Shown here piece by piece: positions 1 to 64,000 of a DNA stretch of 64,000 nt; position 1 is the first letter of the stretch; each line of letters starts with the position of its first letter. A program made the position numbers and the translations under genes. Source of the stretch: Entomomonas moraniae (lineage in GTDB: Bacteria > Pseudomonadota > Gammaproteobacteria > Pseudomonadales > Pseudomonadaceae); assembly GCF_003991975.1 (NCBI RefSeq), contig NZ_CP029822.1, forward strand, positions 2,753,648 through 2,817,647, in the 5' to 3' direction. The notes under the pieces were generated by a model. That model did no database searches. It was not told the origin of the DNA and saw only the letters and a program-made list of their open reading frames with translations.

Positions 1-400
1 CTTCAAGCTTAACCATTTGATAATGTAAAGCAACCATTTTATCTATATCTTTTTTTACTGCGGTTGGATGATCGACTTCATCATTACGCTCATATTCACC
101 AGTTTTGTAATGGCCTGCCAAATTATACATGGCTTTCCAGTGATTTTTTTCAATGGCCTTTTCATAGAGCTGAACTATTTTAGGTCATTCTCCCCAAGCA
201 TTCGCTTTTTCGAGTGCTACCGCTTCTTTAAAATACTTATCGGCTTCGGGGTCTAGGAGCGGGTTATGGTCTTTTTCTAAGGCACAGGTATAAGGAGGTG
301 GTGGTGTGAACGCTTTGAGCGTATCGTTTTTTTTCTCACAGGCGATTAAAAAGATCGCACAGGTTATGATGAGTAACGATTTAATCGTAAACTTAAATAT
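1..400 (-). pseudogene. Decayed Sel1/TPR-like lipoprotein gene, cut by the left edge
   Basis: Reading leftward from 400, one frame encodes a lipoprotein-type signal (KSLLIITCAIFLIAC followed by EKKND). It continues through a Pro-rich stretch and a helical region to WGE, where TGA (187-185) interrupts it. The same frame then resumes with PKIVQLYEKAIEKNHWKAMY, a typical Sel1/TPR-like helix, and stays open to the window edge. The position where ATG is expected reads ATA (400-398), and an in-frame TAG lies at 406-404, so no ordinary start codon exists. A TGG to TGA change at the stop would restore a Trp that fits this repeat context. The function of such lipoproteins is not known to me. The call of pseudogene is mine; sequencing error is the alternative. 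Confidence 0.7.
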
Positions 401-461
401 AATCTATATGTCTCAGGCTACGATAGGTTAGTTAAATAGCCTCTAGGCATTGTTTAGAATA

Positions 462-851
462 TCATTTCCAACATCCTTCTTTAGATGCTTGCCTTGTTCC
501 ATCACTGTAAAGCTGGAAACTACCACAAGAGTCTGTCACTTGAGAGCCAACAGGTGTTGCAGTAAGAATATAGCTTTTCCCGTTATTAGCTAATTGAATA
601 CTTAATTGATAATATCCATAATCGGATTTATTAGAACGTAAGCCTAATTCGCCTAATGAATCTGTGTATTTGTATTTGAAAGAATAATAACTCTCTTGGG
701 TTCCTGCAGTATCTAATAATAGCTTCATTGCATCAGTACGATGTGAGCGTAATATATAACTTTGATAGCTTGTTATAGCAATACTGGCTAATATAGCCAA
801 TATGACTAAAGTAATCAGTATTTCAATTAATGTAAACCCTTTTTGTTTCAT
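462..851 (-). CDS. pilE: Type IV minor pilin PilE
   Basis: Minor pilin of the type IV pilus, placed in the inner membrane and then in the pilus tip or priming complex. The 129-residue protein starts with a class III leader, MKQKG, cleaved before Phe6. Glu10 (Glu5 of the mature chain) and a hydrophobic helix to about residue 30 follow. Two cysteines near the C-terminus (109 and 127) could form the pilin disulfide loop. It is the last gene of the leftward fimT-pilV-pilW-pilX-pilY1-pilE operon, 9 bases after pilY1, as in Pseudomonas. It could be called a generic PilE-like pilin, but the position supports the specific name. Confidence 0.88.
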   Translation of the reverse strand: MKQKGFTLIEILITLVILAILASIAITSYQSYILRSHRTDAMKLLLDTAGTQESYYSFKYKYTDSLGELGLRSNKSDYGYYQLSIQLANNGKSYILTATPVGSQVTDSCGSFQLYSDGTRQASKEGCWK

Positions 852-860
852 AGAAAAACC

Positions 861-3800
861 TTAGTTTTTAAATATACTATCGCCTTGGAAGATAACTCGA
901 TTAATCCGTATTCGATCAGGATTATTGATCATTAGTGGGATTTTTCCTTCATTATTTACTGCCATCGGATAATGACCACCTTGTAGAATACTTTTACTAT
1001 CTAATAAGATACCACTAATAATTGGATTATCGACACTGCTACCTGTTCCATTTAAGTCGAATACAGGAAAGTTTGGAGCCTTACCTGTTGACGGATCTAA
1101 AGCCATCAACCAATATTTAGGAACTGGTTTGCAGGGATCTGAGGAATCCATTACCATTATGGTAAAAAATACAACACTTCCCATGTAGTAAGGTTGGTCT
1201 ACAACTAGCTCGCCAACGGGTAAATCAATATAGAAGCCTTTATCCGTAGTTGTGATAGCGCCACCACTAATTTCTCTGACGGTATAGGAAACATTGTTTT
1301 TTGTTACGTATATTTTATCTGTAAGTGTTCTTACTTGAAGTTGGTCAATCGTAGTATTTTCATTGATTTCATTATTACCTTTAACAACTATACCGTAAAT
1401 ACTATTTCTAGCTGTTAAAGCACTCACAGAATCTTGCTGCTCGAAATATTTACCTGTTCCAAAGAGTAGAATATCCGTAGTCCGTCTCATTAAGCTTACT
1501 CTTGCAAGCTCTGGTGATGCAGTGATAGGTTGAACGTATTTAACTCCATCTATTTCTCTCGTTCCTGGGATATTAGTTAATAACTTATTTCCTTTTGGTG
1601 CGCTTGTCGAAACAGAATATAATGGATTGGAGATATAAAGCTCTCCTATAAGATTACCCGCATATAAGGTATTTCTTTCTATTCCAAAGTGGCTATAATC
1701 TGTATTATTACTTTTCATCCCCACAGCACCTGAGAAGCCTAAATCTTCACTATTAGGTGATGCTACAGGATTTATAGCACTTGTTAGTTTGCCTGTTGCT
1801 ATTTCTATCGCAATAGTACTGCCCTTTGTATAGACAGGCTCATTATTCTCGGTTGTTGAGGTTGGGCCATATCCATTACCAAAAACAACATAGTCAGTTA
1901 CAGTATCTCCATTGTATAAAGGGCCTATGATAGGTGCAGAAAGGATATAGCCTGGAATCTTACTATTAGAGAATAGTTTTGTTGCTGTATCACTATTAAA
2001 ATCACCATACTCCCATAGGAGCTGAGGTTGTTGTGGATTTGTGACGTCTAATGCAAAAAGGCCTTGCCCCCCACGTCCTAATGTACCAACCAAAACTGTG
2101 TGCCATGCATTATTAAAGTAAACATCGTCCGTTACTAATGGACCATCAACAAAAAATCTATGTTTAGATGAGTTGCTAGTTGTCTGCTTGTTAGTGGCGC
2201 TGTAATCTTTATCTGATAGTAAGTTAAGCTTACCTGTTATCCCCGCGGGGATAAAAGCCCATTTTTCGTTGCCTTGCTGATCAAAAGCATGCAACATTCC
2301 ATCATTAGCGCCTATATAAACATAAGTAGGTCTTTGTCTTTGTGCCTCTTTGAACTGAGAGTAGTTCTGACCACGACTATTCATGTAGTAAGAATTACCT
2401 TGAGGTGGTTTTATAGCCATTGGTGTATTGTTTACAATGTCTCCCAATAAGTAGCCTTTATAACGTTCTCTAAATAACGTACCTTCATTTTTAGAGCTGC
2501 CCCTTAGCCACTCTAAACGTAGCTTACCTAGTGCTTCTCCCGTGGGGGCATTTGGTATGTCAAGGGAGCGCTGTAAGTCTTCTTTTTGTTGTTTAGAGAG
2601 TCGATTGTAGTTGGCGGTGGTAAACTCAACCATTTTTCCTTGAATAGAGTCAAACCCTGTATTGATATATATAACTCGGTCAGAGCCTTGTGAGGTAGTG
2701 CTTGACTTAAGTTTTTCGTGGAAACCGATGCCATTTATTTTATTTCCATCGTTATCATATTGGTATTGGGTAATCATACCTATCCAACGAAGCGAGTCGA
2801 ATTTTGTTTCGTAGTAATAAGCTTTACTATCTGCAATAGAACTATCACTTGATACAGTGATAGTCGTTGTCTCACTTTGTAAAGCTCCTGACATCATGAT
2901 GTCATTACGTATTTTATCCCATATTAATAAGTTATTGTCCCATTTATAAATATCTTCAGCATTGTATATTTGACCTCTGCCATTCAAAGCAGCATGCCAA
3001 CCATCTACAATCGTTTGTGCTGTTCCCCAATCATCGAGATTGGCAATAATCCCTTTAATATTGTCACACCCACCATAGTCAGCACCAACACGAAAGGCAA
3101 CACACCAACCATATGCACCAGGAGTTACGGGCCAACTTAATATGCCTTTTAATAAGTCTTGATAAGAACCATTATATGTTCCTTGATCCCAGTTTAGATT
3201 ATATGCAGCTGATTTTTTCATAATCCCACCCACACTTAATACATACGTGTTAACATGTTGCCATGTGGCTGGATCATTTTTAGGATTCCAATAGTTTTCG
3301 TCGTCGCTACCAGAGTCATCTCGATAGATAGGTGCTAAATTATTAGGCAAATCTGGCCTTGCATCAACTGCCCAACCTTCAAATGCATAATCTGAAAGTG
3401 TTTTCGCATATTTTTCTTTTTGAACATCGTCTTTATATGGTGGTCTGGGTGTATAAACTTTATCGTCAGGAAGTGTGTATGATTTATTAACGATTTTAGA
3501 CGTTATTCCTGCTTTAAAACGAACATCTTTACTAAAGTCTTGATTGACGCTAGAGCGCGCACTACTGAACAGTATATTATCTTCTGCTTGGCCAAACTTT
3601 CCATGTGTAGCAATAAGATGCACTGTAGGACGACATCCATATTCTTTGCTATTTGCATTTCCGACTTCCTCGCGGTAAGGGCTCCAGGCACCTTTGATTT
3701 TAACATAATCATTCACACGCTTCATGGCAGCTCTATGAGGGTTATACTCCCCATCTTGTTTCATCAAACCGTGTAGAAATGTGTAAAAATCGGCTTTATG

Positions 3801-4667
3801 TTTTCCTTTAAAAGGAGCCAATGTTTGGCTAACACCGTAGCAGCGGTAAGGTTGGGCATTACTCCTAGTATAGCCATTTTTATCATCATTCGCATTAAAT
3901 TGTGTTGAATAACATCCTTGGACTGATTGCCAAGTTACTCTAACATCTTCATCTAAGTCTGCCATTACAAAAGCCAATATTGTTTTAACACGATTCATTC
4001 TAGAGGCATAGTAAGCTAACCAATTTGAGTAATTTTGTTGTTCTTTAGCAGAGGATATTCTACCACCATCAATCCAACACTGTTTTTTGGTTCCTATTAG
4101 ACTTTTATTCGTTGATAAACGAGGATCTGAGCCGCAACCTGCATCTGGATTCCATCGATAATAGTGGCTATTTGTTGTACTGTTATTTAAAGTCCATGTT
4201 TGGTAGGCTGTTTCATCCCAACCACGAGGTACCACCTTATTTAAATTCCATGCACCAACAGCACTATAATCTGCCCTTCGGCTTTGGTTAAAAATTCCAG
4301 TATATAAATAACCATCAACAGTTGCATTAGAAAAACTAAACTCTGGGTAACTAGTTCTTTTTAAAACACCATTATCCATAATAAAACGGGGTGGAACTTT
4401 ATATTCATAATCAGGGTTATAAAATAGTCCATTATAATCTGGTGAAGCTAAATTATAATTGGGATCCCACGTTTCTTGTCCCTCAGGTGAGTGTGTATAG
4501 CCCATATTCAAAGTATCATCAATGGTGATAATTAAGTTCATTGGTACTGTTGACTTAATCGATAATGGTGTTTGTGATGGTTGAGCAGCCATAGAGATAT
4601 AACTATACCCTAAAGAGTAGACGATCATGCTAACAATCAATTTATTATGAATTTTATTTGCGTACAT
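861..4667 (-). CDS. pilY1: Type IV pilus tip adhesin/assembly protein PilY1
   Basis: Large secreted pilus-tip protein of 1268 residues that, in Pseudomonas, primes pilus assembly and acts in adhesion and surface sensing. An N-terminal signal-like segment runs to about residue 28. The von Willebrand-like part begins near residue 43, but its metal-site motif reads DDTLN (50-54) rather than DxSxS. The C-terminal beta-propeller is recognisable from YIGANDGMLHAFD near residue 785 to LFGTGKYFEQQD near residue 1072. I do not see the usual Asp-rich calcium loop before LYAGNLIGELY near residue 1000. The start overlaps the end of pilX by 14 bases, indicating translational coupling. Family identity is secure; calcium dependence is doubtful. 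Confidence 0.9.
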   Translation of the reverse strand: MYANKIHNKLIVSMIVYSLGYSYISMAAQPSQTPLSIKSTVPMNLIITIDDTLNMGYTHSPEGQETWDPNYNLASPDYNGLFYNPDYEYKVPPRFIMDNGVLKRTSYPEFSFSNATVDGYLYTGIFNQSRRADYSAVGAWNLNKVVPRGWDETAYQTWTLNNSTTNSHYYRWNPDAGCGSDPRLSTNKSLIGTKKQCWIDGGRISSAKEQQNYSNWLAYYASRMNRVKTILAFVMADLDEDVRVTWQSVQGCYSTQFNANDDKNGYTRSNAQPYRCYGVSQTLAPFKGKHKADFYTFLHGLMKQDGEYNPHRAAMKRVNDYVKIKGAWSPYREEVGNANSKEYGCRPTVHLIATHGKFGQAEDNILFSSARSSVNQDFSKDVRFKAGITSKIVNKSYTLPDDKVYTPRPPYKDDVQKEKYAKTLSDYAFEGWAVDARPDLPNNLAPIYRDDSGSDDENYWNPKNDPATWQHVNTYVLSVGGIMKKSAAYNLNWDQGTYNGSYQDLLKGILSWPVTPGAYGWCVAFRVGADYGGCDNIKGIIANLDDWGTAQTIVDGWHAALNGRGQIYNAEDIYKWDNNLLIWDKIRNDIMMSGALQSETTTITVSSDSSIADSKAYYYETKFDSLRWIGMITQYQYDNDGNKINGIGFHEKLKSSTTSQGSDRVIYINTGFDSIQGKMVEFTTANYNRLSKQQKEDLQRSLDIPNAPTGEALGKLRLEWLRGSSKNEGTLFRERYKGYLLGDIVNNTPMAIKPPQGNSYYMNSRGQNYSQFKEAQRQRPTYVYIGANDGMLHAFDQQGNEKWAFIPAGITGKLNLLSDKDYSATNKQTTSNSSKHRFFVDGPLVTDDVYFNNAWHTVLVGTLGRGGQGLFALDVTNPQQPQLLWEYGDFNSDTATKLFSNSKIPGYILSAPIIGPLYNGDTVTDYVVFGNGYGPTSTTENNEPVYTKGSTIAIEIATGKLTSAINPVASPNSEDLGFSGAVGMKSNNTDYSHFGIERNTLYAGNLIGELYISNPLYSVSTSAPKGNKLLTNIPGTREIDGVKYVQPITASPELARVSLMRRTTDILLFGTGKYFEQQDSVSALTARNSIYGIVVKGNNEINENTTIDQLQVRTLTDKIYVTKNNVSYTVREISGGAITTTDKGFYIDLPVGELVVDQPYYMGSVVFFTIMVMDSSDPCKPVPKYWLMALDPSTGKAPNFPVFDLNGTGSSVDNPIISGILLDSKSILQGGHYPMAVNNEGKIPLMINNPDRIRINRVIFQGDSIFKN

Positions 4668-5223
4668 AAGAATACTCTACTGTATATATATATCCAAAGT
4701 CACTTTCTTGAGCATCGGTACTAGGATTAGGACCAACAGAAAACATTTTTACTAAATAATCGCCAACGCCTTTTGTATCACAGCTATTAATACCTGATGT
4801 ACTATAACCTTGTGTATTACAGCCTGCTACGATGTACCATCTAGGCTGCTCTGATAGGTAACCAATAGTGTTAGACCCTAAACCATACTGACGAGCATTA
4901 CGTACGATACTGTTACTCCCTGTACTAGGGCTTGGCAATGCATATTTAGGTGTTATAGGGCAGGCTAGAACTTTATTTTCTGTTACTGCTCCTTTATAAC
5001 AGTCATCACTATCAGTAATCTCTATTGTTTTATTATAAGCCGCCTGAAATGCTTCATTAATAGCCGAGACAGATGCATTCTCCGAGAGTATGTTGAGCTG
5101 AACGGAAGTGTTATAATTTGAACTTAATAATTGACTTTTGATAGCTGTTAAACAGAATATTAATAAGACAGCCAATATGACTAATGCAACAAATAATGTA
5201 CTACCTTGTTGTTGTTTTCTCAT
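4654..5223 (-). CDS. pilX: Type IV minor pilin PilX
   Basis: Minor pilin of 189 residues with the PilX-type N-terminus: a short charged leader, MRKQQQG, then a hydrophobic helix to about residue 27. The Glu5 typical of major pilins is absent, as expected for PilX-type proteins. Four cysteines lie in the globular part. The start overlaps the stop of pilW by four bases (ATGA) and the end overlaps pilY1, so it is translated within the minor-pilin operon. In Pseudomonas, PilV, PilW, PilX and PilY1 form a subcomplex that initiates pilus growth. Assigned mainly from N-terminus and gene order, since the globular part is poorly conserved. Confidence 0.85.
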   Translation of the reverse strand: MRKQQQGSTLFVALVILAVLLIFCLTAIKSQLLSSNYNTSVQLNILSENASVSAINEAFQAAYNKTIEITDSDDCYKGAVTENKVLACPITPKYALPSPSTGSNSIVRNARQYGLGSNTIGYLSEQPRWYIVAGCNTQGYSTSGINSCDTKGVGDYLVKMFSVGPNPSTDAQESDFGYIYTVEYSYVRK

Positions 5224-6056
5224 TTCATTAACCCAAATGTTTTATTAACTGTCGTGCAAAGTTTTTTACTATTTGTAGAAAGCATTTCCATGGTATTTAA
5301 TGGGTTTATGTAGCTACAATCTTCTTTTAAAACGTTTTTTCCAGAGCTCACCGTTAAACTGATAGAAACAGAGTTTTTAGCATCGATAAAGTTTAATGAA
5401 TCAATGGAGATCTCTGATTCAGCAGTATAGCTTTTGATATCGCTTGGATTACTTTCGATAAAAGAGGTACAAACTAATTGACCATTTTGATCTGTGTTTA
5501 GCTTTGTAATTAACATTGCCTCTTTTTCAAAACTATTATAAATAGATGAAAAATAGAAAGCCCCGCTACAACTTAAAATACCTTGCATTTCTGCTTTACT
5601 ACTGTTTGCCCCCCAATCTGGTCCACCATTATTTTTATCGTTGTAAATACTACTATTTGATGTAGGAGGTAAATAGTTTCGAACACACAGTATTTTATTA
5701 TCTGTACTTACGGCTGTCGTTTGTCCAGCACTAAAATTACAATCATTTGTGCTTAACGCAGGAAAAATAGTTTCAAGATCATCAAAAGCAATATCAGAGA
5801 GTAGTGGCTCACCTTTAGTCATATCCCCCAGTGTTTCTGAGGGTACATAGCCAGTCCATTTTAAGCTATTTTTTATTTTACCTAAAATAAACTCAATTTC
5901 TTTCTCATTGTTCATTTTCGCTTCTGATATCTTAGAGCTTTTAAAAATACTGATAAAAAAATCGCTCAGTATCAGTAGCAAAAACATAGCAATTGTTACG
6001 GAAACCATTAGCTCTATTAGTGAAAATCCACATTGTTTTTTTATTTTTGTCTTCAT
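5220..6056 (-). CDS. pilW: Type IV minor pilin PilW
   Basis: Minor pilin of 278 residues, the longest of the set, as is usual for PilW. The leader ends at Gly10 and is followed by FSLIELMVSVTIAM, giving mature Phe1 and Glu5 for PilD cleavage and methylation. The rest is a Ser/Asn-rich periplasmic domain with several cysteines. It overlaps the stop of pilV by four bases (ATGA) and the start of pilX by four bases, a tightly coupled arrangement. In the known system PilW links PilX and PilV to PilY1 in the priming complex. Confidence 0.87.
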   Translation of the reverse strand: MKTKIKKQCGFSLIELMVSVTIAMFLLLILSDFFISIFKSSKISEAKMNNEKEIEFILGKIKNSLKWTGYVPSETLGDMTKGEPLLSDIAFDDLETIFPALSTNDCNFSAGQTTAVSTDNKILCVRNYLPPTSNSSIYNDKNNGGPDWGANSSKAEMQGILSCSGAFYFSSIYNSFEKEAMLITKLNTDQNGQLVCTSFIESNPSDIKSYTAESEISIDSLNFIDAKNSVSISLTVSSGKNVLKEDCSYINPLNTMEMLSTNSKKLCTTVNKTFGLMK

Positions 6057-6652
6057 GGTTGTATTGCTGCCTTAAAAAGCCTTATTCCAACGGCTGAATC
6101 ATTCACACAGCTATTTATACTAGTGTAAGATCTATTAGATAAAGTATCGCATTCTTTACTATACCAAGCCATTTGAGCGAGTACTAAAGAGCCCGAGTTA
6201 GTGCAAGTTTCACCATTATTACTCTGACAGATAAAATAATATTTCCGTAGCAATGTATCATCAACATCCATTGTTTTAGAAATTTGTGAAGACCAGCAGC
6301 TAAGAAATGCAGTTGCTAATTCAGAGCTATTATTTGTTTGTGGATTACAAGCAGACTCTATAGAGGGAAAACTGTCATTAGCAGCTTTAAAAAAAGGGGA
6401 GTCACTATGTAGTACTTGATCAGAGTACCATTTGTAATTAGAGGTTGAAATCTCAGTAAATAAACTACTTATAAATTGTTCAGCTAAATATGATTGAGAG
6501 GTTTGAGTAACACGTGCATTATTTTTTAATTGCAGAACAGCCAGAGCAACAATGCTGACTGATATAATAACCAGTGTTACCAAAACTTCAATCAATGTGA
6601 ATCCTCTTTCATGTCGATACATAATGAGGTTATTGAGATGCTTTACTGGCAT
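6053..6652 (-). CDS. pilV: Type IV minor pilin PilV
   Basis: Minor pilin of 199 residues with ERG/FTLIEVLVTLVIISVSI at residues 15-34. Two starts are possible: ATG at 6652, inside the end of fimT, or ATG at 6622. The first is preceded by a strong ribosome binding site (AGGTGGGGAG) at suitable spacing, while the second has none, so the longer 17-residue leader is preferred; long leaders are known for PilV. Cysteines in the C-terminal half probably form disulfides in the periplasm. Order and overlap place it second in the minor-pilin operon. Confidence 0.86.
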   Translation of the reverse strand: MPVKHLNNLIMYRHERGFTLIEVLVTLVIISVSIVALAVLQLKNNARVTQTSQSYLAEQFISSLFTEISTSNYKWYSDQVLHSDSPFFKAANDSFPSIESACNPQTNNSSELATAFLSCWSSQISKTMDVDDTLLRKYYFICQSNNGETCTNSGSLVLAQMAWYSKECDTLSNRSYTSINSCVNDSAVGIRLFKAAIQP

Positions 6653-7218
6653 TGTTTAAACTCCCCACCTTTACCTAAGCAAAAAGACTTCGCATCAATT
6701 ATATTATTCAAAGTTATGGAAAACTTGACATGATCTAGTTCAGAATAATCAAATACTTGATAATATTTTGTTGTGTTTGTAGTCATAATATCACTTAATG
6801 AGGCACTGCTTGGTGCAATATTCTCACCATTTAAAATGAAGCCATTTGGATAAAAACAGATCAATGAATGACTAGCGCCTGATACATCACTTAGAATATC
6901 TTGATTACTCTGCAGCCTTAAAATTTGAGTTGTTTTAACAGTACTCTCTTCTGTTGGCTCTTGCTCTTTTAGATAATGTTCTTTCAGATATTGCCCTTGA
7001 CTGTCTGTTGTTTTTTCTACACAGACATAGCGTTCTGTTAATATTGCTTTATTACGGACATAGGCAATAAAACCCTTGGATTCATTATAAAAGCTATCTG
7101 TGCTGTGTTTTCTAATCCAATATAACGATGAAATAGCTAATGTAATAATTATAGCTAATATAGTTAAAGTTATGAGCAGTTCCGTTAGTGTAAAGCCTTG
7201 TTCTTTATTATTAGACAT
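6643..7218 (-). CDS. FimT/FimU-type minor pilin (GspH family)
   Basis: Pseudopilin of 191 residues beginning MSNNKEQG, then FTLTELLITLTILAIIITLA. Cleavage after Gly8 would expose Phe1 with Glu5. The size and the helix followed by a beta-rich domain fit the GspH/FimT/FimU family. It is the first gene of the operon, the place held by fimU in P. aeruginosa, where it couples the minor-pilin complex to the major pilin. I cannot choose between the names fimT and fimU from sequence alone. Two cysteines close to the C-terminus could form a disulfide. No clear promoter was assigned upstream. Confidence 0.83.
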   Translation of the reverse strand: MSNNKEQGFTLTELLITLTILAIIITLAISSLYWIRKHSTDSFYNESKGFIAYVRNKAILTERYVCVEKTTDSQGQYLKEHYLKEQEPTEESTVKTTQILRLQSNQDILSDVSGASHSLICFYPNGFILNGENIAPSSASLSDIMTTNTTKYYQVFDYSELDHVKFSITLNNIIDAKSFCLGKGGEFKQCQ

Positions 7219-7766
7219 CTTATTTCTGCACTTTAAGCTTAATAGAACAAAGTAAAGTCTTATGTGATTATGACGTTTCTTTATATCTATAATTATGTAT
7301 CTCCATAATATTATTATAAGTCAAAATGCCAAATATGATAAGTATGTCCTTGTGACTTATTTCTCAATACAATTATAATCTGATTTAAATCAAACTACAT
7401 TATTATGAGGGCCTTACATTATAAGGTTTTCTTAATTTATGAAGATAAGGAAATTATCGCCTAAGTTTAGTTTACATTAAAAGTTTTAGGGGCATAAACT
7501 TAATATTAAATCATGATCAATCCTTATACTTTCAATTGGTCAGAAACGATTCTTTAAAATAAATGAATGATCTTGTGATATATTAAAGTCTAATAAAATG
7601 TATAAGCAAACATTCATATTTAGATTATTTATTGGTTGTTCAATTTAAAAGTAAACAAGCTAAATAATTTGGATACTCCAGCCTGTTAAGTTTGGAGTAG
7701 TTCATGGGAAGGTGCTTTATATAAATAAGCATTTTGGTAGTGACATATGGAGCGAAATATATTTAA
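7219..7766. other. AT-rich divergent intergenic region between minor pilins and MFS gene
   Basis: This 548-base non-coding stretch separates the leftward pilin operon from the rightward transporter and must carry both promoters. It is very AT-rich and I see no open frame worth calling. The only clear structure is near the transporter end: an inverted repeat TACTCCA/TGGAGTA at 7674-7699, followed by a weaker TGCTT/AAGCA hairpin at about 7714-7733. The transporter's only purine-rich ribosome site (GGAG, 7749-7752) is about 14 bases before ATG, unusually far. Confidence 0.5.
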
Positions 7767-8900
7767 ATGGTACGTTCTTTTTCTTTTCCCATACTTTTAA
7801 TAAGTTTGTTGTTTGTTACTATTTCATTGTCTTCTCTCAACACGCAAACACCATTATGGCTAACTAAATACCATTTTTCAGTATGGCAGGTAGGCATTGT
7901 AGGTTCTAGCTATTTTGTGGGTAATTTAGTGGGTGCATTAGTTGCCAATTGGTTGATATCAAAACTTAATGTAAAAAAGACTTATGCAGGGACCTGTATT
8001 TTATTTGCGATAGCAACATTAGGGATGAGCTTGTCTATTAATCTTATTTGTTGGTCTTTTTGGCGTTTTTTGATAGGAATAGCATGTGCAATAACGTGGA
8101 TTATTGTTGAAAGTTGTATTTTGGTGACCAGTAGAAGTAAAAATAGGGGCAGGATGTTTGCTATTTATATGACAGTCTATTATTTGGGTACTGTCTTTGG
8201 GCAGGGACTATTACGCTATTTTCCTAAAACTATTATATATTTTGCTTTAGTTGTTGTATTGCTGATGATTTTGGCTATTTTATTTATCTTTTTAACGAAT
8301 TATCATTTACCAGTGAGAAAAAAGAAGATATTTAATATAAAACCTATGTTGATGTATCAACCAGCACGTTTAGGTTTAATCGGTTGTATTATTGCAGGTA
8401 TGATTATTGGTGCAATTTATTCTTTATTACCTGCGTATTACGAGTATTTAGGATTTTCTGATGATCAAGTAGCAAATTGGATGATATTGGTGATTGCTAG
8501 TGGGCTTATTGCTCAAATACCTGTTGGGTATTTAGCTGATAAATATGGAACCTTATGGGTTTTGGTCGTTGATAGTTTTTTCTTTGTGTTTGCATGTTTT
8601 ATGATTATTAATAATCATTTTGTTATTTTTTCGACGATTATTATTGGCGCAACGATTTATACCGTATATCCACTATCCATGGCTTGGGCGTGTAGCACTG
8701 TTAATAAACAAGATATTGTATTAATGAATCAGACGATGTTATTGGTTAATACTTTAGGTAGTTTAGTTGCCCCAGCTATTATTTCAATTTTTATGAATGA
8801 GTTTGGAAATAATTACTTATTTGTTAGTTTTATCGTTATTGCTTTGTATTTTATAGCCGTGCTTGTTTTGAATAGTAAAAAATACGCCATGGAGGCTTAA
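7767..8900 (+). CDS. MFS transporter, YcaD-like
   Basis: Integral inner-membrane protein of 377 residues with about twelve hydrophobic segments. It contains MFS signatures such as the basic loop after helix 2 (NVKKTYAG) and IPVGYLADKYGTLW in the second half. The overall pattern resembles the YcaD group of proton-driven exporters. The substrate cannot be told from sequence. It stands alone between the pilin operon and the aldehyde dehydrogenase, separated from the latter by nearly 300 bases. Its codons are strongly AT-biased, as are its flanks. The upstream leader holds two small hairpins that might influence expression. Confidence 0.75.
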   Translation: MVRSFSFPILLISLLFVTISLSSLNTQTPLWLTKYHFSVWQVGIVGSSYFVGNLVGALVANWLISKLNVKKTYAGTCILFAIATLGMSLSINLICWSFWRFLIGIACAITWIIVESCILVTSRSKNRGRMFAIYMTVYYLGTVFGQGLLRYFPKTIIYFALVVVLLMILAILFIFLTNYHLPVRKKKIFNIKPMLMYQPARLGLIGCIIAGMIIGAIYSLLPAYYEYLGFSDDQVANWMILVIASGLIAQIPVGYLADKYGTLWVLVVDSFFFVFACFMIINNHFVIFSTIIIGATIYTVYPLSMAWACSTVNKQDIVLMNQTMLLVNTLGSLVAPAIISIFMNEFGNNYLFVSFIVIALYFIAVLVLNSKKYAMEA

Positions 8901-9194
8901 TGAATTGCTAGTGATGTTCGTTTTTAATATAAGAAATGGTAATCAATGGTGGTATGTTTGATTTAGTTGATGTCATGATTGTTTTTATAAAAATTGTTTG
9001 TAGAGCTAGCTTAATTTAATTATCAAATAAGTGGTTGCTTATTAAAATCAATATGTTAACGAATGCTTACTAATTAAGCTTATGCTGTACAATTAATACT
9101 GTAGTACAATGGTCAAGTTCTTTGTATAAAGATCTATAAATTTATCAAATTAAAATAATAATAATTATTGTCTTATAATTATTGGAGATTGATT

Positions 9195-10682
9195 GTGAAA
9201 TTATTAAAAGACCTACAAGAATCATTAAAGCCAAAAAAAAATTATCAATTATTTATTAATGGAAAATGGCAAGACAGTAGTGATGGTAAAACATTTACAA
9301 CAGAAAATCCTGCAACAAACGAACATTTAGCCACACTTGCAGCAGCTACTAGAGAGGATGTTGATTTGGCTGTAAAAAGTGCATGGCAGGCCTTTCCTTC
9401 ATGGTCTAAAACATCTCCTGCTGAGCGATCAGCAATCCTATTAAAAATAGCGGACTTATTAGAAAAAGAAACAGAACGCTTTGCAACGATAGAAACGTTG
9501 GACAATGGTAAACCTATTCGTGAAACAATGAGTGTTGATGTTCCAGCTGCAGTTGACCATTTCCGTTATTTTGCAGGGGTAATTCGTGCCCATAGTGATG
9601 AGGCTGATGTTATTGATAACGATACATTGAGTTTAGTTATTAGCGAGCCTATTGGTGTTGTTGGACAAATAGTTCCATGGAACTTCCCTCTATTAATGGG
9701 TGCTTGGAAAATAGCCCCAGCGTTAGCCGCAGGAAATTGTATTGTCATCAAACCTTCTCGTGAAACATCTCTTTCCTTATTGGAACTTGTACGTATTTTA
9801 GGTGAAGTTTTACCTGAAGGTGTTGTAAACCTTGTTACTGGCGCAGGTTCTACAACAGGTCAATATATGCTACAACATGAAGGCTTTAGTAAATTAGCCT
9901 TTACTGGTTCAACAGATATTGGTTACGGTGTTGCTAAAGCGGCGGCTGAAAAACTTATTCCTGCAACGCTTGAGTTAGGTGGTAAATCTGCCAATATCGT
10001 TTTTGAAGATGCCCAAATGGATAAAGCTGTTGAAGGTGCAGCACTGGCTATTTTATTTAATCAGGGCCAAGTTTGTTGTGCAGGTTCACGCTTATTAGTA
10101 CAACGTCCTATTTATGATAAGTTTTTGGCACAATTAAAAGCTAAGTTTGAGTCTGTTAAAGTGGGCGATCCATTAGATCCTACGACTCAAATGGGTTGTC
10201 AAATTAGTGAAAAACATATGAATAAGATTCTAAGCTTCGTGGGTATAGGAACACGCCAAGGTGCTAGACTATTAACGGGTGGAGAACGCTTTGGTACAGA
10301 AGGTGCGTTTGTAAAACCAACGATTCTTGCCGATTGTAAACCTGATATGGATATTTCTTGTCAAGAAGTGTTTGGCCCTGTATTAGCCGTTATTCCTTTT
10401 GATACAGAGGAAGAGGCCATCACAATTGCAAATAATTCTGAATTTGGCTTAGGTGGCGCTGTTTGGACACGCGATATTAATTGTGCTTTACGTGTTTCTA
10501 AAGGTGTGAGAACCGGTAGAATGTGGGTTAATTGCTATAATCAATTGCCTGCACATGCTCCATTTGGTGGCGTTAAAAAATCAGGTATAGGTCGTGAAAC
10601 ACACAAAATGATTTTAGAAGCTTATACTCAGAAGAAAAATATTTTTATTAGTACCTCTGAAAAACTAACAGGATTGTTTTAG
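9195..10682 (+). CDS. NAD(P)-dependent aldehyde dehydrogenase
   Basis: Cytosolic aldehyde dehydrogenase that oxidises an aldehyde to its acid. Visible are the NAD-binding fold with VPWNFPLLMGAWKIAPAL, the general base in ELGGKS (Glu about 260) and the nucleophile region FNQGQVCCAGSR (Cys about 294). The total of about 495 residues is normal for the family. I start it at GTG 9195 because GGAG (9184-9187) sits seven bases upstream; the ATG at 9168 would add nine residues without a ribosome site. It resembles broad acetaldehyde or aromatic aldehyde enzymes, but the substrate is unknown. A rho-independent terminator follows at about 10883-10931. Confidence 0.9.
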   Translation: MKLLKDLQESLKPKKNYQLFINGKWQDSSDGKTFTTENPATNEHLATLAAATREDVDLAVKSAWQAFPSWSKTSPAERSAILLKIADLLEKETERFATIETLDNGKPIRETMSVDVPAAVDHFRYFAGVIRAHSDEADVIDNDTLSLVISEPIGVVGQIVPWNFPLLMGAWKIAPALAAGNCIVIKPSRETSLSLLELVRILGEVLPEGVVNLVTGAGSTTGQYMLQHEGFSKLAFTGSTDIGYGVAKAAAEKLIPATLELGGKSANIVFEDAQMDKAVEGAALAILFNQGQVCCAGSRLLVQRPIYDKFLAQLKAKFESVKVGDPLDPTTQMGCQISEKHMNKILSFVGIGTRQGARLLTGGERFGTEGAFVKPTILADCKPDMDISCQEVFGPVLAVIPFDTEEEAITIANNSEFGLGGAVWTRDINCALRVSKGVRTGRMWVNCYNQLPAHAPFGGVKKSGIGRETHKMILEAYTQKKNIFISTSEKLTGLF

Positions 10683-10854
10683 TTGTGAAGTTTTCAAGGG
10701 CAAGTAAATCTTGCTCTTGAAAGTGTTTTATAAGGTAAATAAAAACACTTTATGATTAATGTATAAAAGTTTTAGAAAAAATGAACTTTCTAAACTCGTT
10801 GTGTTCTCATAGTAAGTAAGATTTAGTTTAGTTATTTATTGTATGACTGGTTTT

Positions 10855-10931
10855 GTTGGATTTCCCCTAAATCCAACAGCTTAGATCCTGGGCTTCTCCT
10901 CCTCCCTAATTGAAGTCTGGGATTTTTTTTA
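10855..10931 (+). terminator. Terminator pair after the aldehyde dehydrogenase
   Basis: Two hairpins in series. The first is a perfect nine-base stem, GTTGGATTT/AAATCCAAC, with a CCCCT loop (10855-10877). The second pairs 10883-10896 with 10912-10925, about 14 pairs including wobbles, and runs directly into eight T residues. The T tract lies on the plus strand, so it serves the dehydrogenase; rimI converges from the other side. Confidence 0.8.
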
Positions 10932-10938
10932 TTTAAAT

Positions 10939-11397
10939 TTAATCAATCAATAAACAGCCCATTATTAGAGCATCTTCGTAGCCTTGTTTAGCGGGATAGT
11001 AGTTAGGTCTTCTGCCTATCTCATTGAAACCAAAACTTTCATAAAGCCGATAAGCAGCGAGATTACTTTCTCTAACTTCTAAAAAACATTCATCTGCACC
11101 TAGTTTTTTTGCTTTTTGCATGAGATGAGCTAATAAATATTTTCCAAACCCATTGCCTTGTTGGTCGGGTGTAATAGCAATGTTGAGTAGTTCTGCCTCA
11201 TTTAACACAATTTTTAATATGCCATAGCCGATTATTGGTTGATTTTGTTGTAATACCCAACACCTATAATGATGGATGGCTTCTTTGATTAGTGTTTCGC
11301 TCCAGGGGTGGTAATGAGCTTTTTGCTCTATCTTGTTTACATCGTTTATGTCAATTTCCGTCATCTCACGGAATAAAAGATTAGTTAGTTCTGCCAT
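10939..11397 (-). CDS. rimI: Ribosomal protein S18 alanine N-acetyltransferase RimI
   Basis: GNAT-family acetyltransferase of 152 residues that acetylates the N-terminal alanine of ribosomal protein S18. The acetyl-CoA loop is visible as QQGNGFGKYLLAHL near residues 83-96. LEVRESNLAAYRLYESFGF, typical of RimI, follows near residues 108-126. It overlaps the upstream holD-like gene by 13 bases, the same holD-rimI pairing as in enterobacteria. N-terminal residues EIDINDVNKIEQKAHYHPWS also match the RimI pattern. I see no missing motifs. Confidence 0.93.
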   Translation of the reverse strand: MAELTNLLFREMTEIDINDVNKIEQKAHYHPWSETLIKEAIHHYRCWVLQQNQPIIGYGILKIVLNEAELLNIAITPDQQGNGFGKYLLAHLMQKAKKLGADECFLEVRESNLAAYRLYESFGFNEIGRRPNYYPAKQGYEDALIMGCLLID

Positions 11398-12113
11398 AGT
11401 GGAATTAGCTTACGAATAGCTTGCCATAAAGGGGCTTTCAAGTGGGGGGAGGTCGTCAGTATATCAAGGCTAGGGCTAAGCAGTATTTGCCCATAGGGCT
11501 CAATAATGGGTGACTCAAAATAGTTTGTTTCATTTAGGTCAGTTGCATGGCAAATACTGTCTAATCCAATTAACCATAAGCACTGGGTATCAATAAATTG
11601 CTCTTTATAGGTGATGATGAAGCTTTGTAAAAACTCTTTGGCTTCTTTCTTTCCTTGAGCAATTGTGGAGTGTTTAAAAAGGGGCCATTGTATGAGGTCA
11701 CCTAATGGTTGAGGGCTATCGGGTAGTTTGGCTGCATATAAAATATTGCGTAATAGTTGATAGGTTGGGTCTTTTATGTGAAAGGTTTCTGCTATTGGTC
11801 GTTCGATTAAAAGCAGGCAACGTCCTACTTGCATTAGCTGTAATGAGAAATGGGGGGCGGTAGTTGGAGTATTATTTTGTAATGGAGTTTCTTCTACAAG
11901 AGTCTTTTCTTTAAAAGCTGCTATCGGTGTGGGCGTTTTTTGCTCCTCTATAACAGCGATCGTTTCTATTATAGGGGGCTCTGTTATAGAGGTTAACAAT
12001 GAGTTGTCAGATTGCTTAGCGAAAGGTAATGGTGCTCGGGGAAGCCATGTGTTTATTTGCATGGCCGATAAGTAGTTTTCCCGTTGCTTTGTTTGTATCA
12101 TAAAGCTATACAC
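11385..12113 (-). CDS. holD: DNA polymerase III psi subunit HolD
   Basis: Predicted psi subunit, which with chi links the DnaX clamp loader to single-strand-binding protein. The 242-residue protein is longer than the 137-residue E. coli psi, but both ends match it by eye. The start reads [15 protein letters not shown], like QLGITQWSLRRP. The end reads [19 protein letters not shown], like SPALTDLRANPTARAALWQ. The extra length is a Pro/Thr/Glu-rich linker at about residues 40-90. It precedes and overlaps rimI, as holD does in E. coli. The start at 12113 is GTG; ATG at 12101 is an alternative, and neither has a clear ribosome site. Confidence 0.78.
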
Positions 12114-12642
12114 TGTGCTTGAGTTGAGAGAATTGGTGCTGAAAAATACACATTCTGACTACATCACGATATTCACCATTAACAAAAAACTCTTGTTTCA
12201 AAATACCTTCTTGCTTAAAACCTAATTTGGCATAGACATGAATGGCTTTGTCGTTATTTACATCAACCAGTAAGTAAAGTTTATAAAGATTTAAAATATG
12301 AAAGGCATATTCCATTGCTAGTTTTGTTGCTTTACTGGCGTAACCTTTTCCTTGGTGTGCTGGATCTATAATAATTTGAAACTCAGCATTGCGATGAATA
12401 TAGTTGATTTCGACGAGTTCAACGAGTCCTATTTTTGTTGTTTGATTTTGGATAATAAAACGGCGCTCACTTTGATCATGAATGTGCTTGTTATATAAGT
12501 CAGCAAGCTCTACAAAGGCTTCATAAGGCTCTTCAAACCAATAACGCATAATATTGGCATTATTATTTAGTAGATGAATAAACTCTAAATCTTTTTTTTC
12601 AAGGGGACGTAGTTGAACAGAGTTGCTTTCGATAATTGCCAT
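12106..12642 (-). CDS. speG: Spermidine N1-acetyltransferase SpeG
   Basis: GNAT acetyltransferase of 178 residues that acetylates spermidine and spermine, relieving polyamine toxicity. Similarity to E. coli SpeG is obvious by eye: [15 protein letters not shown], the block [29 protein letters not shown] and a C-terminal [10 protein letters not shown] are near-identical to it. The acetyl-CoA loop QGKGYA lies near residue 116. The end overlaps the holD start by eight bases, so it is probably the first gene of a speG-holD-rimI transcript. The usual SpeG allosteric polyamine-site region near the N-terminus (Glu-rich FEEPYEAF) is retained. Confidence 0.93.
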
Positions 12643-12719
12643 AAAATCTCCAAAAGAATTTATATAGCTATTTTAATATAAGGCATTGTATAACTACTTT
12701 TTACTTTACAAAATAGTTG

Positions 12720-12750
12720 AAAACAAACCCAGTATTACTGGGCTTGTTTT
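12720..12750 (-). terminator. Terminator after secB
   Basis: A 12-base stem with one wobble, AACAAACCCAGT/ACTGGGCTTGTT (12722-12733 with 12737-12748), and a three-base loop lies just after secB in the leftward direction. It is followed on that strand by TTTTC. Its near-symmetric ends would allow function in either direction. Confidence 0.72.
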
Positions 12751-12757
12751 TGAAAGA

Positions 12758-13219
12758 CTAGTTTTTGGTGATATTCTCTTGTTTCATGCGTTCTAATTCT
12801 TGAGCATAGAGTGCATCAAAATTAATAGGAGAAAGCATAAGGGCAGGGAAAGAACCTTTAACAACTAGGCTATCTAATGTTTCACGAGCATAAGGAAATA
12901 ATAGGTTTGGACAAAATGCACCTAGCATATGGCTTATGTTATCAGCATCTAAGCCTTTAATCATGAAGATACCGGCTTGTTGTACTTCTGCGATGAAGGC
13001 CACATCATCATCAATTTTTGCAGTTGCTGATACTGTTAATATAACTTCATAAACACCTTCTTCAATGGTGTTTTGGCGAGTATTTAGTTCAAGATTAACC
13101 GCCGGTTTCCATTCTTTTAAGAAGATGGCCGGTGCTTTAGGTGATTCGAAAGACGCATCACGTATATAAATTCGTTGGATTGAAAATTGTGGTTCTTGAG
13201 CATTATTTTGTTCAGTCAT
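12758..13219 (-). CDS. secB: Protein-export chaperone SecB
   Basis: Cytosolic tetrameric chaperone of 153 residues that keeps preproteins unfolded and hands them to SecA. Family features are [19 protein letters not shown] near the start, LELNTR in the middle and the conserved [21 protein letters not shown] block near residues 107-128. The C-terminal tail is polar, as usual. It is the last gene of a yibN-grxC-secB set, separated from grxC by 30 bases and closed by a terminator. The same order is found in E. coli and Pseudomonas. Confidence 0.96.
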
Positions 13220-13249
13220 TGTGTTAAATATCCATAAATAAATTAAATA

Positions 13250-13507
13250 TTAATGAGTTGCCAATAGCTTGTCTAACTTTCCTTCATTCTCGAGTGCAAC
13301 AAGATCATCGCATCCCCCGACATGAAAATCATTAATCCAAATTTGAGGGACAGAGTTACTGTTGGCTTTTTGACTCATCTCTGCACGTACATCAGATTTG
13401 CCATCAACAGAAATTTCTTGGAATGTTACGCCTTTTTGTGTAAGGAGCTGTTTCGCTCTTATACAGTAGGGGCACCAAGCACTGGTATAGATAATGATAT
13501 TTGCCAT
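13250..13507 (-). CDS. grxC: Glutaredoxin 3 (GrxC)
   Basis: Small dithiol glutaredoxin of 85 residues that reduces disulfides at the expense of glutathione. The active site CPYC is at residues 12-15. The cis-proline motif SVPQIWINDFHVGGCDDL lies near residues 52-69. It is spaced two bases after yibN and 30 bases before secB, suggesting one transcript. The length is normal for Grx3. Confidence 0.95.
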   Translation of the reverse strand: MANIIIYTSAWCPYCIRAKQLLTQKGVTFQEISVDGKSDVRAEMSQKANSNSVPQIWINDFHVGGCDDLVALENEGKLDKLLATH

Positions 13508-13509
13508 GG

Positions 13510-13944
13510 TTATGCCTTTGCTTTCTTTTTAACAAGAGGTAGGCCATCCGCTTTCCACGTGGCTGTACCTCCACCTAGTTTAGCAACATTAAAGCCAGCT
13601 TTTTTTAAGTCGCGGCAAACAGTGCCACAATGCTGACCTTGTGCATCGACAACAACGATTACTTTATTTTCTTTAAACTTATTAAGTTCCACCATGCGTG
13701 TCGCGATTTTTTCAAGCGGAATATTGAGCGAGTCTGTAATATGGCCTGCTCCAAAGTCTTTAGACGAGCGAATATCAACAATAATAGCCTGTTCGCTATT
13801 AATCAGTGACGTTAATTGAGCAGAACCAATACTGCGGCCTCCACGACGAACTTCTGTTATGGCTAATAAAACCAATAAGACCAGAAAAATACCACATAAA
13901 ATATAGTGGTTACCAATAAACTCAATAAATCTTGAAGTATCCAT
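13510..13944 (-). CDS. yibN: Membrane-anchored rhodanese-like protein YibN
   Basis: A 144-residue protein with an N-terminal membrane anchor (about residues 12-28, HYILCGIFLVLLVLLAI) and a rhodanese domain with IVDIRSSKDFGAGHITDSLN. The catalytic-loop cysteine lies in VVDAQGQHCGTVC. The match to E. coli YibN, including the anchor and the VVD-G-Q-C pattern, and the position just upstream of grxC-secB support the name. Sulfurtransferase activity is not established for this group. Roles in membrane protein insertion or sulfur relay are only suggestions. Confidence 0.88.
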   Translation of the reverse strand: MDTSRFIEFIGNHYILCGIFLVLLVLLAITEVRRGGRSIGSAQLTSLINSEQAIIVDIRSSKDFGAGHITDSLNIPLEKIATRMVELNKFKENKVIVVVDAQGQHCGTVCRDLKKAGFNVAKLGGGTATWKADGLPLVKKKAKA

Positions 13945-14003
13945 TAATTAATTCCGCAATAAGTAATTCTGTCAGTATACACGAAGTTTATCCAATGCTT
14001 AAT

Positions 14004-15104
14004 CTATACATTGAAACGGAAATGCATAACATCACCATCTTTTACTATATAATCCTTACCTTCTAAACGCCATTTTCCTGCTTCTTTGGCGCCTGCTTCA
14101 CCTTTGTATTGTACAAAGTCATCATAAGCGACTACTTCAGCACGGATGAAGCCTTTTTCAAAGTCTGTATGTATGACCGCTGCAGCTTGTGGTGCTGTTG
14201 CTCCAATTTTTACTGTCCATGCCCTTACTTCTTTAACACCCGCAGTAAAATAGGTCTGTAAGTTAAGTAATTGGTAACCTGCACGAATAACACGGTTTAA
14301 ACCAGGTTCTTCTATACCAAGTTCAGCAAGGAACATGTCCTTTTCTTCTCCATCATCCAACTCAGCAATTTCAGCTTCTATTTTATTACAGATAGGAACA
14401 ACAACGGCGCCTTCTTCTTTTGCAATTGCCTGTACAATATCGAGATGAGGGTTATTTTCAAAACCATCTTCTGCCACGTTAGCAATGTACATAACAGGTT
14501 TTACTGTGAGTAGATGGAATGATTTGATCTTTATTTTTTCATCAGACGTTAAGTCTTTTAATAGGGAACGTGCAGGTTTGCCATCTGTAAGATGTTGTTG
14601 TAGTTTTTCTAATAAATCTTTACTAGCAATTGCTTCTTTATCACCACTTTTTGCTTGCTTTTGAGCACGTTGTAATTGCTTTTCTATACTATCAAGATCA
14701 GAGAAAATTAGCTCAAGATCAATAATTTCAATATCTCTTTTAGGGTCTACACTGTTGGCGACATGGACAATATTGTCGTCTTCGAAGCAGCGTACTACAT
14801 GTGCAATTGCATCTGTTTCTCGAATATTAGCTAAAAACTGATTACCTAATCCTTCACCTTTGGACGCGCCTTTAACAAGACCTGCAATATCCACAAACTC
14901 CATAGTGGTTGGCAGTACTCGCTCAGGTTTAACTATCTCAGCCAATATATTTAGGCGCATATCTGGCATTGCTACAACACCACTATTTGGTTCGATTGTG
15001 CAAAATGGAAAGTTCTCAGCACCAATACCTGCTTTGGTTAGTGCATTAAATAAAGTAGATTTACCAACATTTGGTAAGCCAACAATACCACAATTAAACC
15101 CCAT
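14004..15104 (-). CDS. ychF: Ribosome-binding ATPase YchF
   Basis: OBG-family P-loop NTPase of 366 residues that prefers ATP and binds ribosomes; it is linked to the oxidative-stress response. The Walker A motif GLPNVGKST is at residues 9-17, the switch region [20 protein letters not shown] follows, and NKIEAE replaces the G4 NKxD motif, explaining ATP preference. The C-terminal TGS domain begins near [15 protein letters not shown]. It lies 26 bases after pth in the leftward rplY-pth-ychF set, an order conserved across gammaproteobacteria. Confidence 0.97.
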
Positions 15105-15130
15105 TGTTTGTATCCCTTAAAGTGATTAGT

Positions 15131-15715
15131 TTATGCTTTTTGACTGTGTAGTTGTTGCATTGCCTTATCCCAGTTACCAGCGATAATATCAGGTAATACA
15201 TCAAGTGAGTGTTCTATACTGGTAGCCAGCAATTGGCGTTCTTTGGGAGGTGCTTTGCTTAGTACAAAGTTAGAGACTAAGCTTTTATCTCCAGGGTGCC
15301 CAATACCCAGTCGTAAGCGATAGAAATTATTTTGATTTGAGCATTGCGCAATAATATCACGTAAACCATTATGTCCACCATGTCCACCGCCTTGTTTTAG
15401 TTTTGTAACGCCAGGGGGAAGATCTAGCTCATCGTGGGCAATAAGGATAGCATCTGTTGGTATACGAAAAAAATTTGCTAGTGCGGCAACTGCTTGACCA
15501 CTACGGTTCATATACGTTGTTGGAATCAAAAGTTTAACATCTTGATTATTGATATTAAAACGTCCAACCAAACCATAGTATTTACGTTCTGAAATTAGTG
15601 GAACATTGTATTTTTCTGCAATGCTCTCAACGAAAAGAGCCCCTGCATTATGTCGAGTTTGTTCATATTCTGGTCCTGGATTACCAAGACCTACTATCAA
15701 CTGTACAGCAGACAT
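15131..15715 (-). CDS. pth: Peptidyl-tRNA hydrolase
   Basis: Monomeric cytosolic hydrolase of 194 residues that frees tRNA from peptidyl-tRNAs dropped by ribosomes. The N-terminal [18 protein letters not shown] holds the catalytic His22 and Asn12. The family motif HDELDLPPG carries the conserved Asp near residue 95, and [12 protein letters not shown] follows. It sits 27 bases after rplY and before ychF, the usual gammaproteobacterial arrangement. Confidence 0.97.
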
Positions 15716-15742
15716 ATCAGGGGCCCTCTTTATACAGAAGAA

Positions 15743-16378
15743 TTATTCTTCTGTAGGTGCTTCAGCTATATCACCTTCTGCGGCAGGTTCATCATCTACT
15801 TGTGCGCGTGGTGTGTAAATAGTTGCTACAGCAAGGTCATTTTCATGAGATAAAGCAACTAGTTCAACGCCTTTCGGTACATTAAGTTCTGATAAGTGGA
15901 TAACTTGGTCTAGCGTAACATTAGCCATATCAACAGTGATTGACTCAGGTAAGTCTTTAGGTAAACACTGAATTTCAACTTCAGATGTCATGTGAGATAT
16001 CTCACCACCATCTTGTTTTACGCCTATCGCAATATCTTCATTGATGAAGTTTAAAGGAATAGTTGTAGTAATTTTTTGGCCTGCAACCATGCGTTGTAGG
16101 TCAATATGTAAGACAAAACCTTTTGAAGGGTGACGTTGTAATGCTTTAATTAAAACATTTTCTTTTTGTCCAGCAACATTGATGTTTAAAATGTGGCTAA
16201 ATACAGACTCGTTTTCTAAAAGTTTAGCAAGATCTTTTGCTAAGATACTTATAGATTTAGGAGCTTTGTCTCCACCATAGATGATGCCTGGAACCATGTT
16301 TACGTTACGACGTAGGCGGCGGCTCGCACCTTTCCCTAAATCATCACGTGATTCTGCGTTTATTGTAAAATCTACCAT
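15743..16378 (-). CDS. rplY: 50S ribosomal protein L25 (CTC/TL5 form)
   Basis: Long form of L25, 211 residues, which binds loop E of 5S rRNA. The N-terminal L25 domain (about 1-95) begins with a basic stretch containing [10 protein letters not shown]. The C-terminal TL5 beta domain follows (about 96-185), then an acidic Ala/Glu tail. GGAGA lies six bases before the ATG. Two hairpins with a run of eight U residues in the mRNA just upstream (16391-16463) end prs transcription and may control rplY. The gene leads the rplY-pth-ychF set. Confidence 0.95.
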
Positions 16379-16390
16379 TTATAAAATCTC

Positions 16391-16433
16391 CAAAAAAAAG
16401 AGCTCAAAAACGTTTGCGACCAGCGTTTGAGCT
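16391..16433 (-). terminator. Hairpin with U-run directly before rplY
   Basis: On the leftward strand AGCTCAAA pairs with TTTGAGCT (16433-16426 with 16408-16401), a further CG/CG step inside, and eight T residues follow (complement of 16392-16399). The T run touches the GGAGA ribosome site of rplY. It may be a second terminator for prs or an attenuator in the rplY leader. Ribosomal protein leaders for L25 have been proposed in Gammaproteobacteria; I cannot confirm membership by eye. Confidence 0.6.
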
Positions 16434-16437
16434 GCTT

Positions 16438-16463
16438 ATAAAAAAGCCTACCAATGATAGGCT
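16438..16463 (-). terminator. Terminator after prs
   Basis: A six-base perfect stem, AGCCTA/TAGGCT (16463-16458 with 16450-16445), with a seven-base loop is followed on the leftward strand by six T residues. It lies only 12 bases past the prs stop codon. Confidence 0.75.
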
Positions 16464-16474
16464 AGGTTACAGTG

Positions 16475-17419
16475 CTAATAACGGAACATAGCACTAATAG
16501 ATTCTTCATTACTGATACGTCGAACAGCTTCTGCGACGATCGGTGAAATATCAAGCTGACGAATTTTAGCACAGCCTTGTGCTTTTGCCGATAGGGGAAT
16601 TGTGTTTGTAACAACTAATTCATCAAGTAATGAACCATTAATGTTTTCTATCGCTGCACCTGAAAGAATAGGATGTGTACAGTAGGCAAGAACCTTTGTA
16701 GCCCCGAAGTCTTTTAATGCCTTAGCTGCATGGCAAAGTGTACCTGCTGTATCAACCATATCATCGACTAATATACAAGTGCGGTTTTCTACCTCACCAA
16801 TGACATGCATAACCTCAGATTGGTTTGCTTTAGGGCGACGCTTATCAATAATCGCTAATTCTACACCGAGTGATTTTGCTACCGCACGAGCCCTTACAAC
16901 ACCACCAATATCTGGAGACACAATTAATGTATTCTCGAATCGTTGAGTAATAATATCATCGACTAAAACCGGTGAACCATAAATGTTATCAACAGGGATG
17001 TCGAAAAAGCCTTGTATTTGGTCGGCGTGTAAGTCAACAGTAAGAACACGATTTATGCCCACAGTATCTAGCATATCAGCAACTACTTTTGCTGTGATTG
17101 CAACACGTGCTGAGCGAGGTCGACGATCTTGTCGTGCATAACCAAAGTAAGGAATAACAGCGGTGATACGGCTAGCAGATGACCGTCTAAATGCGTCAGC
17201 CATCACAATGAGTTCCATTAGGTTATCATTGGTTGGAGCACAAGTTGGTTGGATTAAGAAAACATCCTTTCCTCGGACATTTTCATTAATTTCTACACTG
17301 ATTTCACCGTCTGAGAATTTACCGACAGAAACGTCACCCAATGGAATATGCAACTGACTAACGACTCGCTTTGCTAGGTCAGGATTTGCATTCCCTGTGA
17401 ATATCATCATCTTTGACAT
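16475..17419 (-). CDS. prs: Ribose-phosphate pyrophosphokinase (PRPP synthase)
   Basis: Makes PRPP from ribose 5-phosphate and ATP for purine, pyrimidine, histidine and NAD synthesis. The 314-residue length is standard. Visible motifs are [12 protein letters not shown] at the start, the flexible-loop region [31 protein letters not shown] and the PRPP-binding loop [13 protein letters not shown] near residues 216-228. It lies between tRNA-Gln and rplY, as in Pseudomonas, where ispE and lolB would come next; those are not found here. The leader just before ATG is unusual, with CACCTCC next to the start codon. Confidence 0.96.
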
Positions 17420-17441
17420 GGAGGTGATACCTAAATAGGTT
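17420..17441 (-). promoter_or_regulatory. Unusual prs ribosome-binding region
   Basis: Reading leftward, the bases before the prs ATG are ACCTATTTAGGT, then ATCACCTCC directly adjoining ATG. The only Shine-Dalgarno-like element is AGGT, about 11 bases from ATG. It can pair with the ACCT upstream or with the ACCT downstream. The downstream element equals the anti-Shine-Dalgarno core of 16S rRNA rather than its complement. Control by structure is my inference. Confidence 0.35.
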
Positions 17442-17452
17442 ATCTAAGAATA

Positions 17453-17527
17453 TGGCAGGGGTGGCTGGATTCGAACCAACGCATGGCAGGATCAAAACCT
17501 GCTGCCGTACCGCTTGGCTACACCCCT
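17453..17527 (-). tRNA. tRNA-Gln (TTG)
   Basis: On the leftward strand a full cloverleaf can be drawn. The acceptor stem is AGGGGTG/CACCCCT, the D arm contains AGCCAAGCGGTA, the anticodon loop is TTTTGAT with anticodon TTG, the T arm contains GGTTCGAATCC, and the discriminator is G followed by encoded CCA. The length is 75 with CCA. Its place beside prs matches Pseudomonas. Confidence 0.95.
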
Positions 17528-17779
17528 ATGATTAAAGTAGGTATTTTAGTTTTCTTGTATATCAAGAATTGGTGCGCACTTTAATAGTTAGTTGGGTTAA
17601 TGTCAAGCATTTATCTATTTTTTTTCAAGAAAACTAATAATTAATTACCCTCAAATTAAAAATTTAGACATTATTATAAGTTTACTATAGACTTTTTAAA
17701 TGTTATAAGTTGAGTTAGCTTGTATTTTTCTTACTTTAGCTAGTTAAATGCAGAGTGTTTATTGGAATTAATTAGATGT
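17528..17779. other. AT-rich gap between tRNA-Gln and mltF
   Basis: About 250 bases with no open frame I would call. It should contain the leftward tRNA promoter and the rightward mltF promoter. I could not assign either with confidence. Confidence 0.4.
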
Positions 17780-19249
17780 ATGAAAGAAAATTTAAAATAC
17801 CGATCTTCTAAAGTATTTTTTTTGTGGATACTTTTGGGAATTTTTGGCTCGCTCCTTGTAGCTTGTGATGCGGATCTATCCTCTGTAAGTGCATTAGAAA
17901 AAATAAAACAAGAAGGGGTCTTACATGTGGTTACTTACAATAGCCCGATGACTTATTTTGAAGACCGCTCTGGAAAAACTGGTTTTGAATATGAGTTGGT
18001 TAAAAAGTTTGCAGAGAGTTTAGGGGTAAAACTGCAAATTGAGCAGGTCAATAATTTAGATGATGTTTATAGCAGTGTAGAAAGTAATGCACATTTTTTA
18101 GGAGCTGCTAATTTAGTTAAAACAAGTTATAGAGAGCAACAAGTAACTTTTTCAAAGCCCTATTTATTAGTTGATGCATTGGTGGTTTATCATAAATCAG
18201 CGCAGCGCCCTACAAGAGTGGAAGACTTATTGGGTAAATCTATTCTCGTTGTTAAGGGGAGTAGTCAGGCTGACGAACTAAAAAAGCTAAAAGAAAAATA
18301 CCCTGATCTAATGTATCAAGAGTCTGATGTAATTGATGTTATTGATTTATTACAACAGGTAGAAGATCAAAAAACAGATATTGTGATACTTAATAAAAAC
18401 GTGTTAGCAATGACACAAGTTTATTACAGTAATATCAGAATTGGCTTTTCCCTAATTAAAGACCAGCCGATGGCATGGATAGTTGCTAAAAATGATGACA
18501 GCAGTTTAATTGATGCTGTTGATGCGTTTATAGACGAGTCTGAATCAAATGGGTTATTAGAGCGATTAAATGATCGTTTTTTTGGGCATATTGATGTTTT
18601 AGGCTATGTAGGAGCCTATTCATTCGCTAAACATTTACAAGAAAGATTACCTAAGTATGAAAAATACTTTATTCAGTACGCTAAAAACAATGATTTGGAT
18701 TGGAAGTTATTAGCGGCTATTGGTTACCAAGAGTCTCACTGGAACCCCGATGCTGTTTCTCCCACAGGCGTGAGAGGGCTTATGATGTTAACGCAAAACA
18801 CAGCAAAAGCGATGGGGGTTGAAAATCGTTTAGATCCAGGGCAGAGCATCATGGGCGGAGCAAAACTCCTTAGTATTTTAAAAGAGGGTGTCAGTAAAGA
18901 TGTTGTCGGACGTGATCGTACTTTTTTTGCATTAGCCGCTTATAATATGGGGCAGGGACATTTGGCAGATGTTCAGAAAATAGCTGAGTTAAATAATATG
19001 AATCCCAATGCTTGGCGTGATGTTAATCAGGTATTGCCACTAATTGCACAGAAAAAATGGTATACGCAAGTGCGTTATGGGTATGCGCGAGGGCTTGAAA
19101 CAAAACAGTTTGTTCGTAATATAAGGCGCTATTATGATATTCTCAGTTGGTTAGGTTATTCACAGCGTGAGGTCATGACGGGGCTTCCTAAATTACATGT
19201 GCCATCACTAAGCCGTAAAGAGCTATCTGAAACGACCTCACTGCTTTAA
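17780..19249 (+). CDS. mltF: Membrane-bound lytic transglycosylase F (MltF)
   Basis: Outer-membrane lipoprotein that cleaves peptidoglycan glycan strands, forming 1,6-anhydromuramic ends. The signal ends in the lipobox LLVAC. A family 3 solute-binding-like regulatory domain spans about residues 40-265. The SLT catalytic domain starts near residue 285, with catalytic Glu in AAIGYQESHWNP (about 318) and GVRGLMMLT and AAYNMGQGHL after it. I prefer ATG 17780 over TTG 17762; neither has a strong ribosome site. Its 3' end overlaps the convergent tadA by 12 bases. Confidence 0.93.
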   Translation: MKENLKYRSSKVFFLWILLGIFGSLLVACDADLSSVSALEKIKQEGVLHVVTYNSPMTYFEDRSGKTGFEYELVKKFAESLGVKLQIEQVNNLDDVYSSVESNAHFLGAANLVKTSYREQQVTFSKPYLLVDALVVYHKSAQRPTRVEDLLGKSILVVKGSSQADELKKLKEKYPDLMYQESDVIDVIDLLQQVEDQKTDIVILNKNVLAMTQVYYSNIRIGFSLIKDQPMAWIVAKNDDSSLIDAVDAFIDESESNGLLERLNDRFFGHIDVLGYVGAYSFAKHLQERLPKYEKYFIQYAKNNDLDWKLLAAIGYQESHWNPDAVSPTGVRGLMMLTQNTAKAMGVENRLDPGQSIMGGAKLLSILKEGVSKDVVGRDRTFFALAAYNMGQGHLADVQKIAELNNMNPNAWRDVNQVLPLIAQKKWYTQVRYGYARGLETKQFVRNIRRYYDILSWLGYSQREVMTGLPKLHVPSLSRKELSETTSLL

Positions 19250-19720
19250 TCGTCTTTCCTTAAAAAAACTTTTGAGTAGGTTGCTGCACTCCTCAGCGAG
19301 TACACCGCCTTCGATAATAGGGCGGTGGTTAAGAAAGCTCTTTTCAAAAAACTCATCTTGGCTTGTAATAATGCCAGCTTTTGGTTCAGTAGTACCAAAA
19401 ACGAGGCGTTTAATACGCGCATGGACAAGTAAGCCCGCGCACATACTGCAAGGTTCTAATGTGACATAGAGGGTTGTGTCAGGAATGCGGTAGTTTTGTA
19501 ATGTTTGGGCTGCCTCATAGATAGCAATCATTTCAGCGTGGGCACGAGGGTCATTTTTTGTAATTGGTTGGTTAAAGCCTCTGCCTATAATAGTATCGTT
19601 ATGGACAACGACAGCCCCTACAGGAACCTCCCCTAGAAGAGCGCCTTCTTTTGCCAGTACTATTGCCTGTTGCATAAAGTAGAGATCTTGAGCGCGATTA
19701 ATGACGATTGGCTTTACCAT
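19238..19720 (-). CDS. tadA: tRNA-specific adenosine deaminase TadA
   Basis: Zinc enzyme that converts adenosine 34 to inosine in tRNA-Arg(ACG). The 160-residue protein has the deaminase motifs HAE (His61, Glu63 as proton shuttle) and PCSMC (Cys91 and Cys94 as zinc ligands). NQPITKNDPRAHAEM is characteristic of TadA rather than cytidine deaminases. It begins one base after the cpdA stop and its 3' end overlaps mltF on the other strand. Confidence 0.95.
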   Translation of the reverse strand: MVKPIVINRAQDLYFMQQAIVLAKEGALLGEVPVGAVVVHNDTIIGRGFNQPITKNDPRAHAEMIAIYEAAQTLQNYRIPDTTLYVTLEPCSMCAGLLVHARIKRLVFGTTEPKAGIITSQDEFFEKSFLNHRPIIEGGVLAEECSNLLKSFFKERRLKQ

Positions 19721-19721
19721 A

Positions 19722-20528
19722 TTAATAACGCGTTGCTTCTAAGTTAATGGGGTAGGCAGACTCATCAAGTCTTGAAATACCCGTATCGATAGTGCCATCA
19801 TTGAACAATTTGATCCAACGATAACCAGGAGCCTGTGTATCGATTTTAAAGTCTGCTGAGTTAGGTGCAAATTGTATGCAAGTAGACGGTGTCGCAAATA
19901 AGTAAGTGCCTCGATAGTAGACTTCAAATTCTTGATGGATGTGTCCACATAGAATAACATTAGCATTGAGATGCCCTTCTAGGCGCTCTAAAAGCTTCCA
20001 AGAGTCTTGCAGCTTAATCTCATTTAACCATGTGTTTGTGCATGAAAAAACAGGGTGATGAAGACAAATAAGGTGGAAGCGGTCGGGGTGATCTTTCAAC
20101 GATTGTGATAGGTTGTTGAGTTCATCTTCTGAGATTCTTCCGCAATTTTCACCGATGGACTGAGAGTTAAGCGTAATAATACGCCAAAACTCACCAAGGT
20201 TTTGTTGTTTAGTGAGATATTGCTGAAAAGTAAGGCGATCTTTTACACATGAAAAGTTATCATGGTTACCCGCCGCCCATAAAGAGGGCGTTGCGAGTTG
20301 GTTGAGTTGCTCTTGGAAAAGTTCATATGATTCAAGGCTGCCATCTTGAGAAATATCGCCTGTAGCGAGTACTAAATCAATATCCGAATGGTTTTTTTGA
20401 ATCATAGCAACAACACTATTTAAACTTTCGGCGGTAGGTATACCTAAAAGGGTTTTTTTGGCATCAGCAAACAGATGACAATCGGTTAGTTGTATGCAAA
20501 GAGAATAGTTTTTTGATTTGGCTATCAT
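19722..20528 (-). CDS. cpdA: 3',5'-cyclic-AMP phosphodiesterase CpdA
   Basis: Calcineurin-type metallophosphoesterase of 268 residues. The metal-binding motifs occur in order: QLTDCHLF (Asp and His near 13-16), GDISQDGS, GNHD, CLHHP and CGHIHQE. The second half, with YYRGTYLFATPSTCIQF and GYRWI, matches CpdA. The enzyme hydrolyses cAMP and so tunes Vfr/CRP signalling in Pseudomonas. It is cotranscribed with tadA by spacing. Substrate assignment rests on family resemblance. Confidence 0.88.
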   Translation of the reverse strand: MIAKSKNYSLCIQLTDCHLFADAKKTLLGIPTAESLNSVVAMIQKNHSDIDLVLATGDISQDGSLESYELFQEQLNQLATPSLWAAGNHDNFSCVKDRLTFQQYLTKQQNLGEFWRIITLNSQSIGENCGRISEDELNNLSQSLKDHPDRFHLICLHHPVFSCTNTWLNEIKLQDSWKLLERLEGHLNANVILCGHIHQEFEVYYRGTYLFATPSTCIQFAPNSADFKIDTQAPGYRWIKLFNDGTIDTGISRLDESAYPINLEATRY

Positions 20529-20598
20529 GATAGAAGAGCATGGTTATTTAAAGGTTTTAGTATAGCCGATAAAACCCGCTCTTTTAATAGCCCAGTTG

Positions 20599-21168
20599 TT
20601 AGAAAGTTGATAATTCTTTTAAGCAGTTGCCGCGCGTTTCTAGTGTTGTCTGTTCAGCGATACAGTTTGATATAGCTTTTATCTGTGGTTCTTTTGAAAA
20701 GTCATCCACGCAAATATCGTTGAACTTAGTGTCGGAGCTTATGTCTTCAAGTTTAGTGATAAACTTTTTTGTTTGCTCATATTCTTCTGGTGTAATATTT
20801 TTTTCTTGAAACTCTTTATCATTTGTTTGTCGTAAATAAAACGAAACATCTTTGATATTGGATCGGATTGTTTGGCAGGATGCTCTTTTTAATCTGAGTT
20901 GTTGTTGAGCCACTTCCTGTTCTTTTTGATCAGGTGTTTTTTGTTGCTCTTCAAAAATAATTGTTTTCGAATCTTTAGCTACTTCTAGCTTCTTTGGGGG
21001 AAGGTCTGACGGTTGTGGGGGCATTTTTGAGTAATGCCATTTACCTGTGGCATCTTGCCATTTATAAAGTGTTTTATCGTCGGCTTTTTGTCCGATAGCC
21101 AATGAGGCGCTCATTGCTAATGTAAGCCCAACGAAACTAAGAGTAATTATGTTAGTAATGCGCATCAT
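20599..21168 (-). CDS. DUF4124 domain protein, secreted
   Basis: A 189-residue protein with an N-terminal signal peptide (cleavage near ASLAIGQ, about residue 26). A DUF4124 motif follows, YKWQDATGKWHYSKMPP, at about residues 35-51. The remainder is charged, predicted helical, with four cysteines in the second half (CQTI, DICVDD, SNCIAEQ, GNCLKEL) that could form disulfides in the periplasm. The function of DUF4124 proteins is not known. It stands alone between cpdA and rlmJ. Such proteins are common in Pseudomonas. Confidence 0.75.
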   Translation of the reverse strand: MMRITNIITLSFVGLTLAMSASLAIGQKADDKTLYKWQDATGKWHYSKMPPQPSDLPPKKLEVAKDSKTIIFEEQQKTPDQKEQEVAQQQLRLKRASCQTIRSNIKDVSFYLRQTNDKEFQEKNITPEEYEQTKKFITKLEDISSDTKFNDICVDDFSKEPQIKAISNCIAEQTTLETRGNCLKELSTF

Positions 21169-21265
21169 GATAAAGTCGTATTTAAAAAATATTGAAATTA
21201 GTTAAGATCAAAGATTGCATAATATGTAATAAAATGACAAATTGTGTCATAAAATTAATCGCATA

Positions 21266-22123
21266 TTATTTTTTTGTTACAGTACTTACCTCTTCTATTA
21301 ACCAGTTAATTTGCCATTTTCCAGTATCTTCCGTTAAAACATTCGTCAGAAAAGGCAATAAAGAAAGTAGTTCACTTTCTAATTTCCAAGGTGGATTTGC
21401 AATAATCATTCCAGAACCGTTAAGACCTAAGTCATTATCTGTAGGTTTTATCATTAATTCCGCTTTTAATAGTTTAGGAGCGTTTGATTGTTTTAGACTA
21501 TTATAAAAATGATTAAGTGTTTTTTGATCTTTTATTGGATACCAAATAATAACGATAGCTTGACGCATACGTTTGATAGACTCAGTAAGACTCTTAACAC
21601 AAAGTTCAAGCTCATTTTCCTGTTCAAAAGGAGGGTCGATGAGTACGACAATTCTTTTTTCCTTTGTCGGTAATACTGCTTTAGGCAGTAACCAACCATC
21701 TTGGCAATGAATGGTTGTGTTTCCATCATGTTTGAAGTTCTTTTTTAACACTAAGCTATCTTCTGGGTGTTTTTCATTCAAAATTATATGGTCTTGTGGT
21801 CGCATTAACACTTTTGCTATTGTAGGAGAACCTGGATAGTAGCGTAAGGTGTTTGAGATATTTAGTGCTTTTATGATGTCGATATAGGGGGTTATTAATG
21901 CTGGAGGATTGGGTGTATCAAATAAAGGTTTTATTCCTTCGAGCCACTCACCTGTACGACTGGCTTCAGAAGCTTGCAGGTCATATAAGCCAATGCCTGC
22001 ATGTGTATCTAGATAAGCAATAGGGGTATCTTTTTGAGTGAGTAGCGTTATTATACGGCTTATAACAATGTGTTTTAGCACATCGGCGTGATTCCCTGCA
22101 TGGAATGCATGGCGGTAATTCAT
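21266..22123 (-). CDS. rlmJ: 23S rRNA (adenine2030-N6)-methyltransferase RlmJ
   Basis: SAM-dependent methyltransferase modifying A2030 of 23S rRNA. The N-terminus MNYRHAFHAGNHADVLKH is the RlmJ hallmark, and this fixes the start at 22123, where AGGA lies seven bases upstream; the ATG seven codons earlier is less likely. The catalytic motif DPPFEQ occurs near residue 165, and the C-terminal part contains NGSGMIIANPPW. The length of 285 residues is normal. No operon partner is close. Confidence 0.92.
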   Translation of the reverse strand: MNYRHAFHAGNHADVLKHIVISRIITLLTQKDTPIAYLDTHAGIGLYDLQASEASRTGEWLEGIKPLFDTPNPPALITPYIDIIKALNISNTLRYYPGSPTIAKVLMRPQDHIILNEKHPEDSLVLKKNFKHDGNTTIHCQDGWLLPKAVLPTKEKRIVVLIDPPFEQENELELCVKSLTESIKRMRQAIVIIWYPIKDQKTLNHFYNSLKQSNAPKLLKAELMIKPTDNDLGLNGSGMIIANPPWKLESELLSLLPFLTNVLTEDTGKWQINWLIEEVSTVTKK

Positions 22124-22304
22124 AATAAGGTCCTGTAAATTCAAAAAGATAATATCTTTTTAATGTTTAAATAGGCGAACATTGTCAGATAGGGTTACAA
22201 TACACAAAAATAGTATTACTTATGATGTCTAATTATACGATTGAACATCAAGTATAATATTTCATGTTTATATTTTATATCATTAATTGTTAAGAAGCTT
22301 ATAT

Positions 22305-23807
22305 ATGGTTGCTAAAAATACTCACTCTACAATTGCTACAATAGATCTAGGCTCTAATAGTTTTCATATGCTATTAGCAAAAATAGATGATGATAAAGTG
22401 CGGGTGCTTGAACAATTGGGAGAGAAAGTGCAATTGGCCGCCGGTATTAATCAAGACTTACAATTAGATGAAGCCTCGATGGAGCGGGGATATGAGTGCT
22501 TAAAGCGTTTTGCTCAGTTTGTAAGTGATATGCCATTAGACTGTGTTCGAGTCGTAGGAACTAACGCACTAAGAGAAGCAAGAAACCGAAAAGTATTTAT
22601 TAAGAAGGCTGAAGAAATTTTACAACATCCGATTGAGATTATTTCTGGTCGAGAAGAGGCAAGATTAATTTACGTCGGTGTGGCACATACATTACGTAGC
22701 TCCAAAGAAAAGCGATTAGTTATTGATATCGGTGGTGGGAGTACAGAGATTATTATTGGTCGAGACCTGGATACTTTGCTATTAGAAAGTTTGCAAATGG
22801 GTTGTGTTAGCTATAATAAGCGTTTCTTCATGGGGGAGAAATTAACAGCAAACCGTTATGCACAAGCTTATACCTCTGCTCGTTTAGAGCTTATGTCGGT
22901 TGAACAATCGATACAAAAAATGGGCTGGCAAGAAATAGTAGGGTGCTCAGGAACTATTAAGGCTATAGCGAACGCTTGTAAGTTTGCAGGTTTCACAACA
23001 CCTGATGCTGATATTACAAGGGAAGGTATTATTTGGTTAAAGCAAGAAATTTTAAAGCTTGGTGATGTGGAAAAATTAAATATTGATGGGATTAAAAATG
23101 ATCGTAAAGCGATTTTACCGTCAGGTTTAGCTATTCTAGAAGCTGTTTTTGATGCGCTTAATCTAGATAAAATGATTTATTCTGAGGGCGCTTTACGAGA
23201 AGGTGTTTTGTATGATCAACTAGGCCGTGATTCCAGTGAAAATGCTCAAGAGCGCACCATTGCTTCTTTGCAAGAACGTTATCGTGTCGATATAGAGCAG
23301 GCAAAACGTGTCTCAGATAAGGCTTTAGAGGCGTTAGCACAAGTAGCTGACGTATGGGAGCTAGAGGATGAACGATACGCAGAGCTCCTTGATTGGGCTG
23401 CTAAAGTTCATGAAATAGGCTTAGATATTGCTCATTATCAGTACCATAAGCATAGCGCTTATTTATTAGAGTATTCAGATTTATTAGGCTTTTCTAGACG
23501 AGAACAACAATCGTTGGCCTTATTGGTTAGAGGGCATCGTCGTAATATTCCGAGAGATAAGTTTGAGGACGCGGTTGAGGACAGTGAATCATTGCTTAGA
23601 CTCTGTATTTTATTAAGATTTGCTATCTTATTCCACCATATTAGAAGTGATCAGAATGGTCCACAAGTCAAGCTTATTGCCTCTAATAAAAAATTAAAAA
23701 TACAATTCCCTGAGGATTGGTTAGAGAATAATCCTTTAACCTTTGCTGATTTTACTCAAGAGGCTGTTTGGTTAAAGCGTATTGGCTATGAGTTAGTTGT
23801 TTCTTAG
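22305..23807 (+). CDS. ppx: Exopolyphosphatase
   Basis: Ppx/GppA enzyme that removes terminal phosphates from polyphosphate. ASKHA-type motifs are present: [13 protein letters not shown] near the start, [12 protein letters not shown] and [12 protein letters not shown] near residues 140-152. The C-terminal half contains an HD-like helical region with [14 protein letters not shown]. The length of about 500 fits Ppx rather than the shorter actinobacterial forms. ATG 22305 is preferred over TTG 22287, giving the normal N-terminus. The next gene starts within a few bases, so the two are probably coupled. Confidence 0.92.
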
Positions 23808-23818
23808 TGTTAACCGTT

Positions 23819-24679
23819 ATGATTAAGTTTAGAGTCTATGTCTATTTATTAATTATAGCGCTAGCCTCCAATACAATATTTGCCAAGAGTAGTGTTTGGG
23901 TGGTAGAGAAGAATGGGCATAGTATTATTATAGCGGGCAGTGTTCATTTAGTTCACCCTTCTCAGTTGCCGCTACCTCCTGAATACCTTAAGGCATTTGC
24001 CTTTTCTAAGCGTGTGGTCTTTGAAATAGATTTAAGTGAAATGAATCAAGGTACGTCGTTAGCAAAAATGATACAGACATTTAAGCTAAAGGGAACAACT
24101 TTAGATAAAACCTTAAGACCCGAAGTTTGGCAAGAGCTAAATGTAGTAATGAAGCAGTACCGTGTCCCCCATTCTTTACTAGCCTATGATGCTGCTTTTA
24201 TGAGTTTTTCGTTGCCTTTAATTATTTGGCAAAATCAAGGTTATCGAGAAGGGATCGATAAACTATTATATGATAAAGCCAAACAAGAAAATAAAGAAAT
24301 CATTGGGTTAGAAACATTTGATGAGCAATTAAAGGCATTGGCTATTCTCCAAGAAATAGATCCTAACTTATTGATGCAAGAGACATTAAGAGAAATAACA
24401 AATCCACAATTTTCTTTAGATGCTTTAATTAAAGACCTTTATCAAGGTCAGCAAACGGTTTTGAATGAACAATTAGCAATTTATAATACGAAAGAAATGG
24501 AACCTTTTTATCAAGTCCTCTTAGTTAGTCGTAATAAAGCATGGATTCCTAAAATTGATCAATTTGCAAAGGATTCAGTAAAAACAATGGTTATAGTAGG
24601 TGCTATGCACCTAGCAGGCAATGATAGTGTTTTGCAACTATTAAAGGCGCAGGGTTATAAGATTCGTTATTACGAGTAG
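23819..24679 (+). CDS. TraB/GumN family protein, secreted
   Basis: A protein of about 286 residues with a signal peptide (to about residue 22, ending NTIFAKSS) and the TraB/GumN fold. Family motifs are IAGSVHLVHPSQLPLPPEY near residue 37, the RVVFEIDLSEM block, and the C-terminal VIVGAMHLAGNDSVLQLL. Members are related to TIKI-type metalloproteases; activity is unproven for bacterial ones. GTG 23807 overlaps the ppx stop and is an alternative start; ATG 23819 gives the better signal peptide. Confidence 0.8.
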   Translation: MIKFRVYVYLLIIALASNTIFAKSSVWVVEKNGHSIIIAGSVHLVHPSQLPLPPEYLKAFAFSKRVVFEIDLSEMNQGTSLAKMIQTFKLKGTTLDKTLRPEVWQELNVVMKQYRVPHSLLAYDAAFMSFSLPLIIWQNQGYREGIDKLLYDKAKQENKEIIGLETFDEQLKALAILQEIDPNLLMQETLREITNPQFSLDALIKDLYQGQQTVLNEQLAIYNTKEMEPFYQVLLVSRNKAWIPKIDQFAKDSVKTMVIVGAMHLAGNDSVLQLLKAQGYKIRYYE

Positions 24680-24690
24680 TAAACTCTCTG

Positions 24691-25389
24691 CTACTTTAAA
24701 TGACGTCCACCATTAATATGCAGTATTTCTCCTGTGATATTAGTACTTTCTAATAAGTAATTAATTGCTTTAAAAATTTCTTGTTCACCCGGAACAATGC
24801 CCAGTAATGATTTGTTAATTGCATGCTGTTTATAGTCATCTGAGTCATGTTCATTAAACATCACTAAGGCGGGGGCGATACAATTTACTTTAACATGAGG
24901 TGCAAACGATTTTGCAAAGGATAATGTTAAGTTTGTTAGTCCAGCTTTACTAGCACAATAAGCGATATGATCAGCACTGCCTTTTCGAATGTTATCATCT
25001 GTAACATGAATGATATCTGCTGAGGAAGAAGCCATTAATAAGTGTTTGCAATGTAGATTAATTAAATAGGGAGCTTGAATGTGTACCGCTAATAGCGTGC
25101 TCATTGCCTCTCCAGTTGTATCATCTTTAACCCATGTTGACGCATTGTGAATAATGGCGCGTAGTGAAGATGTCGTCTTTTTTAGCTCATCAATAAAGGT
25201 GAGAATACTTTGGTTGTCTTGAAAGTTAGCCTGAATTAATTGTGCACCTTTATCTCTTAATACATTAAGCGCATCACGTTCTTGACGGTAAGTCGCTATC
25301 ACAGGAAATCCTTGTTCTAGCCATTGCAGTGCACAATAGAATCCTACACGTTGCCCTGCACCGGTAATTAAAATAGGCGATGTTTTCAT
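24691..25389 (-). CDS. folM: Dihydromonapterin reductase FolM
   Basis: Short-chain dehydrogenase of about 232 residues that reduces dihydromonapterin to tetrahydromonapterin and has weak dihydrofolate reductase activity. It starts PILITGAGQRVGFYCA, where the second NADPH-loop Arg is typical, and has ILHNAS, the catalytic YCASKAGL (Tyr and Lys) and the FolM signatures VNCIAPALVMFNEHD and a final GGRHLK. ATG 25389 with AGGA upstream is preferred over 25452, which would add 21 residues not seen in the family. Confidence 0.9.
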   Translation of the reverse strand: MKTSPILITGAGQRVGFYCALQWLEQGFPVIATYRQERDALNVLRDKGAQLIQANFQDNQSILTFIDELKKTTSSLRAIIHNASTWVKDDTTGEAMSTLLAVHIQAPYLINLHCKHLLMASSSADIIHVTDDNIRKGSADHIAYCASKAGLTNLTLSFAKSFAPHVKVNCIAPALVMFNEHDSDDYKQHAINKSLLGIVPGEQEIFKAINYLLESTNITGEILHINGGRHLK

Positions 25390-25526
25390 GTTCGGTTTCC
25401 TAAGTCGCGCTAATAGTTTATGAATGTTATTATAAAAGGAGTACACTATCAAAGTGAAACGAATCCGCTTAGTTAATCATGGTTAGATAGGCCATTGGAA
25501 TAGATCAAACGTGTAAGAGAAATATA

Positions 25527-26429
25527 ATGGCTGACAAAGAACATACTCCTCCCATTATTAATCAATATATTGAAATGCTTTGGCTAGAGAAAGGTTTGTC
25601 AGAGCATAGTCAAGCTAGTTATTTAAGCGATCTACGCCATTTTCATCAATGGTTGACTAAGCAGGGGCTGACAATTAGTGAAGCACAACGAGATAATATA
25701 TTAAGCTACCTGTCTTTACGCTTAAAAAAAGGCTATAAGGCAAGATCAACCGCCAGATTATTATCTGCATTACGTAGTTTTTACCGTTATCTTGTTCGAG
25801 AAGGCTTACGTGAGTCTGACCCAACACTACAAATAGAAATGCCTAAATTAGGCCAACCTTTACCTAAAACGTTATCTGAGCAAGATGTTGAGGCGTTATT
25901 ATCAGCGCCTGATACTGAAGAACTAATAGGCTTAAGAGATAAAGCAATGCTTGAAGTGCTTTATGCTTGTGGTTTGAGGGTGAGCGAGCTAATTAGTTTA
26001 ACGTTAGAGCAAGTTAACTTAAGGCAAGGGGTATTAAAAGCTTTCGGTAAGGGGCGTAAAGAGCGGCTTGTTCCTCTGGGTGAAGAGGCTATTATTTGGC
26101 TTGAACAATATTTGCGATCAGGTAGGGCGTTACTTTTAGGGGGGAAGATTAGTGATGTACTCTTTCCCAGTACACGTGGTGATATGATGACAAGGCAAAC
26201 GTTTTGGCATCGTATAAAATATTATGCCAAAATAGCAGGTATTAACAAGTCGCTATCCCCTCATACCTTAAGACATGCTTTTGCGACACATCTTTTAAAC
26301 CATGGTGCTGATTTGCGGGTGGTACAAATGCTCTTAGGGCATAGTGATTTATCAACTACACAAATATATACACACATAGCTCAAGCGCGTTTACAAGATT
26401 TACATGCTAAACATCATCCGCGGGGTTAG
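25527..26429 (+). CDS. xerD: Site-specific tyrosine recombinase XerD
   Basis: Chromosome-dimer resolution recombinase that acts with XerC at dif. The 300-residue protein has the SAM-like N-terminal core-binding domain (about 8-95). The catalytic residues are Arg151 (CGLRVSEL), Lys175 (GKGRKE), His246 and Arg249 (SPHTLRHAF), His272 (LLGHSDLSTTQIYTHI) and Tyr281. All are intact. The features resemble XerD more than XerC (KARSTARLLSALRSFYRYL). In Pseudomonas dsbC follows; here an Lrp-type regulator does. Confidence 0.93.
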   Translation: MADKEHTPPIINQYIEMLWLEKGLSEHSQASYLSDLRHFHQWLTKQGLTISEAQRDNILSYLSLRLKKGYKARSTARLLSALRSFYRYLVREGLRESDPTLQIEMPKLGQPLPKTLSEQDVEALLSAPDTEELIGLRDKAMLEVLYACGLRVSELISLTLEQVNLRQGVLKAFGKGRKERLVPLGEEAIIWLEQYLRSGRALLLGGKISDVLFPSTRGDMMTRQTFWHRIKYYAKIAGINKSLSPHTLRHAFATHLLNHGADLRVVQMLLGHSDLSTTQIYTHIAQARLQDLHAKHHPRG

Positions 26430-26461
26430 CCGTAGGCAACTAACTTAATGAAGAAGACGAT

Positions 26462-26959
26462 ATGGAAAAGCTAGACCGTTACGATTTACACATTTTAGAG
26501 TTATTACAAAAAGATGCGAGTTTGTCTAATCATGAGTTGGCTAATCAAATAGGGTTGTCACCCTCCCCTTGTTCTAGACGTATTAAGCAATTGATTGATG
26601 CAGGGTACATTTCTAAACAAGTGGCGCTACTTAATCCCAAAAAATTGGGATTGAGTTTAACCGTTTTTGTGTTGATAGGGATGGATCGTCATACACCTGA
26701 GCGCTTTGACCATTTTCAATCCATTTTAAAAAAGCATCCTGAGGTGATTGAGTGTTGTTTGATTACGGGGATGGACGCAGATTATCAGTTAAAAGTGATT
26801 GTGCCAGATATCGACTGTTATCAAAAATTTTTACTGGGTACGTTAACTCGAATTGAGGGAGTAACCAGTGTTCGATCTTGTTTTGTACTTAATCAAATTA
26901 TTTCTAAAACACAGATGCCTTTAAATTTTATTACTGAACAGAGCAAGGAGTCATCATAG
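26462..26959 (+). CDS. Lrp/AsnC family transcriptional regulator
   Basis: A 165-residue regulator with the AsnC-type winged helix-turn-helix (residues 1-60, LDRYDLHILELLQKD and GLSPSPCSRRIKQL). The RAM effector domain follows, with ECCLITGMDADYQLKV and the final YQKFL segment. Members sense amino acids and act as dimers or octamers on nearby or distant genes. It is 32 bases after xerD and ends in a hairpin shared with the convergent hydrolase gene. The effector is unknown. Confidence 0.88.
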   Translation: MEKLDRYDLHILELLQKDASLSNHELANQIGLSPSPCSRRIKQLIDAGYISKQVALLNPKKLGLSLTVFVLIGMDRHTPERFDHFQSILKKHPEVIECCLITGMDADYQLKVIVPDIDCYQKFLLGTLTRIEGVTSVRSCFVLNQIISKTQMPLNFITEQSKESS

Positions 26960-26972
26960 ACTCCTTTATTTA
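26945..26972. terminator. Compact terminator spanning two convergent stop codons
   Basis: An eight-base stem AAGGAGTC/GACTCCTT (26945-26952 with 26959-26966) with a six-base loop and a T-rich tail sits across the Lrp stop (26957-26959) and reaches the last base of the convergent hydrolase gene (26966). It could stop transcription rightward. Confidence 0.7.
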
Positions 26973-28012
26973 GATAAAAGCGTATTGGTTAGGTATTTAT
27001 CAAAAAAGGCTGCGCTAGTATTAAAATAACGTTTAGCTTCTGGTGAGTCAGGTATCATCAAATATTGAGCATGAGAAAGCCCTTCTAATACTATTAAGTC
27101 TGCAATACTTCCTGCATCGCGTAGCTTTAAATGCATTCTAATGGTATTGCTTAAGAAGAGATCTCGTGTTCCTGTTACGAGTAATGTGGGAGGAAAGCCT
27201 GCTACATTACCATAAATGGGAGAAAGTAATGGCTCTTTCAGGTCATGGCCATTAGCGTAAAGTTTGGCTGCATCTCCTAACCAGCCGTCATAGCTCACCA
27301 AGACATTATCAATGCCTTCATGGGTAAAATAAGAGTCACCTGTTTTAGTTAAATCTGTCCAAGGTGTTCCGACTACAATAGCCGCGGGCATGGGTAGATT
27401 ATTTTCTTTAATTTTAAGCATCAGCGCTAACGTCATGCCACCCCCAGTGGAGGTACCAAACACACCAATATTTTTTGCTGGGTAGGTTTTTAATAATGCT
27501 TGATAGGCTGCCAATGCATCATCTATTGCCGCAGGAAAAGGGTGATCGGGTGGCATACGGTAATCGATAGAGAAAACTTTAATTTTTCCATAGCCTGCCA
27601 TCATGATGGCTTCATCCGTCCCTGCTTCTCCGGGGTTTAAGACATAACCCCCACCGTGTAGGTGAAGTAAAACGCGGTGCGCATTGTTAGCTGCTATTTG
27701 CTGCGGTGTAATGATAAAACTGGGTACACCTGCAAGTTTTGTTGATTCAACGCTGACATGCATTTGCTCACGTAAGGCCGGCAGTTTTTTAATCGTGTCA
27801 TGCGCGAGTTGATTAACCCATTGTTTCCATGCTTGTGGTGTTTTAGGGTGCTCATTCCAATCAGGAAATGGTTGCTCTGACACCAAAGGTTGTATTTCTT
27901 GGCTGACCGTTGCAGGTGTTGGAAAGTGTTGTATGTTAATAAGCTGTGCTTGGGCACTTACCAAGTTGCTGGCGCAGGCAAGTAAGAGTAAATATATTGG
28001 TTTAAGCTTCAT
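26966..28012 (-). CDS. Alpha/beta hydrolase, hormone-sensitive lipase type, secreted
   Basis: A 348-residue esterase with a signal peptide (about 1-20, LACASNLVSA). The oxyanion-hole motif HGGG is at 119-122, the nucleophile Ser188 lies in GTSTGGG, and the acid is in VTGTRDLFLSN with His in LEGLSHAQY. This is the HSL (family IV) carboxylesterase pattern. Export suggests action on small esters in the periplasm; the substrate is unknown. It is the last gene of a leftward group with a cyclophilin-like protein, another hydrolase and an MFS exporter, spaced 11 bases from the former. Confidence 0.85.
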   Translation of the reverse strand: MKLKPIYLLLLACASNLVSAQAQLINIQHFPTPATVSQEIQPLVSEQPFPDWNEHPKTPQAWKQWVNQLAHDTIKKLPALREQMHVSVESTKLAGVPSFIITPQQIAANNAHRVLLHLHGGGYVLNPGEAGTDEAIMMAGYGKIKVFSIDYRMPPDHPFPAAIDDALAAYQALLKTYPAKNIGVFGTSTGGGMTLALMLKIKENNLPMPAAIVVGTPWTDLTKTGDSYFTHEGIDNVLVSYDGWLGDAAKLYANGHDLKEPLLSPIYGNVAGFPPTLLVTGTRDLFLSNTIRMHLKLRDAGSIADLIVLEGLSHAQYLMIPDSPEAKRYFNTSAAFFDKYLTNTLLSK

Positions 28013-28023
28013 CCTGTGCTCCT

Positions 28024-28467
28024 TTAATCCATCCGCTCTAAGGTTACGGTAATATTTTGTTTAAGTGCAGCTAATTGCTCTTTACCTGATACGATGGTAC
28101 CTAGTGCATAGACGCCATTTGCTTGGCCATAACCTTTATATAATAAGGCTAAATTACCCCAAGACGCATAGTAGGTGAAATCACTCTGAGTGGTTTTAGC
28201 CAGTGGTGTTTCTTGCAGTATTAGCTTGTTAGGTAAATAAGCAATTTTTTCAGTACGGGCAAAGTCAGATAACGCCAATGAAAGAGGAAGCTGATTAAGT
28301 AATTGTCGACTGGCGGAGTTATCAAACAGCGCAATAATAATGGGCTGCTGATTAATGTTCATTTTAATATGGGCTAGCGTTTTTGTTGATGGCGTATTGG
28401 CGTAACTATGCAAACAAAATACCATGAGTAGGCTGGAGAGCAGTATTTTATGACGTAACTTAATCAT
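28024..28467 (-). CDS. Cyclophilin-like fold protein, secreted
   Basis: About 147 residues with a signal peptide (to about residue 24, MVFCLHSYA). The mature part resembles the bacterial cyclophilin-like fold family: IKMNINQQPIIIALFDNSA, LPLSLALSDF, ASWGNLALLYKGYG and ALGTIVSGKEQL. These proteins share the fold but lack proven prolyl isomerase activity. ATG 28467 with GAGG five bases upstream is preferred; the longer reading would begin with TTG at 28482. It lies between two exported hydrolase genes, 24 bases after the larger. Confidence 0.78.
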   Translation of the reverse strand: MIKLRHKILLSSLLMVFCLHSYANTPSTKTLAHIKMNINQQPIIIALFDNSASRQLLNQLPLSLALSDFARTEKIAYLPNKLILQETPLAKTTQSDFTYYASWGNLALLYKGYGQANGVYALGTIVSGKEQLAALKQNITVTLERMD

Positions 28468-28491
28468 AGCGTCCTCTTTCAATATGGCTGA

Positions 28492-29547
28492 CTATTGCTG
28501 TAAGTTTTGTTTAAAGAAGTGGGTTAATTTGTCAAAGGGAATTAAGTTGACTCGATCGTATAGATCAACGTGGCCAGCCCCTTTTACATAATAAAGTTCT
28601 TTAGGTTCTGCGGCGCGTTTATAAGCATCTTCACTAAACTCTTTTGAGTGCGCTTGGTCTCCTGTAATAAATAGCAGTGGGCGAGGAGAGATAGTTTCTA
28701 TGTCATTGAATGGATAGAAATTCATGAATTTAACGTTACTGGTTAAAGTTGGATGAGTGGTCAGCTCAGGCGATTGGCCTTTCGGTGTAAACTCACCCCG
28801 TGGTGTACGGTAAAAATCAAAAAATTCACGCTCAATTGGGCTAGAGTTTTCATTGATTTCATGCACAGTACCGCTGGTGTAAAGTGTTTTGCCCCCAGTA
28901 AACTCAACATAGCGTTGCTCAGCAGCTTGGGTAATGATTTGTTTTCTTTGTTCTAGGGTTAAAGAGTGATTAAGTGCATCGCGATTGGCTGCCCCCATGT
29001 CATACATGCTGACGGTAGCAATGGCTTTTAGGCGAGGATCAATTTTGGCGGCACTGATGGCAAAACTACCACTACCACAAATACCAATCACACCAATACG
29101 TTCTTTATTAATAAAGGGGCGTGTACCTAAAAAGTCTACCGCTGCGCTAAAGTCTTCTGCATAAATATCAGGAGAAACAGCATTGCGTGATGTTCCCTCA
29201 CTTTCACCCCAAAATGAAAGGTCAATGGCTAAAGTAACAAAGCCTTGCTCGGCCATTTTAGTGGCGTAGAGATTAGCACTTTGCTCTTTAACAGCCCCCA
29301 TTGGGTGGCCAATAATAATAGCAGGGTATTTTTCTCCTTCTTTCATCGCTTTTGGCATAAATAAATTACCGGTTACCTTCATGTTGTATTGGTTTTTAAA
29401 GATAACAGTTTGTTTTGTAACACGTTCACTTTGATAAAAGTTATCAGCTCCGTTTGACATGTCTTGCCCCCTTGCAGTAAATGATAAAATAATTCCCATG
29501 ATGACCATCCATATGGTGATGAGGGATAAATTAAGGTGTTTTTTCAT
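28492..29547 (-). CDS. Alpha/beta hydrolase, dienelactone hydrolase/YcjY type, secreted
   Basis: A 351-residue hydrolase with an N-terminal hydrophobic signal (about 8-24). The block YPAIIIGHPMGAVKEQSA, the nucleophile elbow GICGSG with Cys157 in the Ser position, an acid in FITGDQAHS and His in GAGHVDLYDR give a Cys-Asp-His triad. A Cys nucleophile is seen in dienelactone hydrolases and in this YcjY-like group, so it is not a mutation. The substrate is unknown. It is grouped with the NepI-like exporter (38 bases upstream) and two further exported proteins. Confidence 0.82.
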   Translation of the reverse strand: MKKHLNLSLITIWMVIMGIILSFTARGQDMSNGADNFYQSERVTKQTVIFKNQYNMKVTGNLFMPKAMKEGEKYPAIIIGHPMGAVKEQSANLYATKMAEQGFVTLAIDLSFWGESEGTSRNAVSPDIYAEDFSAAVDFLGTRPFINKERIGVIGICGSGSFAISAAKIDPRLKAIATVSMYDMGAANRDALNHSLTLEQRKQIITQAAEQRYVEFTGGKTLYTSGTVHEINENSSPIEREFFDFYRTPRGEFTPKGQSPELTTHPTLTSNVKFMNFYPFNDIETISPRPLLFITGDQAHSKEFSEDAYKRAAEPKELYYVKGAGHVDLYDRVNLIPFDKLTHFFKQNLQQ

Positions 29548-29585
29548 GGATAAGCTCCTTGATTAGTCTCGTAAGATGGTGAGTT

Positions 29586-30794
29586 TTAGAAGGGTTTCCC
29601 CGTGATTGTGTTATACAGTGAAAAGCTTAACTTCATCACCAAAATAGCCAATAGCATAATGCTAGCGGCACTGATAAAGAGACCCCCACTACCAAAGTGA
29701 TCAAATACCAAGCCGCCCATCGCTGCGGCTAAACCAATAGAAAACTGAATAGCCGCAACGCTAAGCCCACCCATTAGTTCAGCCTTATCGGCCAACGTGC
29801 GAGTAATCCATGTTGACCAGCCCACAGGAATAAAGCCAAATAGAAGCCCCCAAAACACAACCATTACTGTGTTACTTGTTATGTGATGTGGCGTGAAAAA
29901 TAAACTCAGGGCAATGATAGCTAAGAGTAAATGTACTGTAATCATGGTAGGTTTGAAGTAGCGCCCTAAAAAGAGCCCCGCGATGAAAGTTCCTACACAG
30001 TTTGCAATACCGAAAATCAGTAGCATCAAGGTAAGTTTGGTTGAGGTCAGCTGTAAATTAAATTGTAAAAAAGGTCTTAGATAACTAAAGAAAACATGAT
30101 AACCACCATAGCTTAGAATGGTGCCGATAATACCTACCAATACCCATGATTGTTTTAACAAATCAAACATGGTACGAAAACTATTGCCTGCTTGTGCGGG
30201 TAGTGACGGCAGTGATACCAATTGCCAGATAAGCGCGGCTAACCCCATCGTAGCAGAAAGGATAAAAACATTGCGCCAACCGATTAAATCACCTAAATAA
30301 CTTGAAAGGGGAAGAGCAATGATGGTAGCGACGGACACCCCTGCATAAACAATACTCAGTGCGCGGGGTACATCTTTTGGTGGTGCAAGTTGTAAAGTAA
30401 CTGCTGATGCCATTGACCAAAAACCACCCACACAAATGCCTAGTAACCCTCTGCCTATAAGCATCACCCCATAATTAGGTGCAAATGCTACCATCAGATT
30501 TGAGGCAATAACCATTGCAGAGAAACATAATAAAATAAGCTTGCGGTTAATTGTTTTTGTGAGGGGGGAAAGTAATAAACTGGTTATTACAGCAAATACA
30601 CCCACCATGGTAATGCTCTGACCTGCCACCCCCTCACTAATGTTTAAGTCGTGAGCGATTGGGGTTAATAAACTGATAGGCGTGAACTCTGCGGCAATTA
30701 AACTGGTGACCCCCATAAATAAAGAAAAAATAGCTGACCAATAGGCTTGTTTAGGTATTGAAGGATTTAAAGTGATTTTTATTGCTTTAGCCAT
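29586..30794 (-). CDS. MFS exporter, NepI-like
   Basis: Twelve-helix transporter of 402 residues. It resembles E. coli NepI, a purine ribonucleoside exporter, by eye: the long block around LLTPIAHDLNISEGVAGQS, a GRGLLGICVGGFWSMASA motif, IGWRNVFILSATMG and FIPVGWSTWITRTLADKAE are closely matched. NepI relatives also include sugar and drug exporters, so the substrate is not certain. It is divergent from a LysR-type regulator across 126 bases and leads the hydrolase group, which suggests the LysR protein controls it. Confidence 0.82.
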   Translation of the reverse strand: MAKAIKITLNPSIPKQAYWSAIFSLFMGVTSLIAAEFTPISLLTPIAHDLNISEGVAGQSITMVGVFAVITSLLLSPLTKTINRKLILLCFSAMVIASNLMVAFAPNYGVMLIGRGLLGICVGGFWSMASAVTLQLAPPKDVPRALSIVYAGVSVATIIALPLSSYLGDLIGWRNVFILSATMGLAALIWQLVSLPSLPAQAGNSFRTMFDLLKQSWVLVGIIGTILSYGGYHVFFSYLRPFLQFNLQLTSTKLTLMLLIFGIANCVGTFIAGLFLGRYFKPTMITVHLLLAIIALSLFFTPHHITSNTVMVVFWGLLFGFIPVGWSTWITRTLADKAELMGGLSVAAIQFSIGLAAAMGGLVFDHFGSGGLFISAASIMLLAILVMKLSFSLYNTITGKPF

Positions 30795-30859
30795 GTTTTT
30801 ATAAATACTCGATTAAGATATGCTGTTTTAATTCTAATTACATGGCATATGAATAACAA

Positions 30860-30897
30860 ATACCTATATTTTATGGTATATAATGCTTTTTAAGCAT
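30860..30897. promoter_or_regulatory. Likely LysR operator between nepI-like and lysR genes
   Basis: In the 126-base divergent gap, ATACC and GGTAT form a dyad (30860-30864 with 30875-30879) that contains a T-N11-A pattern (30861 and 30873), the usual LysR box. A second perfect repeat, ATGCTT/AAGCAT with a three-base loop (30883-30897), lies just before the lysR ribosome site. Function as an operator is inferred from position. Confidence 0.5.
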
Positions 30898-30920
30898 GGG
30901 CAAAATTTGTAGAGGATTTT

Positions 30921-31814
30921 ATGGATATCCGAGTGTTAAGGTATTTTCTAGCTGTAGCTAACGAGGGAAGTATTACAGCTGCTGCAAATGCGCTATATTT
31001 AACGCAGCCAACGTTATCAAGACAATTAAAAGAATTAGAGGAAGAGTTAGGTAAAAAGCTGTTTCATCGCAGTAATCAGCGTATTAGTTTAACTGAGGAA
31101 GGTATTTTATTACGTAAACGTGCTGAAGAAATCTTAGAGCTTGTACACAAAACCAAGGCGGAGTTTGTCGATTTAGATGAAACTATTAGTGGTGATATTC
31201 ATATCGCCTGTGGTGAAACAGAGGTAATCAGCTACATTGCGCGTATTGCTAAAGAGATGCGAGCGCAATATCCTAGAATACGTTTTCATTTTTACAGTGG
31301 TAATGCTGAATACGTTACAGAAAAATTAGATAAAGGGCTTATTGATTTTGGCATTGTAATAGAGCCTGTCGATGTGTCGAAGTATTATTATCTTGATATG
31401 CCTAGTCAAGATACATGGGGATTATTAATGCGTAAAGATAGTCCATTAGCCAATCATGAAACTATAAGCGTTAAAGATTTATTACCGTTACCTATTATTT
31501 GTTCAAGGCAGTTAATAACTGAAACTTCATCTAAAAATCATGTGAATAATTGGTTTGGTGATCATGTTGTAAAGCTTAATATTGTTGCCACGTATAACTT
31601 GATTTTTAATGCAGCAGTTCTTGTAAGAGAAGGGGTGGGTTATGCCATTACCCTTGATAAATTGGCCAATACCAGTGAAGAAAGTGAAATATGCTTTAAG
31701 CCATTTTCACCTAGACTTACTTCTGGCCTTAATATTATTTGGAAAAAGGATCAGGTATTTTCTAAGGCGAGCGAGTTATTTTTGAGGAAAGCCAAAGCGC
31801 TTTGCCAATCATAA
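30921..31814 (+). CDS. LysR family transcriptional regulator
   Basis: A 297-residue regulator with an N-terminal winged helix-turn-helix (MDIRVLRYFLAVANEGSITA, then ALYLTQPTLSRQLKELEEEL, residues 1-60) and a periplasmic-binding-like effector domain (about 90-295). The start has AGAGGA upstream. It is divergent from the NepI-like exporter and followed after 32 bases by a YhdH-type reductase, so either may be a target. The effector is unknown. Confidence 0.88.
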   Translation: MDIRVLRYFLAVANEGSITAAANALYLTQPTLSRQLKELEEELGKKLFHRSNQRISLTEEGILLRKRAEEILELVHKTKAEFVDLDETISGDIHIACGETEVISYIARIAKEMRAQYPRIRFHFYSGNAEYVTEKLDKGLIDFGIVIEPVDVSKYYYLDMPSQDTWGLLMRKDSPLANHETISVKDLLPLPIICSRQLITETSSKNHVNNWFGDHVVKLNIVATYNLIFNAAVLVREGVGYAITLDKLANTSEESEICFKPFSPRLTSGLNIIWKKDQVFSKASELFLRKAKALCQS

Positions 31815-31846
31815 GTGTTTGTAATTCATTATAGAGGTAAACAAGT

Positions 31847-32851
31847 ATGTCATTTAATGCTATTTTATTAGAAAAAAATGAAACAAGTGGATTTACAGCT
31901 TCTATTAAAGTCCTGTCAAAAGAGACGTTATTACAACAACAGGGTGATACATTAATAAAAGTTCAATATTCTAGTATTAACTATAAAGATGCCTTAGCGC
32001 TCACTAATAAAGGGCCTGTTGTTCGATCATGGCCTATGGTGCCTGGTATTGATGGTGTTGGGGTAGTAGTTAAGTGTGATAGTGGACGTTATAAAACTGG
32101 CGATCAGGTTATTCTAAATGGTTGGGGTTGTGGTGAAAATCATTGGGGTTGTTTGGGACAATATGCTTATTTACAATCAGGTTGGTTAATTCCACTACCT
32201 GATAAGTTTACTCCTCAACAAGCCATGGCGATGGGTACGGCGGGTTATACGGCAGCGCTCTGTGTGCAACGTATTATTGAGCATGGTGTGAAACCAGAAC
32301 AAGGCAGTGTTTTGGTTACAGGCGCTTCTGGTGGAGTAGGGTCGGTGGCAATTGCGTTGCTTACCAAATTGGGTTATCAAGTAACAGCGGCTACTTCGAA
32401 AACAGGAGAGGTTAATTATTTAAAACAATTAGGTGCGGTTGATTTTATCGATAGCCAAGCTTTTAAAGGAGCCGGAAAGCCATTGCAAAAAGAGTGCTGG
32501 TCTGCTGCTATTGATGTATTAGGTTCTCATGCGTTGGCTAATGTGTGTGCACAAATAAATTATGGTGGCATAGTGGCAGCTTGCGGCTTAGCGCAAGGGT
32601 TGGATTTTCCGACAACCGTCGCTCCTTTTATTTTAAGAGGGGTAACTTTAGCAGGTGTAGATAGTGTAATGGCTTCTTATGATAAGCGTTTAATCGCATG
32701 GAATCTTTTGGCTAAATATATTGATAGTGGCTTACTTAATCAAATTGCTAAAACTATTCCTTTAAGTGAGTGCATGGAGGTTGCTAATCAAATGATAGCA
32801 GGACGAATTAAAGGGCGATTTATTGTGGATGTTAATGTAAGTAGTGAGTAG
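31847..32851 (+). CDS. YhdH/AcuI-type acrylyl-CoA reductase
   Basis: Zinc-independent medium-chain reductase of 334 residues. The N-terminal catalytic domain has YSSINYKDALALT, VPGIDGVGVV and GWGCGENHWGCLGQYA. The Rossmann motif is TGASGGVGSVAIALL near residues 161-175. Members reduce acryloyl-CoA to propionyl-CoA with NADPH and protect from acrylate; other enoyl substrates are possible. It is probably cotranscribed with the preceding lysR gene and ends at a clear terminator. Confidence 0.87.
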   Translation: MSFNAILLEKNETSGFTASIKVLSKETLLQQQGDTLIKVQYSSINYKDALALTNKGPVVRSWPMVPGIDGVGVVVKCDSGRYKTGDQVILNGWGCGENHWGCLGQYAYLQSGWLIPLPDKFTPQQAMAMGTAGYTAALCVQRIIEHGVKPEQGSVLVTGASGGVGSVAIALLTKLGYQVTAATSKTGEVNYLKQLGAVDFIDSQAFKGAGKPLQKECWSAAIDVLGSHALANVCAQINYGGIVAACGLAQGLDFPTTVAPFILRGVTLAGVDSVMASYDKRLIAWNLLAKYIDSGLLNQIAKTIPLSECMEVANQMIAGRIKGRFIVDVNVSSE

Positions 32852-32875
32852 CGATAATTATTTTTTGTTTGTATG

Positions 32876-32920
32876 ACTCCCATGAATGGTTTAAAAATAA
32901 TATCATGGGAGTTTTTTTAT
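32876..32920 (+). terminator. Terminator after the YhdH-type gene
   Basis: A perfect ten-base stem ACTCCCATGA/TCATGGGAGT (32876-32885 with 32903-32912), followed by seven T residues. It sits in the short gap between the reductase and the convergent carbonic anhydrase remnant. Confidence 0.85.
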
Positions 32921-33577
32921 TATAACTCAACGATTTGACGGCCATTAAGTGGTTGTGGTGGTCGGTTATTTTTACTATTTAATAAGGTAGTAAGTTCTTG
33001 TATTTGCTCCTTTGACATTTTTGTGAATTGCTTCATTACTATCCAAATAACGCCCTCTGAGCATGGGGGAGTAGTTAATGATCCGCTGTATCGATAATAA
33101 TGTGTATCTTTTGGAAGTAATGTTTCAAGTTGAAGAGTCTCTTCTATACGATTAACATCATTAATTCCTTTGGGCGATAGATTAATAATTTTATTAATCG
33201 TTGGGTTTGCTTCCCCTACTGTAGCCATGACAGCAACAACGGCTAATTGTCCTTCTTTATTAGTATGTACAAAGTGCATTTCTATAGGATAAGAATTTCC
33301 ATTAAGGAGATTTTCACTGGGTGTGTGAAAGTGAAACTGTTCCATTGTGAAACTTTGCCCGTCAATATTTATTCCATCGCTATTTTTTGTATTTATTTGG
33401 ATCATGAATATCGATAGGGAACTGGTTTTTCCCCGTTTTACACATTGCCCAATCAGGGCGTAGATCTTCCCAGTTTTGCGGTGCTCCTTTGCCATTATAA
33501 GACCAATGTTCTTCTGCAATAGTTGAATTAACTAAAGATATGAATAATACAGATAAGAAATAACCTTTAAATTTCAT
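32920..33577 (-). pseudogene. Broken alpha-carbonic anhydrase gene
   Basis: Two overlapping leftward frames together make an alpha-carbonic anhydrase. The upstream part (33577-33380) has a signal peptide and HWSYNGKGAPQNWEDLRPDW with CKTGKNQFPIDI. The downstream part, in the next frame, has the zinc ligands in FHFHTPSEN and HFVHTN, plus SLTTPPCSEGV. Removing one A from an A6 run (33383-33388) would join the frames. Even then the stretch between PIDI and FHFH is about 28 residues shorter than in normal enzymes, removing core strands. The enzyme would hydrate CO2 in the periplasm if intact. I judge it inactive; assembly error is possible for the frameshift but not the gap. Confidence 0.83.
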
Positions 33578-34005
33578 TTACAATCTCCGATGCGCTAGCG
33601 CTATATATTGCTTTGATATTAAGGTTTACAGGATACGATTTAAAAAAAGTTGTACTATGCAATAAATTATGGTCGCGTTCTTTTATACTTTTTAACTATA
33701 AAAATTCGAAAGAAGTAGGCGATTTGAGAAAATTAAAGACTAAACCAAATGATCAACAGATCAAGCCAGTAAAGATAGTCTGCTATTGAGGGATTACATA
33801 TGTATGAAGTTTGGCTATCTATAAACTAACAAAAATAGTCTCAATATGATTAATGACATTTTGTGTTGGTTTATGTAACTAATAAGATTAATAATAGTAA
33901 AAAATGACAAAAAATGTCAGGCAATGAAATTTTTTTTGGGGGAGAAAAAAAAAGGTTTTTTAATAACATGTTGAAATTAATTGATTTATTGTTTTTTATT
34001 AAAAG
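33578..34005. other. Upstream regulatory region of pilA
   Basis: About 430 bases with no credible gene. It holds the promoter of the carbonic anhydrase remnant at one end. Toward pilA it has TGTCA-type repeats that fit PilR sites, including the perfect dyad TGACA/TGTCA at 33906-33920 and a further TGACA at 33854-33858. The rest is AT-rich sequence in which I see nothing more. Confidence 0.5.
33906..33920 (+). promoter_or_regulatory. Candidate PilR binding site upstream of pilA
   Basis: A perfect inverted repeat, TGACA-N5-TGTCA, centred about 95 bases before the sigma-54 promoter elements. PilR of P. aeruginosa binds TGTC-containing sites at similar distance upstream of pilA. No pilS or pilR gene is in this window. 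Confidence 0.5.
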
Positions 34006-34006
34006 T

Positions 34007-34022
34007 TGGCATGCTATGTGCT
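34007..34022 (+). promoter_or_regulatory. Sigma-54 promoter of pilA
   Basis: TTGGCATGCTATGTGCT fits the -24/-12 consensus: GG at 34008-34009 and GC at 34020-34021 are exactly 12 bases apart. Transcription would start near 34033, leaving a leader of about 65 bases. Pilin genes of this lineage are classically RpoN-dependent with PilSR. Confidence 0.85.
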
Positions 34023-34099
34023 TACTATATAATTAGTCAGAAGGCAGATACAGGCAGTAAATGTCTTTGATTAAATCAAAAGTATATTGGAGAAATCAC

Positions 34100-34588
34100 A
34101 TGAAAGCAATGCAAAAAGGTTTTACATTAATCGAATTAATGATCGTAATCGCAATTATCGGTATTTTAGCAGCGATTGCTATCCCAGCTTACCAAGATTA
34201 TATCGGTCGTTCTCAAATGGCTGAAGCATTAAGCTTAGCTTCTGGTCAAAAAGGTGCAGTGGCTGAGTACTATAGTTCTAATACTGCTTGTCCAGATAAT
34301 GCAAAAACAAACTATGAAAATGGTGGTATTGCTAAAAAATCACAAATTTCTGGTAAATATGTTCAAGAAGTAACTGTGGGTAGCGGTGGTAGTACTATTA
34401 TAATTTCTGGAACGACTAGTGCAACATCAACATGTGATATTAAAGCAAAAATGAGATCCGCTAATGTTGCGCAAGGTATTATGGGCAAAACTTTAACATT
34501 AGGTATGGTTCCTACTTCAGGTGCTTTCCAATGGGGTTGTACAAGTGATGCTGATAACAAATTCTTACCAGCTACTTGCCAAAAATAA
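34100..34588 (+). CDS. pilA: Major type IV pilin PilA
   Basis: Main pilus subunit of about 162 residues. The leader MKAMQKG is followed by [20 protein letters not shown], with mature Phe1 and Glu5 intact for PilD. The start at 34100 has GGAGA six bases upstream; an ATG 13 codons earlier would give an overlong leader. Cysteines in [15 protein letters not shown] near the end form the expected C-terminal disulfide loop, and two more cysteines lie in the middle. A sigma-54 promoter precedes it and a terminator follows. The minor-pilin operon is about 27 kb away. The codon composition is less AT-biased than its flanks, as for a highly expressed gene. Confidence 0.93.
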
Positions 34589-34601
34589 TTAGTTTGGTGT
34601 T

Positions 34602-34630
34602 AAAAAACCCTGCTTAGCAGGGTTTTTTTT
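34602..34630 (+). terminator. Terminator after pilA
   Basis: AAAAAACCCTGC pairs with GCAGGGTTTTTT around a short TTA loop, ending in eight T residues. It lies 13 bases after the pilA stop codon. Confidence 0.9.
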
Positions 34631-34933
34631 GGTTTGGAATAACTTGTTGGTTATTAACTAATATATAGTTAGCAAGTGAGCTGTAAATCATTTAGTTTAT
34701 TTAACTCGATATATCATATCTTATATAACGTTTTCTTAATTGTCGTTTCATATCTACCGCAATATAATTCGTTCTTCTATAACTAATTAAAAAGATCTAG
34801 CCTATGTGGTTTACATAAGATCAGATACTTTATTGGTTTAGTAGATTTTTGTTAGATATATTTTATATCTACTTTAGGCGTTATAAATAGTGGTTTGTAT
34901 TATATACGCCCCACCATTAAATTGAATATCAAA
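34631..34933. other. AT-rich gap between pilA and serA
   Basis: Three hundred bases between convergent genes with no open frame or repeat I can support. It lacks a clear terminator for serA. Confidence 0.4.
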
Positions 34934-36163
34934 TTAAAAAAGTACTCGGCAACGAATAGTGCCTTTCACTTGTTGTAATTTTTCTTGAGCAAGTTCTGAG
35001 GATTTAGCGTCGAGATCTATAACGACATAACCAACTTTTTCATTAGTTTGTAAGTATTGTCCTCTTACATTAATATTATTATCAGAAAATACTTTATTAA
35101 TCTCACTCATTACACCAGGGATATTTTGATGCACGTGAAGGATTCTGTGAATATTGCTCTGAGATGGGAGTGCAACCTCAGGGAAGTTCACCGCTGTAAT
35201 AGACGAACCATTATCGCTGTACTTGATAAGTTTTTCTGCAACTTCAACACCAATATTGCGTTGCGCTTCCATTGTTGAACCACCTATGTGAGGTGTTAAG
35301 ATCACATTATCTAAACCGCGTAATGGGCTCTGGAACTCATCTTTATTACTGCGTGGTTCAACAGGGAATACATCAATAGCCGCACCGCTTAGGTGCTCAT
35401 CTTTAATTGCATCTGCTAATGGTTCAATTTCAACAACAGTACCACGAGAGGCATTAATTAAAATACCACCTTTTTTCATTTGACGGATTTCTTTTTCACC
35501 AATCATCCACTTGGTAGAAGGAAGTTCTGGTACATGGAGCGTGACAATGTCGGCTGTAGCTAGAAGTTCTTGTAAGCTTTCAACAGGATGTGCATTACCT
35601 AATGATAGTTTATTAACCACATCATAAAAAATAACATGCATACCTAAGTTTTCAGCAAGGATAGACAGTTGTGTACCGATAGAACCGTAGCCGACAATCC
35701 CGAGGGTTTTACCTCTGATTTCAAAAGAATTGGTTGCAGATTTTAACCAACCACCACGGTGGCACCCCATGTTTTTGGCTGGTATTCCACGGAGCAATAA
35801 AATAGCTTCAGCTAAAACGAGCTCAGCAACTGAGCGTGTATTTGAATATGGCGCGTTAAATACAACAATGCCTCTTTCACAGGCGGCTTGTAGGTCAACT
35901 TGGTTAGTTCCAATACAGAAACAACCAACGGCAATTAATTTCTTTGCGCAGTCAAAGACTTCGGCGGTTAAATGTGTTCTAGAGCGAATACCAATAAAAT
36001 GAGCATCAGCAATTTTTTGCTTTAACTCTTCTTCAGGGATTGATCCAGAAATAGCTTCTATATTTTCATAGCCCGCTGCTTTTAAAGTATCGATAGCAGA
36101 TTGGTGAATACCTTCAAGCAGAAGGAATTTAATTTTACTTTTATCTAAAGAAGTTTTGCTCAT
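34934..36163 (-). CDS. serA: D-3-phosphoglycerate dehydrogenase SerA
   Basis: First enzyme of serine synthesis, NAD-dependent, 409 residues. The catalytic domain contains the Rossmann motif GKTLGIVGYGSIGTQLS, RGTVVEIEPLADAI, and the His of HIGGSTMEAQ. The C-terminal ACT domain (about 335-409) allows serine feedback, with NIPGVMSEINKVFSDNNINV. It is divergent from the D-2-hydroxyglutarate dehydrogenase gene. In this lineage SerA can reduce 2-oxoglutarate, and the neighbour reoxidises the product. Confidence 0.95.
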   Translation of the reverse strand: MSKTSLDKSKIKFLLLEGIHQSAIDTLKAAGYENIEAISGSIPEEELKQKIADAHFIGIRSRTHLTAEVFDCAKKLIAVGCFCIGTNQVDLQAACERGIVVFNAPYSNTRSVAELVLAEAILLLRGIPAKNMGCHRGGWLKSATNSFEIRGKTLGIVGYGSIGTQLSILAENLGMHVIFYDVVNKLSLGNAHPVESLQELLATADIVTLHVPELPSTKWMIGEKEIRQMKKGGILINASRGTVVEIEPLADAIKDEHLSGAAIDVFPVEPRSNKDEFQSPLRGLDNVILTPHIGGSTMEAQRNIGVEVAEKLIKYSDNGSSITAVNFPEVALPSQSNIHRILHVHQNIPGVMSEINKVFSDNNINVRGQYLQTNEKVGYVVIDLDAKSSELAQEKLQQVKGTIRCRVLF

Positions 36164-36327
36164 TGTATTCTGTCCATTTTATTAAAAATCACAAATAATA
36201 GTGTTAAGTTTAAACTTTAATAATAAAGGGTGTGTGAAATAGTTCAACTATGCTAGCATATTCTAAAGCACGTAAGAACTGGATATTTTATCAAGTTCTG
36301 TATGAATTTTTTGAGAGATTAAGAAAA

Positions 36328-37719
36328 ATGACAAATAAGCTCCTTTTAGAATCATTACAAAAATTGATTGAGCCTAGTAAGATGTTAACGGACACTGAGT
36401 CCCTTGAAGCCTATGGTAAAGACTGGACTAAAATTTATACGCCTAATCCGATGGCAATTGTTTTTCCTAAAACGACTGAAGAAGTTCAAGCCATTGTGCA
36501 GTGGGCAAATGAGCATAAGGTGGGGCTTGTTCCGTCTGGTGGTCGTACTGGTCTTTCGGGGGCTGCGGTAGCCACTAATCAAGAAGTGGTGGTGTCATTT
36601 GATTACATGAATAAAATAATAGGTTTCAATGAAATTGACCGAGAAGTCATTTGTCAGCCGGGTCTGATAACGGAGCAATTGCAAAATTTTGCAGAGGACA
36701 ATGGTTTATATTACCCAGTGGATTTTGCCTCAGTGGGCTCTAGTCAAATAGGTGGTAACATTGCAACCAATGCGGGTGGCATTAAAGTTATTCGTTATGG
36801 TATGACACGCAACTGGGTTGTAGGTCTAAAGGTTGTCACAGGTAAAGGCGATTTACTAGATTTAAATAAAGGGCTAATTAAAAATGCAACAGGTTACGAT
36901 TTCCGCAATCTTTTTATCGGTGCAGAAGGAACACTCGGTTTTATTGTAGAGGCAACAATTAAGCTAGAACGTAAGCCAAATAATTTAACAGCACTTGTTT
37001 TAGCAACACCTGATTTTGAATCGATCATGTCTTTATTGCATGCATTTCAAAGTAAGTTAGACTTGACAGCTTTTGAGTTTTTTTCAGACCGTTGTTTAGA
37101 AAAGATTTTAGATCGTGGTGATATTCCTGCGCCACTTGATGATCGTTACCCATTTTATGCATTGATTGAGTTTGAAGCACTCACTGAAACGATAAAAGAT
37201 GAAGCATTAGCCATTTTTGAAAATTGTATGGAGCAAGGTTGGGTCGTTGATGGGGTGATTAGTCAAAGCGAGCAACAATTAAAAAACTTATGGCGCTTAC
37301 GTGAGGATATTTCAGAAACTATAGCACCCTTTACACCCTATAAAAATGATTTATCAGTGACTATCAGTAAAGTACCAAGTTTTTTAGCGGATATTGATGA
37401 GGTGGTTAAAGCTGATTATCCTGATTTTGATGTGCTTTGGTATGGTCATATTGGTGACGGTAATTTGCATTTAAATATTTTAAAACCACAAAATCTTGCT
37501 AAAGAAGAGTTTTTTGCAAAATGTGCCACTGTAAATAAAGATGTGTTTGAGATAGTTAAAAAATATAATGGTTCTGTTTCTGCAGAGCATGGAGTGGGCT
37601 TAGTTAAGCGAGATTATTTAGAGTATAGTCGCTCAGCTGTAGAGATAGATTACATGCGTTCGGTAAAAGCGGTATTTGATCCTAATAATATCATGAATCC
37701 TGGAAAGATATTTAAATAA
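36328..37719 (+). CDS. D-2-hydroxyglutarate dehydrogenase (FAD-linked oxidase)
   Basis: FAD enzyme of about 463 residues that oxidises D-2-hydroxyglutarate to 2-oxoglutarate. The FAD-binding PCMH domain has LVPSGGRTGLSGAAVA, QIGGNIATNAGG and GAEGTLGFI. The C-terminal part has the metal-binding HIGDGNLHLN and AEHGVGL. I start at ATG 36328, giving MTNKLLLESLQKLIEP, as in Pseudomonas homologues; ATG 36250 would add 26 residues without a match. Pairing with serA across 160 bases supports this over a D-lactate dehydrogenase role. Confidence 0.88.
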   Translation: MTNKLLLESLQKLIEPSKMLTDTESLEAYGKDWTKIYTPNPMAIVFPKTTEEVQAIVQWANEHKVGLVPSGGRTGLSGAAVATNQEVVVSFDYMNKIIGFNEIDREVICQPGLITEQLQNFAEDNGLYYPVDFASVGSSQIGGNIATNAGGIKVIRYGMTRNWVVGLKVVTGKGDLLDLNKGLIKNATGYDFRNLFIGAEGTLGFIVEATIKLERKPNNLTALVLATPDFESIMSLLHAFQSKLDLTAFEFFSDRCLEKILDRGDIPAPLDDRYPFYALIEFEALTETIKDEALAIFENCMEQGWVVDGVISQSEQQLKNLWRLREDISETIAPFTPYKNDLSVTISKVPSFLADIDEVVKADYPDFDVLWYGHIGDGNLHLNILKPQNLAKEEFFAKCATVNKDVFEIVKKYNGSVSAEHGVGLVKRDYLEYSRSAVEIDYMRSVKAVFDPNNIMNPGKIFK

Positions 37720-37729
37720 CATTTTATAT

Positions 37730-37761
37730 GCCACCTTGCTTTTAGCTTATCTGAAGGTGGC
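37730..37761. terminator. Hairpin between convergent genes
   Basis: GCCACCTT/AAGGTGGC (37730-37737 with 37754-37761) with a 16-base loop lies between the D-2-hydroxyglutarate dehydrogenase gene and the racemase gene. The T tail is short, so it is a weak terminator candidate in either direction. Confidence 0.5.
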
Positions 37762-37770
37762 TTAAATTGC

Positions 37771-38463
37771 CTAAGTTAATGCCAATGTGACAGCTTTTTC
37801 TGCATGAATAAGTGTTGTATCAAATAAGGGGATAGATGTGTCAGATTGTTTTATTAACATGCCTATTTCAGTACAGCCTAAAATAATTGCCTGTGCCCCA
37901 TTTTCAACAAGCTTATCAATAATGGATAGATAAGTTTCTTTTGAAGATTGCCTTATAATTCCAGAGCAAAGTTCGTCATAGATGATAGTATGCACTCTCT
38001 TTCTATCTGCTGAGTCAGGTGTAATAACATGCAAGCCGTATTGATCTATAAGCCGTTTTTTGTAAAAGTCTTTCTCCATTGTAAATGCAGTGCCTAACAA
38101 CCCTACTTGTGTAATCCCTTTGTTCAATAATGCATCACCTGTTGCATCAGCAATATGGATAATGGGGATTTGGATATTGTGGGCAATCGTATCGGCAACA
38201 ATATGCATGGTATTTGTACAAATAAGTAAAAAGTCAACTCCCGCCTTCTCTATATTTTGAGCTGCATCTGTTAATAACTGCCCAGCCTTTTGCCAGTTTC
38301 CTTGCTGTTGTAAGATTTCGATTTCGGCAAAATCGACACTGTATAAGACGAGTTTGGCTGAGTGTAAACCGCCTAGTTGTTCTTTGATTTTTGTGTTTAT
38401 CAAACGATAATAATCGGTGGTGCTTTCCCAGCTCATTCCACCGAGTAAACCAATAGTTTTCAT
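37771..38463 (-). CDS. Aspartate/glutamate racemase family protein, YgeA-like
   Basis: A cofactor-independent amino acid racemase of 230 residues. It begins MKTIGLLGGMSWESTTDYYR, a hallmark of the YgeA group, and has two catalytic cysteines: Cys82 in ICTNTMH and Cys197 in GCTEIGML. Substrates of the family include aspartate, homoserine and others, so the exact one is open. It sits leftward between psiE and the D-2-hydroxyglutarate dehydrogenase gene. Confidence 0.87.
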   Translation of the reverse strand: MKTIGLLGGMSWESTTDYYRLINTKIKEQLGGLHSAKLVLYSVDFAEIEILQQQGNWQKAGQLLTDAAQNIEKAGVDFLLICTNTMHIVADTIAHNIQIPIIHIADATGDALLNKGITQVGLLGTAFTMEKDFYKKRLIDQYGLHVITPDSADRKRVHTIIYDELCSGIIRQSSKETYLSIIDKLVENGAQAIILGCTEIGMLIKQSDTSIPLFDTTLIHAEKAVTLALT

Positions 38464-38520
38464 GGAGTCAAATCCTTCTTTCTATTAAAAAATATACAAT
38501 ATTTACTGAGCGTCTTGTGA

Positions 38521-38967
38521 TTATTTACTTTCATCCTCTTCTTTCACATGAAAGCGGGATGAAGCGATACGCACAATTAAGACGGCGATAGATAATAACA
38601 AAATAGCCCCGCAGACCTGAATAATACCCCAGCTCGGTTTATGGTTATGGGAGATATCAGAAATCAATAAACGAGTAAGTGCGGTGATAGAAACATAAAT
38701 AAGAAAACGTACAGGCATTCGCTTAGTTTTAAAGTAAATACCAACCATGGCACCTAGCTCAAGGTATATAAAGAGCATTAAAATACCATCAACTAGCTCT
38801 TTATGCGCTGTGAAAATACTTAAGAACTCTTGTAGTGCTGCCCAAGCAATAATGGCACCCACTGCAAACAGAGCAATATAATGAAATACTTCAACAAATA
38901 AATTACCGAGAGAGTCTGCTTGCTTATTAAAAGCTTCTCTAAATAGGTCTATTTTATTTTTAGACAT
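38521..38967 (-). CDS. psiE: PsiE family membrane protein
   Basis: Inner-membrane protein of about 148 residues with four hydrophobic segments (for example YIALFAVGAIIAWAAL and IIQVCGAILLLSIAVLIV). The pattern, with FLIYVSITALTRLLISD and a final charged tail, matches PsiE, a phosphate-starvation-inducible protein of unknown function. ATG 38967 is preferred over 38985, with AGG upstream though at long spacing. In Pseudomonas, ftsB would follow eno at this position. Confidence 0.82.
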   Translation of the reverse strand: MSKNKIDLFREAFNKQADSLGNLFVEVFHYIALFAVGAIIAWAALQEFLSIFTAHKELVDGILMLFIYLELGAMVGIYFKTKRMPVRFLIYVSITALTRLLISDISHNHKPSWGIIQVCGAILLLSIAVLIVRIASSRFHVKEEDESK

Positions 38968-39082
38968 TGTTATTTTACCTAACATAATTTTAAGTGCAGG
39001 AGTCTGTATTATAGCGGGTTTAATAACGATGGGAGTAAATAAAGTGATGATTAATTTTTTATATTAAGAATTTTAAAGTAGA

Positions 39083-39110
39083 CATTGCAGGATGATTTCA
39101 CCCTGCAATG
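39083..39110 (-). terminator. Terminator after eno
   Basis: A nine-base perfect stem, CATTGCAGG/CCTGCAATG (39083-39091 with 39102-39110), lies 11 bases past the eno stop in the leftward direction. The T tail is modest. Confidence 0.65.
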
Positions 39111-39120
39111 GGGATGGTAT

Positions 39121-42955
<3,835 letters not shown>

Positions 42956-43135
42956 CTAAAATAGCAATATATAACCAAAATCTAATTTATTTCAATAAGA
43001 TAAAGAAATGTGTAAAGGACTTTTGGGTTGAATTGCTTTAAATTTAAGACGGGATAATAGTCTACCTTAATGTTGCTTGTCCGTCCATGATTTATACTCA
43101 ATAGAGTCGTTTTATCATAAAAAAGTATATTTCTA

Positions 43136-43163
43136 CTTGAAAGTAAAAAAAAATCCCCCATAT
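43136..43163 (+). promoter_or_regulatory. Sigma-32 heat-shock promoter of grpE
   Basis: CTTGAAA (43136-43142) and CCCCATAT (43156-43163) are separated by 13 bases, an excellent match to the RpoH consensus. The spacer is a nearly pure A tract. It lies 55 bases before the grpE ATG. Confidence 0.85.
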
Positions 43164-43217
43164 TTGTTAGCAGTTAAAGTTTGTTTGGATTTTAGCAAGT
43201 TCTAGAAGGAGAAACCT

Positions 43218-43763
43218 ATGAGCGAAGAGCAAAAGCAAGCGGCAGAATCAAATGATATTGAGAATACAGAAGAGCAAAAACTAACGAATGAGCAATGTGG
43301 TGAAAGTGCTAGAGTTGCAGAGTTAGAGTCAGAATTAGAAGAAGCAAAAAATCAAGTATTACGTGCAGCGGCTGAAGTGCAAAATATGCGTCGTCGTGTT
43401 GAGCAGGATATTGAAAAAGCACATAAGTTTGCTTTAGAAAAATTTGCCTCTGATTTATTGCCTGTATTAGACAGCCTAGAGCGAGGTATTGAGGTTTCAG
43501 TAGGTGATCATGATTCAGTTGCTGCGATTCGTGAAGGAATGGAGTTAACACTAAAAGTTTTTAAAGATACATTGAAGCGCTTCAATATTGAAGAAGTTAA
43601 CCCAGAGGGAGAGCCTTTTAACCCTGATACACAACAGGCTATGGCAATGGAACCTAGTGAGAATGTTGAACCAAATACAGTGCTGAAGGTTTTTCAAAAA
43701 GGTTATCTGATTAATGGAAGATTATTACGCCCTGCAATGGTTGTTGTGAGTAAAGCGCCTTAA
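43218..43763 (+). CDS. grpE: Nucleotide exchange factor GrpE
   Basis: Dimeric exchange factor for DnaK, 181 residues. The N-terminal tail is acidic and glutamine-rich. The long coiled-coil helix runs from about residue 30 to 90 ([20 protein letters not shown], then [19 protein letters not shown]). The beta domain ends with [29 protein letters not shown] precedes the ATG at good spacing. It is the first gene of a grpE-dnaK-dnaJ cluster driven by a sigma-32 promoter. Confidence 0.95.
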
Positions 43764-43775
43764 AAAATATATAAA

Positions 43776-43810
43776 AAGGGCTTGAAATTTACTAAAACGC
43801 CCTTATTTAT
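43776..43810 (+). promoter_or_regulatory. Hairpin with second RpoH-like motif between grpE and dnaK
   Basis: AAGGGC/GCCCTT (43776-43781 with 43799-43804) forms a weak terminator-like hairpin. Overlapping it, CTTGAAA (43781-43787) and CCCTTAT (43800-43806) resemble a poorer sigma-32 promoter. It may attenuate grpE readthrough and restart dnaK transcription. This is inference from sequence only. Confidence 0.4.
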
Positions 43811-43893
43811 TTAGCAAGCTTAATGTTTAAATATATAAATACGAATTAATTGAAACAACGTTCAACGTTATTTTAGTTTCAGGAGAGTTATAA

Positions 43894-45813
43894 ATGGGTA
43901 AAATTATTGGTATAGACTTAGGAACAACGAATTCCTGTGTGTCTGTTTTAGAAAATGGTGTTGCTAAAGTTATTGAAAACTCAGAGGGTGCACGTACTAC
44001 ACCTTCAGTTATTGCTTACACAAAAGATGGCGAAATTTTAGTGGGTCAATCTGCTAAACGTCAAGCAGTAACTAACCCACATAATACATTGTACGCAGTT
44101 AAACGTTTAATCGGTCGTAAATTCGATGAAAGTGTTGTACAAAAAGATATCAGCTTAGTGCCTTATAAAATTGTCAAAGCGGACAATGGTGATGCATGGG
44201 TTGAGGTGAATGGCCAAAAAATGGCACCGCCACAAATTTCTGCTGAAGTGTTAAAGAAAATGAAGAAAACAGCAGAAGATTATCTAGGTGAGGCTGTTAC
44301 TGAGGCGGTAATTACTGTACCTGCTTATTTTAATGATAGCCAACGTCAAGCAACTAAAGATGCAGGTAAAATTGCTGGTTTAGAGGTTAAACGTATCATT
44401 AATGAACCAACAGCGGCTGCGCTCGCTTATGGTATGGATAAATCTAAAGGCGATCACACAATTATTGTATATGACTTAGGTGGTGGTACCTTCGACGTTT
44501 CTGTGATCGAAATTGCTGAGGTTGACGGTGAACATCAATTTGAAGTATTGGCGACTAATGGTGATACTTTCTTAGGTGGTGAAGACTTTGACTTACGCTT
44601 GATCGACTACTTAGCTGATGAGTTCAAAAAAGAAAATGGCATGGATCTAAAAGGCGATCCACTAGCAATGCAACGTTTAAAAGAAGCTGCGGAAAAAGCT
44701 AAGATTGAGCTTTCATCTAGCCAACAAACAGATGTTAACTTACCTTACATTACAGCAGACCAAACAGGTCCTAAGCACTTAAATGTAAAAGTAACACGTG
44801 CCAAATTAGAAGCATTGGTAGAAGATTTAGTTGCTCGTACGATAGAACCTTGTAAAATAGCATTAAAAGATGCAGGTCTTGATGCAAGCAAAATCGATGA
44901 GGTCATCCTTGTGGGTGGTCAAACTCGCATGCCTTTAGTACAACAAAAAGTAACTGAGTTCTTTGGTAAAGAGCCTCGTCGTGATGTTAACCCTGATGAA
45001 GCTGTTGCTATGGGTGCGGCTATTCAAGGTGCTGTATTATCAGGCGATGTTAAGGACGTATTATTATTAGACGTTACACCATTAACCCTTGGTATCGAAA
45101 CAATGGGTGGCGTAATGACTCCGTTAATTGATAAGAATACAACGATTCCTACTAAGAAATCACAAGTATTCTCTACCGCGGATGATAACCAAAACGCAGT
45201 AACGATTCATGTATTACAAGGTGAGCGTAAACAAGCGGCTCAAAATAAGACCTTAGGTCGTTTTGATTTGGCAGATATTCCACCTGCGCCACGTGGTGTG
45301 CCACAAATTGAAGTAACATTTGATATTGATGCTAATGGTATTTTAAACGTATCGGCAAAAGATAAGGCAACCGGTAAACAACAATCAATCGTGATCAAGG
45401 CAAACTCTGGTTTGTCAGATGATGAGATTGAGAAGATGGTACGTGATGCTGAGGCTAATGCTGAGGAAGATCGTAAGTTTGAAGAGCTTGTAACGGCACG
45501 TAACTTGGGTGATCAAACAGCGCATGCGGCTCGTAAAATGATTACTGATTTAGGTGATAAAGTAACAGCTGATGAAAAAGCGGCTATCGAAAAAGCGATT
45601 GCTGATGTTGAAGAAGCTGTAAAAGGTGACAGCAAAGATGATATTGAAGCGAAAGTAAAAGCTTTAAATGATGTAACTGCACCTGTTGCACAAAAAGCTT
45701 ATGCTGACCAAGCACAAGGTCAAGCACATGATGCCGGCGCTGACCAAAGTAAACAAGGCGATGATGTGTTAGATGCTGAGTTTGAAGAAGTTAAAGATAA
45801 TAAAGATAAGTAA
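43894..45813 (+). CDS. dnaK: Molecular chaperone DnaK (Hsp70)
   Basis: Hsp70 chaperone of 639 residues. The ATPase domain begins [19 protein letters not shown], with [16 protein letters not shown] and [13 protein letters not shown]. The substrate-binding domain contains [14 protein letters not shown], and the C-terminus has the EEV-like DAEFEEVKD tail. The codon choice is more regular than in its neighbours, as for a highly expressed gene. It works with DnaJ and GrpE encoded alongside. A strong terminator follows. Confidence 0.98.
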
Positions 45814-45842
45814 TTCATAGGAGTTATCTTTAGAGTGTGATG

Positions 45843-45880
45843 CAAACGCGGGTAGTTTATTACTTTCCCGCGTTTGTTTA
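45843..45880 (+). terminator. Terminator after dnaK
   Basis: A ten-base perfect stem, CAAACGCGGG/CCCGCGTTTG (45843-45852 with 45867-45876), with a 14-base loop, then TTTATTT. It lies about 30 bases past the dnaK stop, so dnaJ needs its own promoter or readthrough. Confidence 0.85.
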
Positions 45881-46004
45881 TTTATGAAGGGATCATTTGT
45901 CTTTTCACAAAAGTAGTTATTTGATTCCTTTTTAAGGGTAAATCATCTAATCTGTTAGACTTTTATTTATTAAGTGTTGTTTAGGGGTATTAGGTAAAGA
46001 GGTT

Positions 46005-47132
46005 ATGGCAAAGCGCGATTACTATGAAGTTCTCGGAGTGGAAAGAACGGTTACAGAAGTAGAGTTAAAAAAAGCATACCGTCGAGTAGCGATGAAATAT
46101 CATCCTGACCGTAATCCGGACAATAAAGAAGCAGAAGAAAAATTTAAAGAAGCCAACGAAGCTTATGAGATTTTATCCGATAACCAAAAGCGTAGCGCTT
46201 ATGATCAGTATGGTCATGCTGGTGTTGACCCACAAATGGGTGGCGGTGGTTTTGGTGGTGGAGCTGGTTTCTCAGATATTTTTGATATGTTTGGTGATAT
46301 CTTTGGTGATACTGGCGGGCGACGTGGACGCAGTGGAGCCCAGAGAGGGCATGATTTACGTTACACATTAGATCTTACCTTAGAAGAAGCGGTAAAAGGC
46401 AAAGAAGTTACCATCAAGGTTCCTACCTATGTGGGCTGTAAAACATGTAATGGCTCTGGCGCTAAAGCAGGTTCAACACCAGAAACTTGTAAAACGTGCG
46501 GCGGTCATGGTCAAGTAAGAATGCAAGCAGGCTTTTTCTCAGTACAACAAGCATGCCCAGATTGTCATGGCTCAGGTAAAGTGATTAAAGATCCATGCCC
46601 AGATTGTCATGGAGAAGGTCGAGTACAAGAAACAAAAACATTGTCTGTCAAAGTGCCCGAAGGTGTGGATACTGGCGATAAAATACGCTTGTCAGGCGAG
46701 GGTGAAGCAGGTTCTATGGGTGGCCCAGCCGGTGACTTGTATGTTGTGATCAATGTTAAAAAACATAGTATCTTCCAGCGCGATGGCCGAGATTTATATT
46801 GCGAAGTTCCTATTAGCTTTCCTGATGCAGCCTTAGGTGCCGAATTAGAAGTGCCTACATTAGATGGGCGTGTCAAATTAAAAATACCAGAAGGTACCCA
46901 AACAGGTAAAATTTTCCGTTTACGTGGTAAGGGCATAAAGCCTGTGCGAGGGGGTTCTGTTGGTGATTTGTTGTGCAAGGTAATTATCGAAACTCCTGTG
47001 AAACTTGATAAAGAGCAACGAGAGTTACTTGAAAAACTACGTGAAACAATTGACGGTTCCGCACATCAAACACCACAAGCTACAGGATGGTTTGAGAGCG
47101 TGAAAAGTTTTTTTGAAAGTTTTAAATCCTAA
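46005..47132 (+). CDS. dnaJ: Molecular chaperone DnaJ (Hsp40)
   Basis: Co-chaperone that stimulates DnaK ATPase. The J domain has HPD at 33-35. A Gly-rich region with GDIFGD follows, then four zinc motifs ([32 protein letters not shown]) and the C-terminal substrate-binding domains. The 375-residue length is normal for type I DnaJ. AAAGAGG precedes the ATG. It is followed after 10 bases by dapB, as in Pseudomonas. Confidence 0.97.
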
Positions 47133-47139
47133 GGTATAG

Positions 47140-47946
<807 letters not shown>

Positions 47947-47972
47947 TATTTAAAATCTATTGGGTAGTTGTG

Positions 47973-49034
47973 ATGAAATTGAAAAATGACCGCTTTTTAC
48001 GCGCTTTATTGAAGCAACCCGTTGATGTAACTCCTGTTTGGATGATGCGCCAAGCAGGCCGTTATCTGCCAGAGTATCGGGCAACGCGCGAAAAAGCGGG
48101 TGACTTTATGAGTTTGTGTAAAAATGCTGAATTAGCTTGTGAAGTTACATTGCAACCACTTGAGCGTTTTCCTCTTGATGCTGCTATTTTATTTTCCGAT
48201 ATTTTGACGATTCCTGATGCCATGGGGCTAGGGCTTTATTTTGAGACAGGTGAAGGCCCGAGATTCAAAAAAGTTATTAATACTATGGCTGATGTTAATG
48301 CCTTGCCAATACTTGATCCTGAAAAGGATTTAGGCTATGTTATGCAGGCAGTTCGTACGATTTATAAAGAATTAAATGGCCGGGTTCCTTTGATTGGTTT
48401 TGCAGGAAGCCCGTGGACACTAGCCACTTATATGGTCGAAGGTGGTTCAAGTAAAGATTTTCGTAAAATCAAGGCTATGGCTTATGATACCCCTGAAATT
48501 GTTCATGCTTTATTAGCTAAGCTTACCCAATCCGTTATTAGCTACCTCAACGGTCAAATTTTAGCAGGTGCACAGGCTATTCAGATTTTTGATACGTGGG
48601 GGGGGAATTTAGCCTCTAATGCTTATTTAGAGTTTTCTCTTGCTTATATGCAGCAAATTGTTAATGGATTGATTAAAGAACACGAAGGTAGAACTATACC
48701 CATTATTTTATTCACAAAAAATGGTGGGCAGTGGTTAGAAGCAATGGCGAATACAGGTGCTACTGCACTAGGACTGGACTGGACATGTGACCTTGGTGAA
48801 GCAAGACTTCGTGTTGGTGAAAAAATAGCACTACAAGGCAATATGGATCCTTCTGTACTTTATGCTAATTCACAAGCCATTACTAAAGAAGTGCAAAGAA
48901 TTTTAGCCTCTTATGGTAAAGGCTCTGGGCATGTGTTTAACTTGGGGCATGGTATTACGCCAGAGGTTAACCCTGATAATGCTGCTGTATTTATTAATGC
49001 AGTACACGAGCTTTCGGCGCGTTATCATTCATAA
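47973..49034 (+). CDS. hemE: Uroporphyrinogen decarboxylase
   Basis: Decarboxylates uroporphyrinogen III to coproporphyrinogen III in heme synthesis. The 353-residue protein has the signature [15 protein letters not shown], then [39 protein letters not shown] and NLGHGI. GTG 47970 directly precedes ATG 47973; the ATG is chosen as start. Its stop overlaps the tsaC start by one base (TAATG). Confidence 0.95.
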
Positions 49035-49585
49035 TGATCAGCAAATGGCAGATTCATCATGTAGCTCATTTACTTGAGCAAGGTACGGTGGTCGCTTATC
49101 CTACTGAAGGGGTTTGGGGTATTGGCTGTGACCCTTGGAATGAGCAAGCAACATTAAAAATTTTAGCTTTAAAAAATAGATCGATTAAAAAAGGTCTTAT
49201 CTTAATTGCGAGTGCTATTGAACAATTTGATTTTATTTTGCATGATTTACCAACGCAATATCGAGTTAAACTAGAGGAAAGTTGGCCAGGGCCATTCACA
49301 TGGCTAGTTCCTCATCATAATAGAGTTCCTTATTGGATAACAGGGGACCACGCAACGGTAGCCTTGCGTGTAACGAATCATCCATTAGTTAAAGCATTGT
49401 GTGATTTAACGGGCCCTATTGTATCTACCTCTGCTAATCCCGCGGGGCAACCATCAGCTAAAACACGGTTAATGGTAGAAAAATATTTTTATAACACTGG
49501 GCTGACTATTTTAAATGGTCGTTTAGGTGGCGCAAAAACATCAAGTCGAATTTGTGATTTACTAACGAATAAAGTACACCGTTAA
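49034..49585 (+). CDS. tsaC: Threonylcarbamoyl-AMP synthase TsaC
   Basis: YrdC-domain enzyme of 183 residues that makes threonylcarbamoyl-AMP for the t6A tRNA modification. It has YPTEGVWGIGCDPWN, KNRSIKKGLILIA (K-x-R with the KGLI loop), WPGPFTWLVP and TSANPAGQ. The short form without the Sua5 domain is typical of gammaproteobacterial TsaC. It is coupled to hemE by a TAATG overlap. In Pseudomonas tsaC lies near hemF/aroE, so this pairing differs. Confidence 0.92.
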   Translation: MISKWQIHHVAHLLEQGTVVAYPTEGVWGIGCDPWNEQATLKILALKNRSIKKGLILIASAIEQFDFILHDLPTQYRVKLEESWPGPFTWLVPHHNRVPYWITGDHATVALRVTNHPLVKALCDLTGPIVSTSANPAGQPSAKTRLMVEKYFYNTGLTILNGRLGGAKTSSRICDLLTNKVHR

Positions 49586-49630
49586 GTAAAAGATGAAAGA
49601 TAATTACATCTGTTGTTTAAATGTTTAATT

Positions 49631-49663
49631 AATAAAGGGACTCTTAGAGTCCCTTTATTAGTT
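49631..49663. terminator. Bidirectional terminator between tsaC and algP-like gene
   Basis: A perfect 13-base stem AATAAAGGGACTC/GAGTCCCTTTATT (49631-49643 with 49647-49659) with a TTA loop. A- and T-rich flanks on both sides let it serve the rightward tsaC and the leftward AlgP-like gene. Confidence 0.88.
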
Positions 49664-49687
49664 CTGTAGGATGCTAAATAGTATAAT

Positions 49688-50284
49688 TTAAGATACCGTT
49701 TTTTTAGGTGCTGTAACTCTTGTTACAGGTCTTTTTACTGGGGTGGTTTTAGATGCTGCTGTTGCCCTAGGTTTTGATGGTGTTTTTGCAATAGGTTTTT
49801 TGGCTACGGTTCTTGACGTTTGTTTGGCAACCGCTGGTGCTGTCTTTACTGGGGCTTTTGTTGCAGTTGATGTTACTTTTGCTGCTGTAGGATTTAATAA
49901 GGTACTTACGCGCTCTTTAACCCGTGTAATGCCTTTGGCTAAATCCAAACTTTTTGTAGAGTCTTTTTTTAACGTATTAAGGTAAGTAAATAGTTTTTGT
50001 TGTTGATTTTGTAGTTTATTATGCGAGTCTTTTAATTCAATAATTGCTTTTTGTGCTTTAGCCTTAGCTTTGGCTTTGTTCGCTTCATTGGCTTTAGCAA
50101 GCTTTTCTTCTGTTTTGACTAGCTTCTCTTGTATTTTTACACGTTGTTTTTCTAGTTTAGTAAGTGCTTTTTCTGTTTCTTGCTGCGCCTCAATGCAAGC
50201 TGTTTGTAATTGGTTAACTAATGTATCACTTAGATCATGAAGTAGATGCAGAGGTGTTCTAACTGTTTTTTTTGTAGATGACAT
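49688..50284 (-). CDS. AlgP-like histone H1-like protein
   Basis: A 198-residue protein that matches Pseudomonas AlgP (AlgR3) at the N-terminus: MSSTKKTVRTPLHLLHDLSD, then LTKLEKQRVKIQEKL. Residues about 25-120 are a coiled coil rich in Lys, Glu and Ala. The C-terminal third is a Lys/Ala/Pro/Thr tail resembling histone H1. The tail has none of the long tandem KPAA repeats of P. aeruginosa AlgP, so the protein is much shorter. ATG 50284 is chosen on AAGGGAA upstream and the family N-terminus. DNA binding is likely; a role in alginate regulation is not implied here. Confidence 0.82.
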   Translation of the reverse strand: MSSTKKTVRTPLHLLHDLSDTLVNQLQTACIEAQQETEKALTKLEKQRVKIQEKLVKTEEKLAKANEANKAKAKAKAQKAIIELKDSHNKLQNQQQKLFTYLNTLKKDSTKSLDLAKGITRVKERVSTLLNPTAAKVTSTATKAPVKTAPAVAKQTSRTVAKKPIAKTPSKPRATAASKTTPVKRPVTRVTAPKKTVS

Positions 50285-50541
50285 TTTACATTTTCCCTTA
50301 GCGATGAGTTGGTGCAATTTAATTCTTATTAACTAGCCTTAATATCATAGCTCAATTGGCGGTATTGTATAAGATTTTTTCTGTAGGAAATTGTTTTAAA
50401 ATTAGTATTTTTAGTTAAATATTTCTAGTTAATTCTCTGTAGTGCTGGCTTATGATAGCGGGTTTGTACGCATCATTATTTGACTTGATTAGAATGATTA
50501 AAAGATTATCGGTTTATTAGATAAATCAGTATAATAGCGCC

Positions 50542-52848
50542 ATGGAAAGATCGAAAAAAAAACGAGTAAAAAAAACTAAAAAACAATCCAGTCGTTGGCT
50601 AGTATTGTTTGGTTGGATATTTAAATTATCATTAGTCGCTATTGTTGTTATTGCACCGTATATTATTTATCTAGATGCTGTAGTTCAAGATAAGTTTTCT
50701 GGTAAGCGTTGGACAATACCCGCTAAAGTATATGCACGCCCGCTTGAATTGTATAAAGGTCAGAAACTTTCGAAAGAAGATTTTTTAACAGAGCTTAATG
50801 CTTTAGGCTATAGTTCTGTTGTGACAGTAAACAATGTTGGACAGATGCATGTGGAAGGCAATGATGTCAGTGTTTATGTTCGAGGTTTCCACTTTTATGA
50901 AGGAAAAGAACCTGCAAAACTGATTACAGTTTCTTTCTCTGGTAATACCGTTAGTCAGATTACAGATTCAAAAAATCAAAAAATTCCGCTTGTTCGCTTA
51001 GATCCAATGCTGATAGGTGGGGTTTATCCTGCCCATAATGAAGATAGAATATTGGTTAAGTTAGATCAAGTTCCCCCCTTACTTGTCCGATCCCTTGTTG
51101 CTGTTGAAGATAAACGTTTTTATAAACACCATGGTATATCCATGATAGGTATTGCACGTGCTGTTTATACAAACATTGTAAGAAAAAAATTATCTCAAGG
51201 TGGTAGTACACTGACCCAACAGCTAGTTAAAAATTTTTATTTGACCAATGAGCGTACAGTTAAGCGTAAAGCCAATGAAGCAATCATGTCCTTATTGCTT
51301 GAGATGCATTATGATAAAAATGAAATTTTAGAAGCTTATTTAAATGAAGTCTTTTTAGCGCAAGATGGGCAGCGCTCTATTCATGGATTTGGTTTAGCAA
51401 GCCAATACTTCTTTGGACAACCCATTTCTGAATTAAAACTACCACAAATCGCCTTATTAGTTGGAATGGTAAAAGGACCGTCCTATTATAATCCTCGGCG
51501 TAATCCTAAGTTGGCTACTGAGCGCCGTAATGTGGTATTGGATGTTTTAGCTGAGCAAAATATTATTTCTGCTAATGATGCAGCAAAAGCTAAAGCTGCA
51601 CCTTTAGGCGTTATTCCTCAAGGACGTTTAGGGATTAGCTCATTCCCTGCTTTTATCGATTTGGTGAAACGTCAACTTCGTGAAGATTATAAAGAAGAAG
51701 ATTTAACCGAAGAAGGCCTAAGAATCTTTACCAGTTTAGACCCCATTATTCAAATTAAGGCTGAGCGTGCTCTGGATGGTACATTAAAGCGTTTAGGTAA
51801 TCGTGCCAATGATTTAGAAGCGGCGATGGTGATCACTAACCCATCAACAGGTGAATTACTTGGTTTAATCGGTAGTCGTGATCGTAACTATGTCGGCTTT
51901 AATCGAGCCATTGATGCGATTAGACCTATTGGTTCACAAATGAAACCTGCTGTTTATTTAACTGCATTAGAAAGTTTAAGGTACACGTTAACGACTTTTA
52001 TTCAAGATGAACCTTATGCCGTTCCTTTAGCCGGTGGTAAAGAGTGGCGGCCACAAAACTTTGATCGTAAGTTTCATGGTAATATTTTCTTTTTTCAAGC
52101 ATTGGCTAATTCTTTTAATGTTTCTACGGTAAGAATTGGTATGGATGTAGGCGTAGCTAATGTGTTAAAGACAATTAAGCGTTTAGGGGTAAATAATGAT
52201 TATCCTGCTTATCCTGCCATGTTATTGGGTTCTGCCTCAATGACACCCATGGACGTATCCAAAATGTTTCAGACAATAGCCAATGGCGGTTATGATACAA
52301 CTGTTCGCTCGATTCGTAATGTGTTAGACGCAAAAGGTAATCGACTTGGTCGTTATCCTTATGAAACACAGCAACGTTTTGATGCAGGTGCTATTTACTT
52401 GTTACAGTTCGCTATGCAACGTGTGATGAGAGAGGGAACGGGCCGTTCTGCTTATAATCAAGTACCAAGTTCGATTAATCTAGCAGGAAAAACAGGGACA
52501 TCAAATGATTTAAAAGATAGCTGGTTTACTGGCTTTGGCCAAGATATATTAGCAACAGTATGGTTAGGTAAAGATGATAATAGTAATACCTCTTTAACGG
52601 GAGCATCAGGTTCATTACAAGTATGGTCTAGCTTTATGAAAGAGGCGAGACCAACTTCTTTAAATATGCCATTACCCAGTAATGTGGTTTATGCTTGGGT
52701 AGATGCTGAAACAGGTGAGGGCAGTGGTGAAGATTGCCCTAATGCAATACAGATTCCTTATATAAAAGGAACTGCTCCTGCGCCAGCTTTATCATGTAAG
52801 AGACCAGATGGGTCTACGACTGATTGGATACGTGGTTGGATAAATTAA
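50542..52848 (+). CDS. mrcB: Penicillin-binding protein 1B (bifunctional)
   Basis: Inner-membrane peptidoglycan synthase of 768 residues. A basic cytoplasmic tail (KKKRVKKTKKQ) and one membrane helix (about 27-50) precede a UB2H-like segment. The GT51 transglycosylase domain has VAVEDKRFYKHHGIS and GGSTLTQQLVKNF. The transpeptidase domain has Ser465 in SQMK and KTG at 650-652. The next gene encodes a TPR lipoprotein like LpoP, the known activator of Pseudomonas PBP1b. A normal length and all motifs suggest an active enzyme. Confidence 0.95.
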   Translation: MERSKKKRVKKTKKQSSRWLVLFGWIFKLSLVAIVVIAPYIIYLDAVVQDKFSGKRWTIPAKVYARPLELYKGQKLSKEDFLTELNALGYSSVVTVNNVGQMHVEGNDVSVYVRGFHFYEGKEPAKLITVSFSGNTVSQITDSKNQKIPLVRLDPMLIGGVYPAHNEDRILVKLDQVPPLLVRSLVAVEDKRFYKHHGISMIGIARAVYTNIVRKKLSQGGSTLTQQLVKNFYLTNERTVKRKANEAIMSLLLEMHYDKNEILEAYLNEVFLAQDGQRSIHGFGLASQYFFGQPISELKLPQIALLVGMVKGPSYYNPRRNPKLATERRNVVLDVLAEQNIISANDAAKAKAAPLGVIPQGRLGISSFPAFIDLVKRQLREDYKEEDLTEEGLRIFTSLDPIIQIKAERALDGTLKRLGNRANDLEAAMVITNPSTGELLGLIGSRDRNYVGFNRAIDAIRPIGSQMKPAVYLTALESLRYTLTTFIQDEPYAVPLAGGKEWRPQNFDRKFHGNIFFFQALANSFNVSTVRIGMDVGVANVLKTIKRLGVNNDYPAYPAMLLGSASMTPMDVSKMFQTIANGGYDTTVRSIRNVLDAKGNRLGRYPYETQQRFDAGAIYLLQFAMQRVMREGTGRSAYNQVPSSINLAGKTGTSNDLKDSWFTGFGQDILATVWLGKDDNSNTSLTGASGSLQVWSSFMKEARPTSLNMPLPSNVVYAWVDAETGEGSGEDCPNAIQIPYIKGTAPAPALSCKRPDGSTTDWIRGWIN

Positions 52849-52863
52849 TATTAGGATTAAAAT

Positions 52864-53484
52864 ATGAGTGTTAAGTTGAAAAGAATAGCATTAGCGTTTA
52901 GTACGATTGTTGTTTTGTCGGGGTGTGGAACGAATCAACCAGATTCCATTCCTGTTGTTGATGCAAGTTCTCCTTTATCGAACAAGCCAAATCCTCTTGA
53001 AAAGAATACAACACCCGTTTCTAGTCCTTCAAAAAATGAAGCTGTTGCACAAGCAATACCTCAGGGGGTTGATGAAGATGTTCAACCTGCTGCTGTCCAT
53101 GATAGTTCAGCGCTTCCTACAGGTATTCCTGTCAGCAATAATGGTGGTGGCGCACCCTTAGATGATGCAGTGCTTGCATTATTAACAACCGCACAACAAC
53201 AAAAAGATGCGGGTAATTTGAATGAAGCAGCTGCAAGTGCGGAGCGTGCTCAACGTATTGCTCCAAGCGAACCAAGGGTGTTATATATGCTTTCAGTTAT
53301 TCGCTTGCAACAAGGTGATGCTGAAGTGGCAGAACAGTTAGCCCGTAGAGCATTATCTTATACGACAGATGGGCAGGCAGAACTGAAATCAAATCTGTGG
53401 GAAGTGGTTGCACAAGCACGCGATAAGCAAGGTGACCAAGTAGGTGCAGATCAAGCACGCCAGCAAAAAACTACCAGTATTTAA
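52864..53484 (+). CDS. TPR lipoprotein, LpoP-like activator of PBP1b
   Basis: A 206-residue lipoprotein with lipobox LSGC (Cys21), a Pro/Ser-rich linker (about 25-100) and two to three TPR-like helices (about 105-200, with AQQQKDAGNLNEAAASAERA and AEQLARRALSYTTDGQAEL). The position 15 bases after mrcB, the lipid anchor and the TPR domain all match LpoP of P. aeruginosa, which activates PBP1b from the outer membrane. Similarity is inferred from architecture and context. A strong terminator follows. Confidence 0.8.
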   Translation: MSVKLKRIALAFSTIVVLSGCGTNQPDSIPVVDASSPLSNKPNPLEKNTTPVSSPSKNEAVAQAIPQGVDEDVQPAAVHDSSALPTGIPVSNNGGGAPLDDAVLALLTTAQQQKDAGNLNEAAASAERAQRIAPSEPRVLYMLSVIRLQQGDAEVAEQLARRALSYTTDGQAELKSNLWEVVAQARDKQGDQVGADQARQQKTTSI

Positions 53485-53496
53485 TTTTCTATAAAG

Positions 53497-53531
53497 ATAA
53501 AAAGGGAATATGCTGTTCCCTTTTTATTTTC
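53497..53531 (+). terminator. Terminator after the lpoP-like gene
   Basis: A 12-base perfect stem ATAAAAAGGGAA/TTCCCTTTTTAT (53497-53508 with 53516-53527) with a seven-base loop and a T-rich tail lies 12 bases past the stop codon. Confidence 0.88.
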
Positions 53532-53557
53532 TCGCTTATGTTATTTAACTAATTACT

Positions 53558-55570
53558 ATGTCTTCTCTTAATCCCCGTCAGCGTGAGGCAGTTCATTCAA
53601 TTAGTGGCCCTTTATTGGTTCTTGCTGGTGCAGGTTCTGGCAAAACCAGTGTAATCACTAAGAAAATAGCTTACCTTATTCAAGAGTGTGGTATCAAAGC
53701 ACATCATATCGTGGCAGTGACTTTTACCAATAAAGCCGCCAGAGAAATGAAAGAGCGGGTTAGCGGCTTATTGCGTAAAGGTGAGGGGCGAGGCTTAACC
53801 GTATCCACCTTTCATAACCTAGGGCTAAATATTATTCGTAAAGAATATCTAACGCTAGGCTATAAAGCAGGCTTTTCTATTTTTGATGATACTGATGTTA
53901 AGTCACTGCTGAAAGAAATTATGCATAAGGAATATGCGGGTGACGATGGTATTGATGAGGCACTGAATAGAATTAGTCGCTGGAAAAATAATTTAGTTTT
54001 ACCTAACGAGGCTGTAGAACAAGCGCGTAATGCCAATGAACAAATGCTAGCGCATCTTTACATGCACTATCAACGGCTATTAAAGGCTTATAATGCAGTT
54101 GATTTTGATGATCTTATTTTATTGCCTGTTAAGCTTTTTCAAGGTAATGAAGCCTTATTACAACGTTGGCGTAATAAAGTGCGTTATTTATTGGTCGATG
54201 AATATCAAGATACCAATGCAAGCCAATATTTGTTAATCAAGCTATTGGTAGCAGATCGGGCACAATTTACGGTAGTAGGTGATGATGACCAATCTATTTA
54301 TGCATGGCGTGGCGCAAAGCCAGAAAACTTGATGCAGCTAAAGCAAGATTTTCCCTCTTTAAAAGTGATTATGTTAGAGCAAAATTACCGTTCAACGAGT
54401 CGTATTTTAAAGTGTGCTAATCACTTAATTACCAATAATCCCCACGTATTTGAGAAAAAATTATGGAGCGATAAAGGGGATGGTGATTTAATCAGAGTGA
54501 TTCGTTGTCGTAATGAAGAGGCCGAAGCTGAACGTGTTGCAACAGAAATACAAGCCATTGTGTTAAAAACACAGCGCTCCTATGGGCAGTTTGCAATTCT
54601 TTACCGTGGTAATTATCAAGCTCGTTTGATCGAGCTAAAACTTCAACACCACAACGTACCTTATGTCATTACTGGAGGGACAAGTTTTTTCGCTCGGCAA
54701 GAAGTGAGAGATATCATGTCTTATTTGCGCTTGTTAGTAAATCCAGATGATGATAACGCTTTTTTACGGGTGATTAATGTTCCACGCCGTGAAATAGGTT
54801 CGGTGACGTTAGAAAAGCTGAGTAATTATGCCACTCAACAGCGTACATCCCTTTATAATGCTGCCAGTGATAGAGCTTTGTTAGATACGCTGGACCAACG
54901 TTTTGTCGAGCGTTTACAACGTTTTACCAGTTGGATGGACAGCATTCGTCAACAATGCAGCCAAGGTGATCCTGTGGCAGTCTTGCGCAGTATGGTGGTT
55001 GATATTGATTATGAAACTTGGCTTAGACAAAATGCTTCCAACGATAAAGTGGCAGAAGCCAGAATGGGTAATGTGTGGTTTCTGATTGATGCGTTAAAAA
55101 ATACCCTTGAGCGAGATGACGAGGGTAAAATGACCATTGAAGAGGCGGTTTCACGATTGGTGCTAAGAGATATGCTCGATCGCCAAGCAGAAGAAAAAGA
55201 GGAAGATGCGGTACAGTTGATGACATTGCATGCCTCTAAAGGGCTAGAGTTTCCTTTTGTATTTTTAATGGGGATGGAAGAAGAGTTACTGCCTCACCGC
55301 TCTAGTATTGAAGTCGATAATATAGAAGAAGAGAGGCGTTTGGCTTATGTAGGTATTACACGCGCTAAGCAGCATTTAACTCTGACCTATGCGGGAAAAC
55401 GTCGCCAATATGGTGAGGTAATTGATTGTTTGCCAAGCCGTTTTTTAGCAGAACTTCCACAAGAAGAGTTAAGATACGAAGGGCTAGAGAATACACCTGT
55501 TGAGCAAAAAGCCGAAGCAGGCAATACGGCACTGTCTAATATCCGCGATTTATTAAAGAAGAAAAGCTAA
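53558..55570 (+). CDS. rep: ATP-dependent DNA helicase Rep
   Basis: Superfamily 1A 3'-5' helicase of 670 residues that clears proteins ahead of the replication fork. Motifs include LNPRQREAV, Walker A GAGSGKT (24-30), AVTFTNKAAREMKERV, Walker B DEYQDTNASQY (about 219), GDDDQSIYAWRGA, EQNYRST and MTLHASKGLEF. The length and the C-terminal EEERRLAYVGITRAKQHL identify Rep rather than the longer UvrD. Its stop overlaps the Nudix gene start by one base. Confidence 0.93.
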   Translation: MSSLNPRQREAVHSISGPLLVLAGAGSGKTSVITKKIAYLIQECGIKAHHIVAVTFTNKAAREMKERVSGLLRKGEGRGLTVSTFHNLGLNIIRKEYLTLGYKAGFSIFDDTDVKSLLKEIMHKEYAGDDGIDEALNRISRWKNNLVLPNEAVEQARNANEQMLAHLYMHYQRLLKAYNAVDFDDLILLPVKLFQGNEALLQRWRNKVRYLLVDEYQDTNASQYLLIKLLVADRAQFTVVGDDDQSIYAWRGAKPENLMQLKQDFPSLKVIMLEQNYRSTSRILKCANHLITNNPHVFEKKLWSDKGDGDLIRVIRCRNEEAEAERVATEIQAIVLKTQRSYGQFAILYRGNYQARLIELKLQHHNVPYVITGGTSFFARQEVRDIMSYLRLLVNPDDDNAFLRVINVPRREIGSVTLEKLSNYATQQRTSLYNAASDRALLDTLDQRFVERLQRFTSWMDSIRQQCSQGDPVAVLRSMVVDIDYETWLRQNASNDKVAEARMGNVWFLIDALKNTLERDDEGKMTIEEAVSRLVLRDMLDRQAEEKEEDAVQLMTLHASKGLEFPFVFLMGMEEELLPHRSSIEVDNIEEERRLAYVGITRAKQHLTLTYAGKRRQYGEVIDCLPSRFLAELPQEELRYEGLENTPVEQKAEAGNTALSNIRDLLKKKS

Positions 55571-55971
55571 TGACTAAAATAATTACTATTGCTGCTGCAT
55601 GCATTATTGATCCCCTTAATCGCTTATTAGTGGTTCGTAAGCAAGGTTCTGAAATTTTCATGCAACCGGGCGGAAAGATAGAACTTAATGAAAAGCCTAT
55701 AGAAGCCTTAGTTAGAGAAATTAAAGAAGAATTGTTGTTAGCAATTGATTTAAGTTTGCCGAAGTATATTGGTCAGTTTGAAGCCCCTGCCGCTAATGAG
55801 CCAGGTTATATTGTGAAGGCCGAGCTATTCAAAATAGATTTACCTTATAGTCCAGAGTTAACAGTAGCCGCTGAAATAGCAGAGGCTAAATGGCTAACTG
55901 AGAAAGAGATAACCACCATTAATATGGCGCCACTGATGCATACCTATGTGATTCCTCTTTGGATAAAGTAA
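55570..55971 (+). CDS. Nudix hydrolase
   Basis: A 133-residue Nudix-fold protein probably cleaving a nucleoside diphosphate derivative or oxidised nucleotide. The Nudix box is GGKIELNEKPIEALVREIKE followed by E, close to GX5EX7REUXEE. The Gly normally three residues after the last Glu pair is replaced by Leu (EELLL). The catalytic glutamates are retained. It is coupled to rep by a TAATG overlap. The substrate is unknown. Confidence 0.82.
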   Translation: MTKIITIAAACIIDPLNRLLVVRKQGSEIFMQPGGKIELNEKPIEALVREIKEELLLAIDLSLPKYIGQFEAPAANEPGYIVKAELFKIDLPYSPELTVAAEIAEAKWLTEKEITTINMAPLMHTYVIPLWIK

Positions 55972-55989
55972 TAAAGTTAAGTTGTTTGA

Positions 55990-56020
55990 ATAGAAAGCCG
56001 TTGATAGAGCGGCTTTCTAT
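55990..56020. terminator. Hairpin between Nudix and tcuB genes
   Basis: An 11-base perfect stem ATAGAAAGCCG/CGGCTTTCTAT (55990-56000 with 56010-56020) with a nine-base loop lies 18 bases past the Nudix stop. There is no T run after it, so it is a weak or rho-independent-like terminator candidate. Confidence 0.5.
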
Positions 56021-56141
56021 TATGTGATTACTTATGGAATTGCGCCTTAGATACGGATGAACGGCGAAGATAAAGACTTGCCAACTTTTATTATTTTTTT
56101 AAATATAGCCAATTTACTTTTATTTATCGGGTGTTAATTAT

Positions 56142-57263
56142 TTAGTTGTTTCTTTGTTCTATTTGAAACTTTAATAAGGCAGTACTCCGATAAAAGCCAT
56201 GGGCAAATTTACCAAACGGTATTGTTAAAAAAAATGTCATCACACTGGCTAAGTGGATAATTAATAAAATACCCATGGCTGAAGTATTTCTAAATCCAAG
56301 TAAGGCCAATCCTGTTACACTAATGATCAGTAATAAGAAAATAAATCCACGATCCATTGGTTTTTGTTTAGCATCACCATGCAGTGGGTCACGCTTGACA
56401 TTAAGATATAAGAGTCCTACGGGTCCTATTATTAAGCCCAAGCCACCCACTGTACCGAATATGACAGGTAAACTAAAAAATGGATAGGGAGCTTCAAGCC
56501 CTAAAAAGTAATGATAACCTGTAGCGAAAATGGTGGCTAAGAAGCACAGTAAAAAACCGTACATTGTGAGGTGGTGAAAGCGGCGGCGAATCAGTGTATA
56601 ACGATCACTATCTTCATTACAGCCTTTGCCATGCCCCCCATCAAGGTACTTGAGTGTAAGGATATCTTTAGTAGCATCTTTAATATCAACAGCTTTTACC
56701 TGATTTTTAATCACTTGAGAGGTTTGTCGCCAAAAATTAGTAAGACCAAGCCCTAGCAGTAAAAAAGCCAGAATAAAGATACTACCAAAAGTGATGGCTA
56801 AAAAGTTATGAGGGAAAATACTGTAAAAATTGCCCTGATATAACCCAAATAGGCTGTTGTTATTGAAAAAAGTAGTCACTAATAAAAAGAAAGTAAACGT
56901 TAGTGTGAGTAAACTAACCATAGTAATACCTGCTTTTTGATAGAGCTGACCTAAAAAGCGAGGGATTGAGAAATTTTGGTAGGTTTCTAAACGCACTTTT
57001 GCCATCGCTTTAGGAATGTTAACGCCGAACTCGTGTGGTGGAGCATATTGGCAAGCATGAAGACAGTTACCACAGTTATGGCAAATATTGGCTAGATAAT
57101 GAATATCTGCACGATTAAAGGATAGACGATGAGTCATGGCTTGAAAAACAGCACAGAAAGACTCACAGTAACGGCAAGCATTACAAATTTGCAGTGCCGC
57201 CGCCGCCTCTTGTTCATTTTTAGACAGCTGAACAACTGGAATTAATTGATTAGCAGTACTCAT
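56142..57263 (-). CDS. tcuB: Tricarballylate utilization electron-transfer protein TcuB
   Basis: Membrane iron-sulfur protein of 373 residues that reoxidises the TcuA flavin. Two [4Fe-4S] ferredoxin-type clusters are seen: [11 protein letters not shown] (27-37) and [11 protein letters not shown] (61-71). The following part has about six membrane helices with several His residues, fitting a cytochrome b-like anchor (CitB/TcuB family). It overlaps the tcuA stop by one base, so both are cotranscribed. The transporter gene tcuC is not adjacent. Confidence 0.88.
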
Positions 57264-58660
57264 TAGATGGTCTCTTTTATTAAAGCAGCTTTTGCTGCAT
57301 TTTTACCTGCAATACGTCCGAATGTCGTTCCAATAGACATGCCAACACCCGCTGTATACCCTTGACCTAGTACATTACCGGCCATCATTTCACCGGCGAC
57401 ATAAAGATTTGGACTTGGCAAGTTGTTAAAACGTACTGCCGAGTCTTCTTCAACTTTTAGACCTAAATAAGTAAAGGTAATGCCTGGGCGTAAGGCATAG
57501 GCATAAAACGGTGGTGTATCCAAAGGGGTTGCCCAGTGTGTTTTTGCTGGCGTTAAGTCTTGTGTATGGCAATTATCCAGTACGGTATGATTAAATTCAC
57601 CTTTTATGCAGGCTTGATTAAAACCATTAACAGTTTTTTCAAGTTTTTCTGGGTTAAGATCGCATAGTACAGCGAGCTCTCGGATAGTATTGGCGGTTTT
57701 TCCTGCAAAAACTGGGGGCATAAAGCGACCCAATGATTTCGAATCAATAATAGAAAAGCCAATTTGACTCGGCTGCTTGGCGACAAGTCGCCCCCAAATA
57801 GCATACCGTTTAGGCCAAAAGTCTTCTCCTTCATCATAAAAGCGTTGAGCATTTTTATTGACGACAATGCCTAGTGAGACGCAGTCTATACGGGTACAGA
57901 TTCCACCATCATATAATGGGGCTCTAGCATCTACAGCAACGCAATGCGATTGTGAAGGATCACCAATAATATCAGCGCCTTGATCAATCATGAATTTAAG
58001 TAGATTTCCTTGGTTAAAACGTGTACCGCGAATAACGAAGTTATCAGCAATCCATTCGCCCTCTTCATTTTTTCCCCATGCTTCTTTTAGCCAGTTAAGG
58101 TTTGATTCAAACCCTCCCGCTGCTAAAACACAGGCTTTAGCTTCAAAGCGTGTACCATCTTCAGCGATAGCTGCTACAAATTTGCTATCGTTTAATTCTA
58201 ACTCCTTTATTTTGGTGTTGTATCTAATTTTTATCCCTAAGGCAATTGCACTGCGATAATAGGCATTAATCAGCGCTTTACCTCCACCCATAAAAAATGC
58301 ATTGGTTCGTGCAACATGCAATGCACCTGAAAGTGGAGGTTGAAAATTGACACCGTGTTTTTTCATCCATGTTCGACAGCTTTCTGTTGAGTGAATGACT
58401 AATCGTGCTAGTGTTTCATTTGTTTTTCCAGCAGTTACTTTAAGTAAGTCTTGCCAGAATTCTTCTTCAGGATAGGCCTCAACTAAAACATCTTGAGGCG
58501 CATTATGCATACAGCGTAGATTGCGCGTATGCTGAGAATTACCACCTCGCCATTCTTTAGGTGCTGCTTCAAGTAGCAGTACAGAAGCTCCTGCTTCCTG
58601 TGCAGTAATAGCTGCGCAGAGCGCCGCATTACCGCCACCAATTACTAAAACATCGTACAT
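57263..58660 (-). CDS. tcuA: FAD-dependent tricarballylate dehydrogenase TcuA
   Basis: Flavoprotein of 465 residues that oxidises tricarballylate to cis-aconitate. It starts with the FAD dinucleotide fold [20 protein letters not shown] and has [12 protein letters not shown]. The C-terminal part has [20 protein letters not shown]. This pattern belongs to the fumarate reductase/succinate dehydrogenase-type family, and the partner TcuB supports the TcuA name. A LysR-type gene lies just upstream in the same direction. Confidence 0.88.
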
Positions 58661-58762
58661 AGCTAATCCTTTTAATTATTTTTTTATCACTGTAAAGGAA
58701 ATATAGCTATGCTAGTAAGTAGCAAAAAATGTAGAGGGGGTTAATTTAATTGAATACCCCAA

Positions 58763-59689
58763 CTATATTAAGCTTGTGCCTAACCATGCACCTTGCTGAA
58801 TTAAATCATTTGTAGAAGCACGTATAACAGATTTTGCTGCTAGTGCTGAGGGAGATAGTACCTCTTCAGAAAGACTGACTAAATAATTAGTTCGTTCAAT
58901 CGTTGGGTTGATTATTTTTAAACTGTTTAAATGGTGATAGTGTTGGTTAATAAAAATGCTGCTAGGCTGAATAGTAGCAACACATAGGCTAGCAACTGTT
59001 TTCATTAATAAACTAAGGCCATCAATTTCATAGATGATGTTGAGTTTTGATATTTCTTTATCAATGAGGCGCCTTAGACCATGGCCTGTGCTGGGTAATG
59101 CTAGAGGTAAAGGTTCTATATGGTTTGATGGAAGTGTTTCTTGTTCCAAATAGTTTTCTAAATGATAGAGTTTAAAGAATTCATTATTACCAATCAGTGA
59201 CATTGACTCATTGATTAGCGGTTCAGATGTCCAGCTTTCATCAGTGGGTTGATTAAAAATAATCGCTAAATCAAGTTGGTGATTATTGATCAGTTTGATG
59301 AGGTTACCAGATAAGCTTTCTACAATGTGTACTTTAATATCAGGATAGCGTTCGGCCATCAGCTGGATAAAATGTACACCTAAAATAGAGGCGGTGCTAG
59401 GAGGTAAACCAACACTCACATAGCCTACAAGACGTGATGATTGAGCTGCTTCTATCGCTTGGTTAGCATAGCGTAGTACTTGGCGTGCTTGTTTTAAAAA
59501 AGCAAGTCCTGCTGGCGTCGGTGTTACGCCTAAAGGGGAGCGTTGTAGCAAGCGAGTAGCAAGTTCTGATTCTAATTTTGATAACTGTTGGCTCAAAACA
59601 GAGGCGCCTACATTCAAATGTTTAGCGGCTTTACCTATGCTGCCCTGTTCAACGATTAATATAAAAGAGCGAAGTTGTCGTAACTCCAT
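58763..59689 (-). CDS. tcuR: LysR family regulator, probably TcuR
   Basis: A 308-residue LysR regulator with the helix-turn-helix at residues 1-60 (MELRQLRSFILIVEQGSIGK, then HLNVGASVLSQQLSKLESEL) and an effector domain (about 90-300). It is 102 bases upstream of tcuA in the same orientation. The N-terminus resembles Nac/TcuR-type members. In Salmonella TcuR activates tcuABC when tricarballylate is present. The assignment rests on context; other LysR proteins of this class look similar. Confidence 0.75.
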   Translation of the reverse strand: MELRQLRSFILIVEQGSIGKAAKHLNVGASVLSQQLSKLESELATRLLQRSPLGVTPTPAGLAFLKQARQVLRYANQAIEAAQSSRLVGYVSVGLPPSTASILGVHFIQLMAERYPDIKVHIVESLSGNLIKLINNHQLDLAIIFNQPTDESWTSEPLINESMSLIGNNEFFKLYHLENYLEQETLPSNHIEPLPLALPSTGHGLRRLIDKEISKLNIIYEIDGLSLLMKTVASLCVATIQPSSIFINQHYHHLNSLKIINPTIERTNYLVSLSEEVLSPSALAAKSVIRASTNDLIQQGAWLGTSLI

Positions 59690-59915
59690 GATGGCTACCT
59701 ATTTTTATAACTTAGTCATGTTATGGGCTCAGTAATTTATTAGAGATTGTCACAGTATTTATACGTGTTATTTAAAACAACCGTCTAACGCCTCTGAGAT
59801 TTAATTATAATTTTGTATTTTATGAGTCGTTAAATATTACTTGATTATGCCACAGTTTCAATAAGGATGGGTATAGCTGTTTATTGCATAGTCTGTGAAT
59901 ATTTCAATAAGCAGA

Positions 59916-60203
59916 TCAGTAATAGGTATTGAGCATGGTCACGGTGAGTATTAACAGGGCTAATAAAATAGCAGCTATTATTGTGCAAAGAATGATGAGT
60001 ACTTTTCTGGTATTTTGGTCTTGATTGTCAATGGCTGAACTAAATTTAGATAAGCTAAAACCACCGAATAAGGCGAAAACTGTGGCTAGTCCATAAAGAA
60101 CAATGAGTGAATAACTATTCATTGCAAAGCCAATCGTCAGCCCGATGATAAAGCCTAGTACACCACCAATAATAGCTAACGAAGCAGCAAATAATTTATT
60201 CAT
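59916..60203 (-). CDS. Small membrane protein of unknown function
   Basis: A 95-residue protein with three predicted membrane helices: about 5-27 (AASLAIIGGVLGFIIGLTIG), 30-50 and 68-92 (VLIILCTIIAAILLALLILT). A polar Ser/Asp/Gln loop separates the last two. I do not recognise it. It lies 62 bases after the sulfate-binding protein gene in the same direction and may be cotranscribed. The first helix is glycine-rich and could be a glycine-zipper type segment. No cysteine pairs or catalytic motifs are seen. Confidence 0.65.
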   Translation of the reverse strand: MNKLFAASLAIIGGVLGFIIGLTIGFAMNSYSLIVLYGLATVFALFGGFSLSKFSSAIDNQDQNTRKVLIILCTIIAAILLALLILTVTMLNTYY

Positions 60204-60265
60204 GTTTTTCCATTCTAATTAGGCTAGATAATATCTAGCCTAAATGGTGAGAGAGTGTATTGAAA

Positions 60266-61264
60266 TTAAGGTGTGTAAATTTGGTCAAAAATAGCACCGT
60301 CAGCAAAGTGTTTTTGTTGAATATCTTTCCAATCACCAAAGTTTTCTTTAATTGATAAAAACTCTACTTTAGGGAAGCGGTCAGCATACTCAGCTAATAT
60401 CGCTGGGTTTCTTGGGCGTAAGTAATTTTTAGCCGCTATGCGTTGTCCCTCATCGGACCATAAGTATTTTAAATAAGCCTCGGCTTCGGGTTTAGTTTTC
60501 TTGGTTTCAACTACCTTTTCAACAACCGCTACAGGAAGTTCAGCTTCAGCAGAAACACTAGGGTAAACCACTTCAAAACTACCTTTACCAAACTCTTTAG
60601 CAATCATTTCGGCTTCATTTTCAAAGGTTACGAGTACATCACCTTGATGATTTTGCATAAAGGTTGATGTGGCTGCACGGCCACCTGTATCGAGGATTGA
60701 GACATTTTTGAAGAGACTTTTTACGAATGCCTTGGCTTTTTCCTCATCGCCACCTTGTTTAAGGGCATAACCCCATGCAGATAAATAACTATAACGCCCA
60801 TTTCCTGATGTCTTAGGGTTGGGGATGATCACTTCAGTTCCTTCTTTGACAAGGTCTGACCAGTCCTTAATATTTTTAGGGTTACCTTTACGTACAATAA
60901 ATACCGTTGCAGAGGTGAACGGCGCGCTGTCATTAGGGAGTAACGTTTGCCAGTTTTCAGGTATTAAGTTACCTCGGGTTGCAATTGCATCGATATCAGT
61001 TGCCATGTTCATGGTGACAACATCAGCTTTTAACCCATCAATCACAGAGCGGGCTTGTTTGCTTGAGCCGCCGTGTGACATTTGGACTCTGACTTTGTCA
61101 TCTTTATGCTGTTCATTCCAGTTTTTTTCAAAAGCAGGATTGTAGTCTCTATAAAAATCGCGCATGACATCGTAAGAGACATTAAGGAGTAGCTTATCAG
61201 CCCATACTGGGCCAGTAAAAGCGACAGTTAGTGATAAAGCCGCATTGAGTAGAATCCGATTCAT
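60266..61264 (-). CDS. sbp: Sulfate ABC transporter substrate-binding protein
   Basis: Periplasmic binding protein of 332 residues with a signal peptide (about 1-22, TGPVWA before DKLLLNVSYD). The body has the Sbp/CysP pattern: SYDVMRDFYRDYNPAF, MSHGGSSKQARSVIDG, NPKTSGNGRYSYLSAWGYA, DTGGRAATSTFMQ and the closing FPKVEFLSIKENFGDW. It delivers sulfate or thiosulfate to the CysTWA transporter, but no cysT, cysW or cysA is found in this window, so it is an orphan here. Distinguishing Sbp from CysP by eye is not secure. Confidence 0.88.
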   Translation of the reverse strand: MNRILLNAALSLTVAFTGPVWADKLLLNVSYDVMRDFYRDYNPAFEKNWNEQHKDDKVRVQMSHGGSSKQARSVIDGLKADVVTMNMATDIDAIATRGNLIPENWQTLLPNDSAPFTSATVFIVRKGNPKNIKDWSDLVKEGTEVIIPNPKTSGNGRYSYLSAWGYALKQGGDEEKAKAFVKSLFKNVSILDTGGRAATSTFMQNHQGDVLVTFENEAEMIAKEFGKGSFEVVYPSVSAEAELPVAVVEKVVETKKTKPEAEAYLKYLWSDEGQRIAAKNYLRPRNPAILAEYADRFPKVEFLSIKENFGDWKDIQQKHFADGAIFDQIYTP

Positions 61265-61591
61265 GTGTTCGCCTGCTATGAAGTAAGATTTAAAGTGTTT
61301 AAAAGTTAATTAATGTTTCAAAGTAGAATGATATAGTAACAAATACTCTAGTGTTTACTAATCATTATTGAATATTTTATTGGAATATCAATATGCATAT
61401 TTATTATTTAGTGATAAGGAAATTATTTTTAAGCTACCTAAATTAATTGTATAAAAATATTGCAAATATAAATGAGAATCATTATATTTAATAATTGATA
61501 ACTAGTTATTACTAATTTGCCATCCAAAATTTGGCTTATTTTCTATAGCTATACCATGTAGATATTACTAACAGTAGAGTCTTTCCATATT
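61265..61591. other. Divergent promoter region of sbp and TonB receptor
   Basis: An AT-rich gap of 327 bases serving the leftward sbp and the rightward TonB receptor. Apart from the Fur box at 61468-61486 I see no further elements. Confidence 0.5.
61468..61486 (+). promoter_or_regulatory. Fur box upstream of the TonB receptor
   Basis: ATAAATGAGAATCATTATA matches 14 of 19 positions of the Fur consensus GATAATGATAATCATTATC, including the full core AATGA-AATCATTAT. It lies about 105 bases before the receptor's ATG. Iron-regulated expression is expected. Confidence 0.8.
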
Positions 61592-63808
61592 ATGAAAAAA
61601 TATACGAAAACATCACTTAGTTTTGCCGTGGCGTCAGCAAGCTTACCCATGATGGGTTATGCTGACACTAGTGGAGAGAAAGTATTAGAATTAGATACAC
61701 TAACAATTGAGGGGCATAAAGAGACACCTTATCAAACTAAAAAATTGTCTTCGCCTAAGTACACTCAAGAGTTAGTTGATACACCTCAAAGTATTACCGT
61801 TGTGCCTAGGGCAGTTATCGAGCAGCAAAATGCTCAAACCCTTCAAGACGTATTATCGAATGTCCCTGGTGTTACTTTTAACTCTGGTGAGGGCAATGGT
61901 GGGGTGGGGGATAGCATAAATATCCGCGGTTTTAATAGTGGCGATTACGGTGGCTCTAATGTGTACATTGACGGCGTTCGTGACTCAGCATTTTATACAC
62001 GAACCGACATGTATAATATTGAACAAGTTGAAGTGATTAAGGGTTCTAGTTCTGCTGCTTGGGGTGCGGGTGTCATTGGTGGAGCTATTAACCTTGTGAC
62101 TAAAACACCTAAGCTTGAAGATTTTGCTAAAGTTGGCGCTGGTGTGGGAACGGCTGATTATAAACGCCTAACGTTTGATGGCAATAAAGTTTTAGAACAT
62201 GATTCAGGAACAGCCGCGCGCCTTAATATGGCTTGGCAAGATTCAGGGATAGATGGGCGTGATTGGTTTAAGCGTAATCGCTGGGGGATTGCACCATCGA
62301 TTTCTTTCGGTTTAAATACTAATACTCGTAATACGTTAGCCTATGAGCATTTAACAGATAATGGTAATTATGATTATGGTATACCCACAAAAGTCTCTAA
62401 TAACAGGCCTCACAAAGTAGATGGTGTTAAATGGGATGGTTATTTTGGCTACCGTAATCTTGATAGAGAAGACCAACGCATTGATCGTATTTCATGGAAG
62501 TTTGAACATGACTTTAATGATAATATTAGCTTTAATAATCAGGCAACTTGGTCTCAATTACAACGCTCTTATATTGTAACAACCCCTAGTGGTGCTAACG
62601 CATCCCTTAGACGTTTGCAAGGTGTTGCAAGGCATACAGATAACCAAACATTTAGCAATCAAACTAATATTATTTGGAAGTTTGATACCTTAGGCGTGAA
62701 ACACACGTTAGTGACAGGAATGGAGTTAACCCGACAATATCTTGATTATAAGTCAGGAGGGTTACGCTGGCACAGTGCGATGGTTTCTAACTCTGTACCT
62801 GCCGATCCTAGCCATCCTGCTTCACAGTTTGTAGGTAACAAAGAAATTGCTTATACCAGTAAAATCAGTGCCGACTCTACCACTAAGGCTTTTTATGTCA
62901 TGGATACCTTAGAGTTTGGTAAATACTGGCAATTAGATTTATCGGCTCGTCAAGATCATTATAAAGCCCGTATTACAGATACTAAAAGTCGCTCTGCTAT
63001 TAACTCGGGTGGCAAACCTACAGGCGCTTATACTCCATGGGCGAAAGGTGATAATGAGCACAATAACGACAAACTATTTAGTTACCGTACAGCATTAGTC
63101 TTCAAGCCTGTAGAGTATGGCAGTATTTATGCTAGTTTCAGTACAGCGCAACAGCCACAATCAATACGTATTGCGACTTCGGGTAGTTTGGGTGATGATT
63201 TATCCCCGACTAAAGGTAAAAGTTATGAGTTAGGTACTAAATGGGATCTATTCAATGAGCGGCTTTCTTTAACTGCTGCTATTTTTAGAACAAAAGTTGA
63301 TGCAACAGACATGGATGATACTGTAACGCCAATACAAACTTACAGTTATAAGCAAAAAACGGATGGGGTTGAGTTAGGTGTATCAGGTAACATCACAGAC
63401 CGTTGGTCAGTCTTTGCGGGTTATGCCTATATGGACAGTAAGGTCGAAGGACGAGAAGGTTGGGATGATGGGATTACATTACCCAATACCCCTAGAAACT
63501 CAGCTAGTCTATGGAGTAGCTATGAGCTACCTTATGATATAACGGTGAGCTATGGTGTTCGTTATGTTGGCGAAAGAAGTATTCCTGGTGGACGCGGAAC
63601 TTCGATGAGTCATAGTTCAAAAACGGTTGTGCCTAGCTACAGTGTTCATGATGCAGCCATTGCTTGGCAGGCGAATAAAAACCTTAACTTAAGATTAAAT
63701 ATTAATAATATATTTAATAAGCACTACTGGCGTCAATATAACGGACGTGGTTTTGGATTGCCAGGCCCAGGACAAGGAGCACAGTTAACAGCTGAATACA
63801 GTTTCTAA
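61592..63808 (+). CDS. TonB-dependent catecholate siderophore receptor (Fiu/PiuA-like)
   Basis: Outer-membrane receptor of 738 residues with a signal peptide (to about residue 24, MMGYADTSGE). The plug domain has TPQSITVVPRAVIEQQNAQ, VPGVTFNSGEGNG and EQVEVIKGSSSAAWGAGVIGG. A 22-strand barrel follows and ends with the required C-terminal Phe (TAEYSF). By eye it resembles Fiu of E. coli and PiuA of Pseudomonas. A Sel1-type gene follows directly, as with piuA. Iron import with TonB is expected; the exact siderophore is unknown. Confidence 0.88.
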   Translation: MKKYTKTSLSFAVASASLPMMGYADTSGEKVLELDTLTIEGHKETPYQTKKLSSPKYTQELVDTPQSITVVPRAVIEQQNAQTLQDVLSNVPGVTFNSGEGNGGVGDSINIRGFNSGDYGGSNVYIDGVRDSAFYTRTDMYNIEQVEVIKGSSSAAWGAGVIGGAINLVTKTPKLEDFAKVGAGVGTADYKRLTFDGNKVLEHDSGTAARLNMAWQDSGIDGRDWFKRNRWGIAPSISFGLNTNTRNTLAYEHLTDNGNYDYGIPTKVSNNRPHKVDGVKWDGYFGYRNLDREDQRIDRISWKFEHDFNDNISFNNQATWSQLQRSYIVTTPSGANASLRRLQGVARHTDNQTFSNQTNIIWKFDTLGVKHTLVTGMELTRQYLDYKSGGLRWHSAMVSNSVPADPSHPASQFVGNKEIAYTSKISADSTTKAFYVMDTLEFGKYWQLDLSARQDHYKARITDTKSRSAINSGGKPTGAYTPWAKGDNEHNNDKLFSYRTALVFKPVEYGSIYASFSTAQQPQSIRIATSGSLGDDLSPTKGKSYELGTKWDLFNERLSLTAAIFRTKVDATDMDDTVTPIQTYSYKQKTDGVELGVSGNITDRWSVFAGYAYMDSKVEGREGWDDGITLPNTPRNSASLWSSYELPYDITVSYGVRYVGERSIPGGRGTSMSHSSKTVVPSYSVHDAAIAWQANKNLNLRLNINNIFNKHYWRQYNGRGFGLPGPGQGAQLTAEYSF

Positions 63809-64000
63809 TGACGATTAATAGACTCATTAATTTTTCGGTAACAACGCCCCACCAAGCTGCCAGTTTAATACTGGTAGCGGCTAAACAAGGTGATGCTATA
63901 GCCCAAGCAAAGTTGGGGCAACTGTTATTAGATGGTTATGGCATTACACAGGACTCAGTGCTTGCCTTTAAGTGGTTTAGTATTTCGGAAAAGAACGGTT
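63808..64000 (+). CDS. Sel1 repeat protein, start only (cut by right edge)
   Basis: The ATG overlaps the receptor stop by one base (TAATG). The 64 visible residues contain a Sel1/TPR-like repeat: AAKQGDAIAQAKLGQLLLDG then YGITQDSVLAFKWFSISEK. Sel1 genes follow piuA in Pseudomonas, and a PiuC-type Fe(II) dioxygenase gene may come next beyond the window. The function is unknown. Confidence 0.8.
   Translation, partial: MTINRLINFSVTTPHQAASLILVAAKQGDAIAQAKLGQLLLDGYGITQDSVLAFKWFSISEKNG

Follow-up and report, generated by a model that had tools for sequence, protein, structure and literature searches.

A probable single-deletion pseudogene of a second, redundant α-carbonic anhydrase in Entomomonas moraniae

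The locus described here belongs to the family of bacterial exported α-carbonic anhydrases (PF00194), with which it shares a signal-like N-terminus and the sequences QFHFHTPSE, EMHFVH and GSLTTPPC. We take QFHFH and E-HFVH to be the zinc-ligand motifs of this family, and the histidine of its Asn-Gly-His stretch to be the proton shuttle. Relative to intact members, the copy in Entomomonas moraniae is missing about 28 core residues, including Asn-Gly-His, and its two halves lie in different reading frames. A resident α-carbonic anhydrase encoded elsewhere in the same genome is of the same family and 42–45% identical over the shared C-terminal part, but it is intact, its neighbourhood is common to two genus-mates and it falls on a separate tree branch from the broken copy. 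The α-carbonic anhydrases of Acinetobacter apis and the Erwiniaceae are among the highest in identity to the broken copy (among the best 80 of 260 matches); they differ in being full length, and are too distant to be strain- or genus-level orthologues. Entomomonas is an insect-gut-associated genus, and our literature search found no paper joining it with carbonic anhydrase. In Brucella, variants of a bacterial carbonic anhydrase gene are reported to affect CO2 requirement and are tied to CO2 dependence (PMC6915039), whereas E. moraniae keeps other intact carbonic anhydrase genes.

A carbonic anhydrase gene divided between two reading frames

Within the window (the whole 64,000-nt stretch analysed, from contig NZ_CP029822.1), the ORF list and profile matches place an α-carbonic anhydrase gene at 32920–33577 on the minus strand, divided between two frames (Table 1). 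The C-terminal frame is open for 199 codons (32920–33519) and matches PF00194 with 127.7 bits against a curated cut-off of 27, residues 39–197 aligning to profile positions 64–251. It keeps all three zinc-ligand histidine positions (QFHFH, E-HFVH) and an intact GSLTTPPC. The N-terminal frame (33380–33577, 65 aa, with its stop at 33380) contains the conserved early part of the enzyme and, judged by eye, a signal-like start. This frame alone has no Pfam match, and it is recognized by a profile that we built from 37 α-carbonic anhydrase sequences. By these scores, the homology of both frames to α-carbonic anhydrase is far beyond chance. The solved structures nearest to the feature are carbonic anhydrases (best 6im0, 3e-47); NCBIfam has no family for either the broken or the resident copy.

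Table 1. Coordinates of the broken gene and of features around it
Feature	Positions	Strand	Basis
acuI-type acrylyl-CoA reductase	31847–32851	+	full length; NF051456, 457.3 bits against a cut-off of 440
C-terminal fragment, α-carbonic anhydrase pseudogene	32920–33405	-	MIQIN...QFHFHTPSE...EMHFVH...GSLTTPPC, 161 codons and stop; PF00194 7.8e-37; 37-sequence profile 2.2e-68 from 33405
A6 run (T6 on the plus strand)	33383–33388	.	inside C-terminal-frame homology; not the lesion
Junction of the probable single deletion (frame-shifting; net loss of about 80 nt by comparison with relatives)	33403–33407	-	maximum of the junction scan; residue counts in relatives
N-terminal fragment, α-carbonic anhydrase pseudogene	33407–33577	-	start codon, signal-like N-terminus (by eye), ...HWSYNG...CKTGKNQFPIDI; 37-sequence profile, i-Evalue 1.1e-17
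Shine-Dalgarno-like GGAGA	33584–33588	-	six bases 5' of the original start codon (by eye)

The copy thus combines clear homology to intact genes with a disabling lesion, as expected of a pseudogene; it has no uninterrupted single reading frame, and without the Asn-Gly-His stretch its core is incomplete. These features agree with a preliminary description of the locus as a broken α-carbonic anhydrase. That description also assigned the zinc ligands to one frame and a signal peptide to the other: the PF00194 match confirms the first assignment, while the second holds only as a signal-like start seen by eye. A 10-base palindrome, GCGCTAGCGC, is visible at 33592–33601, just upstream of the pseudogene start. 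Counts of predicted promoters and terminators between 32700 and 34150 (7 and 1) are close to those in shuffled sequence (7.5 and 0.7).

One junction for the frameshift and the missing core

The C-terminal-frame homology, as delimited by both Pfam and the 37-sequence profile, begins at 33405 with the residues MIQIN; the A6 run follows 17 nt downstream. A scan of possible break positions reaches 76.26–76.65 bits at 33403–33407 compared with 65.67–66.43 bits inside the run, a gap of about 10 bits, and so places the junction 15–19 nt upstream of the run. The residues that the two frames encode in this interval point the same way. IQINTK, in the C-terminal frame, scores 10.18 bits at its own place in the profile, a value reached by only two of the 85,950 hexapeptides in the six frames of the window, the IQINTK segment itself counted. 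The rival reading in the N-terminal frame, DPNKYK, scores -0.04 when placed without gaps; its best position in the stretch gives 0.64, and of 20,000 control hexapeptides 18,249 do at least as well. Homology start, junction scan and hexapeptide scores together indicate that a single junction underlies both the frameshift and the internal loss.

The size of the loss can be estimated from relatives. PIDI ends at 33407 and IQIN starts at 33402, with 4 nt left between them in the window, whereas 25–37 residues span this gap in the 116 assessable loci among the 120 collected, and exactly 28 in 90 of the 116; the roughly 28 missing residues of the preliminary description are borne out. An ancestor with 28 residues would imply a net loss of 80 nt, a figure that rests on distant relatives of at best 52% identity over near-full length. 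Since 80 is not divisible by three, this deletion would at once remove the core and shift the frame, and a single out-of-frame deletion would account for both defects together. Two families of direct repeats and six inverted pairs, all short, lie near the junction; one 10-nt inverted pair (33041–33050 and 33393–33402) adjoins it, which we take as chance.

We consider it very probable that the locus is the pseudogene of a second, redundant, exported α-carbonic anhydrase, made by one deletion of about 80 nt. This deletion would have joined the PIDI codons to the IQIN codons, taking out some 28 core residues with the conserved Asn-Gly-His and leaving the remainder out of frame. Ribosomes beginning at the original start codon would then reach a stop at 33380 after 65 residues, ahead of the zinc ligands. 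The gene was presumably active once and probably yields no working product now.

The preliminary description proposed two independent lesions, a one-base slip in the A6 run and, independent of it, the in-frame loss of some 28 residues. The run does lie close ahead of the stop that ends the N-terminal frame, and both frames are open across it, but a break there costs about 10 bits, the C-terminal-frame homology has already begun 17 nt upstream, the rival-frame residues DPNKYK are no better than chance, and two events are required where one suffices. We regard this sequence of events as very unlikely. That the gene is really intact and the break an artefact of sequencing or assembly is a shade more doubtful still: in favour of this, the two fragments are well conserved outside the junction, but the absence of about 80 nt is unlike a homopolymer miscount, and the genome is a single contig with 100% completeness and 0.09 contamination.

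The C-terminal frame could in principle be translated alone, for example from 33519 or 33405, as a cytoplasmic zinc protein of 161–199 aa. It preserves all three zinc-ligand positions and GSLTTPPC within 199 open codons, but it has no signal-like start, no N-terminal part and no Asn-Gly-His stretch, and that stretch is missing in none of the 116 assessable relatives (120 collected), so that we give the proposal scarcely any credence. A domesticated fragment, in which the shortened C-terminal frame would still be made for a non-catalytic zinc-binding role, seems equally remote. We also discarded a naturally short form of the enzyme: alignment with complete enzymes, a check suggested in the preliminary description, reveals none among the 116 assessable of 120 collected loci, which are a subset of the family.

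Outside the lesion there is little sign of decay. The window departs from its relatives at one of the 35 near-invariant columns that it still covers, and among 105 relatives 83 depart at none, 18 at one, three at two and one at three. This single change fits a recent lesion; the lesion looks recent, or little further decay has followed it, and continuing constraint could be an alternative reading of the near-complete conservation. The lost part itself holds three near-invariant columns, the N, G and H kept by 101, 104 and 103 of the 105 relatives.

Relatives and surroundings of the broken copy

No close relative of the broken copy was confirmed by a first scan of genome contigs with the window frame. 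A second scan, using an alignment, confirmed 260 matches, of which the best 80 were kept, at identities of 52% or less. Among these best 80 of 260, the highest values belong to Acinetobacter apis (52%) and other Acinetobacter (49–50%, with A. gerneri at 50%), then Vibrio diabolicus at 50% and the Erwiniaceae Pantoea, Erwinia and Rosenbergiella at 47–50%; near-full-length identity is at most 52% among the matches listed. In a class-level search 83 of 369 genomes match, the own genome counted. Leaving that genome aside, matches over most of the query are at most 48% identical, and shorter pieces reach 49% (109 residues) and 56% (65 residues). Plasmid matches number 195 records, all below 60% (42.9–46.2% among the matches listed).

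The broken copy, whose branch is long (1.14), joins six Erwiniaceae rows at 99/99 in a careful 50-row tree, and in a quick 104-row tree it falls in no starred (supported) set. We name no firm donor lineage, since the first tree favours Erwiniaceae, the second gives no supported group and the window branch is long. A tree constrained to unite the broken copy with the genus's resident copies is 29.45 lnL worse (p-AU 0.0317, moderate), and with Commensalibacter added to that clade the deficit is 16.87 lnL (p-AU 0.0379); the AU test presumes a group named before any tree, and here the group was named after the quick tree had been seen. A recent duplication of the resident gene is disfavoured by the 45% identity and by the p-AU of 0.0317. 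The broken copy thus probably did not arise by recent duplication of the resident one, and a separate acquisition appears likely from these comparisons, possibly jointly with the neighbouring acuI.

Of the four Entomomonas genomes compared, one of them (G003) 77% complete, E. moraniae is the only one in which the broken copy was seen. For acuI, G001 and G002 contain matches of just 20–30% identity; the 77% complete G003 contains none. The pilin and serA genes downstream are syntenic with all three genus-mates, and the genes preceding the pilin differ in each. Five stretches from genus-mates, the syntenic pilin/serA block among them, contain no carbonic anhydrase remnant: the C-terminal piece has no match there at E up to 10, and the best N-terminal match (E 0.017 over 14 residues, in L065) is not at the syntenic place. 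For comparison across the genus, the published ANI values of Entomomonas sp. E2T0 are 75.34% against E. moraniae and 88.40% against E. asaccharolytica (PMC9872594), and the two longest DNA matches of the window with G002 are 79% identical.

Several further observations concern this region. After acuI, at 32876–32912, a perfect inverted repeat of 10 bp, its arms separated by a 17-nt loop, runs into T6; it appears terminator-like by eye and is outside the loop limit of 8 used in our terminator scan. The pilin gene (34061–34588) is single in the window and is present as two adjacent copies in G001 and G002 (L062, L063), where large RHS-like repeat proteins, named by eye, are encoded nearby. Hydrolase, MFS-like and LysR genes form a block (27020–31765) that adjoins the pseudogene; it matches G002 at about 1.867–1.872 Mb, far from the pilin/serA place near 1.005 Mb in that genome, and a separate G003 contig matches part of it.

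Remaining carbonic anhydrases and the meaning of the loss

The resident α-carbonic anhydrase (L001, at G000:C1:3108345) is intact, with 264 aa, a signal-like start, NGH, QFHFHTPSE, EVHFVH and GSLTTPPC. It lies between an nrdG-like and a GNAT-like gene (both named by eye), and G001 and G002 each have one α-carbonic anhydrase gene, between the same neighbours. Across 57 relatives, the own genome counted, 11 have an α-carbonic anhydrase, and E. moraniae alone has two matches. A β-carbonic anhydrase with CADAR and HSNC motifs is also encoded in E. moraniae and in two of the three other genus genomes; in G003, which is only 77% complete, neither an α- nor a β-type gene was seen. L001 groups with the α-carbonic anhydrase of Commensalibacter intestini (L129), an acetic acid bacterium of another class (100/99), a grouping that suggests gene transfer among gut bacteria.

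The preliminary description had raised a loss of periplasmic CO2 hydration and advised looking for other carbonic anhydrases in the genome. That search finds the intact α-type gene with its signal-like start and the β-type gene, and the proposed loss, as far as gene content can speak to it, is not supported. Because the resident α-carbonic anhydrase remains, the gene for an exported carbonic anhydrase has not been lost from the genome, and the broken copy would be dispensable. Its likeliest history is that of a redundant, separately acquired copy that would have been inactivated fairly recently.

We read the locus as, most likely, an ordinary pseudogene whose enzyme was redundant, and not as a lost ability. 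Its importance is limited, and lies first in correcting the tempting claim that an exported carbonic anhydrase gene has gone. It also reminds us that one event can produce both a frameshift and the loss of internal residues close to it, and it offers a small example of a redundant periplasmic enzyme that an insect-gut bacterium has probably gained and then lost.
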